64,000 bases of DNA from an uncultured Asticcacaulis sp. (GTDB lineage Bacteria > Pseudomonadota > Alphaproteobacteria > Caulobacterales > Caulobacteraceae), in assembly GCA_936940865.1 (NCBI GenBank), contig CAKZJB010000052.1, positions 1 through 64,000 on the forward strand, read 5' to 3'. The translations under genes were made by a program, and so were the position numbers. Within the stretch, counting starts at the first letter, position 1, and each line of letters starts with the position of its first letter. Shown piece after piece: positions 1 through 64,000 of this stretch. The notes under the pieces are model-generated. The model was not told where the DNA came from and searched no databases. It was given only the letters and a program-made list of their open reading frames with translations.

Positions 1-27
1 GGTCATTCTTTATGGCCGTTGGTATAA
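1..27 (-). repeat. Truncated copy of a dispersed palindromic repeat
   Basis: Read on the minus strand, these 27 bases match positions 38247-38273 at 26 of 27 positions. The shared core is GGCCATAAAGAATGACC. The complete copy at 38 kb forms a near-perfect hairpin. Here the second arm would lie beyond the left edge of the window. Both copies are intergenic. This is a REP-like dispersed element by appearance only; the family is not identified. Confidence 0.7.
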
Positions 28-48
28 GGCATGCGACCACCAAGGACT

Positions 49-90
49 CTAGATCATGCTGCGTTTCCTTCAAAACGCAGCATGATCTAG
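49..90. repeat. Perfect 18-bp inverted repeat over the DUF1178 stop codon
   Basis: The arms are 49-66 (CTAGATCATGCTGCGTTT) and 73-90, exact reverse complements, with a 6-base loop. The right arm contains the TAG stop of the minus-strand DUF1178 gene, so the hairpin would form at the very 3' end of that message. No T-run follows on the minus strand, so it is not a textbook intrinsic terminator. It may stabilise the 3' end, terminate with help from Rho, or be an insertion scar. Confidence 0.75.
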
Positions 91-524
91 TTCAGCTTTT
101 TTTGAGCCGCGGGCTTCACCTTGTCGGACAGTATGGGCAGCGGGGCCACGGGCACCCCTTCCTCGACCAGCGCCTTGACCTCCTCGGTCGTGGCCTCGCC
201 GTAGATCGGGCGCTCGGGCGTCAGGCCCTGGTGCATGTCGCGCGCTTCGCTGGCGAAAGCCCCGCCGACATAGGTGTGGGTATCCTCGACGTGCTTGCGC
301 AGCTTGTGCAGCACTTCAGCCACCGCCTGACGCATATCGGCGGGCGCTACGTCCTCTTTGGAGGTGCGCACCATCGGCGCCATGATGGCCTTGGTTACCT
401 TCGTGGAGCCACACATGGGGCATTCGACCAGGCCCTTGGCCGCCTGTTCGTCAAAACTCTCCGACGAGGAGAACCACGCTTCGAAGCCGTGATCGACTTC
501 GCACTTCAACGCATACTTGATCAT
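87..524 (-). CDS. DUF1178 family zinc-ribbon-like protein
   Basis: This 145-residue protein matches DUF1178, a family of unknown function common in alphaproteobacteria. The N-terminus has a short metal-site-like set: Cys8, His12 and a CPMC pair at Cys35 and Cys38, suggesting a small zinc ribbon. The remainder is charged and mostly helical, without a signal peptide or membrane segment, so it is probably cytosolic. Its ATG overlaps the stop codon of the upstream amidase gene by four bases (ATGA), indicating translational coupling. It is the last gene of the comF-grxC-amidase-DUF1178 run, and its stop codon lies inside an 18-bp inverted repeat. Family membership is fairly sure; function is unknown. 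Confidence 0.85.
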   Translation of the reverse strand: MIKYALKCEVDHGFEAWFSSSESFDEQAAKGLVECPMCGSTKVTKAIMAPMVRTSKEDVAPADMRQAVAEVLHKLRKHVEDTHTYVGGAFASEARDMHQGLTPERPIYGEATTEEVKALVEEGVPVAPLPILSDKVKPAAQKKLN

Positions 525-1345
525 ACCAACAGGTCCCGGTCGTGACGGAGTTGCGGCAGGGCCTGCCGTGCCCGTTCAACCTCTGCAAAATCGAGTTTCG
601 CCCGCAAGACCGCGGGCCGGTCGTGGTCGAGTTCCGCTACAATCTCGCCCCACGGGCCAATAACCATGGAATGGCCCCAAGTCGAACGTCCGTCTTCATG
701 CGTTCCGCCCTGCGCCGGCGCCAGGACGAAGGCTCCGGTCTCGATCGCCCGCGCCCTGAGCATGACGTCCCAGTGCGCCTTGCCCGTCGGCACCGTAAAG
801 GCCGCCGGCACGGCGATCATGGTCACGTTCTGCCGGGCCAGCATCCGATAAAGATAGGCGAAGCGCACATCGTAGCAGATGCTGAGACCCAAGCCTCCCC
901 AGGCCGTATCGGCCACCACCGCCCGGTCGCCCGGCCGCATGGTGGCGCTTTCGCGGTAGGATCGGCCATCCGGCGTATCGGCGTCAAACAGATGGATCTT
1001 GTCGTAACGCGCCGTGACTTCGCCCGCCGCGTCGATCAGCAGGGCGCGGTTGGCCGCCTTTTCGGAGTTCTCGGCCTTGATGATGACCGAGCCGATAAGG
1101 ATCGGCGTCTTCAGCTCACGTGCCAGGGCCTGAATACCGGTGACGAAGACGTCATCGCCCTCGCCTGCCAGCTTGCCGGCCTTGTGCGCTTTCCGCTGTT
1201 CGACCAGATTGGCGCATTCCGGCAGCAGCACGAATTGCGCGCCGCCCTTCACCGCCTCCTCGACCAGCGGACGGGCATGATCGAACGCCGCCTTTTGATC
1301 GGCCGGCGTCGTCAGCTGCACCAGGGCGAGGTCGACGGTGGACAT
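521..1345 (-). CDS. Carbon-nitrogen hydrolase (nitrilase superfamily, Nit1/omega-amidase type)
   Basis: This 274-residue cytosolic hydrolase has the complete nitrilase-superfamily triad: Glu43 in LLPECANL, Lys116 in YDKIHLFD and Cys157 in SICYDVRF. The length and the RYDKIHLFD and CYDVRF signatures fit the Nit1/Nit2 branch, which deaminates metabolites such as deaminated glutathione or alpha-keto-glutaramate. The exact substrate cannot be read from the sequence. The start codon overlaps the grxC stop by one base (TAATG), and the downstream DUF1178 start overlaps its own stop. Linkage to glutaredoxin fits a role in repair of damaged glutathione, but that is an inference from neighbourhood. Confidence 0.88.
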   Translation of the reverse strand: MSTVDLALVQLTTPADQKAAFDHARPLVEEAVKGGAQFVLLPECANLVEQRKAHKAGKLAGEGDDVFVTGIQALARELKTPILIGSVIIKAENSEKAANRALLIDAAGEVTARYDKIHLFDADTPDGRSYRESATMRPGDRAVVADTAWGGLGLSICYDVRFAYLYRMLARQNVTMIAVPAAFTVPTGKAHWDVMLRARAIETGAFVLAPAQGGTHEDGRSTWGHSMVIGPWGEIVAELDHDRPAVLRAKLDFAEVERARQALPQLRHDRDLLV

Positions 1346-1599
1346 TACGCGGCCAGAAGCGGGTCGAGGCCGCCGCGCCGGTCGAGCGCCACCAGATCAT
1401 CGCAGCCGCCGATATGTTGGTCGTCGATAAATATCTGCGGAAACGTGTTACGCCCGGAGCGTTCGTTCATTTCGCTGCGCAGCTTCGGGTCATTCGACGC
1501 CACGATCTCCTTATATTCGGCGCCTTTTTCGGTCAGCAGCGCCATGGCGCGTACGCAATAGGGACAGTAGGGCTTGGTGTAGATTTCGATCTTGGCCAT
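1345..1599 (-). CDS. grxC: Glutaredoxin 3
   Basis: This is a compact 84-residue glutaredoxin, the usual length for bacterial Grx3. The dithiol active site CPYC is at residues 12-15, after the first beta strand, followed by the typical TFPQIFID segment with the cis-proline and a GGCDDL motif for glutathione binding. It reduces protein disulfides and glutathione-mixed disulfides in the cytosol using glutathione. It is co-oriented with comF upstream (80-base gap) and tightly coupled to the amidase downstream. There is no sign of truncation. Confidence 0.94.
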   Translation of the reverse strand: MAKIEIYTKPYCPYCVRAMALLTEKGAEYKEIVASNDPKLRSEMNERSGRNTFPQIFIDDQHIGGCDDLVALDRRGGLDPLLAA

Positions 1600-1679
1600 G
1601 GTGCACTCGAACGCGGATAACGACAGATATTTAAAGACGGAATGTCCTTACAAAACAATATAGGCGGCGCCGGGAATTT

Positions 1680-2480
1680 TTAAAGTTCGGGATTTCCCGA
1701 AACCACCCGCGCCAGCACGGCGACCGTGACCTGTGCAGCGCCGCCTTCCAGAAGGACGCGGGCACAGGCGCGCAGTGTCGCCCCCGTGGTGAAGACATCG
1801 TCGACCAGCACGATCCGCCTGCCCGCCACCTTCGCGCCCGGCTGCAAGGCAAAGGCGGTCCGCACATTTTCCCAGCGCGCCTCCGGCGAATTAGCCTGCG
1901 GTTTTGTCGCCCGGGTACGGATCAGCATGTCCGGCAGATAGTCACGCCGAAGTTTGCGGGCGAGGGGCCGCGCCAGCTCGGCAGCCTGGTTATATCGCCG
2001 CTTGCGCAGGCGCGACACGTGCAGCGGCACCGGCACGATGGCGTCGGCGTGGGGCCACAGGTCGGCGCCCGCGCGTTCGAGCCAGCGCACCAGCATGGGC
2101 GCGTAATCCAGCCGGTCACCATGCTTGAAACCCAGGATTATGCCGCGCGAAGCGTCGTCGTACAGGCAGGCAGCGCGGCCTCTCACGAACGGGAACGGCT
2201 TTTCCGCACAGGCGCTGCACAGGGCGTCACGGCCGAAATGCAGGCCACCGAGGAACGGGCGGGCGCACATGTCGCAGCCTTCGTCGGCCAGGAACCGAAT
2301 CTTCGACCAGTTCGCCGAGGGAATACCCGATGGATAATGTTCGGCGTCTGCCGCAGGCGGAAACGCCAGGTCGACGGCGCTGGCAGTCAGGGCCCGCAAA
2401 GGCGCCAGGGTCGCGCGCGCCGCAACAAAGGCCTTAACCTCGGACGCCAGATGGCCTAAACGCGAGGTCAGCTTTGGCAT
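1680..2480 (-). CDS. comF: ComF family phosphoribosyltransferase-like protein
   Basis: This is a double-zinc-ribbon plus type I phosphoribosyltransferase-fold protein. Cysteines 69, 72, 88 and 91 form the N-terminal metal site, and the PRPP-loop motif VDDVFTTGAT lies near residues 226-235. ComF proteins are linked to uptake of single-stranded DNA and to competence in naturally transformable bacteria, but are also conserved in species with no known competence. I place the start at the ATG at 2480, with an AGGGG sequence 9 bases ahead; a GTG at 2486 is also possible. The gene is divergent from the methyltransferase at 2522, with about 40 bases shared between the two starts. Confidence 0.85.
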   Translation of the reverse strand: MPKLTSRLGHLASEVKAFVAARATLAPLRALTASAVDLAFPPAADAEHYPSGIPSANWSKIRFLADEGCDMCARPFLGGLHFGRDALCSACAEKPFPFVRGRAACLYDDASRGIILGFKHGDRLDYAPMLVRWLERAGADLWPHADAIVPVPLHVSRLRKRRYNQAAELARPLARKLRRDYLPDMLIRTRATKPQANSPEARWENVRTAFALQPGAKVAGRRIVLVDDVFTTGATLRACARVLLEGGAAQVTVAVLARVVSGNPEL

Positions 2481-2521
2481 TTCCACATGCCCCTTCCCAT
2501 ATCGGCCCCCATATCCCGTCT

Positions 2522-3418
2522 ATGTCCCCTCCGCGTTTGTTCGACCGCCGTCTTCTGTCCCGCCGCCTTGATCGCGCGGCCACGACCTTTGCGCAAGCGC
2601 AATTCCTGCGCGAACGGTCGATAGAAGACCTGCTGCATTCTCTGGGCGCCATCAACCGCCGTTTCGACCTGGCGCTTGAGATCGGTGCGCGCGACGGCGG
2701 TTTGGCCCGGGCGCTGGCGGCTTCACCCGATGCGGGCAAGATAGGGCTTCTGATCGAGGCCGACCTGTCGCCGAAATTCCTGGATCAGGCGCAAGGGTCT
2801 GCGCGGCTGATCATGGATGAGGAACAGCTGCCGCTCGGCGACGACCGCCTCGACCTGGTCGTCAGTCCGCTGTCGCTGCACGCCGTCAACGACCTGCCGG
2901 GCGTGCTGGTGCAGATCCGGCGCGCGCTTAAGGGAGACGGCCTGTTCGTCGCCTCGATGTTCGGCGGCGAGACGCTGAAAGAACTGCGTGGCTGCCTTAT
3001 GGAAGCTGAACTGGAGGTGCGCGGCGGTTACGGCCCGCGTATCGCGCCGTTCGCCGAGGCGCCTGACCTGATCGAGCTTCTGCGCCGCACGGGGTTCAGT
3101 ATGCCCGTCGTCGATTCCGACCGCGTCGACGTGTCGTACGAACACCCGCTGAAACTGATGGCCGACCTGCGCCTGATGGGCGAAAGCAATGTGCTGATCG
3201 ACCGGCCGCGCAAGGGGCTGAACCGCGCCATCCTGCAGCGCATGTCGGACCTCTATTTCGAACGCTTCGCCGACGAAGAAGGGCGCATCATCGCGACCTT
3301 CGAGATCATCACCCTGTCGGGCTGGAAACCGCACGAGTCGCAGCAGAAGCCCCTGCGCCCCGGCTCGGCCAAAATGCGCCTGGCCGATGCGCTGGGCGTC
3401 AAGGAAGGCAAGCTTTAA
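2522..3418 (+). CDS. SAM-dependent methyltransferase-fold protein, NDUFAF5/BioC-like
   Basis: This 298-residue Rossmann-fold methyltransferase has a glycine-rich SAM loop (EIGARDGGL, residues 53-61). It also carries the signature SPLSLHAVNDLPG that marks the NDUFAF5 group. Mitochondrial NDUFAF5 hydroxylates an arginine of a complex I subunit; the alphaproteobacterial homologues are assumed to serve complex I assembly, which is inference here. The reading frame is open further upstream, but the start ATG at 2522 begins with FDRRLL, the usual N-terminus of the family, and avoids overlap with comF. The 3' end overlaps the convergent mutT by four bases. Confidence 0.82.
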   Translation: MSPPRLFDRRLLSRRLDRAATTFAQAQFLRERSIEDLLHSLGAINRRFDLALEIGARDGGLARALAASPDAGKIGLLIEADLSPKFLDQAQGSARLIMDEEQLPLGDDRLDLVVSPLSLHAVNDLPGVLVQIRRALKGDGLFVASMFGGETLKELRGCLMEAELEVRGGYGPRIAPFAEAPDLIELLRRTGFSMPVVDSDRVDVSYEHPLKLMADLRLMGESNVLIDRPRKGLNRAILQRMSDLYFERFADEEGRIIATFEIITLSGWKPHESQQKPLRPGSAKMRLADALGVKEGKL

Positions 3419-3813
3419 AGGAAATCGCTCAGCCACGCCACCAGCGGCAAGTCGGCCGGCGGCATGGGGTAGTCGCGCATGGCATTGGGCCGGACCCATT
3501 TCAGCGCCGAGTGTTCGCGCGCTTCGGGCTCACCCTCCCAGCGCCGAATGAGATAAAGCGGCATCAGGAGGTGAAACGTCTCATAAGTATGCGAAGCGAA
3601 GACGAAGGGCGCCAGGCACGCCTGTTTGACGACGATGCCCAGCTCTTCCTCGAGCTCGCGGATCAGCGCAATTTCGGGCGTTTCGCCCTCTTCGACCTTG
3701 CCGCCGGGAAACTCCCACTGTCCGGCCAGCGACTTGCCTTCGGGGCGCTGGGCGATCAGCACGCGCCCGTCGGAATCGACCAGGGCGGCAGCCACGACAA
3801 GGACGGTTTTCAT
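3415..3813 (-). CDS. mutT: NUDIX hydrolase, MutT-like 8-oxo-dGTP diphosphatase
   Basis: This 132-residue protein has a complete Nudix box, running from Gly38 to Ile60 with the REXXEE core (RELEEELGI). The FPGGKVEEGE context and short length fit MutT, which removes 8-oxo-dGTP from the nucleotide pool and so prevents A:T to C:G transversions. The start codon overlaps the stop of vapC by four bases, so translation is probably coupled to the toxin gene. In related genomes mutT usually follows argJ directly (established pattern); here vapBC sits between them. It converges with, and slightly overlaps, the methyltransferase gene. Confidence 0.88.
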   Translation of the reverse strand: MKTVLVVAAALVDSDGRVLIAQRPEGKSLAGQWEFPGGKVEEGETPEIALIRELEEELGIVVKQACLAPFVFASHTYETFHLLMPLYLIRRWEGEPEAREHSALKWVRPNAMRDYPMPPADLPLVAWLSDFL

Positions 3814-4193
3814 AGGACGCTCACAATGTCGGTATGGATGAAATCGTTACCGACAAACAATAGCGAGCAGCCGCGCTCCTTGGCGACGGCATAGGAAAAG
3901 CAATCCACCAGATTCAGTCCTGCCTTGTGATGACCCTTGCCCCAGGTTTTATAGACAAAGGCGACCTGTTCTGCGGTCGTATCCGTCGCCGGGATCACTT
4001 CGATATCGAGCCCTTCCACAAGTGAGCGCAGTTCGTCCCCAATCCCATGGCCTTGGGCCACGATCAGGACTTCCGCAAGCGCAACGGCGGAAATTATCGT
4101 TTTATCGGATAGTGCGAGACAATCGGCGCAACGGTCCGCGAGAGGTTCATTCAGCGCGATCGCCATCAGCGCCGAACTGTCGACCGCAATCAT
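3810..4193 (-). CDS. vapC: PIN-domain VapC-like toxin (type II toxin-antitoxin)
   Basis: This 127-residue PIN-domain ribonuclease has the expected acidic residues Asp5 (VDSSALM), Glu41 (ALAEVL), Asp97 (LVDCFSYAVA) and Asp117 (GND). These coordinate magnesium for RNA cleavage, typically of tRNA or rRNA in VapC proteins. The start overlaps the antitoxin stop by four bases and its own stop overlaps the mutT start. All catalytic positions are present, so the toxin looks functional. The RNA target cannot be predicted from the sequence. Confidence 0.9.
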   Translation of the reverse strand: MIAVDSSALMAIALNEPLADRCADCLALSDKTIISAVALAEVLIVAQGHGIGDELRSLVEGLDIEVIPATDTTAEQVAFVYKTWGKGHHKAGLNLVDCFSYAVAKERGCSLLFVGNDFIHTDIVSVL

Positions 4194-4447
4194 GCCGGCA
4201 TGCCATCGTCGCCATAAAGAAAATCAGCTGAAAGCGCAGCCTCCGATCCGGATTTCACCTTGTCTTTCACGGATCGGCGAAAATCGGCCAGCAAGCGGGC
4301 ACGTTCGTCCGAGGTCGGCTTGGCCTTGACCGGAACCAAGCGAACAACCGCCTGCCCATGACGCGTTAAAATAACTTCATCGCCGGCCTCGGTTCTACGG
4401 ACGAGATCGGTCAACTGGGCTTTGGCGTCGGAAACGGAAATATGCAT
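4190..4447 (-). CDS. vapB: Phd/YefM-type antitoxin partner of VapC
   Basis: This 85-residue antitoxin begins MHISVSDAKAQLTDLVRR, the characteristic DNA-binding N-terminus of the Phd/YefM fold. A charged, probably disordered C-terminal tail would wrap the toxin. The ORF is open six codons further upstream, but the ATG at 4447 fits the family better and leaves the operator-like repeats outside the gene. Antitoxins of this type repress their own operon, and the toxin complex modulates that repression. Phd-type antitoxins paired with PIN toxins are common. Confidence 0.87.
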   Translation of the reverse strand: MHISVSDAKAQLTDLVRRTEAGDEVILTRHGQAVVRLVPVKAKPTSDERARLLADFRRSVKDKVKSGSEAALSADFLYGDDGMPA

Positions 4448-4477
4448 GGACCAAATATAGTCCAAGGTTTAGTCCAA
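4448..4477 (-). promoter_or_regulatory. Candidate vapBC operator
   Basis: Immediately upstream of vapB there is an imperfect palindrome, GGACCAAATATAGTCC (4448-4463). On the minus strand the octamer TTGGACTA occurs twice, at 4458-4465 and 4470-4477, 12 bases apart. Repeated half-sites directly before an antitoxin start are the usual layout of an autoregulatory operator. The stretch is AT-rich compared with its surroundings. It is squeezed into the 31 bases between argJ and vapB, so a vapBC promoter would have to overlap the end of argJ. Confidence 0.55.
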
Positions 4478-4478
4478 A

Positions 4479-5909
4479 TCAACTTCTGTAGTCGCCGTTG
4501 ATGCTGATATAGCCGTGGGTCAGGTCGCAGGTGAAAACGTGCGCCGCCGCCTTGCCCACGCCGACATCGACCGAGATCTCCAGTTCTTGATTCTTCATGT
4601 AGGCGCTCATCGCCGCCTCATCGTAGGTGCGCGAAACGGCGCCGTGTTCGGCCGCCACCAGATCGCCAAAGCGTATGCCGAGACGATCGCGGTCGACAGG
4701 CTCTTCGGTCTTGCCGACCGCCATGACGATACGGCCCCAGTTGGCGTCCTCGCCGGCAATGGCCGTCTTGACAAGCGGGCTTTCGGCGATCGACTTGGCG
4801 ATCTTGCGCGCCGAGGCCGGCGACGCCGCGCCCGTGACATTGACCTTGACGAACTTGGTGGCGCCTTCGCCGTCGCGGATCAGCTGGCAGGCCAGGGAAT
4901 GCATGACCTTTTCCAGCTTGTCCTTGAAATCGGCCAGGCGCTTGTCGCCGGCGCGCGCGATGCGCGGAGCGCAGGCCGCGCCGGTGGCGAACAGCAGGCA
5001 CGTGTCGTTGGTCGAGGTGTCGCCGTCGACCGTGACGCTGTTGAACGTGGTGCGCGTGAACAGGGCCAGCAGACTTTGCAGCACGCCCGGTGACAGGGTT
5101 GCGTCGGTGACGATGAAGGCCAGCATGGTCGCCATGTCCGGAGCGATCATGCCCGAGCCCTTGGCAATGCCGGCTATGCGCACCGGCACGCCGTCGATCT
5201 CGGCCGTCTGATAGGCGCCCTTGGCGAAGGTGTCGGTCGTCATGATGGTCTGCGCCGCCTCATGCCAGGCATCGGCGCGCAGGTTCTTTTCCAGATCGTA
5301 GAGGCGCGACGCGATCTTGGAATCGTCGAGCACCACGCCGATGACGCCGGTCGAGGCCAGCAGGATATCGCGCTGGCGGCAGTCGATGCGCCGCGCCAGC
5401 GAAGAGGCCGTGCGGCGGGCGGCGTCGGCCCCCATCTTGCCGGTGAAGGCATTGGCGCAGCCGGCATTGACGATCAGGGCGCGCACGCCGTTGCCTTCGT
5501 TGGCTTCGAGCTGCTTCTTGCACCAGTCGACCGGCGCCGAGCCGATCGAATGCCGCGTAAAGACACCGGCGCAGGTCGTGCCTTCGGCGAACTGCATCAG
5601 CAGCACGTCTTTGCGCTCATGCTTGTAGAAGCCGGCACGGTCGCAGGCCAGTTGCACGCCGCCGACCGGGGGCATGTCGGGCAGGGGCACGGCCAGGGGC
5701 GATACGGCCAGGCCGGGCTTGCCCGGCGCCGCGGCCGCGTCCGCCTTCGGCGTTTCCGCCTTGGAAGCATCCGGCTGGCCAAGCGATGACGCCAGTTCGG
5801 CGCCGTGCTGAACGGCACGCTTGATAGCGCTGGTTACCGGTTCAAGAGCGCGTTCCAGCCCCTGTACCGGCGTGGGATTGCTGGTCGGAGACTTGGGGGA
5901 TTTGGCCAT
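4479..5909 (-). CDS. argJ: Bifunctional ornithine acetyltransferase / N-acetylglutamate synthase
   Basis: ArgJ transfers the acetyl group from N-acetylornithine to glutamate, and may also use acetyl-CoA, in the cyclic arginine pathway. The precursor self-cleaves at the conserved Ala-Thr bond, visible as PDMATML with the nucleophile Thr261. The protein is 476 residues, roughly 70 longer than usual. The excess is an N-terminal Ala/Pro/Lys-rich extension (residues 1-70) before the conserved SPLAVPLPDMPPVGGV start. No internal Met is well placed to remove it, so the extension may be real. The gene follows the parvulin lipoprotein and precedes vapBC. Confidence 0.95.
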   Translation of the reverse strand: MAKSPKSPTSNPTPVQGLERALEPVTSAIKRAVQHGAELASSLGQPDASKAETPKADAAAAPGKPGLAVSPLAVPLPDMPPVGGVQLACDRAGFYKHERKDVLLMQFAEGTTCAGVFTRHSIGSAPVDWCKKQLEANEGNGVRALIVNAGCANAFTGKMGADAARRTASSLARRIDCRQRDILLASTGVIGVVLDDSKIASRLYDLEKNLRADAWHEAAQTIMTTDTFAKGAYQTAEIDGVPVRIAGIAKGSGMIAPDMATMLAFIVTDATLSPGVLQSLLALFTRTTFNSVTVDGDTSTNDTCLLFATGAACAPRIARAGDKRLADFKDKLEKVMHSLACQLIRDGEGATKFVKVNVTGAASPASARKIAKSIAESPLVKTAIAGEDANWGRIVMAVGKTEEPVDRDRLGIRFGDLVAAEHGAVSRTYDEAAMSAYMKNQELEISVDVGVGKAAAHVFTCDLTHGYISINGDYRS

Positions 5910-6044
5910 GGCGCGGCTCCCGGAGACGGTGGATACGATGCCCCGCCCCTTAGCAGAATAGCGGGCTTTGGCAATGGCAGAAATGTTGCGGGCCGAAGGC
6001 AGAAACCCCCGGCCCGCAAACCTGTGTACGATCGTATGTCCGCT

Positions 6045-7199
6045 CTACTTCTTGCCGGCCGAAGCCGGGGCGAAGAAGTGGTGGCCGTTGGTCGGATCCT
6101 TGCCCGGCAGAAGCATGCCGGCAGGCTTTGCCGGCTTGGGCCTTGCCGCCGCGGACGACGAGGCGGATGAAGACGCACTGTCCTCGACCTCATCGGCCGC
6201 ATCGGAGGCCGAAGCGTCGGCCGCATCGGCCTTGCCCGCCGCCGCCGGCTCCTGGTCGTCACCGTCGCTCAAGGCCGATTTCGGCACCAGGTACTTGACC
6301 TGGCTCTTGTCGCGCAGGGTTTTCAGGATACCGGCGACCTGATTGTAGATCAGGTATCGCATGATGACCGGGCGCTCTTCCTCGAGCGTGGGCATCTGTT
6401 CGGGACGGCGGTCCTCGACGCGCAGCACGGCCCAGCCGCCGTCGGTCTGAACGGGACCGACCGTGTCGCCGGTCTTGGCGGTCAGAAGCACGCTCTTGAA
6501 CGATTGCGGCATGATGTCGGTGGTGACATAGCCCATGTCGCCGCCGTTGAAGCGGGTCGCCTGATCGATCGACTTTTCCATGGCCAGGGCTTCGAACAGG
6601 CTGCCGGACTGCAGCTGCTTCAGCACCGCATCCCCGTCGGCGCGCGTCTTGACCAGGATGATGCGGGCGCGGATTTCCTCGGAGGTCTTGGCCAGCTTGA
6701 CCTGGTCGTCGTACTGCGCCTTGACGGCCTTCTCGTCGATATTGCGGTCGATCGAGTTCTCGACCAGCATGTCGCCCAGGATACGGTCGCGCGCGGCCGC
6801 CAGGCGGCGCTGCGCCGTGATCGAACGATCGAGCCCCTTGTTGGTCGCGGCCTTGGCCAGCAGGCGCTGGTCTATGACTTCTTCCAGGGTGCGCGCGAAC
6901 AGGTCGGACGTCATGTCGAGCGGCTCGCCCGGACCGATCTGCCCCTGCGCCACCGCTTCGGCGCGAACGTCCGACGACCAGATTGTGTGGCCGTCGACGC
7001 GCGCCACCGCAACATCGCCGGGTTCGGGCGGACGTTCGTTTTCCTGCGCGTGGTTACAGGAAGCCAGTGTCAGCCCCGCGGCCAGAACCGCCGGCACCAG
7101 CAGGACCGTCCTGAACCCTTTCCAGTGCATATTCGCAAAAAGCCTGTTCGCCGTCCTCACCACAAGGCCCCCAGCCCGGTTACCCATGCGCTTCTGCAT
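6045..7199 (-). CDS. Parvulin-type peptidyl-prolyl isomerase lipoprotein (PpiC/SurA-like)
   Basis: This 384-residue exported foldase has a hydrophobic signal ending in a lipobox (LTLASC), a SurA-like N-terminal helical region, and a parvulin domain seen in the RARIILVKT and GGDMGYVTTDIMPQSF segments. The C-terminal 80 residues are a low-complexity Ala/Ser/Asp and Pro/Lys tail. It would assist folding of outer-membrane or periplasmic proteins. The ATG at 7199 has a good ribosome site (AGGAAAG); a second ATG at 7130 would give a more compact signal sequence. It is divergent from secA, an arrangement known in alphaproteobacteria, linking export and folding. The 289-base gap to secA has a small hairpin at 7218-7233 but no promoter I could define. 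Confidence 0.85.
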   Translation of the reverse strand: MQKRMGNRAGGLVVRTANRLFANMHWKGFRTVLLVPAVLAAGLTLASCNHAQENERPPEPGDVAVARVDGHTIWSSDVRAEAVAQGQIGPGEPLDMTSDLFARTLEEVIDQRLLAKAATNKGLDRSITAQRRLAAARDRILGDMLVENSIDRNIDEKAVKAQYDDQVKLAKTSEEIRARIILVKTRADGDAVLKQLQSGSLFEALAMEKSIDQATRFNGGDMGYVTTDIMPQSFKSVLLTAKTGDTVGPVQTDGGWAVLRVEDRRPEQMPTLEEERPVIMRYLIYNQVAGILKTLRDKSQVKYLVPKSALSDGDDQEPAAAGKADAADASASDAADEVEDSASSSASSSAAARPKPAKPAGMLLPGKDPTNGHHFFAPASAGKK

Positions 7200-7488
7200 A
7201 AAACTTTCCTAAAGCACGAGCCGCTCCCGGCTCTCGCGTTGACATACACTATTCCGCCGCTTAAGTCAGTCCCCATGCTTGAAAAGCGGTTTTTTCCACT
7301 TAACTGATGGGCGAAGGCAAAAGGCACGGCGCACGAAAGCTTCCAAGCAAGAATTGCGCCAGAAACATGCCCGACAATAATGCCTAGGATAAACGCCCCG
7401 GTGCAGTCGAACGACGAAAGTCCGCTGATCCGGTAAACTATTTCTGCTCCGGTCTCGCTTCGCGGGCCGTTCGTTCTTAAGGTTTCTC

Positions 7489-10365
7489 ATGCTGGCTCTC
7501 GCCAAGATGCTGTTCGGGTCGTCCAACGACCGCAAAGTCAAGTCGATGATGGGTCGCGTCCAGCGCATCAATGCGCTCGAACCCCGCTACAAGGCCATGA
7601 GCGACGACGAACTGCGGCATCAGACCGTCCTGTTCAAGGAACGCATCGCCAAGGGCGCCTCGCTCGATTCGCTGATGGACGAAGCCTTCGCCGTGACCCG
7701 CGAAGCCGCCTGGCGCGCCATCGGCCAGCGCCACTACGACGTGCAGCTGGTCGGCGGGATGATCCTGCACAAGGGCGGCATCGCCGAAATGCGCACCGGT
7801 GAAGGCAAGACCCTGGTCGGTACGGCCCCGGTCTACCTCAATGCGCTCGAAGGCAAGGGCGTCCACCTGATCACGGTCAACGACTACCTGGCCAAGCGCG
7901 ACGCCGAATGGATGGGCCGCGTGTACCGCTTCCTCGGCATGTCGACCGGCGTCATCGTCAACGGCCTGTCGCAGTCGCAGCGCAAGCAGGCCTACAATTC
8001 CGACGTCACCTACGGCACCAACAACGAATTCGGCTTCGACTACCTGCGCGACAACCTGGCCTACAGCCGTAACGAAATGGTCCAGCGCGGGCACAACTTC
8101 GCCATCGTCGACGAAGTCGACTCGATCCTGATCGACGAAGCCCGCACCCCGCTGATCATCTCGGGTCCGACCGAGGACCGTTCGGAACTCTACAAGATCC
8201 TCGACGCCACCATGCGCGAAATGATCAAGGATCCCGACACCTTCGAGCTGGACGAAAAGCAGAAACAGGTGCTGCTGTCGGAACTGGGTTCGGAACGCCT
8301 GGAAGAGATGCTGATTGCCGCCGGTCACATTTCCGAGGATACGGCCGGCCTTTACGATCCGGCGAACATCAGCCTGGTCCACCACGCCAACCAGGCCCTG
8401 CGCGCCAATACGCTCTATCAGCTGAACCGCGACTATATCGTCAAGGACGGCGAGATCGTGCTGATCGACGAATTCACCGGCCGCATGATGACGGGCCGCC
8501 GCCTGTCGGAAGGCCTGCACCAGGCCATCGAAGCGAAGGAACGCGTCGAGATCCAGCCCGAGAACCAGACCCTGGCCTCGGTGACGATCCAGAACTATTT
8601 CCGCATGTACACCAAGCTTTCGGGCATGACCGGTACGGCCGCGACCGAAGCGTCGGAATTTCACGACATCTACAAGATGGACGTGCTGGAAATCCCGACC
8701 AACCGCCCGATCCAGCGGATCGACGACAACGACGAAGTGTATCGCACCGAGCACGAGAAGTTCATCGCCATCGCCGCCCAGGTCGCCCATTGCTACGTCA
8801 AGGGCCAGCCGGTGCTGGTCGGCACCGCCTCGATCGAGAAGTCGGAGCAGCTGTCGGAATTCCTCAATTCCTACGCCTACTCTGTCGAGCAGTCGCGCAC
8901 GCTGAAGCCGCAGTACGCCAACGCCAGCAAGAGCGAGGTGCTCAAGCTCGGCGAGGCCGCCTACGACATCGTCACGAAGTCCGGCAAGGGCATCCCGCAC
9001 AGCGTGCTGAACGCACGCTTCCACGAACAGGAAGCCGAGATCGTTGCCGATGCGGGCGTGCCGGGCGCCGTCACCATCGCCACCAACATGGCCGGCCGCG
9101 GCACCGACATCCAGTTGGGCGGCAATGTCGACATGCGGGTGCAGAAGTGGCTGGCCGAACAGGACGCCGCGGGCGTCGAGGTCAGCCAGGAAGCCCTGTT
9201 CGCCAAGCGCGGCGAGATCGAGGCCCAGGTGGCTGAACTCAAGGAACGGGCGCTGGCGGCCGGCGGCCTGTTCGTGCTCGGTACCGAACGCCACGAAAGC
9301 CGCCGTATCGACAACCAGCTGCGCGGCCGGACCGGCCGTCAGGGCGACCCCGGCCGCTCCAAGTTCTTCCTGTCATGCGAAGACGACCTTATGCGCATCT
9401 TCGCCGGCGACCGTCTGAACCAGATGATGAAGTCGCTGGGGGTCGCCGAAGGCGAGGCCATCACGCACCCGCTGCTCAACGGCGCCATCGCCACGGCGCA
9501 GAAGCGCGTGGAACAGCGCAACTACGAAATCCGCAAGAACCTCTTGAAGTACGACGACGTGGTCAACGACCAGCGCAAGGCCGTCTTCGAGCAGCGCCAG
9601 GATTTCATGGACACCGAAGACCTGTCCGAACTGATCCACGAATTCCGCCAGGACACCATCCACGATCTGGTCGAGCGTCACCTGCCGCCCAAGGCCTATG
9701 CCGAGCAGTGGGATATCCAGGGCCTGAAGGAACAGGTCCTGGTGCTGACGGGGCTGGACCTGCCGATCGAGGTGTGGGCCGCCGAGGAAGGCATCGCCAA
9801 CGAGGAGATCGAGGAACGCCTGCAACAGGCGGCCGGCCAGAAGATGACCGAGCGCCTGGACCTCCTCGGCGAAGAGCAGATGAAGGCTCTGGAAAAGCAG
9901 TTCCTGCTGCAGATGATCGACATGCACTGGCGCGAGCACCTGATGCACCTCGACCACCTGCGTGCGGTCATCGGCCTGCGCGGCTATGGCCAGCGCGACC
10001 CGCTCAACGAATACAAAACCGAAGCCTTCACCCTGTTCGAACAGCTTCTGGTCAATCTCCGCCACTCGGTCACGCGCTGGCTGATGACGATGGAAATCCG
10101 CTTCCAGCCGCCGGAGCCGGAAGAGCTGCCGCAGATGGCGCAGCAGACCCTGGCGCCGCAACGCCAGTTCCAGGAAGTCCACCTCGATCCCGTCACCGGA
10201 CACAACGAACGCGCGGCCAGGCTCAGCGACGACCTGTCGGCGGAAGAGCGCGAACGCCTGCCGCACACAGCGCTTCCGGGCGGGTGGGAAAACACGCCGC
10301 GCAACGGCCTGTGTCCGTGCGGTTCGGGCAAGAAGTTCAAGCACTGCCACGGCGTGCTGGTATGA
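7489..10365 (+). CDS. secA: Preprotein translocase ATPase SecA
   Basis: SecA is the motor that drives unfolded preproteins through SecYEG using ATP. This 958-residue copy is full length. It has the Walker A motif MRTGEGKT (101-108), the DEVD box (208-211), the second helicase domain with [17 protein letters not shown], and a C-terminal zinc site formed by Cys942, Cys944, Cys953 and His954 for SecB and ribosome contact. A linker of about 60 residues precedes the zinc motif. It is transcribed alone and ends at a strong intrinsic terminator. Confidence 0.98.
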
Positions 10366-10390
10366 GGCGGGCCGCTGCAAATTGAGACAG

Positions 10391-10424
10391 CAAAGGGCAA
10401 GGCGAAAGCCTTGCCCTTTGTTTT
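10391..10424 (+). terminator. Intrinsic terminator of secA
   Basis: A perfect 13-bp stem (10391-10403 with 10408-10420) closed by a GAAA tetraloop is followed by TTTT. It lies 25 bases after the secA stop codon. Confidence 0.93.
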
Positions 10425-10575
10425 GACTACATGTTTGTTCTGACGCCCTTGCGTGGGCACACGGGCCACACCGGATAAAATAACGCTCCCGTAACGGCAT
10501 GGTTGAGATTCAAGCATTGACCGGAGCGGCGTTTAAGGTATCGTTCCCTTAATATTTCCGGTTAGGGGATTTATC

Positions 10576-11151
10576 ATGCGCGTCCTGCATGCCGCCTGTC
10601 TTGCTCTGTGCCTGTCTCTCGCCGCCGGCGCCGCCTCGGCGCAGGAAGTCGTCGCGGCCGCTCCCGACGGCATCATGACCGCCGACTCCATGGCATCCAG
10701 CGCCGTCGCCCAGATCAACGATGCGGCCATCGACGCCGCCGCGCAGAAGAAAATCGATCTCTACAAGCAGCTGATGGAGCTGAACGGCGTGGCGCGCAGC
10801 GTGCGCAATTCACTGGATGCGACCAAGGCTTCGACCCGCGCCATCGTACTGGAGCGCGCCGGCAAGACAGCCCTGACCCCGGCCGAAGACGCCCGCTACA
10901 ACACCGTCGCCGACACCATTCTGAAAAACACCGAAGCCAGCGTCATCGACGAAATTGCGCGCGTGCAGTCGCAATCGTTCAGCGCCGAGGAAATCCAGCA
11001 GCTGATTGCCGCCAATTCGTCGGTCGCCGCCGCCAAATACAATGCGGGCAAGTTCACCGCGCCCGACAGCAATGCCGACGAGATCCAGACCTATATGGTC
11101 GAGGCCGTCGTCAAGATCGTCAAGACCTTCAAGGAGTCGGTCGCAAGCTGA
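10576..11151 (+). CDS. Exported DUF2059-like protein
   Basis: This 191-residue protein has a clear Sec signal peptide (hydrophobic core then ASAQE, cleavage near residue 22). The mature part is alpha-helical and acidic. The segment KIDLYKQLMELNGVARSV resembles the DUF2059 family, whose function is unknown. The next gene encodes a longer relative: a stretch of about 60 residues around ALTPAEDARYNTVAD lines up with KLSEADRYRLSAIAA in that protein, so the two are probable paralogues. Expected location is the periplasm. No catalytic motif is visible. Confidence 0.75.
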   Translation: MRVLHAACLALCLSLAAGAASAQEVVAAAPDGIMTADSMASSAVAQINDAAIDAAAQKKIDLYKQLMELNGVARSVRNSLDATKASTRAIVLERAGKTALTPAEDARYNTVADTILKNTEASVIDEIARVQSQSFSAEEIQQLIAANSSVAAAKYNAGKFTAPDSNADEIQTYMVEAVVKIVKTFKESVAS

Positions 11152-11227
11152 CGAGCCCCGGAGGGGTTTGAGGGAAGCGGTGAAAAAATCGGCCGCTCGC
11201 ATCGGGCATTTGTTTCGGGGGATTCTC

Positions 11228-12085
11228 TTGTCGTACGTTCGTAGCTCTTCGCTGGCCTTGCTGTGTGCGGCATTCATGACCGCACCGGCCGCGTTCGCCG
11301 GCACCACGCCCGACATGACACCGCCCAGCCTGGCGCTCGATGCCTTTCTGGCACAAAGCCGGCTGCTGCACGATACGTCCCCGAAGCCGCAGTCCAACGT
11401 CCAGCCGCAAGCCGCCACGGCCGATGCCGGCAAGCCCCTGACCGCTGCGGCATCCAGCGCCATCAATGACGTGCTGTCGAAGTCCGGCGCCCCGCTCGAT
11501 GCCGAAAGCACGGGGCTGAACCTCGCCATTGGCCAGGGTCGTCTGCCGGCCGTTCCCGCCATGGCCGAGCTCGATCACGCCACCGCCCGCGCCATGGTCG
11601 CCGCCTTCACCCGCCCCGCCGGCGGCACGGCCGAAGACCAGGCACAGATTGCGGCAGCCGCCTCTTCCGACCCGGCCATGGACGAAAAGATCGGACTGGT
11701 GCGTACCCTCTACCGTGTCGACGGCACCGATGCCCTGCTTCGCCGCTTCGTCGCCACGCAGCACATGCGTCTGATCATCACCGAGGTCAACAACCATATC
11801 GAGATCAACAAGCTGTCGGAAGCCGACCGCTATCGCCTGTCCGCCATCGCCGCTCAGGCCGAAACCGAGCTCGAGGACAAGATCCTGACCATGGATGCCC
11901 GTGCCCAGGCGCGCGCCCTGTCCAAACCGGAATTGCTGAACCTGATCACGGCCTTCGACAGCGACGCCCAGCGCAAGATGACGCAGATGCGCTTGGCCGA
12001 TTCCGGAAAACTCGACCGTGGGATCGATCTCGACGTCTCCATGGCGCAAATCCAGATCGTCAAAAGGTACGAAAGCGGGGAATAG
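11228..12085 (+). CDS. Exported helical protein, paralogue of the preceding gene
   Basis: This is a predicted 285-residue periplasmic protein with an N-terminal signal peptide ending AAFAGTT. The best start is the TTG at 11228: it has a GGGGGA ribosome site 5 bases ahead and places the hydrophobic segment at the N-terminus, whereas the frame upstream of it is not protein-like. A low-complexity Pro/Gln/Ala region (about residues 45-75) is followed by a helical domain whose C-terminal part resembles the DUF2059-like neighbour. The function is unknown. It ends 7 bases before the convergent plsC gene. Confidence 0.72.
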   Translation: MSYVRSSSLALLCAAFMTAPAAFAGTTPDMTPPSLALDAFLAQSRLLHDTSPKPQSNVQPQAATADAGKPLTAAASSAINDVLSKSGAPLDAESTGLNLAIGQGRLPAVPAMAELDHATARAMVAAFTRPAGGTAEDQAQIAAAASSDPAMDEKIGLVRTLYRVDGTDALLRRFVATQHMRLIITEVNNHIEINKLSEADRYRLSAIAAQAETELEDKILTMDARAQARALSKPELLNLITAFDSDAQRKMTQMRLADSGKLDRGIDLDVSMAQIQIVKRYESGE

Positions 12086-12091
12086 TCCCGT

Positions 12092-12802
12092 TTAGCGATG
12101 CTCGGCCAGCAGCGCGTTCGAAGCGCCCTCCAGTTGCGCCTTCATCTCGGCCATCAGTTCGCCCCGCTTGAGGCCCGCCGGAATCGGCGGCAGGAATTCG
12201 AACACCACCGTGCCGGGTTTGCGGTCTATGCCATGGCCGGGCCAGAACTGGCCCGAATTGGTGGCCATGAGGTGGCACGGCACGTCCAGGTCGCGATAAA
12301 GCGCGGCCACACCCGGCTTGTATGTGGGATCGTCACCGGGATCGGACCGCGTGCCTTCCGGAAAGATGACGATCTGACGGCCGTCCTTGAGCCGGTCGCG
12401 GCAGGCGGCGACCATGGCCTTTAGCGCCTTGGCGGCGTCCTCGCGGCGGATGGCGACCATCTTCGTCCGCCAGGCATACCAGCCGAAGGCCGGCATATAC
12501 ATCAACGACTGCTTAAGCACATAGGCCGGCCGGTCCATGACGACGAAGGGCGCGATGGTGTCGAGCATGCTCATATGCTTGCCGGCGACCAGGGCTGCCC
12601 CCCTCGGCCGGTGCTCCAACCCGCGGAACTCGACACGAATGCCGACGATGAAGCGGGCGCCGAACAGCACCGCCTTCGCCCACCAGCGGATGGCCGCCAT
12701 GGCGGCGCCTTCGGAGATGACGAGCAGCGGCAACAGGCCGAGACCATAGATGGCCATGGTTCCGTAGAGCCACAAAATGAACAGGAGCGACCGAAGCCGC
12801 AT
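12092..12802 (-). CDS. plsC: 1-acyl-sn-glycerol-3-phosphate acyltransferase
   Basis: PlsC acylates lysophosphatidic acid to phosphatidic acid at the inner membrane. The protein (236 residues) has an N-terminal membrane anchor, the acyltransferase HX4D motif as HMSMLD, and the FPEGTR substrate motif. The chosen ATG at 12802 is followed directly by the hydrophobic anchor; the longer reading frame upstream overlaps the ydcF-like gene and is not protein-like. It is the last gene of the ftsE-ftsX-ydcF-plsC run, a Caulobacter-type order. Confidence 0.9.
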   Translation of the reverse strand: MRLRSLLFILWLYGTMAIYGLGLLPLLVISEGAAMAAIRWWAKAVLFGARFIVGIRVEFRGLEHRPRGAALVAGKHMSMLDTIAPFVVMDRPAYVLKQSLMYMPAFGWYAWRTKMVAIRREDAAKALKAMVAACRDRLKDGRQIVIFPEGTRSDPGDDPTYKPGVAALYRDLDVPCHLMATNSGQFWPGHGIDRKPGTVVFEFLPPIPAGLKRGELMAEMKAQLEGASNALLAEHR

Positions 12803-12813
12803 AAAGGCAGATG

Positions 12814-13566
12814 TCACGAAGCGTATCCCGCTGCGGTCTTGGCACTGGCCGATACGGCATCGGCGGCGGCGCTGTCTTCCGAGCCCGCCTTGACATCGTG
12901 GCCCTTGCCTTTGTCGCCGAAGGCGCGCGAGATCGACAAAATCATGTCGCGGGCCAGTATGGCAAGGTATTTGTTGTATTCGACGACCAGGGTACGCGTC
13001 CCCTTGGGCGATTTCCACCATTTGCGCGTATCGAGATCGGGCGACGGCACGGGATAGGGAACAAGTTTCGCGTCCGGCATGTCGGCCTTAAGTTCGAGCA
13101 ACGACCGCGGCATATGGTAGTCGGAGGTCACGACGATCAGGGTATAGAAGTCATGGCCGCGCGCCCAGTCGGCGATCTCCCGCGCATTGCCGACCGTATT
13201 TTCGGCTTCGTAGCCAAGGTCGACGCAGCACTCGTAAAGACGGCGCGAACCCTCGGTCACATCCTGAAGCTCGGAGCGCGTGACCTTCTGGTTGACGCCG
13301 GAAATGAACAGGCGCTGGCCCTTGCGGTGATCGAGCAGCCGCATGCCTTCCTTCAGCCGCATGTCGGAGGCGCCGGTCAACACGACGATGGCGTCGGCGG
13401 GCTGGTCGGGTTCGACGGCCGGCGTGGACTCGATGACGCGGTTGGCGAAGACGAACAGTCCCGCCAGCCACAGCAGCACCACCACTACAAGCGCGATCGC
13501 CGTGCGCATGCCCTTTACCGCGACTCCCCTTCGCCCACCCGCTCTCTTCATACCCGCTTTCCTCAT
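12814..13566 (-). CDS. YdcF family (DUF218) membrane-anchored protein
   Basis: This 250-residue protein has one N-terminal transmembrane helix and a DUF218/YdcF domain, with ADAIVVLTGASDMRLKEG, LFISGV and VVTSDYHMPRS. The family includes SanA and ElyC, linked to envelope integrity and peptidoglycan precursor supply. The start at 13566 overlaps the ftsX stop by four bases (ATGA), so it is probably translated with ftsX. The coupling to ftsEX points to a cell-wall role, but this is inference. Confidence 0.85.
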   Translation of the reverse strand: MRKAGMKRAGGRRGVAVKGMRTAIALVVVVLLWLAGLFVFANRVIESTPAVEPDQPADAIVVLTGASDMRLKEGMRLLDHRKGQRLFISGVNQKVTRSELQDVTEGSRRLYECCVDLGYEAENTVGNAREIADWARGHDFYTLIVVTSDYHMPRSLLELKADMPDAKLVPYPVPSPDLDTRKWWKSPKGTRTLVVEYNKYLAILARDMILSISRAFGDKGKGHDVKAGSEDSAAADAVSASAKTAAGYAS

Positions 13567-14468
13567 GATCGCGGGTGCCCCAACAGCCGTACGGTGACCA
13601 TACGCGCCGTGATGCCGGCGATGACCGCCACCAGCACGGGGCAAGGTGTTAATATTAACAGGTCAAACCATGAAAAGGGAAGAGCCAGGGTAAAGCTTTG
13701 CGACGACCCTGTGACTTTTATGATCGCCATGACCGCCGCCGCGGCGATCGCGCCGAACAGCCCGGACTGGAAAGCCATGCGGGCAAAACGATATTGGAAG
13801 CGCTCGGCGATGAAGATATCGGTGGCGCCGCACAGCGACAGCACGTCGACAACGTCGGCGCGCGCGGTCAGCGAGGCGCGCGTGGCAAAGCCCACGACGG
13901 CAGCCGTCGCCGAGCCGATAATGACGAATATACCCAACGATAACAGGCGGATGGTCAACGCGCTCTGCTCGACGTCCTTCAGCCATACCGAGTGATCGTC
14001 CAGGCTGGCGTCGATGCCGTTCGTCGCCAGGGCATCCATCAGGGCGCGCGGGCGCGGCGGTGTCTTGGGATCGAGCCGGACTTCGACCAGGTTGGGAATC
14101 GGCAGGTCGTCGAGGATGGCGTCGCCCAGCCACGGCTTGATCAGCGCCTTGGCCTTTTCGGGCTCGATGGCGACCGCCTCCGACACGCCCTTGACCCCGG
14201 CCAGCACCTCGGCCGCCTTGGCGGCGGCGACCGATCCGGTTTCCAGCCCCGACGGCCGCACCTGGATCGTCACTTCGGCCCGGATGTCGCGCGACCAGCC
14301 GTCGGCGGCGCGCCCCGAGGCCAGCACCACCAGCCCGGCCAGGCACGCCAGGACGCACAACACGGCGATGACGTAGTGCAGCGCCACCTCGCGTTCGTCC
14401 TGCGCCGGCAGGAGATTGCGCGTACCCGCCTGGGACAGTTTCGACAGGACGGTATCGACGGCGCTCAT
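13563..14468 (-). CDS. ftsX: Cell division ABC transporter permease FtsX
   Basis: This 301-residue membrane protein has the FtsX layout: cytosolic N-terminus, first helix near residues 33-52, an extracytoplasmic domain of about 110 residues, then three helices. It works with FtsE to pass the divisome signal to periplasmic cell-wall hydrolases; in Caulobacter FtsEX also supports Z-ring assembly. It starts in the overlap with ftsE (ATGA). An AT-rich 12-base palindrome (GTTAATATTAAC, 13648-13659) lies inside the coding region and stands out from the GC-rich surroundings. Confidence 0.92.
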   Translation of the reverse strand: MSAVDTVLSKLSQAGTRNLLPAQDEREVALHYVIAVLCVLACLAGLVVLASGRAADGWSRDIRAEVTIQVRPSGLETGSVAAAKAAEVLAGVKGVSEAVAIEPEKAKALIKPWLGDAILDDLPIPNLVEVRLDPKTPPRPRALMDALATNGIDASLDDHSVWLKDVEQSALTIRLLSLGIFVIIGSATAAVVGFATRASLTARADVVDVLSLCGATDIFIAERFQYRFARMAFQSGLFGAIAAAAVMAIIKVTGSSQSFTLALPFSWFDLLILTPCPVLVAVIAGITARMVTVRLLGHPRS

Positions 14469-15220
14469 GCGGCGCTGCCTTTCGGGCCGCGGCGATAAAG
14501 CTCGCCGTCCTTCAGCTCCAGTACCGGCATGCCCGACGCCCGCACCAGGCTTTCATCATGGGTAGCGATCAACACGGTGGCGCCCAAACGGTTCAGCTCG
14601 ATGAACAGCCGCATGATGCGCAGGCCCATGGCGTAGTCGATATTGCCGGTCGGTTCGTCGGCCAGGATCAGGGTCGGCCGCGTCACCACCGCGCGGGCGA
14701 TCGCCAGGCGCTGTTTTTCCCCGCCTGACAGGATATGCGGCATGGCCGTCAACCGGTGCTTCAACCCGACCCAGGTCAGGAGCTCGGTCACATCCTCGTG
14801 GAAAGTCTTGAACGACTGGCCGTGCACCACCAGCGGCAGGGCCGCATTGTCGAAGACGTTGAGATGGTCGAGCAGGCGGAATTCCTGGAAGACGATACCG
14901 ATGCGGCGCCTGAGCGCCGCACTCTGCGCCCGGTCGCCGGTGCGGATGGTTTCGCCGAAGAGGGCGATTTCGCCGAGCGTCGGGCGTTGTGCCAGATAGA
15001 TCAGCCGCAGCAGCGACGTCTTGCCGGCGCCCGACGGCCCCGTCAGAAAGTGAAACGAACCGGCCGGAAGCTGAAAGTTGAGATTCTTGAGGATATAGCC
15101 GCCGTCCTCGTCATTGGCCCCGTAGCCCAGGCTGACACCGCGGACGTCGACGACGATGTCGTCACTGCGTCCCTGGCCGTCCTTGGCGACGGCGCGAATG
15201 TCGGTGGTTCGGGTGTTCAT
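14465..15220 (-). CDS. ftsE: Cell division ATP-binding protein FtsE
   Basis: This is a 251-residue ABC ATPase with Walker [10 protein letters not shown] (61-69), signature LSGGEKQR (165-172) and Walker [11 protein letters not shown] (185-194). The [12 protein letters not shown] segment after the Q-loop is typical of FtsE. An N-terminal extension of about 24 residues precedes the conserved domain. It partners FtsX and is first in the operon; the 122-base gap upstream is shared with the divergent zinc-ribbon gene. Confidence 0.95.
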
Positions 15221-15342
15221 GGGAAACGGAAATGCCTTCTGGCAAATGCTTGACCGGTTGTTAAGACTTTTGCGGGAATAAGGTTAAGAAGCCGTGTCGG
15301 CCCTCGCGCGGTAACCTACCGATTCGCCCTGTCCCCGTCACC

Positions 15343-16326
15343 ATGATCCTCAGCTGCCCGAACTGCGCAACGCAATATAAGGTGAACGAAGCGGTCATCG
15401 GCATGCGCGGCCGTACAGTGCGATGCGCCGCCTGCAAGACGACGTGGCATGCCGAAATCCCCATCGACCTTCGTTACAGCGAGGGCCGGCATCCCGACGA
15501 TGAAGCCGAAAAGGCGCCCATCAAGCCGGAGCAGCTCAAAGCCGTCAAGGCGCATATCCTGCCGGCCAAATACCGCGCGATGCTGTCGGCGCAGGCCAAG
15601 TTGCGTGCCGTGGCTATCGAGGGCCTGGTGTGGGGCGGACTGGCGGCCCTGGCTGTCCTGGCCCTGTCCCTGGCCTATGTCCTGCGCGTCGACATCGTGC
15701 GCGCCTTCCCGCGTATCGCCGGCGCCTACGCCATGGTGGGGCTGAAGACCAACGGCACCAACCTGCAGTTCGGCGACCAGAAGGCCACGACGTCGCTGAA
15801 AGGCGGCCGCTTCGTCGTCACCGTCGAAGCCCAGGTCAAGAATGTCAGCGACGACCCCGCGCCTGTGCCGCCGGTGCGCGTCAAGCTGCTCAACGCCAGC
15901 CAGGCGCAGTTCGGTTCCGTACTGATGCCGCCGGGCGACCTGGTCGTCGCACCGCACGCCACGCGGACCCTGACCTTCGACGTTCCCGATCCGACAGACC
16001 AGGTGGCGGGGCTGGACCTCACCTTCGACCTGGTGGCCATGAAGGCGATGAAGTCCGGCAAGCCGCACGCGCCGGCCCGGGTGGACAAGCCGCGCGAGGC
16101 CGCGGCCGGCTCCGAAGGCGCCGCGCCGCAGGACAGCGGCCATTCGACCCCGCCACAGCCTCCCGCCCCGGCTTCGACCGCTCCCGGCCCGGACGATCAT
16201 GCCGAAGCGGAAGGCGCGCTCGATTCGGATGCCGGCGCCACTAACACGCCCCTGTCCAACCGCCCTGTACCGCCCCTGCGTTCGACATTGTCAGCCGATG
16301 GACACCATGGTACGGGCGAAGGGTGA
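15343..16326 (+). CDS. MJ0042/DUF3426-type zinc-ribbon membrane protein
   Basis: This 327-residue protein begins with an MJ0042-type zinc ribbon: CPNC at residues 5-8 and CAAC at 28-31. A basic linker, one transmembrane helix (about 90-112) and a beta-rich domain follow (GGRFVVTVEAQVKNVS, as in DUF3426). The tail from about residue 245 is Pro/Ala-rich and disordered. Such proteins are widespread in alphaproteobacteria next to ftsEX and hpt, but their function is not established. The topology places the ribbon in the cytosol and the beta domain in the periplasm. Confidence 0.83.
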   Translation: MILSCPNCATQYKVNEAVIGMRGRTVRCAACKTTWHAEIPIDLRYSEGRHPDDEAEKAPIKPEQLKAVKAHILPAKYRAMLSAQAKLRAVAIEGLVWGGLAALAVLALSLAYVLRVDIVRAFPRIAGAYAMVGLKTNGTNLQFGDQKATTSLKGGRFVVTVEAQVKNVSDDPAPVPPVRVKLLNASQAQFGSVLMPPGDLVVAPHATRTLTFDVPDPTDQVAGLDLTFDLVAMKAMKSGKPHAPARVDKPREAAAGSEGAAPQDSGHSTPPQPPAPASTAPGPDDHAEAEGALDSDAGATNTPLSNRPVPPLRSTLSADGHHGTGEG

Positions 16327-16868
16327 TGGATAATGCTCCGCTTCCTCCCGCCGTCCTTCTGAACGAAACCGAAGTCTGCGCCCACGTCGCGGCCGTTGCT
16401 GAAACGCTGGCCCTTCGCCTGAAACCCGGCTGCGTCGGGGTCTGTCTCCTGACGGGCGGCATCTGGTTCGCCGCCGACCTTACCCGCGCCCTGTTCCGCA
16501 TCGGCCATAACCTGGCGTTCGACGCCCTGTGGCTGTCCTCCTACGGCGATGGCCAGGAAAGCGGCACCATGCTGATCCGCGCGCCGCTGCAGCGCTCGGT
16601 CGAAGGCCGCCAGGTGCTGATCATCGACGACGTGCTCGATACCGGCGCCTCGCTGAAGATCGCCCGCGACATCTGCCTGGAAGCCGGCGCGGCCGAGGTC
16701 ATCACCTGCGTCTTCGCGCGCAAGCCCGATCCGCTCAAGGAAGGGGCTCGCCGCGAAACCGACGTCGATTACGCCGCCTGGGAAGCGCCCGCGCGCTATC
16801 TGGTGGGGTATGGCCTCGACAGCGGCGGTCTTTACCGTGCCGTTCCTTATGTGGGCGCGATGGATTAG
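16326..16868 (+). CDS. hpt: Hypoxanthine phosphoribosyltransferase
   Basis: This 180-residue purine salvage enzyme converts hypoxanthine or guanine plus PRPP to the nucleotide. The PRPP-binding signature VLIIDDVLDTGAS lies near residues 97-109, and a C-terminal VDYAAWEAP plus YLVGYGLD segment contacts the base. The ATG at 16326 overlaps the stop of the zinc-ribbon gene (TGATG). A GTG three bases earlier is less likely. The 3' end overlaps the convergent small membrane gene by four bases. Confidence 0.9.
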   Translation: MDNAPLPPAVLLNETEVCAHVAAVAETLALRLKPGCVGVCLLTGGIWFAADLTRALFRIGHNLAFDALWLSSYGDGQESGTMLIRAPLQRSVEGRQVLIIDDVLDTGASLKIARDICLEAGAAEVITCVFARKPDPLKEGARRETDVDYAAWEAPARYLVGYGLDSGGLYRAVPYVGAMD

Positions 16869-17107
16869 GGCCGAGGCCCGAACCAGAACGCCACCCCGGC
16901 GTAAACACTGCCCAACAGACAGACGACATAATAGGTCACGGACCCCCAGAAGCCGAATGGCTGAGCGTAGCGATCCTTTGTGCGAAAGCCCGATGACGGC
17001 GTGGTGATCTTGTTGTGCCGGATGGCCCGAACGAGTTGCAGAAGGGCAAAGACATCGACCAATGCAACAAATGCCAGGACGAAATACCCCATGTCTCCCT
17101 GAGGCAT
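16865..17107 (-). CDS. Small two-helix membrane protein
   Basis: This 80-residue protein has two hydrophobic helices (about residues 6-26 and 54-74) separated by a basic loop. No family was recognised. It starts 4 bases after the DUF4175-like fragment, so it belongs to the argH-lysA transcription unit. It may be an independent small gene or a passenger left beside the truncated gene. Codon use is like its neighbours. Confidence 0.6.
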   Translation of the reverse strand: MPQGDMGYFVLAFVALVDVFALLQLVRAIRHNKITTPSSGFRTKDRYAQPFGFWGSVTYYVVCLLGSVYAGVAFWFGPRP

Positions 17108-17111
17108 GGTC

Positions 17112-17645
17112 CTATTTCTGCGCCACTTCCGTCTGCGCTGCCGTCTTGGCGAACGGACAGAAACCCTGGGCGATGCGCGAGGCCGGCACCGGCCCCTGAA
17201 TCAGCAGCCCCATCAGCGCCGCCATCAACGCGACGAAGCGCAGGGCGAAAGGATCGGACACCGCGATACCGGCCTTGGCCTTCCCGATCCTGAGCCTGGG
17301 CTGCTGCAGTTCATGACGCATGGCCAGCAGCCGTTCGGGCTTGACGCCATTGTCAACGGCCAGGCGCGTATTGACTTCGGTAAAGGTCGGCTGGCGAAAG
17401 CGCATGATGGCGCGCACGCAGGCGAAAATGGCGACCAGCAGGCCGGCGGCAAGGATACCGGCGTGTGCCCAGGACGAAAGCGGAAGGAACAGGCCCCACT
17501 GCGCCGCCACCGCGATCAGCAAGACCAGAAGCACGAACGGAAAGAACGCCGGCAACAGGCGTTCCCATACCATCACCGTCCGCGTCCAGAACAGGGCGCG
17601 GTTGAGGTTCGAAAACGGCCTGCTCAAAGGTCCCTTCGAAACCAT
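17112..17645 (-). pseudogene. Truncated DUF4175/TIGR02302-like membrane protein
   Basis: This 177-residue protein resembles only the N-terminal membrane part of the large DUF4175 (TIGR02302) proteins that follow lysA in many alphaproteobacteria and reach about 800 residues. Matching features are the ALFWTRTVMVWERLLPA start, two adjacent helices, the FRQPTFTEVNTRLAVDNG segment, and the DPFALRFVALMAA helix. The reading frame ends just after this last helix, and the large C-terminal region is absent; the sequence to the next gene is only 4 bases. It may be a decayed remnant or a shortened protein that still works. The family assignment rests on remembered patterns, so it is moderate. Confidence 0.55.
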
Positions 17646-17670
17646 GCGGTCTTATCCCCCTAATCAGGCC

Positions 17671-18984
17671 TTACGCCGAAACGGCGCGCGGCGAAAACCA
17701 GTCCGGAAGCGGCTCGGCCGCCATCATCTGTTCATAGCTCGGGCGAGGACGCACGACCGACCAGTCGCCGTCACGCACCAACACCTCGGGCGCGAGCGGA
17801 CGCGAATTATATTCGCTTCCCATGACGGCTCCATAGGCTCCGGCGGTCATGAAGGCGACAACATCGCCCTCCCGGCAGGCCGGCATGTCGCGGCCGCGCG
17901 TAAAGGTATCGCCGGTCTCGCAAACGGGCCCGACCACGTCGTAAACCGCCGTGTCGGCCGTGTCGGAAACGGCGATCGGGCGGATATCGTGATAGGCGTC
18001 ATAGAGCGCCGGGCGGATCAGGTCGTTCATGCCGGCATCGAGCACCAGGAACTTCTGGCCGCTGTCGGCGCGCTCATGGATATGGATGACGCGCGACAAC
18101 AGGACGCCGGCATTGGCGGTGATCGCCCGACCGGGTTCGAACGTATAGCGCACGCCGAGATCGCCGACCGTCAGCGCCACCATTTCGGCATAGTCGGCCG
18201 GGCTCGGCGGTTCCTTCTGATTGAAGTAGGGCACGCCCAGGCCGCCCCCCAGGTCGAGACGCTCGACGCTCAGACCGTTGCCGCGCAGATCCTCGACCCA
18301 GCCGCGCATGCGGGAGAACGCCGCCTGCATCGGGGTCAGGTCTGTGATCTGCGAGCCGATGTGGCAGGCGATCCCCATCGGCGCGATATGGCGGTGCGCC
18401 GACGCCTCGGCATAGAGGCGCAGAGCTTCCTCGGCAGAGACGCCGAACTTGTCCTTGGCGCCGCCGGTGGTGATCTTGGCGTGCCCCCCGGCGCCGACGC
18501 CGGGATTGATGCGGATGACGACCGGGGCGATCATGTTCAGCGAGGCGGCGACGCGCGCCAGGCGTTCCAGTTCGGGCGGCGATTCGACATTGATCTGGTA
18601 GATGCCGGCCTTGAGCGCGAAGGCCATTTCCTCATCGGTCTTGCCGACGCCGGAAAAGACGATTTTGTTCGCGGGCACGCCAGCCTTCAGCGCCTTGCGG
18701 ATTTCGCCTTCGGAGACCGTATCGGCGCCGGCGCCCTGCGCGGCCAGGGTACGCAAGACCGCCAGGTTGGAATTGGTCTTGACGGCATAGGCGACCAGCG
18801 GCGCTTCGCCCTTGGGACTTTTCAGCGACGGATGCGCCGACACCGCGCCGGCGAAGACCGTGAAATGCCGCTCCAGAGTCGCGGTGCTGTAGACATAGAC
18901 CGGAGTGCCCACGTCGCGCGCGATGTCCGCCAGGGACACCTGCTCGCAGTGCATGACGCCGTTCCGGTACTCGAAGTGATTCAT
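17671..18984 (-). CDS. lysA: Diaminopimelate decarboxylase
   Basis: LysA decarboxylates meso-diaminopimelate to L-lysine, the last step of lysine synthesis. The 437-residue protein is full length. PLP binds Lys69 in AYAVKTNSN, the glycine-rich phosphate loop is LDLGGGLGVPY (243-253), and the active-site Cys355 lies in GPVCETGDTF, contributed across the dimer. It starts 9 bases after the lipoprotein gene. The argH-lipoprotein-lysA order is a known alphaproteobacterial arrangement. Confidence 0.97.
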   Translation of the reverse strand: MNHFEYRNGVMHCEQVSLADIARDVGTPVYVYSTATLERHFTVFAGAVSAHPSLKSPKGEAPLVAYAVKTNSNLAVLRTLAAQGAGADTVSEGEIRKALKAGVPANKIVFSGVGKTDEEMAFALKAGIYQINVESPPELERLARVAASLNMIAPVVIRINPGVGAGGHAKITTGGAKDKFGVSAEEALRLYAEASAHRHIAPMGIACHIGSQITDLTPMQAAFSRMRGWVEDLRGNGLSVERLDLGGGLGVPYFNQKEPPSPADYAEMVALTVGDLGVRYTFEPGRAITANAGVLLSRVIHIHERADSGQKFLVLDAGMNDLIRPALYDAYHDIRPIAVSDTADTAVYDVVGPVCETGDTFTRGRDMPACREGDVVAFMTAGAYGAVMGSEYNSRPLAPEVLVRDGDWSVVRPRPSYEQMMAAEPLPDWFSPRAVSA

Positions 18985-18993
18985 AAGACAGAC

Positions 18994-19347
18994 TTACTGC
19001 TGGGTGGGTTCGTGGTTGGTGAAGCTGGCCGCATTGCCAAAACCTTCCAGCGGTGCCTCAGAAATTTTCTTGTTCGAGCGGTACGGATCTTTCTGCTTGT
19101 TGACATCGTTGATGTCGGGCTTGGCGCGCTCGGTTTCCTGGCTGGCGGACGTGTCGTCCAGCGTCGCCGTGTCACCGCCGCCGGCATTCTTCGACACCGA
19201 ATAGCTCGACTTGGCCGCCTTGCCGATCATCGGCGGGGCCTGCTCAAGCTGCCCCATCTTGCCGCAGGCACTGACGCTGACAGCCAGGGCAGCACCCAGC
19301 ATCGTGACGATCACGAGGCGGGCCTTTGCGGAAACAGGTGACGTCAT
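18994..19347 (-). CDS. Small LptM-like lipoprotein
   Basis: This 117-residue protein has a signal peptide and lipobox (VSVSAC), followed by [11 protein letters not shown], then a polar disordered tail. The Cys-Gly-x-x-Gly-x-Leu pattern after the lipidation site resembles LptM (YifL), the small lipoprotein that helps mature the LPS translocon. Its place between argH and lysA is also common for such short lipoproteins. The ATG overlaps the argH stop (ATGA). The assignment to LptM is tentative because the tail is much longer than in E. coli. Confidence 0.6.
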
Positions 19348-20801
19348 GAGCGAAGTTCCTTCCAGCGCTGGATTTGCAAACGGACCTGATCGGGTGCGGT
19401 GCCGCCGTACGACTGGCGGGACGCAGCCGAGGCCTCGGGCGTTAAGACCTTATACACATCCTCGGTGATCCTGGCTTCCAGATTCTGCAAGTCGCTTAAC
19501 CGTAGTTGCGCCAAGTCCACACCCTGGCTTTCGGCCAGCTTGACCGCCGCGCCGGTAATATGGTGCGCGTCGCGGAACGGGATGTTGAGGGTACGGACGA
19601 GCCAGTCGGCCAGATCCGTCGCCGTCGAGAAGCCCGCGCCGGCCGCCGCACGCATCTTCTCGGGCTGGGCGACCAGGTCGCGCACCATGCCGGCCATGGC
19701 GCGAAGCGCCAGATCGAGCGCGTCGAAGCATTCGAACACCGGCGGCTTGTCCTCCTGCATGTCCTTGGAATAGGCCAGGGGCAGCCCCTTCATCACCGTC
19801 ATCAGCGCGATCAGCGAGCCGGTGATGCGGCCCGTCTTGGCGCGCACCAGTTCGGCGGCATCGGGATTGCGCTTCTGCGGCATGATCGAAGAGCCGGTCG
19901 AGAAGGCATCCGACAGCTTGACGAAGCCGAACTGCGGCGTCGTCCAGATGACGATTTCCTCGGCCAGGCGCGACAGATGGCCGGCGCAGATGGCGGCATG
20001 CGACATGGCTTCAAGCGCGAAATCGCGCGCCGAGACGCCATCCAGGCTGTTGCCCATGGGCCGGTCGAAGCCCAGCGCTTCGGAGGTCGCGAAACGGTCG
20101 ATCGGGAAGGGCGAACCGGCCAGGGCCGCCGAACCCAGCGGGTTTTCGTTCATGCGGGCGCGGGCGTCGACGAAACGCGAGCGGTCGCGGCCGAACATTT
20201 CGACATAGGCCATCAGATGGTGGCCGAAGGTTACGGGCTGGGCGGGCTGAAGGTGGGTGAAGCCCGGCATCAGGGTGTCGGCCTGCTCTTCGGCCCGCTC
20301 CAGCAGGGCCCCCTGAAGGTCGAACAGCTGGGCAATCGTGGCGTCGACGGCTGAGCGCACCCAAAGGCGGAAATCGGTCGCTACCTGGTCGTTACGCGAG
20401 CGTGCCGTATGCAGTCGTCCGGCCGTCGGCCCGATAAGCTCGCGCAGGCGCGCCTCGACATTCATATGGATGTCTTCGAATTCGTGGCGGAAAGGAAACA
20501 CGCCCGTGCGAATCTCGCTCTCGATCGTATCCAGCCCGTCAGCGATCAGTTTGGCATCTTCAAAACTTATGATACCTTGCTTCGCCAGCATGGCGGCGTG
20601 GGCACGCGAGCCCGCAAGGTCTTGTTGCCACAAGCGTTTATCGACCTCGATCGAGACGTTGATCGCTTGCATAATCTCGTCGGGCCGGGCATTAAACCGT
20701 CCGCCCCACATTTCCTGGCCCTGCGAAGGGACGCGCGCGGCGCCAGGCTCAACGGTACCGGGGGCGCCCGTCTTGGTTTTTGGGTCGGAATGATCGGTCA
20801 T
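19344..20801 (-). CDS. argH: Argininosuccinate lyase
   Basis: ArgH splits argininosuccinate into arginine and fumarate, the last step of arginine synthesis. The 485-residue protein has the fumarase/ASL signature [11 protein letters not shown], the HTARSRNDQ motif and the [10 protein letters not shown] motif. An unconserved tail of about 30 residues precedes the usual start MWGGRF. The chosen ATG at 20801 shares bases with the ATG of the divergent gene at 20800. The open frame upstream of that is antisense to tlpA and is not protein-like. It leads the lipoprotein-lysA operon. Confidence 0.95.
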
Positions 20802-21579
20802 GGATAACCCTTTGGATAGTGACGGCCTGGCTGGGCAACCGTCGGGACAACCCGCGCCCAAACCCGCACCACAGCCGGCTGACAACGCCGGCGGCACGGC
20901 TATAGCCGAGGACAAGCCGCAACCCAAGGCCCAAGGCAAGGCAAAGACATCGAAAAAGCGCGTCAATATCGCGCTTTTCGTCGGCATCGTCGTTGTGGTC
21001 GTCGCCATCGCGGCCGGCGCGGGCTTTTTCCTGCTCGGCCCGAAGCTGACGGGTGGCGCCAAGGTTCAGGGACCGGTCACGGCGGAAGCCGCCGAGGGGC
21101 CGCTGAAAGGCTACGTCAAGGGCTCAATCGCCCATCTGGTGACCTATGCGCAGCCGAGGCCGATCGACAACATGGCCTTCATGGACCGCGACAGGAAGCC
21201 CGTGCATCTCGCCGACTTCAAGGGCCAGGTCGTGGTGCTGAACCTTTGGGCCACGTGGTGCGCCCCGTGCCGCTTCGAAATGCCGACCCTGGCCCACCTG
21301 CAGGCGCAATACGCCGGCAAGCCGGTCAAGGTCATTCCGTTGTCGGGCGACACGGAAAACAAACTCGACGACGTCAAATCCTTCATCGACGTGCAGGAGC
21401 CGCTTCAGGTCTATGCCGATCCGGAGCTGATCGCCAAGACCGCAAAGCTCAACGTCGCCGGCCTGCCCTCGACCCTGATCCTCAACAAGCAGGGCCAGAT
21501 CGTGGCGCGCCTCGACGGCGAAGCCAGCTGGGACACGCCCGAAGTCCACGCCCTGCTCGACAAGCTGACGGCGGAATAG
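20800..21579 (+). CDS. tlpA: Membrane-anchored TlpA-like thioredoxin
   Basis: This 259-residue protein has a Pro-rich cytosolic N-terminus (about 50 residues), one transmembrane helix (about 57-79) and a periplasmic thioredoxin domain. The redox motif is WATWCAPC, with Cys154 and Cys157. TlpA/ResA proteins reduce apocytochrome c or cytochrome oxidase copper sites. Its start codon overlaps that of argH on the other strand (CATG), so its promoter must lie inside argH or the true start is further in. It ends exactly where the convergent DUF418 gene ends. Confidence 0.87.
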
Positions 21580-22770
21580 TCACTTCAGGATCGGCATCCA
21601 CCGCTTATAGGTCAGGCAGCGCCAGACCCATTCGAACGGACCGTAGCGGAACAGCGACATCCAGACCGTGCTGGCCACCAGTTGCCAGGCCCAGATCGCC
21701 AGCACACAGGGCAGCAGACCGGCATCGTTGACCTCGCCGAAATGCGGTGGATGACTACCGCGACCGCCGTAAAATATGGCCGTCATGATCAGCGACTGGG
21801 TCAGGTAATTGGTGAAGGCCATCCGGCCGACGCAGGCCAGCGGGTAGAGCAGCACACGCCCCAAAACGGACCGCCCGGCCAGGATCAGCACCGCGGCATA
21901 GCCCAGGGCCACGGGCAGGCACAGCACCGTATTGGCGACCTGGTAGAGGCCGAAGGCCTGCGGAAAGGGAAAGTGTGCCGAGACGCTCTGCCAGGCCTGA
22001 AACGCCATGGCGATAAGGCCTGCAGCGGCCATGGCGATGAGGATCGGATACAGGCGAGGATTGCGTTCGCCATGATAGAAGCCCAATCGGAACAGCCCCG
22101 CGCCGATCATCATCAGGCCGAGCGTCGTCGGCAGGAAGTCGATCAGCTCGGGAATAATGGTCGAAGCCCATTCTCCGAAATTGCCGGCCAGAGAATCCCA
22201 GAAGGTCCCGCGCATGGTTTCCACGACACCGTCGATATCGGCGGCTTGCGGCGCCGTGCCGTCGGCGGCGGTGATCGCCGGCAGGAGAAGGATGGCGCCG
22301 CCGGCCAGGAACAGGAACAGCCCCCAGCCGATCAGGATTCGCGGCGCCATATTGCGCCACGGCCAGAAGACGAAGCCCGTAAGAGCATAGGACAGCAGGA
22401 TGTCGCCATGCCAGACAAGGGCACCGTGGACCAGGCCGAATAACGCCAGCCAGGCCAGGCGGCGGAAGAGCGGCGTTTCCCACGGCGGCGTTCCCGGCGC
22501 GATCTCGCGCCCGACCAGGAAGACGCTGGCGCCGAACAGCAGGGTAAAGGTGCTGACGAACTTTTCGCGGAAAAAGACCTCGACCAGCGTCCACAAGGTC
22601 AGGTCCGCCGGGCTGAGCGGCACGGGCGACAAGGCCGGATTGGAATAGACATCCATCGGCTGGGCAAAGGCGATGGCGTTGACCGCCAGGATGCCGAAGA
22701 CGGCCAGCCCGCGGATGTGGTCCAGCGCCACAATCCGCCCTTTCGCCGGTTCTGTCCCGGCGTCGCTCAT
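21580..22770 (-). CDS. DUF418 family multi-pass membrane protein
   Basis: This 396-residue protein has about nine to ten hydrophobic helices. It starts with RIVALDHIRGLAVFGILAVN and ends with the DUF418 region (YPLACVGRMAFTNYLTQSL; FRYGPFEWVWRCLTY). These proteins are related to the acyltransferase-3/YeiB group, and their function is poorly known; transport or membrane modification is suspected. It lies one base after a smaller membrane gene, in an operon led by the 3-hydroxybutyryl-CoA dehydrogenase gene. Confidence 0.85.
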   Translation of the reverse strand: MSDAGTEPAKGRIVALDHIRGLAVFGILAVNAIAFAQPMDVYSNPALSPVPLSPADLTLWTLVEVFFREKFVSTFTLLFGASVFLVGREIAPGTPPWETPLFRRLAWLALFGLVHGALVWHGDILLSYALTGFVFWPWRNMAPRILIGWGLFLFLAGGAILLLPAITAADGTAPQAADIDGVVETMRGTFWDSLAGNFGEWASTIIPELIDFLPTTLGLMMIGAGLFRLGFYHGERNPRLYPILIAMAAAGLIAMAFQAWQSVSAHFPFPQAFGLYQVANTVLCLPVALGYAAVLILAGRSVLGRVLLYPLACVGRMAFTNYLTQSLIMTAIFYGGRGSHPPHFGEVNDAGLLPCVLAIWAWQLVASTVWMSLFRYGPFEWVWRCLTYKRWMPILK

Positions 22771-22771
22771 A

Positions 22772-23212
22772 TCAGGCGGATTTCGGCCGCTTCAGCGCCA
22801 CCAGCTGCAACACGATGGCCGAAGGAATGGCCAGCGCCAGGTGCGCCAGGACCAGAAGCCCGCCCAGCATGCCGAACGACTGCAGGAGCCCGGCGGACAT
22901 GTCGGCGTGCTCCAGCACCATCAGCTTGACCAGGGCGGCCAGGCTGCCGAGCACGGTAACGAACAGCGCGCAGAGGATAACCATGGAGACGGCATGGAGC
23001 CGTGACGGCGGCGGGCGCAGGCGCCACAGGGCCAGAGACCCGACCAGCCAGGCCAGGGCAAGCACCATCTGCCGCTGGGTGTCGCCTATGGCGTCGCTGG
23101 TGCCGACGATAATCTGCGCGACGAACCAGAACAAGCCATGGACCAGCATCGCGGCCAGGGCGGCCGCGATCATCCAGGTCGAATGCGGCATTCGGATTTG
23201 CAATTTGTCCAT
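22772..23212 (-). CDS. Four-helix membrane protein of unknown function
   Basis: This 146-residue protein has four hydrophobic segments (about residues 14-36, 48-62, 73-96 and 107-136). No family was recognised. It abuts the stop of the dehydrogenase gene with no spacing and is followed one base later by DUF418, so all three are probably cotranslated. No catalytic motif can be seen. Confidence 0.7.
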   Translation of the reverse strand: MDKLQIRMPHSTWMIAAALAAMLVHGLFWFVAQIIVGTSDAIGDTQRQMVLALAWLVGSLALWRLRPPPSRLHAVSMVILCALFVTVLGSLAALVKLMVLEHADMSAGLLQSFGMLGGLLVLAHLALAIPSAIVLQLVALKRPKSA

Positions 23213-24088
23213 TTAGCGCGTCGGAACCGGCTTTTCGCCGCGGTAGTCGTAGAAGCCGCGCCCGACCTTGCGGCCGACCCAACCGGCTTCGACATATTTC
23301 ACCAGCAGGGGGCACGGGCGATACTTGGAATCCGACAGACCTTCGTACAATACGTTCATGACCGCCAGCACGGTATCGAGCCCGATGAAATCGGCCAGTT
23401 CCAGCGGCCCCATGGGGTGGTTGGTGCCAAGCTTCATGCCCGTGTCGATCGCTTCCACCGTACCGACGCCTTCGTATAGCGTGTAGATGGCCTCGTTGAT
23501 CATCGGGATCAGGATACGGTTGACGATGAAGGCCGGGAAGTCCTCGGAATTGGCCGTCGTCTTGCCAAGGCTGCGCGCGAAATTGACCGCCCGCTCGTAG
23601 GTTTCGGGCTCGGTGGCGATGCCGCGGATGATTTCGACCAGCTTCATGATCGGCACCGGATTCATGAAGTGCAGGCCGATGAACTTGCCCGGCCGGTCGG
23701 TCGCCGCCGCCAGGCGCGTGATCGAGATCGACGAGGTGTTCGACGCCAGCATGGCCCCGGGCTTAAGGTGTTCGCACACCGACTTGAAAATGGCCTTCTT
23801 GACCTCTTCGTTTTCGGTCGCGGCTTCGATGACCAGGTCGCACTGCGACAGCTCGCCCACCGAGGCGGCCGGCGTCAGCCGCGTCCGCGCATCGCGCGCC
23901 ACGTCGGCGGTGATGGTTTCCTTTTCGACAAGGCGGCTCATGGACTTTTCAATGCGGTCGAAGGCCTTCTTCACGGCGTCCGAGGATTGGTCGAAGAGGA
24001 CGACGTCGTAACCCGACTGGGCGGCGACCTGGGCGATACCGGCCCCCATCTGTCCCGCGCCGATGATGCCGACCGAACGAATTTCCAT
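23213..24088 (-). CDS. hbdA: 3-hydroxybutyryl-CoA dehydrogenase
   Basis: This 291-residue enzyme oxidises 3-hydroxybutyryl-CoA with NAD(P), or works in reverse. The N-terminal Rossmann loop is GAGQMGAGIAQ (10-20). The catalytic region carries SNTSSISITRLA and HFMNPVPIMKLVE (the His and Glu dyad), then NRILIPMINEA in the dimer domain. The length suits a single-function enzyme rather than a FadB fusion. Upstream lies the ETF pair, separated by a terminator, which fits fatty-acid or polyhydroxybutyrate metabolism. Confidence 0.93.
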   Translation of the reverse strand: MEIRSVGIIGAGQMGAGIAQVAAQSGYDVVLFDQSSDAVKKAFDRIEKSMSRLVEKETITADVARDARTRLTPAASVGELSQCDLVIEAATENEEVKKAIFKSVCEHLKPGAMLASNTSSISITRLAAATDRPGKFIGLHFMNPVPIMKLVEIIRGIATEPETYERAVNFARSLGKTTANSEDFPAFIVNRILIPMINEAIYTLYEGVGTVEAIDTGMKLGTNHPMGPLELADFIGLDTVLAVMNVLYEGLSDSKYRPCPLLVKYVEAGWVGRKVGRGFYDYRGEKPVPTR

Positions 24089-24163
24089 GGTGTCCTCGTG
24101 TGTAGCCCCTCGCCTATATGGGGATATGGCGAGCTTTTATGCAATGCAAAATGAAAAGCAAAT

Positions 24164-24190
24164 CCTCCCCGCAGCCAGGCTACGGGGAGG
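24164..24190 (-). terminator. Probable terminator of etfBA
   Basis: An 8-bp GC stem (CCTCCCCG 24164-24171 with CGGGGAGG 24183-24190) has an 11-base loop that can itself pair weakly. On the minus strand it is followed by a T-rich stretch interrupted by G and C. It stands between the etfA stop and the next gene in the same direction. Confidence 0.65.
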
Positions 24191-24214
24191 GAGCATTCCT
24201 TATCCGCCTATCGC

Positions 24215-25147
24215 TTACCCCAGCGCCTTCATCAAGGCGGGTACGGCGGTCTTGTAATCCTCGACCAGGCCGAAATCGGCCACACCGAAGATCGGCGCTT
24301 CCGGATCCTTGTTGATCGCCACGATCACCTTGGAGTCCTTCATGCCGGCCAGGTGCTGGATGGCGCCCGAAATGCCGATGGCGATGTAGATGTCAGGCGC
24401 CACGACCTTGCCGGTCTGGCCGACCTGATAGTCGTTCGGCGCATAGCCGGCATCGACCGCCGCACGGGAAGCGCCGACGGCGGCGCCCAGGCGGTCGGCC
24501 AACGGGTCGAGCACGGCGTTGAACTCTTCCGCCGAACCGAGTGCGCGGCCGCCGGAAACGACGACGCGGGCAGAACCCAGTTCCGGACGGTCCGACTTGA
24601 CCTTCTCTTCCGAGACGAAACGGCTCTTGCCGAAGGCGGCCGGCGCCGCCACGGCTTCGATGGCCGCCGAACCGCCCTCGCCCGCCGGCTTGAAAGCCGT
24701 CGGACGCACGGTCAGGACCTTTTTCGCTTCGGAGGTTTGCACGGTTTCAAGGGCGTTACCGGCATAGATGGGCCGCACGAAGGTGCTGCCGTCGACCACT
24801 TGCAGCACGTCAGAGATCAGCGACACGTCGAGCAGGGCGGCGACGCGCGGCGCGACGTTCTTGCCCGAGCTCGAAGCCGGGACAGCGACCGTGTCGTAGC
24901 TGCCGGCCAGACCGGCGATCAACGTCGACACATCTTCGGCCAGGTCCTGCTTCAGCGCGGCCGACTGCGACACCAGGACCTTGCGGACGCCGGCGATCTT
25001 CGCCGCCTGGCCGGCTACGCCATCGACGCCTTCGCCATAGACCAGCACGTCGATCTCGCCGGACAGCGCCTGCGCGGCTGTCACCGTCTTGTGCGTGGAA
25101 TCACGCAGAGCCGAACCGTCGTGATCGGCAATAACCAGAACCGCCAT
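24215..25147 (-). CDS. etfA: Electron transfer flavoprotein alpha subunit
   Basis: EtfA binds FAD and passes electrons from acyl-CoA dehydrogenases to ETF-quinone oxidoreductase. The 310-residue protein contains the C-terminal FAD-domain signature [16 protein letters not shown], with [10 protein letters not shown] and [14 protein letters not shown] just ahead. Its start overlaps the etfB stop (TGATG). Length and motifs are normal. Confidence 0.96.
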
Positions 25148-25893
25148 CAGAGTACTCCCGCCGCCTTGAGATCAGCCACCAGTTCGGCCGCATCGGCCAC
25201 CTTCTTGCCCGCGCCGCGCTTGGGCGGCTCGGCAACCTTCACCACCTTGAGACGCGGCGCGACATCGACGCCGTAGTCGGCGACGGCCTTGACGTCGAGC
25301 GGCTTCTTCTTGGCCTTCATGATATTGGGCAGAGACGCATAGCGCGGCTCGTTGAGGCGAAGATCCGTGGTGATCACCGCCGGCAACTGCACGCCGACGG
25401 TCTGCAGGCCGCCATCGACTTCGCGGGTCACCAGAGCTTCCGTACCCTCGATGACCACCTTCGAGGCGAAGGTCGCCTGCGGCCAGCCCGTCAGCGCCGC
25501 CAGCATCTGGCCGGTGGCGTTGTTGTCGCCGTCGATCGCCTGCTTGCCCATGATGACCAGGTCGGGTTTTTCCTGTTCGATCACGGCCTTGAGGAGCTTG
25601 GCCACGGCCAGCGGCTCGACGTCCTGGTCCGTCTGGATCAGGATGCCGCGGTCGGCCCCGATGGTCAGCGCGGTGACGATGGTGTCGCGCGCCTGCGCCG
25701 GCCCGATCGAAACGGCCACGATCTCGGTCACCACGCCTTTTTCCTTCAGGCGGGTGGCTTCCTCGACGGCGATTTCGTCGAACGGGTTCATCGACATCTT
25801 GACGTTGGACAGGTCGACACCCGACTGGTCCGCCTTGACGCGGACCTTGACGTTGTAATCGAGCACCCGCTTGACGGGGACGAGTATCTTCAT
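25147..25893 (-). CDS. etfB: Electron transfer flavoprotein beta subunit
   Basis: EtfB (248 residues) forms the AMP-binding half of the ETF heterodimer. Features are the [19 protein letters not shown] start, [19 protein letters not shown] in the nucleotide-binding region, and the recognition loop [12 protein letters not shown]-like segment [11 protein letters not shown]. It is the first gene of the pair. The 248 bases upstream contain no other gene in this direction and should carry the promoter. Confidence 0.96.
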
Positions 25894-26141
25894 GACTTAC
25901 CTCTAAAGGCTGGCCTTTGTAGCCGGCAAGAAGACCTGCCAGGCCCTGCGAAGCCGCCATATCCGAGAATTTCTCCGGCGGCTGATGTTTTCGTCGCGCT
26001 TGTGCCGCCCGAACCCCCGAAAGTCAATCGGAAAGCCATCAAAACCCCTCGTGAATCAAGGAATTTCGATTGCCCTTGCAACGGGTTCGGCGCATAAGTC
26101 GCGCGATTGCCCTTATAGAAAAAGTTTCCGCGAACGTCAAC

Positions 26142-26405
26142 ATGCCGAGCAATATCCGCTATCTGAAATACTGGTTTTTGGGCTTGCTGCTGGTCGGGGT
26201 GACGCTGACGGCCGGCTATGACCTGCTGTACGGCATACCGAAGCGGAAGTGCGATGCGGCCGGAAACTGGTGGTCCTGGAAGGACCGCCACTGCTACGCG
26301 CCCATCTATCTGCCGACGATCACGCACCGCCAGCCGGGCGAGCCTTCGACCATCGACTGGCACGACAAAAAAGCCGCGGCAGCGGCCGCGACCACATCGA
26401 AGTAG
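26142..26405 (+). CDS. Small single-helix membrane protein
   Basis: This 87-residue protein has one hydrophobic helix (about residues 10-30). The rest is predicted periplasmic, with two cysteines (KRKCDAAGNWWSWKDRHCYAP) that could form a disulfide. The Lys/Ala/Thr tail is low complexity. The frame is open upstream to 26070, but the ATG at 26142 gives the better N-terminus; its ribosome site is weak. No family was recognised. It points away from etfB and converges with podJ. Confidence 0.6.
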   Translation: MPSNIRYLKYWFLGLLLVGVTLTAGYDLLYGIPKRKCDAAGNWWSWKDRHCYAPIYLPTITHRQPGEPSTIDWHDKKAAAAAATTSK

Positions 26406-26463
26406 CGCTCAGGCGGCGCCCGGTCCGCTTGCCGAGCGGAGGACCGCTCGGAATTCACGTCGA

Positions 26464-29400
26464 TTATCCCCGCGGAGCGGCGCTGGCCACGTCGCCAGCG
26501 GGCTTGAATGCCGCCACGGCGGCGTCGGCCTTCTGGCGCTGGGCTTCGCTCAGGTCCTGGCGTAGGGCGGAGGCTTCGCGCGCCGCATCCTTGTCGCCCG
26601 AACGCGCGGCGATGCTCAGCCACTTGTAGGCTTCGGACGGGTCGAGCGGCACGCCTTCGCCGCGCTCATACAACAGGCCCAGATTGTACTGGCTGTCGCT
26701 GACGCCGCGCTCGGCCGCCTTGCGGAACCAGATGGCGGCGGTGACGGGATTCTGCGCGCCGCCGACGCCGTTGTAATACATGGTGCCCAGATTGTGCATC
26801 GCCGTGGCGACGCCCCCCTGAGCCGCGCGCTCGGTCCACAGCCGTGCGGCGGCCGGATCCGGCTTCACGTAATTGCCGTCGCCGCGATAGATGCCGCTCA
26901 GCTTGTTCTGCGCCTCGGCATAGCCCTGCTCGGCCACGTGGCGCAACTGGTCGACCGCGCCAGGCGCGCGTGCGTCCAGGGCCTGCGAGGCCGCCTGGTA
27001 TTCGGCGCGCAGCAGGCCGTCGTCGATGCGTTCCGGCGCGGGCGCGACTGCCGTGGCGGCCAACGGCGCCGTCGTCTTCGGTTCAAGATAGTTCCTGAGC
27101 CCCAGCGCCGTCAGGCCGCCGACGCCGACGATACCCGCCGCCACGGCGGATACCTTGAACGCCTTGAGCAGCGTGCTTTCCTTGGGCGCCTTGGCCGGCT
27201 TGGGCTGGCTGCGCGTACCCGGCTTCAGGCCGAGGCCTGCCAGGGCCCCGCGCGGACGGTCCTCGTATCCGCCTTCCATGCTGGCGCGCACGGCGGCCCT
27301 GGCCGCGGCCAGGGCGTCGCGCGTCGAAACCGAAATGCCCGGCTCTTCGTCCAGGAGGTCCATCTCTTCATCGGCCCGCGGACGGGGGGCCACACCCCCG
27401 TCGGCCAGTTCATCGGCAAGGTCGAGCGTGGCGCGCGCCCGGCCGAAACCGTGGGCGGCGGTCGCTTCGGTACGGGGCGCCGTCTTGCGGGCGACCTCGA
27501 TATCGGCGAACGGATCGCTCTCCTCATCGACGGCGGGGCTCGCCTGACGGCCGGTCGCCGGCACGAGTTCGTATTCCAGATCTTCCGCGGCAAACGGGTC
27601 GAACGCGGGCTCGTCCCCGGCAACAGCGACCTGTGGCTGAACGGCTGGCGCCTCTTCGATCGGGGCTTCCGGGCGGACAACCGGCTCCGCCTCGGGACGG
27701 CCAACGGACGGGGGCGCGCCCGCGTCATCGTCGTCCATGTCGGCGAACGGATCCGGCAGGCTGGCGGCAGACGGCCGCGACGCCTTCGCTGCGCGAAGAT
27801 TGTTTTCGGCCAGCAGGGCTTCCGTCTGGGCCTGGGCCAGCTTCTGGTCGAGACGCGCGCGCGCCTCATCGAGCATCCTGGCCGTACGCTCTTCCGACTG
27901 GCGGATACGGTCCGTCAGTTCACCGCGCACGTGATCGCGATGCGCTTCGATCGCCTGACCGATACCTTCGACAGCCTGGGCCGTGCGGCGCTCGCTTTCC
28001 GCCATGCGTTGCCCCAGGCGTTCGGAAATACGCGCAATCTCGTTGCCGAGGCGCTCCAGTGCCTGGGCATGGCCGCTGTCGGCGCGCTGCTGACGCGCCT
28101 CGACGGCTTCGGCAACGCGGCCGATTTCGGCGCCCAGCCGGTTCATGCCCTCGGTTCCCGCAGCTTCCACCGACGACACGCGGCGGTTCAGCGTTTCGGC
28201 GACGCGCATGACGTCGGCGCCCAGCTTCTCGATGGCGGCGGCCGAACGCTGCTCGGCCTGCTCGACGCGGCGCGCGAACGTCTTCAGCACCTGCTCGGTC
28301 GTCGCATTGGTCCGGTCGTCGAGTGCACGCAGCAGTTCGGCGCGCGAGTCCTCGACCCGGCGCGACAGGTCATTGGCCAGTCGCGACAGCGACTGGACCT
28401 GTTCGGGATCGGTGACGTCACCGCGCTCCTCGGCGCGATTCAGCCGCGCATCCAGCGTGGTGAAAGCCTGCTCCAGAGCGCGGATGGCCCCCGAAGTCTG
28501 GGCTTCGGCCTGCTCAAGGCGCTGCGCCAGACGGGTCACGACCTTGTCGATCGCCACTTGCGCCACGCGCTCGGGATCGCGAACCTCGATCTGCGCCAGA
28601 CGATGCGAAAGGCCGACCATGTCCTCACGGATGTCCTTGACCGTATCGCGGCTGCGCTGCTCGCCTTCGTACAACTGGTTGGCCAGCTTGCCGAGCGCGC
28701 CTTCCACCGTGCGGATCGTGTCGAGCGCGGCGGGGCTCTTGAGTTCGTTTTCGAGGCGGGCGATATGCTCCCGTTCCTCGCGCAGATTGCTTGACAGGCC
28801 TTCCAGGCGTTCAGCCTGGGCGTCGATCAGCCGCTCAGCCTGTTCAAGGCGCTGGGCCAGGGCCTCGCGGCTTTCTTCCTGGTGCGCGCGCAGGCTTTCC
28901 GTCTGCTCGGAAATGCGATCGGCCTGAGCCGCTTCGGACCGCTCCAGGCGGTCGAGGATAGAATCGACGGCCGACGACACGCCGCGCACAGCTGTTGCGG
29001 AACGCGTTTCCGACCCCTCGATGCGGGCGCTCAATGCCTCGAGAACGCGGGCCACGCGGCCGAGTTCGTCGGAGGCCACGTCGTAGCCGCGGTCTTCGTC
29101 ATGACGCGGCCGATCCTCGAAAATCGAACGGCGGCGCAGGTCGGACGAATTGATGCCGCGACCTTCACGCGCCGCCAGCGGACGCGCGCCCGAGGAATAG
29201 GGCGCCGCCGGCCGGCGCGGCTCGTCATCCAGATCGTTGTGGGTTTCGCGGTACGCCGGACGACGGCGGATCGTCTGCGATTCGCGTGCTTCCGACCGCC
29301 CCTCGCTGCGCTCGCGCTCGCGGCTGATCGCCGCGCCGACATCCTCGCCTTCGAGAATCATATGGTTCAACCACTCGCCGAGCGTCATGCCGGACCGGCG

Positions 29401-29472
29401 CGCCAAGTCCTTGGCGACCTCACGCGCCTTGGCGTCGATCCCTTTAACACTCCAAGGTGCACTCGCGCTCAT
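26464..29472 (-). CDS. podJ: PodJ-like polar localization factor with SEL1 repeats
   Basis: This 1002-residue protein starts with SAPWSVKGIDAKAREVAKDL and TLGEWLN, the conserved N-terminal motif of PodJ proteins. A long coiled-coil region (about 130-560), an acidic linker (560-765), one transmembrane helix (about 770-795) and periplasmic SEL1 repeats (about 830-970; NLGTMYYNG, NLGLLYERGEG) follow. In Caulobacter PodJ marks the new flagellar pole and recruits PleC and pilus factors. The Caulobacter protein ends in a peptidoglycan-binding domain after the SEL1 repeats; here the chain stops about 25 residues after them. An ATG at 29484 is a possible alternative start. Confidence 0.8.
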   Translation of the reverse strand: MSASAPWSVKGIDAKAREVAKDLARRSGMTLGEWLNHMILEGEDVGAAISRERERSEGRSEARESQTIRRRPAYRETHNDLDDEPRRPAAPYSSGARPLAAREGRGINSSDLRRRSIFEDRPRHDEDRGYDVASDELGRVARVLEALSARIEGSETRSATAVRGVSSAVDSILDRLERSEAAQADRISEQTESLRAHQEESREALAQRLEQAERLIDAQAERLEGLSSNLREEREHIARLENELKSPAALDTIRTVEGALGKLANQLYEGEQRSRDTVKDIREDMVGLSHRLAQIEVRDPERVAQVAIDKVVTRLAQRLEQAEAQTSGAIRALEQAFTTLDARLNRAEERGDVTDPEQVQSLSRLANDLSRRVEDSRAELLRALDDRTNATTEQVLKTFARRVEQAEQRSAAAIEKLGADVMRVAETLNRRVSSVEAAGTEGMNRLGAEIGRVAEAVEARQQRADSGHAQALERLGNEIARISERLGQRMAESERRTAQAVEGIGQAIEAHRDHVRGELTDRIRQSEERTARMLDEARARLDQKLAQAQTEALLAENNLRAAKASRPSAASLPDPFADMDDDDAGAPPSVGRPEAEPVVRPEAPIEEAPAVQPQVAVAGDEPAFDPFAAEDLEYELVPATGRQASPAVDEESDPFADIEVARKTAPRTEATAAHGFGRARATLDLADELADGGVAPRPRADEEMDLLDEEPGISVSTRDALAAARAAVRASMEGGYEDRPRGALAGLGLKPGTRSQPKPAKAPKESTLLKAFKVSAVAAGIVGVGGLTALGLRNYLEPKTTAPLAATAVAPAPERIDDGLLRAEYQAASQALDARAPGAVDQLRHVAEQGYAEAQNKLSGIYRGDGNYVKPDPAAARLWTERAAQGGVATAMHNLGTMYYNGVGGAQNPVTAAIWFRKAAERGVSDSQYNLGLLYERGEGVPLDPSEAYKWLSIAARSGDKDAAREASALRQDLSEAQRQKADAAVAAFKPAGDVASAAPRG

Positions 29473-29710
29473 GCGATTCCCCATACTTCCGACTCGGAAG
29501 CCTAGACCGCAGAATGTTGGGTGTAAACCTTTTGTTAACCGCTACATCTTGATAGACGTAATTTCTCTGTGGAAATCCCGGAACATGGTTTCGCTTTTCA
29601 GGAGAACGACAATTGCGCCGCATACCCCTGGCTGCGGCGAGGGCAGCATCTGGTGCCGCCCATTCGTTTTTCCGGCGATGCCGCTTGCCGGGGCGCGCCG
29701 CCGCCGGCAT

Positions 29711-29944
29711 ATGGGCACGATGGAAATCGATCTCGTCCCTACAGTGATTCTGCTGTGCCTGGCCAGTGCCCTGGCGACGTTTTGCGGCTATATGGGCCAG
29801 CGCCCGATGAATCCGAACCACGGCCCGCGCATGGTGCCCTGGCGGTTTCTCATGCTGCTGCTGGTGGTGGTGGCCATGATGCTGATCGTCCACGTCCTGA
29901 ACCTGCTCGGCTTCACGACCGGGCAACAGCAACCGCGATATTGA
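29711..29944 (+). CDS. Small conserved two-helix membrane protein
   Basis: This is a protein of about 77 residues with two hydrophobic helices (MEIDLVPTVILLCLASAL region, then FLMLLLVVVAMMLIVHVLNLL) joined by a polar loop with GPRMVPWRF. Similar short proteins occur in Caulobacterales, but no function is known to me. Three in-frame ATGs (29585, 29711, 29720) are possible. The residues before MEIDLVP are Arg-rich and look non-native, so the true start is probably 29711 or 29720. It ends in a bidirectional terminator. Confidence 0.65.
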   Translation: MGTMEIDLVPTVILLCLASALATFCGYMGQRPMNPNHGPRMVPWRFLMLLLVVVAMMLIVHVLNLLGFTTGQQQPRY

Positions 29945-29971
29945 AAAAGCGCCGGAATATCCGGCGCTTTT
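29945..29971. terminator. Bidirectional intrinsic terminator
   Basis: An 11-bp perfect stem (AAAAGCGCCGG, 29945-29955, with 29961-29971) around a 5-base loop has A-run and T-run flanks on both strands. It separates the small membrane gene from the convergent argF and can serve both. Confidence 0.92.
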
Positions 29972-29976
29972 AAAAT

Positions 29977-30900
29977 TTAACCCGCGAAACACCAGGCCAG
30001 GACGGCCTTTTGCGCGTGGATGCGGTTTTCAGCCTCGTCCCAGATCACAGACTGCGGTCCGTCGATGACGCCGTCCGTCACCTCTTCGCCGCGGTGCGCC
30101 GGCAAGCAGTGCAGGAACAGAGCATCCTGGCGCGCCAGCTTCATTAGCGCCTCGTTGACCTGATAAGGCTGGAAGGCCTCCAGGCGTTCGTCGTGGTCGA
30201 GATCGCCCATCGACACCCAGGTATCGGCCATGACGACGTCGGCGCCCATCACCGCTTCCTGCGGATCACTGGTGACGGTGACTTTTGCACGCGCTTCCGA
30301 TGCAAAAACCATGGCGTTCATGGCGGGCTTATAGGCGTCCGGGCAGGCGATGTTCAGCGTGAAGCCGAAGCGCGCAGCGGCATGGATGAAGCTGTTGCAC
30401 ACATTGTTGCCATCGCCGACCCAGGCCAGGGTCTTGCCTTCGATGGCGCCGCGATGCTCCTCGATCGTCTGGATGTCGGCCAGGATCTGGCACGGGTGAC
30501 TCATATTGGTCAGCCCGTTGATCACCGGGATCGTGGCCGCCTTGGCCAGGCGCTCGACGTCCTCATGGCGGTTGGCGCGGATCATGATGGCGTCGACCAT
30601 GCGCGACAGCACCTTGGCCGTGTCCTCGATCGGCTCGCCGCGGCCGAGCTGCATGTCGAGCGCGGTCGAGATGATGGCGTCGCCACCAAGCTGGCGGATG
30701 GCGGCGTCGAACGAAAAGCGCGTCCGCGTCGAGTTCTTTTCGAAGATCATCGCCAGCACGCGGTGCTTCGCCGGCGCGTCGGCGTCCGGCTGGCCCTTGG
30801 GCCAGCCCTGCCGCAGTTTTTTCCGGGCATGCGCGTCATCGACGATGGCGCGCAGATCACCTGCGCTCAGGTCGCAGATGTCGAGAAAATGGCGGGTCAT
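29977..30900 (-). CDS. argF: Ornithine carbamoyltransferase
   Basis: ArgF joins ornithine and carbamoyl phosphate to give citrulline. The 307-residue protein has the carbamoyl-phosphate motif STRTR (57-61), HPCQ (135-138) and the ornithine-side HCLP (264-267). It starts 29 bases after argD, and the pair is a typical alphaproteobacterial argDF operon. A strong bidirectional terminator follows. Confidence 0.97.
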
Positions 30901-30929
30901 GAATGACTCCCTGAATTTTTTGGATGCGC

Positions 30930-32141
30930 TTAGGCGGATTCTTTGGCCTTGGCGGCGGCGCGAAGGGACTCGAAGGCCTTTTCCAGCAGCCCGACGGCTT
31001 CTCTCGCCTCGGCCTCGGTCAGGTTCAGCGGCGGCAGCATACGGACGCAGTTGTCCGAACCGCCGGCGATCAGCAGGCCGGCATCGCGCGCCGCCGCCAT
31101 CACCTCACGATTGTTGGGCTTGACCTTGATGCCGACCAGCAGGCCCTTGCCGCGGATTTCCTCGATCATATCGGGCCACGCATCCTTAAGGCCTTCCAAC
31201 TGCTGGCGCAGGTAGCCCGAGACGCGGTTGACGTTGCCGAGCAATTCCGGCTTCGAGATTTCGCCGAAGGCCGCCAGCCCGACCGCTACGGCCAGCGGAT
31301 TGCCGCCGAAGGTCGAGCCGTGCGTACCGAACACCATGCCCGAAGCCGCCTCGCGCGTCGCCAGGCACGCGCCGATCGGGAAGCCCCCGCCAAGCGCCTT
31401 GGCGACGCACATGATGTCGGGCGTCACGCCGGAATACTCATAGGCCCACAGCTTGCCCGAACGGCCCATGCCGCACTGGATCTCGTCGAAGATGAGCAGC
31501 AGGCCGTTGCGGTCGCAGAGATCGCGCAGATTTTGCAGTTCGGCGTCGGTCAGGGCACGGGCCCCGCCCTCGCCCTGCACCGGCTCGATCATGATGGCCG
31601 CGGCCGTGGGCGCCGCGGCTGCGGCCTGCAGCGCTTCCGGATCGTCGAGGCTGACATTGACAAAGCCCGGCAGGCGCGGACCGAAGCCCGTAATATAGGG
31701 CTCGTAGCCGCCGGCCGTCACGGCCGCCAGGGTCCGCCCGTGGAAGGCGCCCTTGAAGGTGATGATGTCGGCGCGCTGGTCGTTGCCGTTATGGCTGTGA
31801 TACTTGCGCGCCGTCTTGATGGCGCATTCGACCGCCTCGGTACCCGAATTGGTGAAGAAGACCTGATCGGCGAACGAAGCGGCGCACAGTTTCGCCGCCA
31901 GGTCCTTCTGGCCCGGAATGCCGAAGATGTTGGAGACGTGCCAGACCTTTTCGGCCTGCGCCTTCAGGGCTTCGATCAGCACCGGCGCGGCATGGCCTAA
32001 CCCGTTGGTCGCCACGCCCTGCACGAAGTCGAGATAGGCTCGGCCCGATCGATCGTACAAACGCGTACCCTCGCCGCGCTCGACCTCGATGGGTGCGCGA
32101 TTGTAGACGCCGTAGAGATGATCTTCCGAAACCTCGCTCAT
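30930..32141 (-). CDS. argD: Acetylornithine aminotransferase
   Basis: ArgD is a PLP aminotransferase (403 residues) that makes N-acetylornithine from the semialdehyde using glutamate; many homologues also act on succinyl-diaminopimelate. The PLP lysine is Lys248 in [12 protein letters not shown], and [13 protein letters not shown] carries the Asp that contacts the pyridine ring. I use the ATG at 32141, which gives the normal N-terminus; the 20 codons upstream are not conserved-looking. The leader contains two short hairpins (32178-32197 and 32218-32236), so attenuation is possible but unproven. Confidence 0.95.
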
Positions 32142-32288
32142 GACAGTATTCCCAAAAAGATAAAGCCCTCCCGTACTCGCTTCCGGAGATGGAAGCGTCA
32201 CGAAAGGGACACAATATCTAAGCTTTCGGGGCTTAGGCGTGCCTTTTGAATAACAATGGCCGCAATGTCAATGGGATTGGAGCGCGCG

Positions 32289-33305
32289 TCAGGGATCGAC
32301 GCGCGTCACCACATAACCCCGGCGTTTAAGCTGCGCCACCAGTCCGTCGGGCCCGATGAAATGATCGACGCCGGCAACCACGAAGGTCGTGCCCTTGCCC
32401 TTCAGCAAAGCTTCGACCTGCGGCATCCACAGGGCGTTCCGTTTCACCAGAAGCAGGTCGTAGAATTTGGCGTCGCGCGCCTTTTGCGCCATCAGTTGTG
32501 AGGTCAGGGTCCGCTCGTCGCCCGCCGCCCACGCCCTTGCCATGCCGTCGACGCTGTCGGCCGGATCGCCCGTACCGAAATGGGCCGCCAAGGCCCGCTT
32601 CAGCGCCTGGGTGCCGTCGGCGCTGCCTTCGCCGAGCGCATGGAGGTAACCGTAATGCGTCCCGTTGTCCTCGAAGCCGCCGGTCCTGTGTTTCAATGCT
32701 TTCGCGCGGTGGAACAGGGTCATGTCGACGCCGCTGTCGACCGAGAAGGCGCCGCCCTGGAGATCGAGTTGACCGATCATGGACGCCATGACCGCCGGAC
32801 GGACGTGTTTCTGCTCTTCCGTCGTCGTGTCGTAGCGGTTCAGGATGGTTTCCAGCTGATGTTTTTCGGCGCCGGTCAATCCGGCCGTCAGGACGGCCCC
32901 TCCCGCCGTGACCTTGCCGGGCCGCGGCTTGAAGTGCGGCAGGGCATCGAGGTCCGGCACTTCGAACCAGGCGGCGTCGGCGCTGTCGAATGCCTGGAAC
33001 AGGCGTTTGTCCATCCAGTCCGTGCCAGGCTTCAGCACATGGATGCTGCCGAAAAGGTAGACGGTCGCCTGGCCGTTCTGCACACGCCACAACAGAGGCG
33101 CCCCCGTAGGTCCAGGCAGGGCGTTCGTACCCCCGGCCACCGTCGCGACGGCTGCGGGGCTTTCTGCGACGGGCGCGTCAAATTTCAGCGCCGTCCAGGT
33201 GACGACGGCAAGACCGCCGGCGAGGAGGCCGATACAGGCGTCGCGCACCCATGGCGGCGTCTGCACCATCTGGCGCCGAATCTGTCGTACGAGCTGGTCT
33301 GCCAT
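32289..33305 (-). CDS. TraB/GumN family protein, second of a tandem pair
   Basis: This is about 338 residues if it starts at the ATG at 33305, which has a GGGGAAA site ahead. It has an N-terminal membrane anchor (ACIGLLAGGLAVVTWTAL) and a TraB/GumN domain with the paired GxxH motifs: GSIH in VYLFGSIHVL and GVDH in VVAGVDHFIGPDG. TraB-family proteins are thought to be metalloproteases of the Tiki/EreA type; the bacterial GumN group is uncharacterised. In the sequence as given this frame is continuous with the upstream paralogue, so a fused 680-residue product is also possible. Confidence 0.8.
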   Translation of the reverse strand: MADQLVRQIRRQMVQTPPWVRDACIGLLAGGLAVVTWTALKFDAPVAESPAAVATVAGGTNALPGPTGAPLLWRVQNGQATVYLFGSIHVLKPGTDWMDKRLFQAFDSADAAWFEVPDLDALPHFKPRPGKVTAGGAVLTAGLTGAEKHQLETILNRYDTTTEEQKHVRPAVMASMIGQLDLQGGAFSVDSGVDMTLFHRAKALKHRTGGFEDNGTHYGYLHALGEGSADGTQALKRALAAHFGTGDPADSVDGMARAWAAGDERTLTSQLMAQKARDAKFYDLLLVKRNALWMPQVEALLKGKGTTFVVAGVDHFIGPDGLVAQLKRRGYVVTRVDP

Positions 33306-33405
33306 TGCTTTCCCCATCGCAACCGTTTTGCGGTGGCGGGACTGCAAGACTCGCGCCAGGGTGGACCGGCTGGATTTGGCACAGGCGCCGCCAGCATGAT
33401 GCCGC

Positions 33406-34331
33406 TCAGGGAACGACGCGTTCGGCCGTGACGCCATGGGCCTGAGCATGGCGATCAGGCTGTCGGGGCCGACCAGGTGTCCGGCGCCCACCGCGATGAA
33501 AACCGTACCCTTGCCCTTGAGAATGTCCTCGACCTGGGGCTCCCAGGCGGCATTGCGCGCAACGATCATGCGCCGATAGCCTGAAGGGTCTTCCTTTTTC
33601 ATCCGGTCGACCAGTTCCCGGGCGAGCGTCGCCTCGTCGCCGTCTTCCCAGGCCTTGAGAAGCGGCGGCAGATCGGTTGCGAGCGTGTCGGCATCCTTCA
33701 GCGACTGGCGCAGGGCCGCCTCGTCTCCGGCTTCGTCGGCGGGCGCCAGAATCTGCATCTGCTGGTCCAGGGTCTCGAAACCGTGCACGGGTTTTCCGGA
33801 CGTCCGCGCGGCCTGGAGCAGGGTCAGGTCAACACCGACCCTGGGACTATAGCCCATGGCGGAAATCTTCTGCGTCATCAGCACCAGACCGGCCGCCCAT
33901 TTCTTGAAACCTTGAAGCCGGTCCGCATTCAACCCGTAGGGCGCGCCAAGCGCGTCGATCTTCCGGATTTCGGCGTCGGTCAGCCCCCTGGTCATGTCGC
34001 CGGCAGGGTTGAGCGCATATTTCTGCATGGCCTGCGCGACCCCGGCGGCGTCATCGAGATCCGGAACCTCGAGCCAAAGATCGCGGGCGCTGTCGAAGCG
34101 CCGGCGCAAATCCGGCGAAAGCCAATCCACGCCGTCTTTCATGACATGGATGGTGCCGAAAAGGTACACGGTGGAGTCGGCATCGTGGATAACCCACAGG
34201 GCCGGGTGTGCCGCTTCGGCACGCGCCTGGTGCGGCCACATTCCGCAGGCCGCCGTCGCCAGGGCCGCGGCCCCCAGCGCCAGGCCCAGGAAGCGATGAA
34301 GGCGCTCGGCCAGCCAGTCCTTTACCATCAT
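33406..34331 (-). CDS. TraB/GumN family protein, first of a tandem pair, apparently frameshifted at its end
   Basis: This protein has a signal anchor or lipobox-like start (LATAACG) and a full TraB/GumN domain with GTIH (VYLFGTIHV) and GAGH (AVGAGHLVGPDS). The ribosome site GAGGGGGG precedes the double ATG at 34331. After AMLR the given frame runs into unlike sequence and fuses to the next gene. One added base near 33438-33442 would instead give AHGVTAERVVP and a TGA at 33406, matching the end of the second paralogue (KRRGYVVTRVDP). The interval is 926 bases, one short of a whole number of codons. A genuine mutation or a base-calling error would both explain it. Confidence 0.7.
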
Positions 34332-34368
34332 GATGATACCCCCCTCGCATCGGTCAGCCCGTAACGTT

Positions 34369-34560
34369 TCAATCGGGCAGGAATATGTCTTCGATCGTGA
34401 GACCGAACGTGGCAGCAATGGCGAAGGCCAGGGGCAGGGATGGATCGTACTTGCCGGTTTCGATGGCGTTGACCGTCTGGCGCGAGACCTTGAGCCGGTC
34501 GGCCAGTTCGGCCTGTGACCAGTTGCGTTCGGCACGCAGCACTTTGAGCTTGTTGTTCAT
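34369..34560 (-). CDS. Small XRE-family HTH transcriptional regulator
   Basis: This 63-residue protein is almost entirely a Cro/CI helix-turn-helix: SQAELADRLKVSRQTVNAIE, then GLTIEDIF. It belongs to the short YozG-like regulators usually paired with a small membrane protein. Its start touches the stop of the upstream membrane gene (shared base at 34560), so the two are cotranscribed. It probably represses the pair through the heptamer array at 35004-35075. Confidence 0.88.
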   Translation of the reverse strand: MNNKLKVLRAERNWSQAELADRLKVSRQTVNAIETGKYDPSLPLAFAIAATFGLTIEDIFLPD

Positions 34561-34982
34561 CAGCGATATTTCAGCCAGGCGCCGATCTGCCCGAACACCA
34601 AACCCAGAACGAACGGCGCCATACCCGAAACACGGCCGATGATAAAGCCGTCGTCCGCCCCGTCCATGCCGCCGATGAACTGATGATAGGCTTGCGGAAA
34701 CATCAGCGGAACCAGCCCGGACACGGCAAACAGGGCAAATCCGATGACAAAGCCGCTTTGCGCCGCAAAGCGCTTCTTGGCGATCATGAATTCGTCCATC
34801 GCCGCCGCCTTGATGCGACGGACATAGAGCAGTCCCGCAATGATGGCGGGAATGGCGACCAGATCCACCCCATAGCCATAGACCGGGAACGGTGGATGGC
34901 GGATCCAAACCATATTGAAACCGCCAAGCAGACCGGCAGCCAGAACCATTATTCCCGCCACACTCCAAAAACGCACGCCCAT
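34560..34982 (-). CDS. Four-helix membrane protein paired with the XRE regulator
   Basis: This 140-residue protein has four hydrophobic segments (about residues 8-26, 40-55, 73-92 and 115-133) and a charged loop VRRIKAAAMDEFMIAKKRF. Membrane partners of this kind commonly sit before YozG-like regulators, but their job is unknown. The ATG at 34982 has GGGAGG 8 bases ahead; the TTG two codons upstream is too close to that site. Confidence 0.72.
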   Translation of the reverse strand: MGVRFWSVAGIMVLAAGLLGGFNMVWIRHPPFPVYGYGVDLVAIPAIIAGLLYVRRIKAAAMDEFMIAKKRFAAQSGFVIGFALFAVSGLVPLMFPQAYHQFIGGMDGADDGFIIGRVSGMAPFVLGLVFGQIGAWLKYR

Positions 34983-35003
34983 TGCCAATACCTCCCGTCA
35001 AAA

Positions 35004-35075
35004 TGACAAGCTACCCTTACATTCACGCACGCAATATGTCAAGCGACCTTGTCAAAAAGACACCTCACCTTGACA
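35004..35075 (-). promoter_or_regulatory. Array of four heptamer half-sites upstream of the membrane/XRE operon
   Basis: TGACAAG (35004-35010) pairs with CTTGTCA (35048-35054), and TGTCAAG (35037-35043) pairs with CTTGACA (35069-35075). The centres are 33, 11 and 21 bases apart, close to whole helical turns. On the minus strand several copies overlap TTGACA, a consensus -35 element. This looks like an autoregulatory operator for the small XRE protein. Confidence 0.6.
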
Positions 35076-35171
35076 CAAACGCGATCTTTACGGGTTTCGC
35101 CTAAAAGGAGGGCGATGGCCCGCCCCTTGCATATCCATCAGTGAAATTTGCAACCTGTCCCAAAGGCGAGC

Positions 35172-36314
35172 ATGCTGACCTGCGATACCGTTCCCGCTTC
35201 ATCCCTGACCGCCCGCGATATCGAGCTGTGGCGCGGCATGCAGACCGTGACGCCGGCCTTCGCCTCCCCGCTGTTGTCGCCGGATTTCGTCCAGGCCGTG
35301 GCCGCCGTCCGGTCGGACGTCCGCGTCGCCGTCTTCAAGAAGAACGGCCGCACGGTCGGCTTCCTGCCCGTGCATGTCCGCCCCGGCCGCTTTGCCCGCC
35401 CGGCCGGCGCGCCGTTTTCCGATTACAGCGCCCTGATCACCTTTCCCGAACCGCAGATCCGCATCGGTGACGCCCTGCGCGCGGCCGGCATCCACCGCTT
35501 TCAGGCGATCGGCCTGATCGATCCCTACGGCGTCTTCAGCGAGTGCCCCGGCGGCGAGAACGACGAAGCCCACGGCATCGACCTCAGCGGCGACACGACG
35601 AACAACGCCAACAAGAAGCTGCTGAAGAACATCCGCCGCATCACGCGCCATCTCGAAGACGCCCACGGCGAGGTGCGCATCGTCGCCGGCGACCGCACGC
35701 GATCGACCTTCGACGCCATGATCGACTGGAAGCGCCGCCAGACCCGCGACACCGGACTGCACGACTTCGTGGGCGCGCCCTGGGTGCAAAACATGCTCGG
35801 CCGGCTGTTCGAGGCCGACACAACCGGCCTGCACGGGTTCATGGTTACGCTGATGGCCGGCGATACGCCCGTGCTGGCGCATTTCGGCGCGCGTCTTGGC
35901 GATCGCGCCCATCCGTGGATTTCAAGCTACGACCCGGCGTTCTCGACCTTCTCGCCGGGCCAGATCTTCCTTAACGGCCTGCACGAGCCGCTGGAAGCCG
36001 CCGGCGTGCGCTATTACGACCTGTCGACCGGCCAGCAGGCCTATAAGGCCATCTTCTCCAATACGTCCTTCGCCGTGCGCCATACCCGCGCCTACAGCAA
36101 CGCCCCCGACGCCCGCCTCAGCGCCGGCATGGCGCGAGTCGGCGCCGATATTCGCCGCGCCCTGGGCCCCAAGGTCGACGGTGCATTCGCCCGCCTGAAC
36201 CGCCGCCTCGACCAGATCGCTACGCTGGAACTCGATACGCTCGGCCGGGCCCGAGGCGTTGCCTACGCCTTTTCGAACGCTTCAAAACGCATGAAGGTTG
36301 CCGACCATGGATAA
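35172..36314 (+). CDS. FemX/GNAT-like (BioF2-type) acyltransferase
   Basis: This 380-residue protein has the two-domain GNAT layout of FemX/CelD-type acyltransferases. The conserved C-terminal part includes FMVTLMAGDTPVLAHFGARL, ISSYDPAFSTFSPGQIFL and RYYDLSTGQQAYKAIFS. Related Caulobacter proteins, notably HfsK, act in holdfast or exopolysaccharide modification; whether this is the HfsK orthologue cannot be told here. There is no signal peptide, so it is cytosolic. The ATG at 35172 is preferred over an upstream TTG. It overlaps the glycosyltransferase gene by eight bases and leads a three-gene operon. Confidence 0.8.
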   Translation: MLTCDTVPASSLTARDIELWRGMQTVTPAFASPLLSPDFVQAVAAVRSDVRVAVFKKNGRTVGFLPVHVRPGRFARPAGAPFSDYSALITFPEPQIRIGDALRAAGIHRFQAIGLIDPYGVFSECPGGENDEAHGIDLSGDTTNNANKKLLKNIRRITRHLEDAHGEVRIVAGDRTRSTFDAMIDWKRRQTRDTGLHDFVGAPWVQNMLGRLFEADTTGLHGFMVTLMAGDTPVLAHFGARLGDRAHPWISSYDPAFSTFSPGQIFLNGLHEPLEAAGVRYYDLSTGQQAYKAIFSNTSFAVRHTRAYSNAPDARLSAGMARVGADIRRALGPKVDGAFARLNRRLDQIATLELDTLGRARGVAYAFSNASKRMKVADHG

Positions 36315-37287
36315 AGCCATGCCGTTTCCGACAGACCGCGCAGGGGCGGCCGTTCCGGGCAGCGTCAGCGTCATCATACCGACCTTCCGCCGTCCCGAAG
36401 GACTGGACCGCGCCATGGCGTCGGTGCTGATCCAGACGGCGGTCGGCGATACCCCGGTCAGCCTTATCATCTGCGACAACAGCCCCGAGGCATCGGCCCG
36501 GACCCAGGTCGCGGCGCTGGCCGCCATCGCCCCCATCGCCATTACCTATGTTCACGAACCGCGCACAGGCGTGGCCAATGCGCGCAATGCCGCCGTCGAG
36601 GCGTCGGACGCCGAATTCATCGCCTTCCTCGATGACGATGAAGAAGCCCCCGCCGGCTGGCTTTCCACCCTTCTCAGGACGCAAGCCGAGTTCGGCGCCG
36701 ACGTTGTTTTCGGTCCGGTCCAGGCCCGCCTTCAGGATCGCGACGCCGCCTTCCCGCAATACTTCGAGACCTTCTTCTCGCGCACAGGGCCTGAGCAATC
36801 TCAGCGCCTGGAAGCCTATTACGGCTGCGGCAACAGCCTGATCCGCCGGTCGGTCATGCCGAAGACCAAGCCGTTCTGCACCGACCACAACGAGATGGGC
36901 GGCGAGGACGACAAGCTGTTCGGGGATCTTTATCGCGAAGGCCGCGTCATGGCATGGTCGGCGGAGGCCACGGTCTTCGAAGACGTGCCGCCGTCGCGTT
37001 CGACACTCAAGTACACGCTGCGCCGGGCCTTCGCCTACGGCCAGGGCCCCAGCTTCTGGGCGGCGCTGTCGCACAAGCCGCTCACCTGCGCCGCATGGAT
37101 GGTCCAGGGCGTCGTGCAGGGGCTGCTGTTCTCGCTGATCGGCGGCATCCTCTACATGATCGGCAGCCGCCAAAGCGCGCCGCGCCTCGACAAGGCCATG
37201 CGCGGCTTCGACAAGGCCATCTGGTTCCCGCCGTTCAAAATCGGCTTTTACGGCCAGGCCCTCCTCAAGAACAGCGGAAGCCACTGA
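36307..37287 (+). CDS. Family 2 glycosyltransferase
   Basis: This 326-residue GT-A fold enzyme has SVIIPTFRRPEGLDRA at the N-terminus, the nucleotide-sugar DXD motif as FLDDDEEAP, and a likely catalytic GGEDD segment. Hydrophobic stretches near the C-terminus (MVQGVVQGLLFSLIGGILYMI) suggest membrane attachment, as in polysaccharide-assembly transferases. It overlaps both neighbours (eight bases and one base), so the three products are probably made together. The sugar and acceptor are unknown. Confidence 0.87.
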   Translation: MDKAMPFPTDRAGAAVPGSVSVIIPTFRRPEGLDRAMASVLIQTAVGDTPVSLIICDNSPEASARTQVAALAAIAPIAITYVHEPRTGVANARNAAVEASDAEFIAFLDDDEEAPAGWLSTLLRTQAEFGADVVFGPVQARLQDRDAAFPQYFETFFSRTGPEQSQRLEAYYGCGNSLIRRSVMPKTKPFCTDHNEMGGEDDKLFGDLYREGRVMAWSAEATVFEDVPPSRSTLKYTLRRAFAYGQGPSFWAALSHKPLTCAAWMVQGVVQGLLFSLIGGILYMIGSRQSAPRLDKAMRGFDKAIWFPPFKIGFYGQALLKNSGSH

Positions 37288-38240
37288 TGGACACCCTGCT
37301 GAACTGGACGCCGGAGCATGCCCGGCGATTCACGCGCGACAACCTTCTGTTCGATCACGACCTGCATCAGAGCGACCTGTTCGGCGACGAGGCGCTGATC
37401 GGCCTGATCGACCGCTTCCCGCGCGAAGGCGTCGAGGTCTTCACCATGGGCTACGACCCGGCGACGTCGGGACAGTGGTTCTTCGGCCGGCGCGGCAATC
37501 TCGACGGCCGCGCCCTGCTGGACGGCGTCAAGGCCGGCAGGTTGTGGCTGAACCTGCGCAAGGTCAACCACCACGACCCGGCGATCAATGCGCTGTGCGA
37601 GCGCATGTTCGAGGAAATAGCGGCCAGGACGGGCGTGTCGACGCTGAAGCCCGACCTGGGCCTGCTGATTTCGTCGCCCAACGCCCACGTCTTCTATCAT
37701 CTCGACATGCCGCTGGTCATGCTTTGGCAGCTGCGCGGCGTGAAAAAGGTCCACGTCTATCCGGCCGCGGCGCCATGCATCCGCGATGCCGACCTGGAAG
37801 CCATCGCGCTTCGGGAATCCGACGAACAGCTGCCATACGACCCGGCCTGGGACCGGATGGCGCTGATCCACGACCTCAAGCCCGGCGAGATGATGACCTG
37901 GGTCCAGAACGCGCCCCACCGCATCGTCAACGGCGATATGGTCAACGTCTCCCTGTCGATCGAGTTTCAGACGCCGAAATCGCTATGGCGCGCCAACCTT
38001 ATCTACGGCAACGGCCTGCTCAGGCGCTGGTTCGGCTTCAAGCCGTCCCTGACGCAGCGCAAGCTTTGGCTGGAACCGTTCGTTGTCGCCTTCGCCCGTA
38101 TCGTCAAGCTGGCGGGCGGCTTTCGCGGCAACAAGAGCCCGCTCAAGCCGCGCTTCTCGCTCGATGCGTCACGGCCGGGCGTCCCGCTGTTCGACGAAGG
38201 CGTGACGCCGCCTGAGCCGGTGCGCAGGTCGGCGGCGTAA
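37287..38240 (+). CDS. Cupin-like (possible JmjC/2-oxoglutarate dioxygenase-type) protein
   Basis: This 317-residue protein has a cupin-like core: SSPNAHVFYHLDMPLVMLWQL resembles the first metal-binding strand (His-x-Asp), and WVQNAPHRIVNGDMVNVSLSI resembles the second with its His. Such sites are found in cupin_8/JmjC-type hydroxylases. The C-terminal 80 residues are basic and probably disordered. No signal peptide is seen. It is the last gene of the operon with the FemX-like and GT2 genes and starts in their overlap (TGATG). The enzymatic role is an inference. Confidence 0.65.
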   Translation: MDTLLNWTPEHARRFTRDNLLFDHDLHQSDLFGDEALIGLIDRFPREGVEVFTMGYDPATSGQWFFGRRGNLDGRALLDGVKAGRLWLNLRKVNHHDPAINALCERMFEEIAARTGVSTLKPDLGLLISSPNAHVFYHLDMPLVMLWQLRGVKKVHVYPAAAPCIRDADLEAIALRESDEQLPYDPAWDRMALIHDLKPGEMMTWVQNAPHRIVNGDMVNVSLSIEFQTPKSLWRANLIYGNGLLRRWFGFKPSLTQRKLWLEPFVVAFARIVKLAGGFRGNKSPLKPRFSLDASRPGVPLFDEGVTPPEPVRRSAA

Positions 38241-38246
38241 AGAGAC

Positions 38247-38280
38247 TTATACCGACGGCCATAAAGAATGACCGTCGGTA
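38247..38280. repeat. Complete copy of the dispersed palindromic repeat
   Basis: A 13-base arm (38250-38262) pairs with 38268-38280 around the loop AAAGA, with a single C-A mismatch. Positions 38247-38273 recur, inverted, at 1-27 of the window with one difference. It begins 6 bases after the stop of the cupin-like gene. Confidence 0.8.
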
Positions 38281-38328
38281 TTCGCTTTTTTCGGCTCAAA
38301 CGCCGCATGGCGGGCCGCCCACGAAGCG

Positions 38329-38393
38329 TTGTCCTGACGCTTCGCTCCTTGAGGACCACCAGGCATTGTCCTAACGCTTCGCTCCTTGAGGAC
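38329..38393. repeat. Two-copy direct repeat, 28 bases each
   Basis: Copies at 38329-38356 and 38366-38393 are identical at 27 of 28 positions, with a period of 37 bases. Each carries ACGCTTCGCTCCTTGAGGAC. The first copy is also flanked by an inverted GAAGCGT/ACGCTTC pair (38323-38329 and 38337-38343). It is intergenic. Confidence 0.8.
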
Positions 38394-38823
38394 AAGGCGG
38401 CGGCGGGCAAGGTACGAAAAGATTGGCGCCCGTGCCAATGGCGATCGAGTCAGGATCAATCGCCGTTGGCATCCCTGCCGGAAGGCTGGCTGTCCGATTT
38501 AACACCATTTGGTGGCGACGCCCCAGTCTTTCGCGCAATAATTTTGCTTCGGGTGGTCGCTGGTGGGACATTTTCGCCAATATTGGCAGGAAATCGCGAG
38601 CTCACGCCCGAACGTCACCGCCTTTTCGTTTGACCGATCGGCAAAGCACTGGCTTAATGTTTGCACAATTCGTTACTCTGGCTGCCTATGCTAAAGGGAT
38701 CAAGGAGAAACGGCGAATACCCGTGCTCCGCCGCTCCCGGACTTGCTGCTACCGAGACCGCGATTGTCGCCGGCGTCGAAACCCGGCGTCCTCGATAACA
38801 GCTCGTTACTAAGGAGAGCGCAC
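38394..38823. other. Long structured intergenic region ahead of the cold-shock gene
   Basis: No convincing gene lies here. A strong hairpin is formed by 38434-38445 and 38459-38470 (12 pairs, one of them G-T, with a 13-base loop). From about 38640 the sequence becomes more AT-rich and should contain the cold-shock promoter, with TTGCAC at 38661 and TATGCT at 38687 as weak elements. That would leave a 5' leader of more than 100 bases, as is usual for cspA-type messages. Confidence 0.5.
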
Positions 38824-39027
38824 ATGGCCGAAGGTACGGTCAAATGGTTCAACACCACCAAGGGCTACGGCTTCATCCAGCCCGCGTCGGGCGGAAATGA
38901 CGTGTTCGTCCACATCTCGGCTGTTCAGCGCGCCGGCCTGCAGGGCCTGTCCGACGGCCAGAAGGTCAGCTACGAGCTGCAAACCGAGCGCGGCAAGACT
39001 GCGGCGGTCGATATCAAGCTGCTCTGA
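38824..39027 (+). CDS. cspA: Cold-shock domain protein
   Basis: This 67-residue cold-shock protein is a single OB-fold RNA chaperone. RNP1 is KGYGFIQP and RNP2 is DVFVHIS, both intact. It binds single-stranded RNA and melts structure at low temperature or on entry into stationary phase. The ribosome site AAGGAG is ideal. A long leader and a clear terminator suggest a single-gene transcript. Confidence 0.95.
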   Translation: MAEGTVKWFNTTKGYGFIQPASGGNDVFVHISAVQRAGLQGLSDGQKVSYELQTERGKTAAVDIKLL

Positions 39028-39053
39028 TCGGTCGCACAATTCGATATTCAAAG

Positions 39054-39084
39054 ACGCAGGTCCGGATTTCCGGGCCTGCGTTTT
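39054..39084 (+). terminator. Intrinsic terminator of the cold-shock gene
   Basis: A 12-bp stem (39054-39065 with 39070-39081, one G-T pair) has an ATTT loop and is followed by a TTTT tract. It starts 26 bases after the stop codon. Confidence 0.92.
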
Positions 39085-39170
39085 CGTTTAAGCGGACGCT
39101 TTCAATTGAAATTGGTGCGGTAAGAATATACGACAGGTCTCTGCTGGGGGAATTGCCTTTTGGGGGGACC

Positions 39171-40739
39171 ATGATTCGCAATATTTTTGTGCTGTGTTCG
39201 GTGGCCGTATTGTTGACGGCCTGCGGCGGTGGAAGTGGGGGAGGTGCACCGACGCTGAATGTCAGTCTGTCTTCATCCAGCGGCAACGCTACCGTAACCG
39301 AAGGTGGGCAGGCGACGCTTACCACGACGGGAACTGCATCTGGCTCGGTTTCGACGCCGGTCGTTGCCGACGTCCAATATGATACCTCGGTTTTTGCCAG
39401 CGGCAGCGCCGTAGCCGGAAGCACATCCGGCACCTACACGGTTTCCGCGCAAACGCGCAGCGATCTTGCTCCCGGCGAATACAAGGGCAATGTCACCTTC
39501 CGTCTGTGTCAGGAAACGGCCTGTACTCATGTCTACGCCGGGTCCACCGTTACCTACGCCTACGATATCGTCGTCAACCTGAAGGATTGGGCGACATATC
39601 AACGGGAGCCCGGGCATTCGGGCTATGTCCACCTGACGCTCGATCCGTCCAAGTTTGCGAAGGCGTGGGAGTGGTCGGCGCCGAACGGTGAATTGCTGTC
39701 GACAATCTCGTCTCATGACGGAACCATTTTCGTCAGTGGCAGAAGTAGCTTCGGTACCATCCATGCAATTTCGGCGTCGAGCGGAACCCAATTGTGGAGT
39801 TACGACGCGCCTGGCAACAGCCTTGGCGCACCGGGCTATGCTGCTGGAAATGTGTACGTTCAGATTCAGACGATGAACGAGACCAATTCCGTCACGGCGT
39901 TGAATGCGTCGACGGGGACCTATGTGCAGCAGATGTCGTTCGCTTCGCAGTGGGCTGGCTTCCTTGCGCCGACACTGTATTCGGACAGCGCCTATATTGC
40001 CGCCGGCTATTATGGAAATGGCGTGTATGCGTTCAAGCTTGCGGACGGAAGTCAGACATGGACTGCCAGCGACAGCGGCGGATCGATTTGGGACGGTGAA
40101 GCGCCGGCAGTCGATGAAACCTATGTCTACTATTATTCGGGCAGCGCTCTGGACGTATTCAACCGCAGTACGGGCGCAAAGGTAGCAAGTATATCCGACC
40201 CGTTCTTTAACTGGAGCGGCTACTCCTATTATTCCGGACCAATCATCGGTTCCGACCAGAACGTCATCGCCTTTAGCGGATCGGCAATGAACAGCGGCAG
40301 TATGATCGATCAGGCGCAGGTTGGCCGGCCGTTGGTCAATTTTTCCGTAAAGACCGGCTCCTATGCCTGGAGAACGGCGAACGTCTACCGGACCGCGCCG
40401 GCGTTCCACAATGGAATGCTTTTTGCCGGACGCAAATCGAGCGCCACGCTCGACGCAATAAAGGAAAGCGACGGTAGCATTTTGTGGTCATGGTCTGCGC
40501 CGGGCGACTCGACAACAGTTGGCAACGTAGTGGTCGTCGACAATCTCGTATTTGTCAGTACGGAGGCCCATATTTACGCCATCGACTTGACGACGCATGC
40601 GACTGTTTGGACATACAATGCGCCTGGCGCCCTGGCGATTATCCCAGGTAGTATCCTGGTGATTTCAGAAGGCAGCTACGCGGGCAATTTCTCCACCATT
40701 TTCAGTGATGGCAAGCTGGTAGCCATAAAGCTCATGTAG
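39171..40739 (+). CDS. Lipoprotein with PQQ-type beta-propeller repeats
   Basis: This 522-residue protein has a lipobox (LLTACGGG), a Ser/Gly linker and an N-terminal Ig-like region (about 30-130). A propeller of PQQ-like blades follows (about 150-520), seen in repeats such as AISASSGTQLWSYDAP, FKLADGSQTWTAS, SDGSILWSWSAP and IDLTTHATVWTYNAP. It is probably anchored to a membrane and binds ligand or protein; BamB-like scaffolding is one option, but the gene is not next to der as bamB usually is. It is rich in Ser, Thr and Tyr, with more AT-ending codons than its neighbours, suggesting recent transfer. The GGGGGG site 4-9 bases ahead supports the ATG. Confidence 0.75.
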   Translation: MIRNIFVLCSVAVLLTACGGGSGGGAPTLNVSLSSSSGNATVTEGGQATLTTTGTASGSVSTPVVADVQYDTSVFASGSAVAGSTSGTYTVSAQTRSDLAPGEYKGNVTFRLCQETACTHVYAGSTVTYAYDIVVNLKDWATYQREPGHSGYVHLTLDPSKFAKAWEWSAPNGELLSTISSHDGTIFVSGRSSFGTIHAISASSGTQLWSYDAPGNSLGAPGYAAGNVYVQIQTMNETNSVTALNASTGTYVQQMSFASQWAGFLAPTLYSDSAYIAAGYYGNGVYAFKLADGSQTWTASDSGGSIWDGEAPAVDETYVYYYSGSALDVFNRSTGAKVASISDPFFNWSGYSYYSGPIIGSDQNVIAFSGSAMNSGSMIDQAQVGRPLVNFSVKTGSYAWRTANVYRTAPAFHNGMLFAGRKSSATLDAIKESDGSILWSWSAPGDSTTVGNVVVVDNLVFVSTEAHIYAIDLTTHATVWTYNAPGALAIIPGSILVISEGSYAGNFSTIFSDGKLVAIKLM

Positions 40740-41553
40740 ACTGGGTCTTCGTGGCAATGGAAAGCATCATTTTGATTTCCTTTGCAGCGACGCCTTCGAG
40801 CCGATAGTCGCGCAGGGATTTCGAGCCCTTGCGCTTCGCCAGCCGGCGCCCCTGTTCATCGAGCAGCAGCGCGTGATGGTGGTACCGCGGCGTCGGCAGG
40901 CCCAACAGCGCCTGTAGCAGAACCTGGGTATGCGTCGCGTCGAACAGGTCGTGGCCGCGCACGATGTCGGTCACGCCCTGGCGGGCATCGTCGATCACGA
41001 CGGCCAGGTGATAGGCTATGCCGATGTCCTTACGGCCCAGGACCACATCGCCGTTGACCTCGGGGCGTGCCGAATGCCTGCCGGGCCGAAAAAGCACTTC
41101 CTGAAAACTCAGGGTGTCGTAACGTGGCCCCAGCACCGATTGCGCCGCTTCCAGCGATAGCCGCCAGGCGGGTGTATCGGTCGTTTCCACGGTGGAGTCC
41201 GCGGCTTCGCCCTGGGGTGCGCTCAGGGCGGCCTCGACCTGGGCCTTGCGCGTGCGGTGGTCGGGATAGACCACGCCCAGGGCGCGCAAGGCCTCCAACG
41301 ATTCCTGGTAATCGGAAATGTGTTCGCTCTGCCGCAGGACGGGCTCGGGCCAGGTCAAGCCGAGCCAGGCCAGATCCTCGTATATCGCCGCTTCGAAATG
41401 CGGCCGGCAGCGCGTGTGGTCGATATCCTCGATGCGCAGGATAAAACCGCCGCCATCGGCCTGGGCCGCGTCGAAAGCGGTAAGCGCGCTGAACGCATGG
41501 CCGAGATGCAGATAGCCGGTGGGCGAGGGAGCGAAGCGGGTTATGAAGGTCAT
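40732..41553 (-). CDS. gluQ: Glutamyl-Q tRNA(Asp) synthetase
   Basis: GluQRS charges glutamate onto the queuosine base of tRNA(Asp). It resembles the catalytic half of GluRS and lacks the anticodon-binding domain. The 273-residue protein has HLGH (16-19) for HIGH and LAKRKGSKSLR for the KMSKS loop, plus the ILRIEDIDHTRCRP segment. The ATG at 41553 starts directly at the catalytic core; an in-frame ATG eight codons earlier is possible. It overlaps the end of the convergent lipoprotein gene by 8 bases. Confidence 0.92.
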   Translation of the reverse strand: MTFITRFAPSPTGYLHLGHAFSALTAFDAAQADGGGFILRIEDIDHTRCRPHFEAAIYEDLAWLGLTWPEPVLRQSEHISDYQESLEALRALGVVYPDHRTRKAQVEAALSAPQGEAADSTVETTDTPAWRLSLEAAQSVLGPRYDTLSFQEVLFRPGRHSARPEVNGDVVLGRKDIGIAYHLAVVIDDARQGVTDIVRGHDLFDATHTQVLLQALLGLPTPRYHHHALLLDEQGRRLAKRKGSKSLRDYRLEGVAAKEIKMMLSIATKTQST

Positions 41554-41633
41554 GGTCGCAGCATAATTTGCCGTCATCGAAAATTCACTGTTTCCTTTCG
41601 GCGGAATCGGGTTCAATCTATCCACAGGCTGAG

Positions 41634-41680
41634 GCACCGGATTTACAGGCGTGCGACAGACGCCTTTGATGCTCCGGTGC
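41634..41680. other. Nested inverted repeats between gluQ and the HNH gene
   Basis: The outer arms GCACCGG (41634-41640) and CCGGTGC (41674-41680) enclose the inner arms AGGCGT (41647-41652) and ACGCCT (41660-41665). They lie in the 214-base divergent intergenic region. They could be a leader structure of the HNH gene or a regulator site; no run of T follows. Confidence 0.5.
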
Positions 41681-41767
41681 CGGCGCCCGAACCCGTGCCA
41701 TAAGGAGCCTCGTCTTCAAAACCTGTGCTTGTCATAAGCCGCCTGACAGACCCGACCGGAGGATGTC

Positions 41768-42328
41768 ATGCAGGTCCTGAAACACCCGCCGCACGACTGG
41801 CGCGCCCTCGTGCTTAACGCCGATTTCCGGCCTCTGTCCTACTATCCGCTGTCGACCAAGCCGTGGCAGGAGGTCGTGAAAGCTGTGTTCGAAGACCGCG
41901 TGGACGTGGTCCAGACCTATGACATCGAAATCCATTCGCCGTCGATGAAAATGCGGCTGCCCAGCGTCGTCAGCCTCAAGACCTATATCGACCAGAACCG
42001 TCCGCCAGCCTTTACCCGGTATAATGTCTTCCTGCGCGACCGTTTCCGCTGCCAGTACTGCGGCTCGCCCCACGAATTGACCTTCGATCACGTCGTGCCT
42101 GTCAGCCAGGGCGGCAGGTCGAGCTGGCAGAATATCCTGACGGCGTGCGCGCCCTGCAATCTGCGTAAGGGCGGCAAGACGCCGCAGCAGGCGCGCATGA
42201 TGCCGGCAAAAAATCCACACCGGCCGACAATGTTTCAATTGCAAGAGCTCGGGCGCTCTTTTCCCCCTAACTATCTGCACGAAAGTTGGATAGATTACCT
42301 GTACTGGGATACGCCTCTGGAGACGTAA
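41768..42328 (+). CDS. HNH endonuclease family protein
   Basis: This 186-residue protein has a full HNH domain: zinc cysteines 95/98 (CQYC) and 127/130 (CAPC), the His108 of FDHVVP, and Asn122. The N-terminal 90 residues (LVLNADFRPLSYYPLST) match the widespread chromosomal HNH proteins of proteobacteria, which are not part of mobile elements and whose target is unknown. There is no adjacent methylase, so a restriction role is unlikely. It stands alone after a structured intergenic region. Confidence 0.88.
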   Translation: MQVLKHPPHDWRALVLNADFRPLSYYPLSTKPWQEVVKAVFEDRVDVVQTYDIEIHSPSMKMRLPSVVSLKTYIDQNRPPAFTRYNVFLRDRFRCQYCGSPHELTFDHVVPVSQGGRSSWQNILTACAPCNLRKGGKTPQQARMMPAKNPHRPTMFQLQELGRSFPPNYLHESWIDYLYWDTPLET

Positions 42329-42411
42329 ACACTTTCCAGACACAGGTGGCCCCGGCAAGGTGGGGATACCGACGCCAGAACGGCGCGGCAGTTGAGAAAG
42401 TTCGGCAAGAC

Positions 42412-42726
42412 ATGTCACCTGTGCGGTTCGAGATGGACAAGCGCGCCTTCGGCGTCGTCAATTTCGTGCGCGGCAGGGGCCAGACGCGCTATGCGGTCGA
42501 ACCCCTGAGGAAGGCGCTGGAAACCACCCTCAATGTACGCGTGACCGCAAGGCGTGAAAAGCTGTTCGGTCCCAAGGTGCATAGCTTCACCTTCATGGGT
42601 GAGACGGTGAAAGTGCATATGACGGACAGTGGCGACGCCCGTCTGGACCTTGGCCATATCGACGATGAGGTGCGCGAAACGCTTCTCGAGCATATGCGCC
42701 AGAGCCTCGACTTCGAAGGAAGGTAG
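42412..42726 (+). CDS. Hypothetical protein
   Basis: This is a 104-residue basic protein with mixed alpha/beta character (FTFMGETVKVHMTDSGDARLDLGHIDD). No signal peptide, membrane segment or known motif was found. The start could be the ATG at 42412 or at 42433, and neither has a strong ribosome site. It lies between the HNH gene and the transporter in the same direction. Acidic runs at the C-terminus and coding-like codon use support it as a gene, but family and function are unknown. Confidence 0.5.
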   Translation: MSPVRFEMDKRAFGVVNFVRGRGQTRYAVEPLRKALETTLNVRVTARREKLFGPKVHSFTFMGETVKVHMTDSGDARLDLGHIDDEVRETLLEHMRQSLDFEGR

Positions 42727-42781
42727 CTTTACGCAGGCCGCGAATTGCGCTCTTCTCGCGACAGGGAAGGGAACTGCCGTC

Positions 42782-44053
42782 ATGACCGAGCCAGCGACCG
42801 ACAAGACAGCGCCGAAAGGCCTGCTCCATTTTCTGAAAATGCTGGGACCGGGACTGGTTACCGGCGCTTCGGACGACGATCCCTCCGGCATCGCCACCTA
42901 TAGCCAGGCCGGGGCCCAGTACGGGCTCATGACCCTGTGGACGGCGCTGGTCACCTTTCCCCTCATGGCGGCGGTGCAGGAAATGTGCGCGCGCATCGGC
43001 GTCGTCACGTCCCACGGCCTTACGGGCCTGCTGAAGCGGAACTATCCCCGGCCGGTGCTGTGGTTGATGGTGCTGTTCAGCTTTCCGGCCATCATCCTCA
43101 ATATCGGCGCCGATCTGGCCGGCATGGGCGCGGTGTCGAACCTGATCTTTCCGCGGGTGTCGTCCGAGGCCTTTTCGTCCGGGTTCGCCCTGGTTCTGGT
43201 CCTGGCCATCGTCTTCCTGCCGTATCAGAAGTTCGCGTCGGCGCTGAAATGGCTGTGCGCCGTGCTGCTGGTCTATCTTGTCGTACCCTTCCTGTGCCGC
43301 ACCGACTGGCTGGCTGTCGTGAAAAGCACCTTTATTCCTCATATCGGGCTGAACAAGGACTTCATCAACGTGCTGGTGGCCATCCTGGGCACGACGATTT
43401 CGCCATACCTGTTTTTCTGGCAGGCCACCATGGAGGTCGAGACGGTGCGCTGCGACCATGTGATCGTCGACAAGCGCTATATCCGCGATGTCGGTTTCGA
43501 TGTCGATTTCGGCATGTTCTTCTCGAACGTCGTCATGTTCTTCATCATCCTGACGACCGGGACGGTGCTCTATACCGCCGGCATCCGCCAGATCGATACG
43601 GTCGAGGAGGCGGCCAAGGCGCTCGAACCGCTGGCCGGTAAAGGGGCCTATTACCTCTTTGCGCTCGGCATTGTCGGAACGGGGCTTCTGGCCATCCCCG
43701 TGTTGAGCGGCGCCCTGTCCTATATTATTTCGGAAGCGTTCGGCTGGCGCGAGGGCCTCGACCGCAAGTTCGTCGAGGCCAAGGCCTTCTACACGGTGGC
43801 CATCGTGTCGCTGGTCGTCGGCCTGCTTATCAACTACCTCGGCATCAGCCCGATCAAGGCGCTGATCTGGTCGGCCATCCTGTACGGCGTGACCTCTCCG
43901 GTCATCATCGCCATCGTACTGCACATCTCGAACAACAAGACGGTCATGGGCGAATACACCAACGGCGTCTGGTCGAACATCCTGGGCGGCGGGGCGTTCA
44001 TCCTGATGACGGCGGCCGCCGGGTTCCTGATCTACTATCAGTTTGCCGGGTGA
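42782..44053 (+). CDS. NRAMP-related divalent cation transporter
   Basis: This 423-residue protein has about eleven transmembrane helices. It has the NRAMP fold start GPGLVTGASDDDPSGIATYSQ, where the canonical helix-1 metal motif DPGN reads DPSG. The helix-6 site, usually with a metal-binding Met before Pro-His, reads GTTISPYLFFWQ. These changes mark the NRAMP-related branch that includes magnesium or poorly characterised cation transporters, so manganese or iron uptake should not be assumed. The start has GGGAAGGGA about 10 bases upstream. It converges with coq7 with no gap. Confidence 0.82.
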   Translation: MTEPATDKTAPKGLLHFLKMLGPGLVTGASDDDPSGIATYSQAGAQYGLMTLWTALVTFPLMAAVQEMCARIGVVTSHGLTGLLKRNYPRPVLWLMVLFSFPAIILNIGADLAGMGAVSNLIFPRVSSEAFSSGFALVLVLAIVFLPYQKFASALKWLCAVLLVYLVVPFLCRTDWLAVVKSTFIPHIGLNKDFINVLVAILGTTISPYLFFWQATMEVETVRCDHVIVDKRYIRDVGFDVDFGMFFSNVVMFFIILTTGTVLYTAGIRQIDTVEEAAKALEPLAGKGAYYLFALGIVGTGLLAIPVLSGALSYIISEAFGWREGLDRKFVEAKAFYTVAIVSLVVGLLINYLGISPIKALIWSAILYGVTSPVIIAIVLHISNNKTVMGEYTNGVWSNILGGGAFILMTAAAGFLIYYQFAG

Positions 44054-44623
44054 TCAGATCTTCTCGCTGATCTTGATTGCGGCTTTGCAGCCGGCCTTGA
44101 TGATCGCCGACAGCAGAGGATAGGCGGGGGCCTCGCGCGCGCCCTGTTCGACGGCGCGGTCATGATGCCCTAATTCGTCGTCGCGGAACTGGGACAGTTT
44201 CGCGGCCAGTTCCGGGTCCGAGGCCTGAACGTGCCTGACCTGGTCCGCATAGTGGTCGCCGATGACGCTTTCGACCGCTTCGGTGCAGGCATGGGCGGCC
44301 TTTTCGCCGAGCAGCGCCGTTCCGACGCCAAGGCCCAGCGCCGCCAGCCGCCAGACGGGCGTCATCACCGTCGGGCGCACGCCGCGTTCGCGCATAAGGG
44401 CCTCGAAGGCGTCGAGGTGGACCTGTTCCTCGCCCTGCATGTGCTCGAACTGTTTGCCCAGCGCCGCCTTTTTCGTATCCCCGAAGACCAGGCTCTGGCC
44501 GCGATAGATATGGACGGCGGCCAGCTCACCGGCATGGTCGACGCGCAGGATTTCCGCCAATCGGTCGCCGGTGGCGCCCAGGCCGGGCCTGGGGGGCGTT
44601 TCGGGCTGGGGGGCTGTGCTCAT
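44054..44623 (-). CDS. coq7: Demethoxyubiquinone hydroxylase
   Basis: Coq7 is the di-iron enzyme that hydroxylates demethoxyubiquinone late in ubiquinone synthesis. The 189-residue protein has the ferritin-like ligand set: Glu33, Glu66 with His69 (EEQVH), Glu116, and Glu150 with His153 (DELGHH). The start overlaps the dsbB stop (ATGA). The yqaA-dsbB-coq7 order is seen in Caulobacter relatives. Confidence 0.94.
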   Translation of the reverse strand: MSTAPQPETPPRPGLGATGDRLAEILRVDHAGELAAVHIYRGQSLVFGDTKKAALGKQFEHMQGEEQVHLDAFEALMRERGVRPTVMTPVWRLAALGLGVGTALLGEKAAHACTEAVESVIGDHYADQVRHVQASDPELAAKLSQFRDDELGHHDRAVEQGAREAPAYPLLSAIIKAGCKAAIKISEKI

Positions 44624-45180
44624 GCGTGACCCTTCTTGCGGCGCGGCGAACGGAAGCGGACGGAAGCCACCAGGCTCAAGATCGCCAGGATGGCGGATGC
44701 GATGGCATTATAGCCCGCCATGCTGAGGCCGAACATGCGCCATGCCGCCACATCGCACTGCGGACCGCGCGTCGTTGCCCCGCCCAGGAAGGCGGCCATC
44801 TGGTCGATGCTGATCTCGCCGCGGGCGGCCGTGCAGCTTTCGGGGCCCGGCCACCACTTCCATTCGACGCCGGCGTGGAAGACGGCCAGGGCCGTGCCCG
44901 TGGCAAAGACGGCGAACAGCACGAAGGAAAAGACGCGCGGCGGCCCCTTGGCGCCGGTGAACAGGGCCCAGACGCTGCATACGGCGGACACCCCGACGGC
45001 GATCCAGTAGATGTCGCGTTGCTTGAGGCAGAGATGGCAGGGGTTCAGGCCGCCGAACACCTGGAATGACCAGGCCGTAGCCAGCATGGCCAATGACACG
45101 AACAGGGCGGTAAGGCTCCACCAGCGGCTGAAAGCCAGGGCCAGCTTGGTATTGGCGATTCGCGTGCGCAAGGTCGTCAT
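44620..45180 (-). CDS. dsbB: Disulfide bond formation protein DsbB
   Basis: DsbB re-oxidises periplasmic DsbA and passes electrons to quinone. This 186-residue, four-helix protein has the first redox pair as Cys48/Cys51 (NPCHLC) and the second as Cys116 and Cys142. A basic tail follows the last helix. It is flanked with overlaps by yqaA-like and coq7; linkage to a ubiquinone-synthesis gene is fitting for a quinone-dependent enzyme. Confidence 0.93.
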   Translation of the reverse strand: MTTLRTRIANTKLALAFSRWWSLTALFVSLAMLATAWSFQVFGGLNPCHLCLKQRDIYWIAVGVSAVCSVWALFTGAKGPPRVFSFVLFAVFATGTALAVFHAGVEWKWWPGPESCTAARGEISIDQMAAFLGGATTRGPQCDVAAWRMFGLSMAGYNAIASAILAILSLVASVRFRSPRRKKGHA

Positions 45181-45767
45181 CAGTGGCCCTTAGCCAGAAA
45201 TTTCATGGCGACGAATCCTATCACGATGATCGCGATTACGACAGTGCCGACCAGATATATGCGCTTTTCGATCAGCTCCGTAACCTCCGGGCCGAAGCGC
45301 TTGCACAGCCACGCCACAAGCATGAAACGCGCCGTGCGGGTGATGGCGGAGGCCACGAAGAACTGCATCAGGCTGAAGTGCGCAAGACCGGCGGCGATGG
45401 TGGTGATCTTGTAGGGGATAGGCGTGACGCCTTTCGCCAGGATCACGAAGAAACCCCACTGGCCGAACCATTGGCGATAGGCTTCCAGCCCCTCGGAGTG
45501 ACCGAAGAATTTCAGGATGGCCAGGCCGACGGGCCCCAGGCTGTAACCGATAAAGTAGCCCAGAAAGCCGCCTATGACCGAGGCCACGGAGCACACCAGG
45601 GCGAAGCGCCAGGCATTTTCCGGGCGCTTGAGAACCATGGGCGCCAGCATGATGTCGGGAGGAATGGGGAAGAAGGAGGCTTCGGCGAACGATACGACGG
45701 CCAGGGCCGTTTCGGCATGGCGGCCGCCCGCCAGGGTCATCATCCAGTTGTAAAGGCGTCTCAGCAC
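45180..45767 (-). CDS. yqaA: VTT/DedA-superfamily membrane protein, YqaA type
   Basis: This 195-residue membrane protein belongs to the VTT (SNARE-associated) superfamily, with EASFFPIPPDIMLAPMVL and FFVILAKGVTPIPYKITTIAAG as the paired re-entrant motifs. Members of the superfamily move phospholipids or polyprenyl phosphates across the membrane; YqaA itself is not defined. It is the first gene of the dsbB-coq7 operon. The 243-base upstream gap is shared with the divergent marR gene. Confidence 0.87.
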   Translation of the reverse strand: MLRRLYNWMMTLAGGRHAETALAVVSFAEASFFPIPPDIMLAPMVLKRPENAWRFALVCSVASVIGGFLGYFIGYSLGPVGLAILKFFGHSEGLEAYRQWFGQWGFFVILAKGVTPIPYKITTIAAGLAHFSLMQFFVASAITRTARFMLVAWLCKRFGPEVTELIEKRIYLVGTVVIAIIVIGFVAMKFLAKGH

Positions 45768-45940
45768 GAACGGTTCCCGGCAATTGTGACAAATATCAAT
45801 GCCCTTAACAGGAGTTTGGCCACTTGTCGCGAGGAAGCGCGTCCGGGGCGCCCGAAAGGGGGCGGAAATTTTCTGACTCCCGCGTCAGTCCGGAAGCGGT
45901 GCTAAACGGTTCATTTAGGGTAAATCGTCAAACTCTTGAA

Positions 45941-45958
45941 AATTACTCATTTGTAATT
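45941..45958 (+). promoter_or_regulatory. Palindromic operator candidate upstream of the MarR gene
   Basis: AATTAC (45941-45946) and GTAATT (45953-45958) form a perfect 6-bp inverted repeat with a 6-base centre, in an AT-rich patch 53 bases before the start. The size fits a MarR dimer site. Confidence 0.55.
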
Positions 45959-46010
45959 GGCTCGGCGTGCGGGCATTTAGCATAGTGCCCTACGAAGGAT
46001 TCGCTTTCAG

Positions 46011-46466
46011 ATGACTCAGACCACGCTTACGCTTGACGAGTACATGCCTTATCGCCTTGCTGTGGCTTCGAACGCAGTAAGCACCTTGATTGCGACGGCC
46101 TATGAAAGCCTTTACGGGCTGCGAATCCCGGAATGGCGGCTGATCACCATCCTGCGCGAGGACGGTCCTTCGACGCAACAGGCCCTGGTCAAGCGCGCCG
46201 GCATGGACAAGGTCACGATTTCGCGTGCCGCCCAGGCGCTGGCCAAGCGCCGCCTGATCACGCGCGCCCCGCACGAACATGACGGCCGTTCGCACCACCT
46301 GATTCTGACCGCGGAAGGCGAACGCCTGTTCGCCGACGTCGCTCCGGCGGCGATCGAGTACGAAAAGGTCATGCTGGCCGACTTCTCGCCCGAGGAACAG
46401 CTTCAGTTCAAGAAGCTGCTGCGCCGGGTCGAGGAAGCCGCCCTCAAGGCCCAGGGCAACCGCTGA
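46011..46466 (+). CDS. MarR family transcriptional regulator
   Basis: This 151-residue winged-helix regulator has the MarR pattern: helix-turn-helix around STQQALVKRAGMDKVTISRAA and a wing with HEHDGRSHHLILTAEG. The dimerisation helices are at both ends. MarR proteins repress stress or catabolic genes until a ligand, often a phenolic or lipid, binds. Neither adjacent operon is an obvious target; an autoregulatory palindrome lies upstream. Confidence 0.9.
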   Translation: MTQTTLTLDEYMPYRLAVASNAVSTLIATAYESLYGLRIPEWRLITILREDGPSTQQALVKRAGMDKVTISRAAQALAKRRLITRAPHEHDGRSHHLILTAEGERLFADVAPAAIEYEKVMLADFSPEEQLQFKKLLRRVEEAALKAQGNR

Positions 46467-46624
46467 TCCCGGTAAATCGCTGAAAAGCCACAGCTGAGGC
46501 GAAAAAGCCCGTACCGGATACGGTAAATGGGCGTTGCGGACTCGCGCCCTTCGGTGCAATCTGTTAACCTTCACGGACGGCTGCGCACAGGCGTGCGACC
46601 AAGGGGAAAGGAGGGGAGGCCGGC

Positions 46625-47306
46625 ATGGACGACAAATACGACGCGCCCCCCGTGGCCGATTTCCCCACCGATGTCGGCGGCCACCACGATTTCCTGTTCT
46701 GGACGGCGGTGACGGTCTGCCTGATCGTTCTGGCGAGCATCCTCACCATCGTTTTCAAGAACGCCCAGCGCGACGCGTCGGGCGGGGTCGGCGGCGCCAT
46801 CGATCGCCGGATCGATGCCGTGAAGAAGCTGTTGTCGGCCGCCGCGAAGGCCGGCCCGGACGACCAGGTCGAAAAGGCGGAAAAGGCCCGCGCCGCCATT
46901 ACCGAGAATTTCCAGCATACCCTGAAGCTCAGCGCCGAACTGAACAAGGTGGTGGGCAAGCTGAACACCGCCATCGAAGGCACCCGGGAAGAGGTCTTCA
47001 AGCCCAAGGGAGCGGCCCCCGCCGCCATGGGTGGCACGGTCATCAATATCGCCGTCAACGCGTCCGAGGTCCAGCCGATGGCCGCCGTCGCGCCCGCCTG
47101 CCGATCCCGCGCCCGAAAAAGTGCCGATGAGCGCGGATGAAAAGAGCGAGGCCATCTGGAAGGCCGTGCAGAAGCTTTTCAATTACTGGAAGAACATGAG
47201 CGCCGTCGCCACGGCCTTCCGCGCCGCCCAGGCCCAGCTTATGGCGTCGCCGGCGTGGGAAGATCCGCGTGAAGAGGGCGCAGGCCCGGGCAAGTCGAGG
47301 AAGTGA
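46625..47306 (+). pseudogene. Membrane coiled-coil protein, frameshifted; paralogue of the next gene
   Basis: The frame at 46625 encodes one transmembrane helix (about residues 23-45) and a coiled-coil region. It then loses sense after NIAVNASEVQPMAAVAPA and stops at 47140. From about 47100 the +1 frame continues naturally (ADPAPEKVPMSADEKSEAIW, then KAVQKLFNYWKN) to 47306. Both parts align with the next gene, for example KVVGKLNTAIEGT with KIVGELDTALKGE, and FRAAQAQLMASP with IRAAQDELAAPP. One extra base near 47099-47101 explains the break. Decay, base-calling error or programmed frameshifting are all possible. Confidence 0.7.
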
Positions 47307-48076
47307 TGGCGCGTTCCGATCCCGGTTTTGACGATACGTTCGGCGGCGACGCCCCCGACCCGTCGGGCTATGGTCCCGGCCTGCATGTCGAGCCGCGCAT
47401 CCTGGTTACGCTGATCGTGCTCGGCCTGGCCATCCTGGCGGTCGGTGCCCTTGCCTACTATACCGGCCGGCAGCGCGGCCGCCGCCGGCTGGCCCGCCAG
47501 CGCGAGGCCTCGGCCGAAGCCATCTACAAGAGCGTGCGCTGGTATCTCGACCGGGCGCTGAAGTCGTCCGGCGCCGTAATTCTTGAGCGCGCGCGCGAGG
47601 TGGCCGAGGTCATCGAGGCGCGTCTGGGCTTCGTCATCGCGCTCAACGCCAAGCCGGGCAAGATCGTCGGCGAACTGGACACGGCCCTGAAGGGCGAAAA
47701 GCCGTCGGCCGCGCCCGATCCGACACCGAAGGTCAAGGTCGCCCTGGCTACCGAAGCCCACTATCTCGAAGTCTGGAAGGCGCTGCAGGGACTGAACAAG
47801 CTGTGGCAGGACAAGCCCGCCGTCATGGCCATGATTCGCGCCGCCCAGGACGAACTGGCCGCGCCCCCAAAGCCCGAGCGCGCTCCTGTCCGTCAGCCTG
47901 TGGAAAAGCCCCGGGCCGTCAAGGAAAAGGCGGCTAAGGCGCAGCCGGCGGTCAAGGCTGCCGCTCCGGCTCCGGCTCCGGCTCCCGCCCCCGCCCCCGC
48001 CCGCGCCGCCGCCGAACCGGGGCAAGAAGCTGCCGGCACACAAGCGCAACATGCTGGCCTGATTGCCGTAGCGTAA
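47306..48076 (+). CDS. Membrane coiled-coil protein of unknown function
   Basis: This 256-residue protein has one transmembrane helix (about residues 31-52), an Arg-rich cytosolic start to the following domain, helical segments, a WKALQGLNKLWQ block, and a Pro/Ala repeat tail (PAPAPAPAPAPA). It is a tandem paralogue of the preceding frameshifted gene, and its ATG overlaps that gene's stop (TGATG). No known family was recognised. In the last 20 codons another frame reads KKLPAHKRNML and stops at 48064, so a second indel in the GC-rich repeat cannot be excluded. Confidence 0.65.
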   Translation: MARSDPGFDDTFGGDAPDPSGYGPGLHVEPRILVTLIVLGLAILAVGALAYYTGRQRGRRRLARQREASAEAIYKSVRWYLDRALKSSGAVILERAREVAEVIEARLGFVIALNAKPGKIVGELDTALKGEKPSAAPDPTPKVKVALATEAHYLEVWKALQGLNKLWQDKPAVMAMIRAAQDELAAPPKPERAPVRQPVEKPRAVKEKAAKAQPAVKAAAPAPAPAPAPAPARAAAEPGQEAAGTQAQHAGLIAVA

Positions 48077-48253
48077 GTATTGCCGGTCTGGTGTGATTGT
48101 CCGCCGAAAATACAGGCAATACAGGGTTGTGTTCCCGTATGATGGCTCACAGTATTGTTGCAATACCGGTGCTGTTTCACTGTTAGTGCAGCCGTGAAAG
48201 CGAATATTTACCTCTCCGCGTCATCTTCAGTTGGCAGGTAGAGGACGTTTTCC

Positions 48254-49465
48254 GTGTTTCGGAGCTGGCTGTCGAAAATCGCTGCGAACAGTCGCGGCAA
48301 TGTCGCCACGATCGTTGCCCTGAGCGCGGTACCGCTGTTGCTCAGCAGTGTCGCTGTGCTCGAAATCACCTCGATTTCCAATGATCACGCCAGGCTTCAG
48401 GCGGCGGCCGATGCCGGCGCCCTGGCCGGAGCCGGCCGGCTGTCCGTGGCCACCGGTGCGATCTCCGGGCCGTCCGATACCGCGGCGACGGTAACGAAAC
48501 AGACGGCGGCGCAATCGGGTATTGCGACGGCGGTGTCGGTCCAGGTCACGGTCGCCGCCGACAACAGCGCCGTCACGGTCGTTGCCACCACGATGCACCA
48601 GCCCATTGTCGACCTGCTGGGGGCGCGTACGGTCACGGCCACGGCCAAGGCCGAAAACATGGGCCATATTCCCTTGTGCATACTCCAGACGGGGACGGGC
48701 GGCATCAGGATGCAGAACCAGGCGCGCGTCCGCGCGACGGGCTGCGCCGTCCACGCCAATGACGACATCAAGGTCGATCCGGGCGCCATGATCCAGGCCG
48801 ACCGGACCGAGGCCGTGGGTACCATAAGCGGGCCGGTGTCTCCGGCCGGCTTTTCCGGCGCCATGACCATCGGCGACCCCTTTGCGTCGATGAACCTCAA
48901 TCCGCCGCTCGGCTGCGTCGGCAAGCCCCTGACCATTAAGGAACTGACCGGTCTGGTGCTTGCCCTGCCACCTGGCGTGCATTGCGAGCGCTATGAGGTC
49001 GAGAAGAACGCCACCCTGATCCTTTTGCCGGGCGAGCATTATTTCATGAATGATCTCAATGCCCATGAAAACGCAATCATTACAGGCGACGACGTCGTGC
49101 TCGTCTTCGGTTCCACCGAGAAGATCACCTTTGCCGACAAGGCGCAGGTGACGCTGGGCGCGCGCAGGAGCGGGCCGTTCGCCGGCTTTCTTCTGGTAAC
49201 GACGCGCGACAACACCCAGACCTTCGCCATCGCGTCAGACCACGTCAACAAGCTGCTCGGCACGATCTATATCCCGAACGCCACCCTGGCCGTCGAAACC
49301 TCGGGCAATGTCGCCCAGGACTCGGCCTGGAGCATCATCGTGGCCCAGAACCTGACGCTGAAACAGAACCCGAACCTGGTGATCAATACGGGCTATGTCG
49401 GCTCGGGCGTGCCCGTGCCGGACGGCGTCGGGCCCAACCGCAGCCAACCGGTCCTCGCGCAGTAG
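48254..49465 (+). CDS. Tad/Flp pilus-type membrane-anchored protein (TadG N-terminus)
   Basis: This 403-residue protein has the Tad-like N-terminus SRGNVATIVALSAVPLL with a single helix (about residues 18-38), followed by NDHARLQAAADAGALAGA. The remainder is beta-rich with turn repeats (VEKNATLILLPGEHYF; ENAIITGDDVVLVF) like a right-handed helix. It is therefore a secreted or surface protein with the anchor of pilus-assembly proteins, not a complete TadG: no von Willebrand domain is seen. The start is a GTG with AGAGGA upstream. No other tad genes are near. Confidence 0.75.
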   Translation: MFRSWLSKIAANSRGNVATIVALSAVPLLLSSVAVLEITSISNDHARLQAAADAGALAGAGRLSVATGAISGPSDTAATVTKQTAAQSGIATAVSVQVTVAADNSAVTVVATTMHQPIVDLLGARTVTATAKAENMGHIPLCILQTGTGGIRMQNQARVRATGCAVHANDDIKVDPGAMIQADRTEAVGTISGPVSPAGFSGAMTIGDPFASMNLNPPLGCVGKPLTIKELTGLVLALPPGVHCERYEVEKNATLILLPGEHYFMNDLNAHENAIITGDDVVLVFGSTEKITFADKAQVTLGARRSGPFAGFLLVTTRDNTQTFAIASDHVNKLLGTIYIPNATLAVETSGNVAQDSAWSIIVAQNLTLKQNPNLVINTGYVGSGVPVPDGVGPNRSQPVLAQ

Positions 49466-49488
49466 GCCTGCGTCCCGGGGCGGCTGGA

Positions 49489-50139
49489 TCAGCGATCGCC
49501 GCTTCCCCTTTCCGGCAGCCATTTCGAGCAGGCGGCTATCCGGCTTTCGAGGTTTTGCAGCGCGGCCGGGCCGTATCGCCGGTCGATGTCGCGCAGCCGT
49601 TGGGCCGCGCATTCGAATTCGGCGTGCACTTCGTCGTCCGTTGCCGCGGCCCCCTTGCAGAACCACTCGACCTTATGCGGTTCGAATATCCTGAACAGCG
49701 GGCCATTTCCCGGATCGAACAATTCGCCGCCCCGGCCCCTGGTAATCCACGCGGAAGACAAGCCGGAATTGTGTTCGACAAGCTCCCCGCCGCCGGAATG
49801 GCTCGCCGGCAGGGCCGCCTTGCTCCGTTTCATGTGCGGGTTTGACAAAAACGGACAGTTCAGAAGCGCGACCCGCGCGCATTCGGGATGGGCGGGGGGC
49901 TCGCCCGTGCAGCGGTTTATCATGCTTACGGGGCCGACGATCCAGGCGCGGAAGGCAAAAAGCTGCTTTCCGCAAATCCAGCAGAGATCGCGGTTCCATC
50001 CTTCGATCAGTCTGCGGCCATCGACGACCCTGAAATCGGGCTTCCCGGAAAACCAGTCGACGAACCATGGTACAGGTATGCCGCGTTCGTCTGTTGGCAG
50101 CGCTCGCATCCCCGCAGGGAGCGGATCGAACCGATTCAT
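49489..50139 (-). CDS. Cysteine-rich hypothetical protein
   Basis: This 216-residue cytosolic protein has a CWICGKQL pair, the conserved-looking AWIVGPVSMINR segment, then EPPAHPECARVALLNCPFL. Together these suggest a small treble-clef metal site. Similar proteins occur in rhizobia, Caulobacter relatives and some phages; their function is unknown. The ATG at 50139 has AGGA seven bases ahead. It converges with the Tad-like gene and follows the hybrid kinase divergently by its flank only; no operon partner is seen. Confidence 0.7.
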   Translation of the reverse strand: MNRFDPLPAGMRALPTDERGIPVPWFVDWFSGKPDFRVVDGRRLIEGWNRDLCWICGKQLFAFRAWIVGPVSMINRCTGEPPAHPECARVALLNCPFLSNPHMKRSKAALPASHSGGGELVEHNSGLSSAWITRGRGGELFDPGNGPLFRIFEPHKVEWFCKGAAATDDEVHAEFECAAQRLRDIDRRYGPAALQNLESRIAACSKWLPERGSGDR

Positions 50140-50222
50140 GGTCATGTCCTGGAAAACACGGATAAGCTGCGCCAATCGATAGCGAAGTCAATATCCGGAT
50201 ATCTGTTTTTTGGGGGCGGATA

Positions 50223-53200
50223 TCAGGCCGCGGCCTGAACCATGTCCGACAGGTCGGACGCCGGGACCGGGCGGCCGAACAGATAGCCCTGCAGGGCGTG
50301 GACGCCGGCTGCCTTGAGGTGTTTGTGCTGGCTTTGGGTTTCGATGCCTTCGGCCACGACCTGCATGCCGAAGGCGCGGCCCAGACCCGTGACCGCCTGG
50401 ATAATCGCCAGGGCTTCCAGGGCCGGCTTGGGCTGGCCGTCCAGCGCCGTAACGAAGACCTTGTCGATCTTGACCTTGTCGAAGGCGAAGCGATGCAAGG
50501 CGGTAAGACTGGAATAGCCGGCGCCGAAGTCGTCCAGCGCCAGCTTGACGCCCATGGCATGAATGTCGTCGAACACCTGCGACACCCGTTCCGGGTCGTT
50601 CATGAAAGCGGTTTCGGTCATCTCAAGCACCAGCCGGCCGGGCGGATAGCCGGTCGACGACAGCAGGCGCCGCAGGTCCGACACGAAATTCGGATCTTCG
50701 AGCTCGATCGGCGAAACATTGACCGCCACGGGAATGGTCCAGTCGCGGGTTTCCGACAGCACGGTCCGGCGGACGAAGGCGCCGAGCTTTCCGATCAGGC
50801 CGTTGCGCTCGGCCAGCGGCACGAAGATGTCCGGGCCGACCGGGGGACGGCCGTCGCGGCGCCAGCGGACCAGGGCTTCGGCGGAAATGATCTGTTGGCC
50901 CGTGCGGTCGAAAATGGGCTGATAGACCATTTCGAAGGCGCCTGCATCGAGATCGGCGTCGAGTTCCGCCGCCAGGTCGTTTACCCGGGCAGGCTTCGCC
51001 GCCGCCGCGCCCGCGCCGGGCAGGGCCGCAAGCGTGCTTTGCAGAACGGCGTGAAGGCCGGCCAGGTCCGAGGCGGTGATCCTGCCGCCCGCATCACGGA
51101 TCGTATGTTCGATGGCCGCCGAGGCCTCGGCCACCGCCCTGGCGCCGAGATTGAGGCTCATCGATTTGAGGGCGTGGGCCGCGCGCGCCACGGCATCGCT
51201 GTCACCGGCCCCGTGCGCCGCCACCATGTTCGCCAGCGTTTCGGGGGCATGGCGGTGATAGAGGTCGATCACGCGGTCGAGGAAGGCGTCGGCGCGCGCG
51301 AACAGGGGACCGGTGATGTCGGCGTCGAAGAGCGCGCTTTCGACAGGCGCGGCCGTCGCCGCGGCCGGCGCCTCGACAGCCGGAGCGACGGGCGCCTGCG
51401 CCAGTCCCCCCGGCAGCCATGCTTTGAGGATCCGGCCGAGGTCGGCCAGGGTAAAGGGCTTGTGCAGGACATCGTCCATGCCGGCGTCGCGCCAGGCGTC
51501 CGCCGCCGAGCCCACCACGTGCGCGGTCAGGGCGACGACAGGCAGACGCAATGCGCCGGCTTCCGTCTGGCGCAGGCGGCGGGTCGCTTCGTAGCCGTCC
51601 ATAACCGGCATGGAGCCGTCCATCAGCACAAGGTCGAACGGCCGGCTGGCGATGACGGTCAGCGCGGCCCGGCCGTCATTGGCTGTTTCGCCGCGGATGC
51701 CGAAACGCAGCAGGGCTTCCAGGGCCACTTCGCGGTTGACTTCGCTGTCGTCGACCACCAGCACCCTGGCCTCGGGATAGGCTGCATCGATGGCGTCGCG
51801 TGTCGTTTCGCTGTCGCGGATGGCGAAGCCCGTGCCGTCGCGCATGGCAAGGATCAGGGCGTCGACGTCGCGGTGGCGCAGGGGGCGGGGCAGGGCGCAG
51901 GCTGCACGGCCAGCCGTCACCATGGCATCGCCTTCGCCGTCCTCCGGCTCGACCGCCAGCACGAGGGCCGAAGGAGGCACGCCCTGGCGGTGGGCCGCGT
52001 CGGCGATGACAAGGTCGGCGTCGCCATCGACGACGTCGATTCCGGCGGCGGCCAGCCGTCCGGCGACGGCTCGGCGTTCCAGAACCGCATCCATCCGTAC
52101 CGAGGCGGTGCCACGGCCCGCCCACGGCGGCGCGGCCGATGCCGCGCCGGCAAAAACGGGCAGGCGAACGTGGAACTGCGTGCCCCGGCCCGGTTCGCTG
52201 GTGACGGCGATGGCGCCGCCCATGGCTTCGGCCAGGCGCCTGGCGATCGACAGGCCAAGCCCCGTGCCGCCGAACCGGCGGGTCGTCGTCCGGTCCTCCT
52301 GCTCGAAGGCGCTGAATATCGATTTCAGCTTCGATTTCGCGATGCCGATGCCGGTATCCTCGATCACCAGCCGCCAGTAGCCGGGCTTGCTGTCGGCGGA
52401 AACATGGACGCAGACATAGCCGGTCTCGGTGAACTTCAGCGCGTTCGACACCAGGTTCGATACGACCTGACCCAGGCGCACCGGGTCGGCCGGCACGATG
52501 CGCGGGGCATCGGGATCGGCGAGCGCGATCAGTTCCAGGCCCTTTTCGCGCGCCTTGGCCTTGAACAGGGCCAGGGTGTCGTCGACCAGGTCGAGGATGT
52601 CGACCTCGCAGGTTTCGACCTCCAGCTTGCCGGCCTCGATCTTGGAAAAGTCGAGAACGTCATTGATCACGGCCAGCAGGTTGCGGCCCGAGCGCGCGAT
52701 CGTCGCCGCATGGCGCCGGGCCCTGGCGGGCAGGCTCTCGGCGGCCAGCAGTTCGGCCATGACCATGACGCCGTTCATCGGTGTGCGGATTTCGTGGCTC
52801 ATCGTCGCCAGGAAATCGGACTTGGCGCGATTGGCGGCCTGGGCTTCGTCACGCGCCGCCAGATAGTCGCGCGTGCGGGCGGCGACCTCGGCTTCCAGCC
52901 CTTTCAGGTGGGCGTCGATCTTGCGGTCGCGCTCGGCAATGGCGTCGAGCATGGCGTTGAAGCCGGTGACCAGCGTCCCGACCTCGTCCCGCGACCGGGT
53001 CGCGACGCGGCGGGAAAAGTCGCCCCCGGCGGCGATGGCTTCGACGGAACGGGTCAGGTCGGCCAATGGCGCCGTCATGCTGTATTGCATGCGCCGCGCC
53101 AACCACAGGGCGAAAGCCAGGGCTCCGCCGGCCAGCAAAAAGATGCCCGACACGGCCTGGACCAGGACAAGGCCGAAGCCTTGCGCGGTGTGGACGATGA

Positions 53201-53735
53201 CGACCTGCCCCAGGCGGTGGGCGCCTATGCGAATCGGCGCCACCACCCGGATGGTGCGGGTCAGCACCAGATCGCGGATGCCGGCACGCGGCGCGTCGGT
53301 ATAAAGTGTAAGGTCGTTGGCCAGCCGTGATCCGGCGCCTGTCTCGGCCAGCACCTGGCCCCGGGCGTCCTGGATACGGGCATAGGTGACGCCCGGCGTA
53401 TGCGTTACGGCGCGCAGTACGGCGAAGGCCTGCGCCGCATTGTCGTTTTGGGCGGCTTCGACGGCATTGCCGGCCAGAAGGTTGGCGACCGTGCTCATCG
53501 ACGCCCAGCGGGTTTCGGCCTGGCGCGAGGTTTCACGGACGATGAAGAGGGTGGCGACGGGAAGGGTGGACAACAGCACCGAGCCCAGCACCAGGCCGCT
53601 CAGACGGCGGCGGATGGAGGTTTTTGGCACCGCAGGCCGTTCTTCACGGTCATGGCGGTCATTTTGTACCTTTTTCGCCATGGAGACTCGCGGTTGGCGC
53701 GCATTGGACAGGGGCTCACCATTGCTAATAATCAC
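50223..53735 (-). CDS. Hybrid sensor kinase with receiver, HPt and EAL domains
   Basis: This 1170-residue inner-membrane protein has two helices (about 45-65 and 188-212) around a periplasmic sensor and a HAMP domain (about 213-265). The HisKA has His314 in SHEIRTPMNG, and the HATPase has DTGIGI and GGTGLGLSIA. A degenerate receiver-like stretch (545-640), a receiver with Asp706, an HPt with His854 and a C-terminal EAL domain (930-1160) follow. The EAL set E953, N1006, E1041, D1068/D1069, K1089 and E1129 is present, so c-di-GMP hydrolysis is expected. A full phosphorelay and its output are thus on one chain. The start may be the GTG at 53735 or the ATG at 53681. Confidence 0.9.
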   Translation of the reverse strand: MIISNGEPLSNARQPRVSMAKKVQNDRHDREERPAVPKTSIRRRLSGLVLGSVLLSTLPVATLFIVRETSRQAETRWASMSTVANLLAGNAVEAAQNDNAAQAFAVLRAVTHTPGVTYARIQDARGQVLAETGAGSRLANDLTLYTDAPRAGIRDLVLTRTIRVVAPIRIGAHRLGQVVIVHTAQGFGLVLVQAVSGIFLLAGGALAFALWLARRMQYSMTAPLADLTRSVEAIAAGGDFSRRVATRSRDEVGTLVTGFNAMLDAIAERDRKIDAHLKGLEAEVAARTRDYLAARDEAQAANRAKSDFLATMSHEIRTPMNGVMVMAELLAAESLPARARRHAATIARSGRNLLAVINDVLDFSKIEAGKLEVETCEVDILDLVDDTLALFKAKAREKGLELIALADPDAPRIVPADPVRLGQVVSNLVSNALKFTETGYVCVHVSADSKPGYWRLVIEDTGIGIAKSKLKSIFSAFEQEDRTTTRRFGGTGLGLSIARRLAEAMGGAIAVTSEPGRGTQFHVRLPVFAGAASAAPPWAGRGTASVRMDAVLERRAVAGRLAAAGIDVVDGDADLVIADAAHRQGVPPSALVLAVEPEDGEGDAMVTAGRAACALPRPLRHRDVDALILAMRDGTGFAIRDSETTRDAIDAAYPEARVLVVDDSEVNREVALEALLRFGIRGETANDGRAALTVIASRPFDLVLMDGSMPVMDGYEATRRLRQTEAGALRLPVVALTAHVVGSAADAWRDAGMDDVLHKPFTLADLGRILKAWLPGGLAQAPVAPAVEAPAAATAAPVESALFDADITGPLFARADAFLDRVIDLYHRHAPETLANMVAAHGAGDSDAVARAAHALKSMSLNLGARAVAEASAAIEHTIRDAGGRITASDLAGLHAVLQSTLAALPGAGAAAAKPARVNDLAAELDADLDAGAFEMVYQPIFDRTGQQIISAEALVRWRRDGRPPVGPDIFVPLAERNGLIGKLGAFVRRTVLSETRDWTIPVAVNVSPIELEDPNFVSDLRRLLSSTGYPPGRLVLEMTETAFMNDPERVSQVFDDIHAMGVKLALDDFGAGYSSLTALHRFAFDKVKIDKVFVTALDGQPKPALEALAIIQAVTGLGRAFGMQVVAEGIETQSQHKHLKAAGVHALQGYLFGRPVPASDLSDMVQAAA

Positions 53736-53830
53736 ATGTTAAAAACTTCCTGCTAAACCGTTCGATGGGGCGAAAACGAGAAAGTCCGGAGGATGATCCT
53801 CCGCCGCGTACAGGGAGCTGTTCGGACACC

Positions 53831-54442
53831 ATGCCGAAGGACCATTTCGTCCATTTCGAAAACGCCCGTTTGCTGGTGGTGGACGACGACCCGATCCTGC
53901 GTGAGTTCGCGGCCGCCAACCTGGCGACGCCCAAGGTCGAGGTCGAGGTCGCCGGCGACGGCGATGAAGCCTGGCACCGCCTGTCCAGGGGGGACTTCGA
54001 TATCGCGCTGATCGACCTGGAAATGCCGGTCATGGACGGTTTCGAACTGATCGGCCTGATCCGCGCCGACGAACGGCTGAAGCACCTGCCGCTGGTCATC
54101 GCCACCGGCCGCGAGGACATGGACGCCGTCGACCGCGCCTATGCGGCCGGCGCCACCTCTTTCGTCGTCAAGCCGCTCAACTGGCGCCTCGTGTCGCATC
54201 AGCTGTCCTACGTGCTCCGCGCCAGTCGCGACGAGGCGTTTACGCGCAAGACGCTGCATGCGCTGCGCCGCAGGGTCGCGGCCCAGGACGAAATTCTGTC
54301 GACGGCCGAGGCGCGGCTCCAGCGCCTGGCGGCGTTGCCGGTAGCCGCGGGTCAGCCGTCCGGGGGCGACGATGGACACTTGCGCGCCGACATCGAGCGC
54401 CTGTGCAACGACCTGGCCCGGGCCCGCAGGCTGATCGGCTGA
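53831..54442 (+). CDS. Response regulator with helical C-terminal tail
   Basis: This 203-residue protein has a complete receiver: acidic pair in VVDDDP, phospho-acceptor Asp62 (LIDLEMPVMDG), Thr92 and Lys114 (VVKPLNW). It has no DNA-binding domain; the C-terminal 70 residues are helical and may mediate partner contact. It is divergent from the kinase-EAL gene, 95 bases apart, and is a likely partner of its HPt domain. The ATG at 53831 gives the best N-terminus; the upstream extension is not conserved-looking. Confidence 0.87.
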   Translation: MPKDHFVHFENARLLVVDDDPILREFAAANLATPKVEVEVAGDGDEAWHRLSRGDFDIALIDLEMPVMDGFELIGLIRADERLKHLPLVIATGREDMDAVDRAYAAGATSFVVKPLNWRLVSHQLSYVLRASRDEAFTRKTLHALRRRVAAQDEILSTAEARLQRLAALPVAAGQPSGGDDGHLRADIERLCNDLARARRLIG

Positions 54443-54592
54443 CGTTCCACAAACGGACAATCGCCGCCTTTCAAGCGAATGTGTCGCCCGCAGTGTCATG
54501 CCCGCAGCGAAATCGCTTTATTTTCGTCGAAATGGGTTCATAATACCGTTACAAGAAAAAGACCGGCCCAGCGCCGGAGCAGGGATAGTAAC

Positions 54593-54790
54593 GTGTACAG
54601 TTTTCAGCGCGTGCGGGCGTTGGTTTTCTCCGCGACACTTATCCTGGCGGGCCTCGTGCTCTATGTGCCGATTGCGCTCGTCATGGCCGTGGGCATGGGC
54701 TTATCGAAGCCGCGCCCGGCGTCTACACCGGTGGACTTTGAGCCGGCAGCAAAACCCGTGAAGGTGGTGAAGCGAACGCGGGTGGTTTAG
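54593..54790 (+). CDS. Small single-helix membrane protein
   Basis: This 65-residue protein has one strong helix (ALVFSATLILAGLVLYVPIALVMAVGM) and a basic cytosolic tail. The start is probably the GTG at 54593, which has AGGGA 7 bases ahead. No family was recognised. It stands alone between two regulators in a 400-base region otherwise free of genes. Confidence 0.5.
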   Translation: MYSFQRVRALVFSATLILAGLVLYVPIALVMAVGMGLSKPRPASTPVDFEPAAKPVKVVKRTRVV

Positions 54791-54848
54791 CCACTTATTC
54801 ACACCTTTTACCATATCTTGCGGCAGAGCCTCAGAAAGAGGGAGCGCC

Positions 54849-55211
54849 ATGACTGCGTTTGCCAGAAGTTTTGCTTGTATACTGGGGGTGACGGCCATAG
54901 CCGCCGCCTGTTCCACCTCCTATCTCGATCAGGCTTCGGCCCTGGTCACCATGGTCCGTATCTATGCCTATGCCGCCGGCGGCCTGGGCGGACTGCTCAT
55001 CATCCTCTCCCTGCCGCGCATGGCGGTGCCGCATCCGGTGCCGGCGGCGGCCGAAAGCTTCGTGCCCCGGCCGCGTGTTGCTCTGGCCGTTCGTTCCGTC
55101 GTGCCGGTCGTGCCCCTGAAGCCCAGGGAAAACCCGGCGCCCGCCGCGTCCGCCGACGATCCCGCCGCCCTGCGCGCCCGCGCCCGCCGCCTGTTCGTGA
55201 CGGCCGCTTAG
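54849..55211 (+). CDS. Hypothetical membrane protein
   Basis: This 120-residue protein has an N-terminal hydrophobic stretch resembling a signal or anchor (FACILGVTAIAAACS), possibly a lipobox. A second helix (YAYAAGGLGGLLIILSLP) and a Pro/Ala/Arg-rich tail follow. The ribosome site AGAGGGAG is good. No relatives were recognised. Confidence 0.55.
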   Translation: MTAFARSFACILGVTAIAAACSTSYLDQASALVTMVRIYAYAAGGLGGLLIILSLPRMAVPHPVPAAAESFVPRPRVALAVRSVVPVVPLKPRENPAPAASADDPAALRARARRLFVTAA

Positions 55212-55373
55212 TTTTATGACCAGCGGCGCAGAACAAACGCCGCATGGCTCGCGCAATTCCCCCGCCGGTTGCCGGAATACGTATTCAAATTCCGGCCGTG
55301 CCCACATGATGATACAGCTCCCGCCAAGCACATAGACGCGTCCCGAAGGGCGCGCGCCACGGGGAGTTTCATC

Positions 55374-57410
<2,037 letters not shown>

Positions 57411-57474
57411 TCGGCGGAACAGGGTTAAGCTGTATCAAATCCGTCGAAACAGGCGTATTATGCCCGCCTGGAGC

Positions 57475-57508
57475 GCATCCTGAAACGCCTGGGGCGGTTT
57501 CGGGATGC
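57475..57508 (+). other. Strong hairpin in the leader of the SpoIIAA-like gene
   Basis: The left arm is 57475-57489 and the right arm 57493-57508: fifteen pairs with one G-T pair and one bulge, and a 3-base loop (TGG). There is no following T-tract. It lies 25 bases before the start of the next gene, so it could affect that gene's translation or end the GH13 message. Confidence 0.6.
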
Positions 57509-57532
57509 GGTCTGAACCCAGACGAGGCGATC

Positions 57533-57946
57533 ATGACCAGCCGGCGCAATGCGATTTCGGTGGAGATCCATCCCGAATCCCACTTCGTGCTCTTCAAGCT
57601 GCAAGGCGTCGTGTACGGCAAGGAAATGCTCGAGGCCACCGAGCGGGCCTATGCTTCGTTGACCGAGCCCTGGCGATACAATCGCCTGCTCGATATCCGC
57701 CAGTTCATCAACGTCCTGCAGTTCGAGGATTACGCCGCCCTGGCCGAGCAGTGGCCGAAGCTGGCAGGACGGGTGCAACGTCTCAAGGTCGCGATCGTGA
57801 CGGACGACCCGGTGCGTATCGCCCGGGCCGACACCTATGGGCGCGTCCTGCCGAATATCGAAGCGCGGACCTTCGGCACCATGGAGGAGGCCGAAGCCTG
57901 GTTGGGCGAAGCGGTGCCGGCAAAGGTCAAGGCGTCGCACGGGTAG
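57533..57946 (+). CDS. SpoIIAA-like (STAS-fold) protein
   Basis: This 137-residue protein matches the SpoIIAA-like family by the RYNRLLDIRQFINVLQFEDYAAL region and the IVTDDPVRIARADTYGRVLP segment. Such short STAS-fold proteins are often regulators or lipid-binding proteins of unknown function. The ATG at 57533 begins a conserved-looking N-terminus; the 42 codons upstream are not. It is flanked by hairpins on both sides. Which partner it regulates is unknown. Confidence 0.75.
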   Translation: MTSRRNAISVEIHPESHFVLFKLQGVVYGKEMLEATERAYASLTEPWRYNRLLDIRQFINVLQFEDYAALAEQWPKLAGRVQRLKVAIVTDDPVRIARADTYGRVLPNIEARTFGTMEEAEAWLGEAVPAKVKASHG

Positions 57947-57970
57947 GGACGGGGCCACCCGGCCGGCGGG

Positions 57971-58011
57971 GGTTTCATTTCACGCAACACGATGATGCCG
58001 GAAATGAAACC
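57971..58011. other. 11-bp perfect inverted repeat after the SpoIIAA-like gene
   Basis: GGTTTCATTTC (57971-57981) pairs with 58001-58011 around a 19-base loop. It sits 25 bases after the stop codon. It is not followed by a T-run, so its role as a terminator is uncertain. The rest of the 389-base gap to 58335 shows GC-rich repeats and, close to the chemoreceptor, an AT-rich patch. Confidence 0.55.
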
Positions 58012-58257
58012 TGGTACCATTGAACCGCGCCGGCCGCGATTGCCCGGCGGCGGGCGGGAGCCGCCGAGACGGGCCGCGCGGCCGTTTTGAGCGAAAATCA
58101 AGTCATTGAATAAGTTGGGAATTTCGCGGCGTTGCATCGGCGGCCATGGCCCGCCGCCCGGTCGCCGGGATCGCGCCTTCAACTCCGGACGGCCGCCTGT
58201 CCGTAACGGTATCCAGTGCGTCCCCAGGGTTGAAGACCTCAAACGTGCGTAGATATA

Positions 58258-58272
58258 TTAACCTTGCATTAG
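58258..58272 (+). promoter_or_regulatory. CtrA-like half-site motif before the chemoreceptor
   Basis: TTAA, seven bases, then TTAG (58258-58272) differs in one base from the CtrA consensus TTAA-N7-TTAA. It lies 64 bases before the chemoreceptor start. CtrA controls motility and chemotaxis genes in Caulobacter. Confidence 0.35.
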
Positions 58273-58335
58273 TCGCTTTTCGCAACGTTATGTCGCGTTG
58301 GCCATACTCATGGTTGTCAGCGTCTCAGGGGTTGC

Positions 58336-60018
58336 GTGTTGAAAAATCTGTCTGTTCGGGTGCGTGTCATCGCTGCCCTGTCGATCATCCTGGCCAGCGT
58401 GCTTGGCCTGGGCATGTTTTCGATCCTGCGGTTGGAGGCGGTTAACGCCACCGCGAACGCGGTGGCGACCAACTGGCTGCCCGCCGCCAACTATCTCGGG
58501 GACCTGTCGCAGGATTTCGAGCTCTACCGGTCGCGCCAGGGCCAGGTCTTGCTGCTGTCCGGCGACAAGCGTGAAGCGATGATCGCGAAGCTCGACAAGA
58601 CCGGCCAGGATATCCGAAAGGATTACGAAAGCTATAGCGCCACGGCCAATTCGGCTGAGGAACGCGTCCTGGCCGACGGCATCAGGAGCAGCCTCGCCAC
58701 CTATATGGAACAGGCCGCGCCCTACATGGAGAAGGTCGAGGCCAACGATGTCGCCGGCGCCACCGATGTCTATCTCGGCACGATGCAGCCGCTGGTGGAC
58801 AGCCTGCGCGCCGCCATCCACAAGGGCCGTGCGTATCAGGTCGTCCAGGGCAACAGGGTCGCCGCAGCCGGCATGAAACTGGGCCGGGACGCCATCGTCA
58901 TGATTGTCGCCGCCGTCGTGGTGACCGGACTGATCTGTCTGGCCATCGGATTCCTGATGATCCGGACCGTGTCCGTGCCGATCCGGCGCATGGCCGACGT
59001 CATGCGCGTCCTGGCGAAGGGCGACACCTCGGTGACCATTCCGAACAGGGGCGAACGGTCTGAAATCGGCGAAATGTCGGCGGCCGTCGACGTCTTCCGC
59101 GAGGGCATGATCCGCAACATCGCGCTGGAGGCCGAGGCGGCGGAAGCGCGCGAAATGGCCGAGGCCGAGCGCAGGCAGACCATGCTGAGCCTGGCCGACC
59201 AGTTCGAGAACGCCGTCGGCGGCATTGTCGACATGGTGTCTTCGGCCGCAACGGAAATGCAGGCCACGGCCGCGCAACTGACGTCTTCGGCGCAGGAATC
59301 GGCATCGCAGGCAACCGCGGTGTCCGCCGCGGCGGAACAGGCCGGCACCAATGTCACCTCAGTGGCGGGGGCTGCCGAAGAACTGGGGGCATCAGTCGGC
59401 GAAATCGGCCGCCAGGTCGAAATATCGCTGGAAAAGACCCGTAACGCCGCCTCCGAAGCCGACACCACGGCCGCCGTCGTCCATCAGCTGTCGGACGCCG
59501 CCAACCGCATCACCAGCATTGTCGACATGATTTCGGGCATTGCTTCGCAGACCAACCTCCTGGCGCTCAACGCCACCATCGAGTCGGCGCGCGCCGGCGA
59601 TGCCGGCAAGGGCTTCGCGGTCGTCGCCGCCGAGGTCAAGGCCCTGGCCCAGCAGACGGCGAAGGCCACCACCGACATCAATACGCAGATATCGGAAATC
59701 CAGGCGACCACGACCCGGGCCGTGGCGGCGATCCAGAGCATCACCGCCACCATCCGCTCGATCAACGAATCCTCGGCGACCATCGCGGCGGCGGTCGAGC
59801 AGCAGGGCAGCGCCACCCGGGAAATCGTCGTCGCGGTCAGCCAGGCTTCAGCCGGGACAACGGAGGTAACCACCAGCATCACCAGTGTGGCGCGCATGGC
59901 CGACGAAACCGGAGCCGGCGCATCGCAGGTCCTGAGTGCATCGTCCGAGCTTGCCTCCCAGGCGTCCAACCTGCGCACCCAGGTTCATGCCTTCCTCAGC
60001 CAGGTCCGCGCCGCCTGA
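58336..60018 (+). CDS. Methyl-accepting chemotaxis protein
   Basis: This 560-residue chemoreceptor has a first helix (about 10-30), a 4-helix-bundle-type periplasmic domain, a second helix (187-210), a HAMP domain (210-265) and a long signalling coiled coil. The hairpin-tip motif is [20 protein letters not shown]. The GTG at 58336 has AGGGG 5-6 bases ahead; a TTG next to it is equally possible. It precedes a leader-like mini-ORF and a histidine kinase, but no che operon lies in the window. Its ligand is unknown. Confidence 0.95.
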
Positions 60019-60121
60019 TCCCGCGACTCGGTTTACTATCCGGACGCAATCGGGTTTTGTGATAAGGTCTGAACCATTATTGCGTACGGAGCCTGGACCG
60101 CGGCCACACACAGGGAAGGCC

Positions 60122-60169
60122 ATGCTGAATACTCCTATGACTCTGCCGGCCGCGGAAGCGGCGGCATGA
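60122..60169 (+). CDS. Putative 15-codon leader peptide
   Basis: ATG at 60122 opens a 15-codon frame (MLNTPMTLPAAEAAA). The purine-rich site AGGGAAGG precedes it. Its stop codon overlaps the kinase ATG (ATGA), while the kinase itself lacks a clear ribosome site. This pattern suggests translational coupling, with the mini-ORF as loader. It is short, so chance is possible. Confidence 0.4.
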   Translation: MLNTPMTLPAAEAAA

Positions 60170-61824
60170 AGGCCCCCGCACGGGTTTTCACCCGGACTTT
60201 CGGCGCGGTGAGCGAGAGACTTCGCCGCCGCCGCAAGCTGGTCCTGGTTGCGGCGGCGATTCTGCTGCCGGTCTTCCTCCTGTCGGCCGTGGTCGTCAAC
60301 TTTTGCGCCCATGACATAGCGGCGGCCAAAGAGGAGCTGACGGGGACTGAATACCTGCGCCGCGCCTGGAGCATGGTGTCGGCCTGCGATGCGCGGCAGC
60401 CCGCCGCCCGGTGGGATGCCGTCCCCTTCGGCGCCGGGGCGACGCCGCTGCCCCGCCTCGACACCATGGGGCAGGCCCTGGAGGTCGAACTGGCGCGCAT
60501 TCCGGTTCAGTCCGAGACCTGCGGCCATATCCGCGTCTTCCTCAGGCAGATCGCCGACGACACCGGATTGACGCTCGATGCGCGGCCGGCCTCCTATCAC
60601 CTGATGGCGCTTGTCGTAACCGACCTGCCGGCCCTGAGCGGCCGCGGCGCCGACCTGGACCGGGCGTTCGGCGCGGATCCGCAAAGCGCGCACGGCCGGA
60701 CCGCGCTCCTCTTCAATGCCGGTTTGCTGCGTGACGCCCTGCAGGCGGTTAGCGCTTCGGTCGCCGATGCCTCGCGGAGCGGCGATGGCGGCGTTCAGGT
60801 CGCAATGGCCCTGCCCGCTGAGCGTCTGTCGGAGAGCGTCCGCCGCTATGCCGAAGCCGCCGGCAGCGCCCCGGTGGGATGGGACGGCAAGGATAGCCTT
60901 GTCGGCGCCAGGGGGCTGGTGCGGGAGTTGCGCGGGGCGACGGACGGCCTCTGGGTGGTCAGCATCAACCAGCTGGAACGGCTGCTGGCCACGCGGATCG
61001 CCTGGGCGCGCCTGACCCTGTGGGGGACCCTGGCCGGGGCGGCCGTCCTCGCCGTCCTGGCGATCGTGGCGCTGGTCTGGTACGACCTCTACGCCCAGCG
61101 CGAGGAGGTGATGCAACTGAACGACAGCCTGAGGCAGTCCAACGAGGAACTCGAACGCTTCGCCTATATCTGTTCGCACGACATGCAGGAACCGGTGCGC
61201 ATGATGAGCCTCTATGCCGAAATGCTGCTGGAGGACGCCGCCTCCAGGCTCGACGAGACCGACCGCAGGCACGTCGACTTTATCATCCGCAATTCGCGCG
61301 TGATGAAGACAATGATCAGCGACATCCTGCGTTTTTCGCGCGTCGGCCGCGATCCGGTCCAGTTTTCCGTCGTCGACTGCGAAACCATCCTCAGGGACGT
61401 CCTGGCGGAATTTTCCCACGAAATCGAGCGCCGCAATGCCCGGGTTACCTTTTCGAGCCTGCCGTCCTTCCGCACCAATCCCACCCTGGTGCGGTTGCTG
61501 TTCCAGAACCTGATCGGCAATGCCCTCAAGTTCCAGAACGGGGTGAAGCCCCCGGAAATCGCCGTGTCCGCGCACGAGACGGACAAGGCGTGGCGTTTCG
61601 AAGTGCGCGACAACGGCATCGGTATAGACGAGCGCTACCGCGACGAGGTTTTCGCCATCTTCCGCCGGCTGCACACGCGCGACGAGTTTCCGGGCAACGG
61701 CATCGGCCTGTCGACCTGCCGCAAGTTCCTGGGCCTAGTGGGCGGCACGATCGACTTCGTCTCGACGCCGGGCGAAGGCGCGACGTTCTTCTTCGTCCTG
61801 CCCGAAGCCCGCCCCGCTGCCTGA
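60166..61824 (+). CDS. Membrane sensor histidine kinase
   Basis: This 552-residue protein has an N-terminal helix (about 24-46), a periplasmic sensor of about 235 residues, a second helix (283-306), and a phytochrome-type HisKA with His338 in ICSHDMQEPVRMM. The HATPase has DNGIGIDE and GNGIGLSTCRKF. The HDMQEP context fits the group of kinases that often act through separate receivers. No partner regulator is adjacent, but the receiver at 53831 is in the same region. It overlaps the leader mini-ORF. Confidence 0.92.
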   Translation: MKAPARVFTRTFGAVSERLRRRRKLVLVAAAILLPVFLLSAVVVNFCAHDIAAAKEELTGTEYLRRAWSMVSACDARQPAARWDAVPFGAGATPLPRLDTMGQALEVELARIPVQSETCGHIRVFLRQIADDTGLTLDARPASYHLMALVVTDLPALSGRGADLDRAFGADPQSAHGRTALLFNAGLLRDALQAVSASVADASRSGDGGVQVAMALPAERLSESVRRYAEAAGSAPVGWDGKDSLVGARGLVRELRGATDGLWVVSINQLERLLATRIAWARLTLWGTLAGAAVLAVLAIVALVWYDLYAQREEVMQLNDSLRQSNEELERFAYICSHDMQEPVRMMSLYAEMLLEDAASRLDETDRRHVDFIIRNSRVMKTMISDILRFSRVGRDPVQFSVVDCETILRDVLAEFSHEIERRNARVTFSSLPSFRTNPTLVRLLFQNLIGNALKFQNGVKPPEIAVSAHETDKAWRFEVRDNGIGIDERYRDEVFAIFRRLHTRDEFPGNGIGLSTCRKFLGLVGGTIDFVSTPGEGATFFFVLPEARPAA

Positions 61825-61954
61825 AAGTATTATAAAACAACGGCCTTCAGGCTTAGAGATGGATTAAGGATGTCGTGGTAATCGGTTTCATCGGGCAGCT
61901 CCCGCGGGATGCGTACCGATCCTTTTCCTCGTGCGAAAAATCGTCAGGCCGGTG

Positions 61955-63397
61955 ATGAGATTGCTGTTCAGAAAGTACGTATCCGACAGGCGCGGCAACA
62001 CGGCCATGGTGTTCGCCCTGTGCCTGTTGGCTTTGCTGAGCGCGGTCGCCGGCGCCATCGATTTCTCGCAACTGCTGTGGCAGAAGCGCCAGGCCCAGGA
62101 CGCGCTCGACGAAGCCGCGCTGGCCGTCGCCATTTCGTCCACGACCGATACGAATACGCAGAAGGCCATCGCCCAGACGGTCTTCAAGCAGAATGTCGAT
62201 GCCAAGAAGGTCAATGCCACCATTTCGGCGATGAATTTCAACTCCACGGCGCGCACCTTCGCGATGACGGCCAACGGCACCTATCAGCCCTACCTGCTGC
62301 AACTGGTCGGCATCACCTCCATGCCTTATACGGTCAACAGCAGCACCATCAAGGCCGCCGACGGAACGCTTGAAGTCGCCCTGGTGCTCGACAACACCTG
62401 GTCGATGAGCGAAAGCCTCGACGGCTCCCAGACGAAGATCCAGGTGCTCCAGACCGCGGCGAAGTCGCTGGTGTCGTCCGTGATGACGACCGCCAACAAG
62501 AGCTACGTCAAGATGGCCATCGTGCCCTATGCCAATTACGTCAATGTCGGCACGGGCAACCGCTACCAGAGCTGGATGTCCGTTCCCGCCGACTATTCGA
62601 CGACCTCGGCAAAGACCTGCACCACCGTCTCCACCAAGACGACCTGCACCGGCGGCACCAAGGGAACCTGCACGGGCAGCCAGGACGGCGTACCGTATAC
62701 CTATAGCTGCTGGATCGTGGCCCAGACCTGCACCACCGTGGCCGTGACGCCTTACCAGAGCTGCTCGGGCGGCACGACGACGAACTACAAGTGGTTCGGC
62801 TGCGTCTATAACCAGATGTCGTCGGGCAAGCTGGTCATGCCCGACCCCACGACGGCCTATACCGGCATCATGCAGACCAGCCAGGGATGCCTCAATCCCA
62901 TCGTCCCGCTGACCAACGACAGCACCACGGTTACCAACGCCATCGGCGGCCTGGTGGTCAATATCGGCAGCTACAAGCCGGAAACCTATATTCCGGGCGG
63001 CCTGATCTGGGGCGTCAACGTCCTGTCACCGCCGGCGCCGTTCTCGGAAGGCGCCGCCTACGACAGCAAGAACAAGCAGCCGCGCAAGGCCATCGTGCTG
63101 ATGACGGACGGCGCCAATACCCAGTACTCGACCTCGTCCGGCAGCGTGTCGACGGCCAGCGCCACCCAGCTGGCGACCACCTATTCGGACCAGAAGAAGG
63201 TCTGCGACTACGCCAAGGCGAAGAATATCGAAATCTACGCCATCGGCTTCGGCGTCAGCGACGCGACCTCGCTCGGCGCGCTGAAATACTGCGCGACCGA
63301 CGCTTCGCACTATTTCGACGCCAAGAGCTCGGCCGACCTTATCGCCGCCTTCAAGACCATCGGCGGGCAGCTGACCAAGGTGCGGATTACGGGCTGA
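61955..63397 (+). CDS. TadG-like pilus assembly protein with VWA domain
   Basis: This 480-residue protein starts with a Tad anchor helix (RRGNTAMVFALCLLALLSAV) and QAQDALDEAALAVA. A von Willebrand factor A domain follows, with the metal-site motif DNTWS (VLDNTWSMS) and a second motif in LMTDGAN. A cysteine-rich insert with repeated TCTT/TCTG motifs (around residues 220-290) lies inside the VWA domain. Such proteins are membrane-anchored and exposed to the outside. The ATG at 61955 has a weak AGG ahead; a GTG at 61931 lacks one. No other tad genes are in the window. Confidence 0.85.
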   Translation: MRLLFRKYVSDRRGNTAMVFALCLLALLSAVAGAIDFSQLLWQKRQAQDALDEAALAVAISSTTDTNTQKAIAQTVFKQNVDAKKVNATISAMNFNSTARTFAMTANGTYQPYLLQLVGITSMPYTVNSSTIKAADGTLEVALVLDNTWSMSESLDGSQTKIQVLQTAAKSLVSSVMTTANKSYVKMAIVPYANYVNVGTGNRYQSWMSVPADYSTTSAKTCTTVSTKTTCTGGTKGTCTGSQDGVPYTYSCWIVAQTCTTVAVTPYQSCSGGTTTNYKWFGCVYNQMSSGKLVMPDPTTAYTGIMQTSQGCLNPIVPLTNDSTTVTNAIGGLVVNIGSYKPETYIPGGLIWGVNVLSPPAPFSEGAAYDSKNKQPRKAIVLMTDGANTQYSTSSGSVSTASATQLATTYSDQKKVCDYAKAKNIEIYAIGFGVSDATSLGALKYCATDASHYFDAKSSADLIAAFKTIGGQLTKVRITG

Positions 63398-64000
63398 TCA
63401 GGCCCTCGGCTTCGGCCGCACGCGCGAAAGTCCGCCGTCGACGCCGATGACCTGGCCGGTGATCCAGCTGTTGCCTGGATCGAGCAGGAAGACGACCACG
63501 CGGGCGACGTCATCCGGTGTCCCGAAGCGGCCGAGCGCATGCAGGGCGCCTGAAATCTTTCGCGAGACTTCATTGGCCAGAAGCGGCGCGGCCAGCGGAG
63601 AGTCCACCAGTCCCGGAGCGATGGCGTTGATCCTGAGACCGGCGGCGGCATAGGTCGCGGCGGCCGACAGGGTCAGCCCAAGAACGCCGGCCTTGGCCGC
63701 GGCGATGGCTTCGTGGCTGGCCAGGCCTTCGCGGGCGGCGGCCGACGATATCAGTACGACCGAGCCGCCCGCTGTCATATGCCGCCCAGCCGCACGCACG
63801 GTGGCGAAGGCGGTCGTCAGGGACGTGGCGATCGTCGTCTCGTATTGCTCGCGGGTCGTCAGATGCGCCGGCTTCAGCATGAGGGAGCCCGCGAAATTCA
63901 CGGCGCCGTCGAGCGGTCCCGCCTGGGCGAAGACCGCGTCCACGGCATCGAAATCGCTGGCGTCCAGCACGAAGTCGGGAACGATGCGGCCTGAGCCGCG
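63398..64000 (-). CDS. SDR-family oxidoreductase, N-terminus cut by the window edge
   Basis: The last 201 codons of a short-chain dehydrogenase are visible; the coding frame runs off the right edge (codons continue through 64000). The NAG-type motif is NFAG and the C-terminal substrate loop is INAIAPGLVDSPLA. The active-site Tyr of the YxxxK motif is absent: the segment reads HEAIAAAKAG, with Ile at the Tyr position and the Lys retained. This suggests a non-classical or inactive SDR. The N-terminal NAD-binding glycine motif lies outside the window. Confidence 0.85.
   Translation of the reverse strand, partial: RGSGRIVPDFVLDASDFDAVDAVFAQAGPLDGAVNFAGSLMLKPAHLTTREQYETTIATSLTTAFATVRAAGRHMTAGGSVVLISSAAAREGLASHEAIAAAKAGVLGLTLSAAATYAAAGLRINAIAPGLVDSPLAAPLLANEVSRKISGALHALGRFGTPDDVARVVVFLLDPGNSWITGQVIGVDGGLSRVRPKPRA

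Follow-up and report, generated by a model that had tools for sequence, protein, structure and literature searches.

A phosphorelay kinase ending in a putative c-di-GMP phosphodiesterase and its divergent receiver partner in Asticcacaulis and related bacteria

One protein encoded in a 64,000-nucleotide stretch of contig CAKZJB010000052.1 from an uncultured Asticcacaulis sp. (the window) carries sensor, kinase, phosphotransfer and EAL domains in a single chain, and a small receiver gene lies divergently beside it. The larger gene (A; 50223..53735, minus strand) is an ORF of 1170 aa starting from GTG. The domain search called for in an earlier note on this DNA placed HAMP (residues 219-266; 52938..53081), HisKA with His314 (304-369; 52629..52826), HATPase_c (417-527; 52155..52487), a receiver (Response_reg) with Asp706 (658-767; 51435..51764), HPt with His854 (823-900; 51036..51269) and EAL (924-1156; 50268..50966), in this order, above the curated Pfam cut-offs. 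The periplasmic sensor region (79-180; 53196..53501) gave weak matches to both sCache_3_2 and CHASE8, each below cut-off in the window protein, and all 11 homologous N-termini scanned gave a CHASE8 match with an E of 0.01 or lower. Between HATPase and receiver lies a pseudo-receiver (approximately 545-632; 51840..52103), delimited by alignment to the solved hybrid kinase 6qrj and left uncalled by Pfam. The relay residues His314, Asp662/663/706, Thr737, Lys759 and His854 are present, and so are Glu953, Arg957, Asn1006, Glu1038, Asp1068/1069, Lys1089, Glu1129 and Gln1149 of the EAL domain, which we take to be its catalytic residues. This confirmed the composition proposed in the earlier note, i.e., sensor, HAMP, kinase, degenerate receiver, receiver, HPt and an EAL domain intact by its residues, all in one chain.

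With HAMP, HisKA, HATPase, receiver and HPt in one chain, intact phospho-residues and a pseudo-receiver at the position seen in ShkA (6qrj), A is an unorthodox, BarA/GacS-like hybrid kinase, and it should combine a sensor, a full phosphorelay and a putative c-di-GMP-degrading enzyme domain in a single protein. To our knowledge, BarA/GacS kinases have no EAL domain, unlike A. The NCBIfam BarA model (NF008318) scored 351.3 on A against a cut-off of 890, and the TorS model was likewise far below its own (383.1 against 676.5). The same order of kinase, pseudo-receiver and receiver is described for BarA/GacS and ShkA in passages of PMC7010744.

The earlier note had considered the phosphorelay-EAL fusion uncommon, which proved wrong: 45 of the 81 relay loci scored carry it, forming one clade, and in a 2022 census the domains that most frequently accompany EAL in Caulobacterales proteins are histidine kinase and phosphotransfer domains (PMC9756655). 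The A-type fusion is thus frequent in this bacterial order. The census proteins very likely belong to the same fusion class as A, the census itself being a domain count which, in the parts available, did not address partner genes, lineage history or mechanism (PMC9756655). Because 15 further species of the genus have orthologues with 54-62% identity (the copy in G018 is split), A is no chance ORF. The 81 loci exclude L148 (G023, with a broken A) and L213 (a duplicate of G192); altogether, 99 genomes had a qualifying match, 19 of them outside the comparison, and plasmid searches gave no relative of 80% coverage. The earlier note would have counted many characterised close relatives against its proposal; relatives were found in number, but no functional study of any such fusion was found in the open-licence literature searched. 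The Caulobacter hybrid kinase HmrA was also considered, and the term "EAL" is absent from the main text of PMC11481889. Among the 81 loci, the HPt histidine is conserved in all, and the HisKA histidine and the receiver aspartate in 79 each; eight EAL catalytic residues are kept in 44/44 fused proteins (Arg957 in 41/44).

A 308-774 aligned in one continuous stretch to 6qrj, supporting the degenerate receiver recognized in the earlier note. PMC7010744 names P321, R324, D325, Y338 and a DDR motif in ShkA; all of these map to the 6qrj chain with the numbering shifted uniformly by 12, by which this structure was identified as ShkA. According to the same source, the pseudo-receiver of ShkA binds c-di-GMP. 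Such binding and the continuity of the alignment over kinase, pseudo-receiver and receiver would fit a closed feedback, in which high c-di-GMP sensed by the pseudo-receiver switches the kinase on and the relay, in turn, activates the EAL domain. Nevertheless, this is very improbable: the position of the c-di-GMP-binding Tyr338 (column 614) is occupied by Tyr in 0 of 81, the DDR linker motif occurs in 1 of 81, and the pseudo-receiver is the least conserved among the domains compared. Its would-be active-site columns 579 and 617 are variable. A ShkA-type c-di-GMP site in A was, therefore, left unsupported for the known residues in the alignment.

The neighbour announced in the earlier note, a receiver with a helical tail, was confirmed as a divergent ORF of 225 aa (gene B; 53765..54442, plus strand) with a Pfam Response_reg domain (37-139), phospho-acceptor Asp84 and intact receiver residues. 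Both ORFs, as called, are probably too long at their starts. Thirteen further genomes of the genus have a scored B, and in 12 of them the receiver starts 9-14 residues into the protein, compared to 34 in the window (in the 13th, G018, the start reads 195 owing to an over-long ORF); most of the first 28 residues of window B had a pLDDT below 50 in the structure model; and a promoter-like site TGGACA-16-AATAAT on the plus strand of the divergent gap (53705..53732; a consensus match only, with 1 found and 0.3 expected) overlaps the first 18 codons of A. On these grounds the true starts are likely Met19 at 53681 for A and Met23 at 53831 for B.

In the model of B, the tail (residues 140-225; 54182..54439, plus strand) forms helices 140-190 and 204-224, and by orthology it may be what is left of a HisKA dimerisation helix pair, lacking the phospho-acceptor His and the ATPase domain. 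When 11 B tails of the genus were pooled (three 43-residue tails, from G007, G008 and G010, were left out of the profile), they matched the REC-kinases of family f3 (hhalign 99.0, E 7.8e-18), also after removal of the first 30 residues, which contain the last helix of the receiver (95.2, E 2.7e-8). The shortened profile did not match the f5 REC-kinases (6.7) or the HisKA of A itself (1.1). The window tail alone matched neither the f3 REC-kinases (0.1) nor HPt, so that its recognition as HisKA from its own sequence was not supported; it is too decayed for a match of its own. Pfam found neither HisKA nor HATPase behind the receiver, so window B itself is not a receiver-histidine kinase. A structural comparison of the B model (VIA-align) had receivers among the 50 matches listed and barely covered the tail. 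All 66 B receivers (including the B of G023, whose locus row was dropped) retain the phospho-Asp and the Lys, also those without a kinase half. Judged by sequence, B looks like a former receiver-kinase pared down to a phosphate receiver; the existence of receiver-kinase counterparts in relatives had been overlooked in the earlier note.

Another reading makes B the true output, acting through its helical tail on some target, with the EAL domain as a side activity or a kinase-modulating c-di-GMP receptor. The retention of B with its invariant Asp and Lys and the presence of B-type genes without A elsewhere in the genus are in line with it. However, several lineages have a short or almost absent tail (f1g3 with 22-33 residues and three g1 genomes with 43), and receptor-type EAL domains have degenerate catalytic residues, unlike the fused proteins, all 44 of which keep theirs, which makes this reading rather unlikely. 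Exclusive pairing of B with A was, for its part, rejected, as B occurs without A in G024 and B paralogues lie away from A elsewhere in the genus.

The genes next to A showed a regular pattern. In 75 of the 81 loci (39 with fused and 36 with unfused A), A has a receiver of the B type or a REC-EAL protein nearby, and B is on the strand opposite to A in 62/65. Unfused A always had a partner with its own output (26 REC-kinases and 10 REC-EAL proteins in 36 loci), while 29 of the 39 B partners of fused A were kinase-less; thus, kinase-less partners were confined to loci whose A carries EAL. The unfused relatives with separate REC-EAL or REC-kinase partners had gone unnoticed in the earlier note. 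Its suggestion that B could compete for the HPt phosphate stands insofar as the recurrent neighbourhood makes B a plausible HPt client.

The ten REC-EAL partners belong to family f2, in which A has no EAL domain, so that the relay is linked with EAL in two ways, by fusion and through a separate protein. In layout, these loci are similar to the Roc system of Pseudomonas aeruginosa (RocS1/RocS2 and RocR), where an unorthodox kinase (HisKA, HATPase, receiver, Hpt) likewise signals to an EAL phosphodiesterase in the control of surface fimbriae (PMC12051241). RocR is a separate REC-EAL protein, whereas the window EAL is fused behind HPt with no receiver in between, and partner B, unlike the Roc system, has no DNA-binding domain. 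In the PvrS/RcsC/RcsB/PvrR system of P. aeruginosa PA14, relay kinases and an EAL response regulator opposing fimbriae are likewise combined, but as separate proteins, in contrast to the fused A (from passages of PMC3842833). A response regulator that carries EAL together with a receiver, as in Roc and Pvr, was found only in the ten f2 relatives, the EAL domain of A being fused behind the HPt. In the maximum likelihood tree, the fused EAL proteins (99/96) and the separate f2 REC-EAL proteins (100/99) formed two clades apart from each other, while an AU test holding them together did not reject the constraint (p 0.122); independent recruitment of the two is, therefore, likely rather than shown.

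In four genomes (G016, G022, G034 and G050), the search for B gave generic receivers only. Three of their four A proteins have lost the entire receiver or one of the relay residues, compared to none of the 77 others (Fisher p 4.7e-5, or 1.2e-4 when G001 is counted as B-less), an association noticed post hoc, representing about three independent lineages and including among the 77 the ten f2 loci, whose genomes were unsearched for B. The EAL residues remained intact in all four, including the relay-decayed G022, G034 and G050.

Taken together, we give about an even chance to the reading that an unorthodox hybrid kinase of the BarA/GacS type gained a c-di-GMP phosphodiesterase as an output of its own, set by the relay, with B as the partner accepting or draining HPt phosphate. 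The CHASE8-like periplasmic domain would tune the balance of kinase and phosphatase, phosphate would pass along His314, Asp706 and His854, all of which are present, and the state of the receiver-HPt end would determine how active the tethered EAL domain is. The ancestral receiver-kinase would have kept its phosphate-accepting receiver as B and lost its kinase half where A carries EAL; receiving phosphate from His854, B may serve as a drain, a reset or a docking switch. The module might thereby convert an envelope signal into lower c-di-GMP, perhaps in connection with the TadG-like surface protein encoded nearby.

A more specific version makes HPt the regulatory domain of EAL, the phosphodiesterase being switched directly when His854 is phosphorylated or when B docks on it, and B being a kinase pared to a drain after the output moved to A; we regard it as possible but tentative. 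Just as tentatively, a single chain would then join phosphorelay and second messenger without an intervening response regulator. The HPt-EAL linker, 16 to 70 residues long with none of 19 columns conserved at 90%, argues against a rigid mechanical link, and it would suit an EAL domain that is tethered and essentially constitutive, the kinase half merely localising it and signalling via B. The intact EAL residues in G022, G034 and G050 despite the relay losses point the same way, as does the REC-EAL protein PvrR, which worked without its phospho-Asp (PMC3842833) and so counts against phosphate gating of EAL in A. G034 and G050 still have His854 although the protein's own receiver is missing or dead, which likewise speaks against gating by the relay. 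Yet 41 of the 44 unsplit fused members have intact relay residues, relay decay was seen only in genomes without B, and the separate f2 version, with its own receiver, suggests regulation there; we find a constitutive EAL domain rather doubtful.

On the far side of A, a 403-aa TadG-like membrane protein (48254..49465, plus strand) combines a PF13400 N-terminal helix (32.8 bits against a cut-off of 22.3) with a predicted C-terminal beta-solenoid. This third gene, also missed in the earlier note, occurs in 50 of the 81 relay loci, and the A/B pair thus appears to be often accompanied by a pilus-like surface protein. As an obligate partner it was rejected, being absent nearby in 22/26 unfused REC-kinase loci and 9/45 fused loci, some of them cut by contig ends. 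Among ten genomes searched, good relatives were found elsewhere in G046 (3) and G230 (1) and weak ones in G192, G137 and G022, with none at E 1e-8 in G016, G034, G050, G170 and G040. The structure model was built from 5 sequences, and its five versions disagree (mean pLDDT 60-79); Foldseek gave no match below 1e-3 (best E 2.4e-3), and VIA-align matched ice-binding proteins (Z 14.3, rmsd 3.1, 185 aligned) and the pilin ComZ (Z 12.4, rmsd 3.4, 203 aligned). Of the adjacent ORFs, 46011-46466 is a MarR protein by Pfam, and 46625-47140 and 47303-48076 had no Pfam match.

The kinase/phosphotransfer-EAL fusion in Caulobacterales was already known from the census (PMC9756655). New here are B as an apparent pared-down receiver-kinase, the f2 pairing of A with a separate REC-EAL protein, the TadG-like association and the relay decay in A proteins without B. 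If the HPt phosphate, or B as its drain, gates the EAL domain, the fusion would let an envelope signal lead to c-di-GMP breakdown within a single chain. The relatives range from unfused A with a REC-kinase or a REC-EAL partner to fused A with a REC-kinase, with a pared-down receiver or without any partner, a natural series that permits domain-by-domain testing of the logic of output swapping. If the proposed history is true, small receivers with helical tails would gain a concrete origin as kinases that lost their catalytic half.

The protein A (50223-53735, minus strand; 1170 residues) and its divergently transcribed presumed partner B (53765-54442, plus strand; 225 residues) had the anatomy described in the earlier note, which had read the domain order correctly; the relay and EAL residues checked were intact. 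The HAMP, HisKA, HATPase_c, Response_reg, Hpt and EAL domains of A all scored above the curated Pfam cut-offs, and B gave a single Response_reg domain. The region of A between the HATPase and the receiver (approximately 545-632) gave no Pfam call, and the solved hybrid kinase 6qrj aligned in one unbroken stretch with A 308-774. This structure was recognized as ShkA because its numbered residues agree with those in the ShkA paper (PMC7010744), which places a pseudo-receiver at the position matching this region. A ShkA-like feedback, with c-di-GMP sensed by A, was tested by alignment and conservation and found unsupported. The periplasmic family CHASE8 was matched at E 0.01 or better by all 11 homologous N-termini. 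Translation probably begins at Met19 (53681) in A and at Met23 (53831) in B, judging from where homologues start, from a promoter-like site and from the low confidence of the model. The genome assembly of the window (5.07 Mb, 245 contigs) contained 15 GGDEF and 14 EAL matches.

Matches to A at E 1e-90 or better were present in 84 of the 398 genomes sampled from the order, and 17 of 25 genomes of the window's genus had a match. At E 1e-100, only three of the 385 genomes sampled across the class matched: the window's own, one from its family, and G611 from a different order, whose match was without EAL. Qualifying matches were present in 99 genomes; gene surroundings were retrieved for 80 of these, and Caulobacter ginsengisoli and one Hyphomicrobiaceae MAG were added. 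With one broken and one duplicate gene excluded, 81 A genes were scored. The EAL was present in 45 (in one, a frameshift has placed it in an ORF of its own), while HPt was the last domain in 36, so that the fusion, taken as uncommon in the earlier note, proved ordinary in its order. In the A tree the EAL-bearing proteins fell into one clade with an SH-aLRT of 96, and the EAL tree likewise grouped the fused EALs (99/96). At locus L146 (G018) a frameshift, either real or an assembly error, splits A near the HPt-EAL linker, with two single-base differences from its sister; at L148 (G023) A is broken. No functional study of such an A-type fusion protein was found in the openly licensed literature searched and, as far as that literature goes, the history of the partner gene and the gene neighbourhood is what is new.

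The HPt His854 was conserved in 81/81 proteins, and the HisKA His314 and the receiver Asp706 in 79/81 each, the exceptions being G022 (Arg) and G034 (Asp) for the former and G050 (Gly) and G034 (receiver deleted) for the latter. The EAL residues E953, N1006, E1038, D1068, D1069, K1089, E1129 and Q1149 were intact in 44/44 and R957 was present in 41/44. Among the domains compared, the pseudo-receiver showed the lowest conservation (3/88 columns at 90%).

The partnership was also conserved. All 36 unfused loci had an output-bearing partner (26 receiver-kinases and 10 receiver-EAL proteins), and the fused loci had a receiver-kinase in 10 cases, only a tail-bearing receiver in 29 and no partner at the locus in six. 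Among the latter, G016, G022 and G034 genuinely lacked B, the loci of G050 and G001 end at contig boundaries, and G268 has B on a different contig. The phospho-Asp and Lys of B were conserved in 66/66. B-type receivers were also found apart from A (L231, G000:C189; L232, G003:C9; L233, G003:C1; L234, G007:C2; L235, G024:C6), at L232 with a 959-aa hybrid kinase on one side and a further TadG-like gene on the other.

A profile of 11 B tails from the window's genus, with three 43-residue tails omitted, matched the HisKA region of ten receiver-kinases of group f3 (hhalign probability 99.0, E 7.8e-18, 94 columns); the receiver-kinases of group f5 gave 88.1, the HisKA of A 55.8 and HPt 0.3. After trimming of the first 30 tail residues, which are part of the last receiver helix, the f3 match persisted (95.2, E 2.7e-8, 63 columns), with 6.7 for f5, 1.1 for the HisKA of A and 0.3 for HPt. 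By this comparison, the B tail of the genus is identified as a HisKA remnant; in the best-kept tail the phospho-acceptor His is replaced (RHEFNTP vs RQKITGP). The window's own tail taken alone did not match f3 (0.1) and scored 51.6 over 16 columns against the tails of its genus; the same reading of this more decayed tail is drawn from orthology and a predicted two-helix model (140-190, 204-224). In the f1g3 group (Brevundimonas-like, an inferred name) B is reduced to scarcely more than a receiver, and in 8/9 loci (L158, L180-L186) a further receiver ORF, the second at the locus besides B's own position being disregarded, lies downstream of A. Since the f3 receiver-kinase loci nest within the fused clade in the A tree, the kinase half of B has, if its loss is irreversible, been lost at least twice since the fusion.

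A series of natural losses was found as well. A B-like gene was sought in G016, G022, G034 and G050, yielding nothing better than generic receivers. G016 and G022 lack both B and the TadG-like gene, and A adjoins the two genes that lie beyond this pair in G021 (66 and 79% identical in G022); in the reverse case, G024 (L235), A and TadG are gone and B still lies beside the same two genes. The kinase His was lost in G022, the kinase His and the receiver in G034, and the receiver active site in G050, while all three retained every checked EAL residue. Relay loss thus affected 3/4 A proteins without B versus 0/77 others, which include ten genomes of the unfused f2 group left out of the B search (Fisher p 4.7e-5; p 1.2e-4 with G001, whose contig ends within the TadG-like gene, counted as B-less); the pattern was spotted post hoc and represents about three independent lineages. 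Such decay with an intact EAL points to a relay that serves B and to an EAL that can be useful without it. The A relative of G034 (L149, 1566-4259) is an 898-aa HAMP-HisKA-HATPase-HPt-EAL protein without receiver or kinase His, with the HPt His kept.

A TadG-like protein was encoded near A in 50/81 loci (median gap 506 bp); in the window it occupies 48254-49465, on the side of A away from B (PF13400 above cut-off), and it was not found nearby in 22 of the 26 unfused receiver-kinase loci. Its model, built from five sequences, shows a long helix at the N terminus and a beta-solenoid; the latter resembles ice-binding proteins (Z 14.3) as well as the pilin ComZ (Z 12.4). By analogy with the Roc and Pvr systems, for which control of fimbriae is described (PMC12051241 and PMC3842833), it may serve the module as a surface target or as a companion. 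The 228-aa ORF between it and A (49489-50175, minus strand) had no Pfam match and no homologue but itself among the ORFs of the compared relative loci. A second TadG-like ORF lies at 61931-63394, plus strand (PF13400 at 61994-62131); past the end of the window, still on this contig, a hybrid kinase ORF is followed by one that combines receiver, GGDEF and EAL domains.

A may work as a Roc-type relay to a phosphodiesterase, in which phosphate would pass from His314 through Asp706 and His854 to Asp84 of B, the EAL activity would shift with the relay state, and B would act as a drain or docking switch; the module may also be linked to surface attachment. Several observations count against this mechanism: the HPt-EAL linker is variable (16 to 70 residues, 0/19 columns at 90% conservation), the HPt His is retained where a working receiver is missing, B copies occur without A (G024, paralogues), and PvrR is reported to be independent of phosphorylation (PMC3842833). 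In contrast to Roc and Pvr, the EAL of A is not on a response regulator, and A was therefore not classed as a member of either.

In the ten f2 loci an EAL-less A has two neighbours, a TadG-like gene and a gene for a separate REC-EAL protein (confirmed by Pfam for two loci). These separate EALs stood apart from the fused ones in the EAL tree, and a common origin was not rejected by the AU test (p 0.122). The fused A of three f2g14 genomes (L159, L160, L187), with B downstream on the same strand, was placed among f1g3 in the trees, which makes horizontal transfer likely. Whether or not the fused and separate EALs share an origin, there are two arrangements in which the same relay is tied to an EAL output; this is the best indirect evidence suggesting c-di-GMP breakdown as the relay output.
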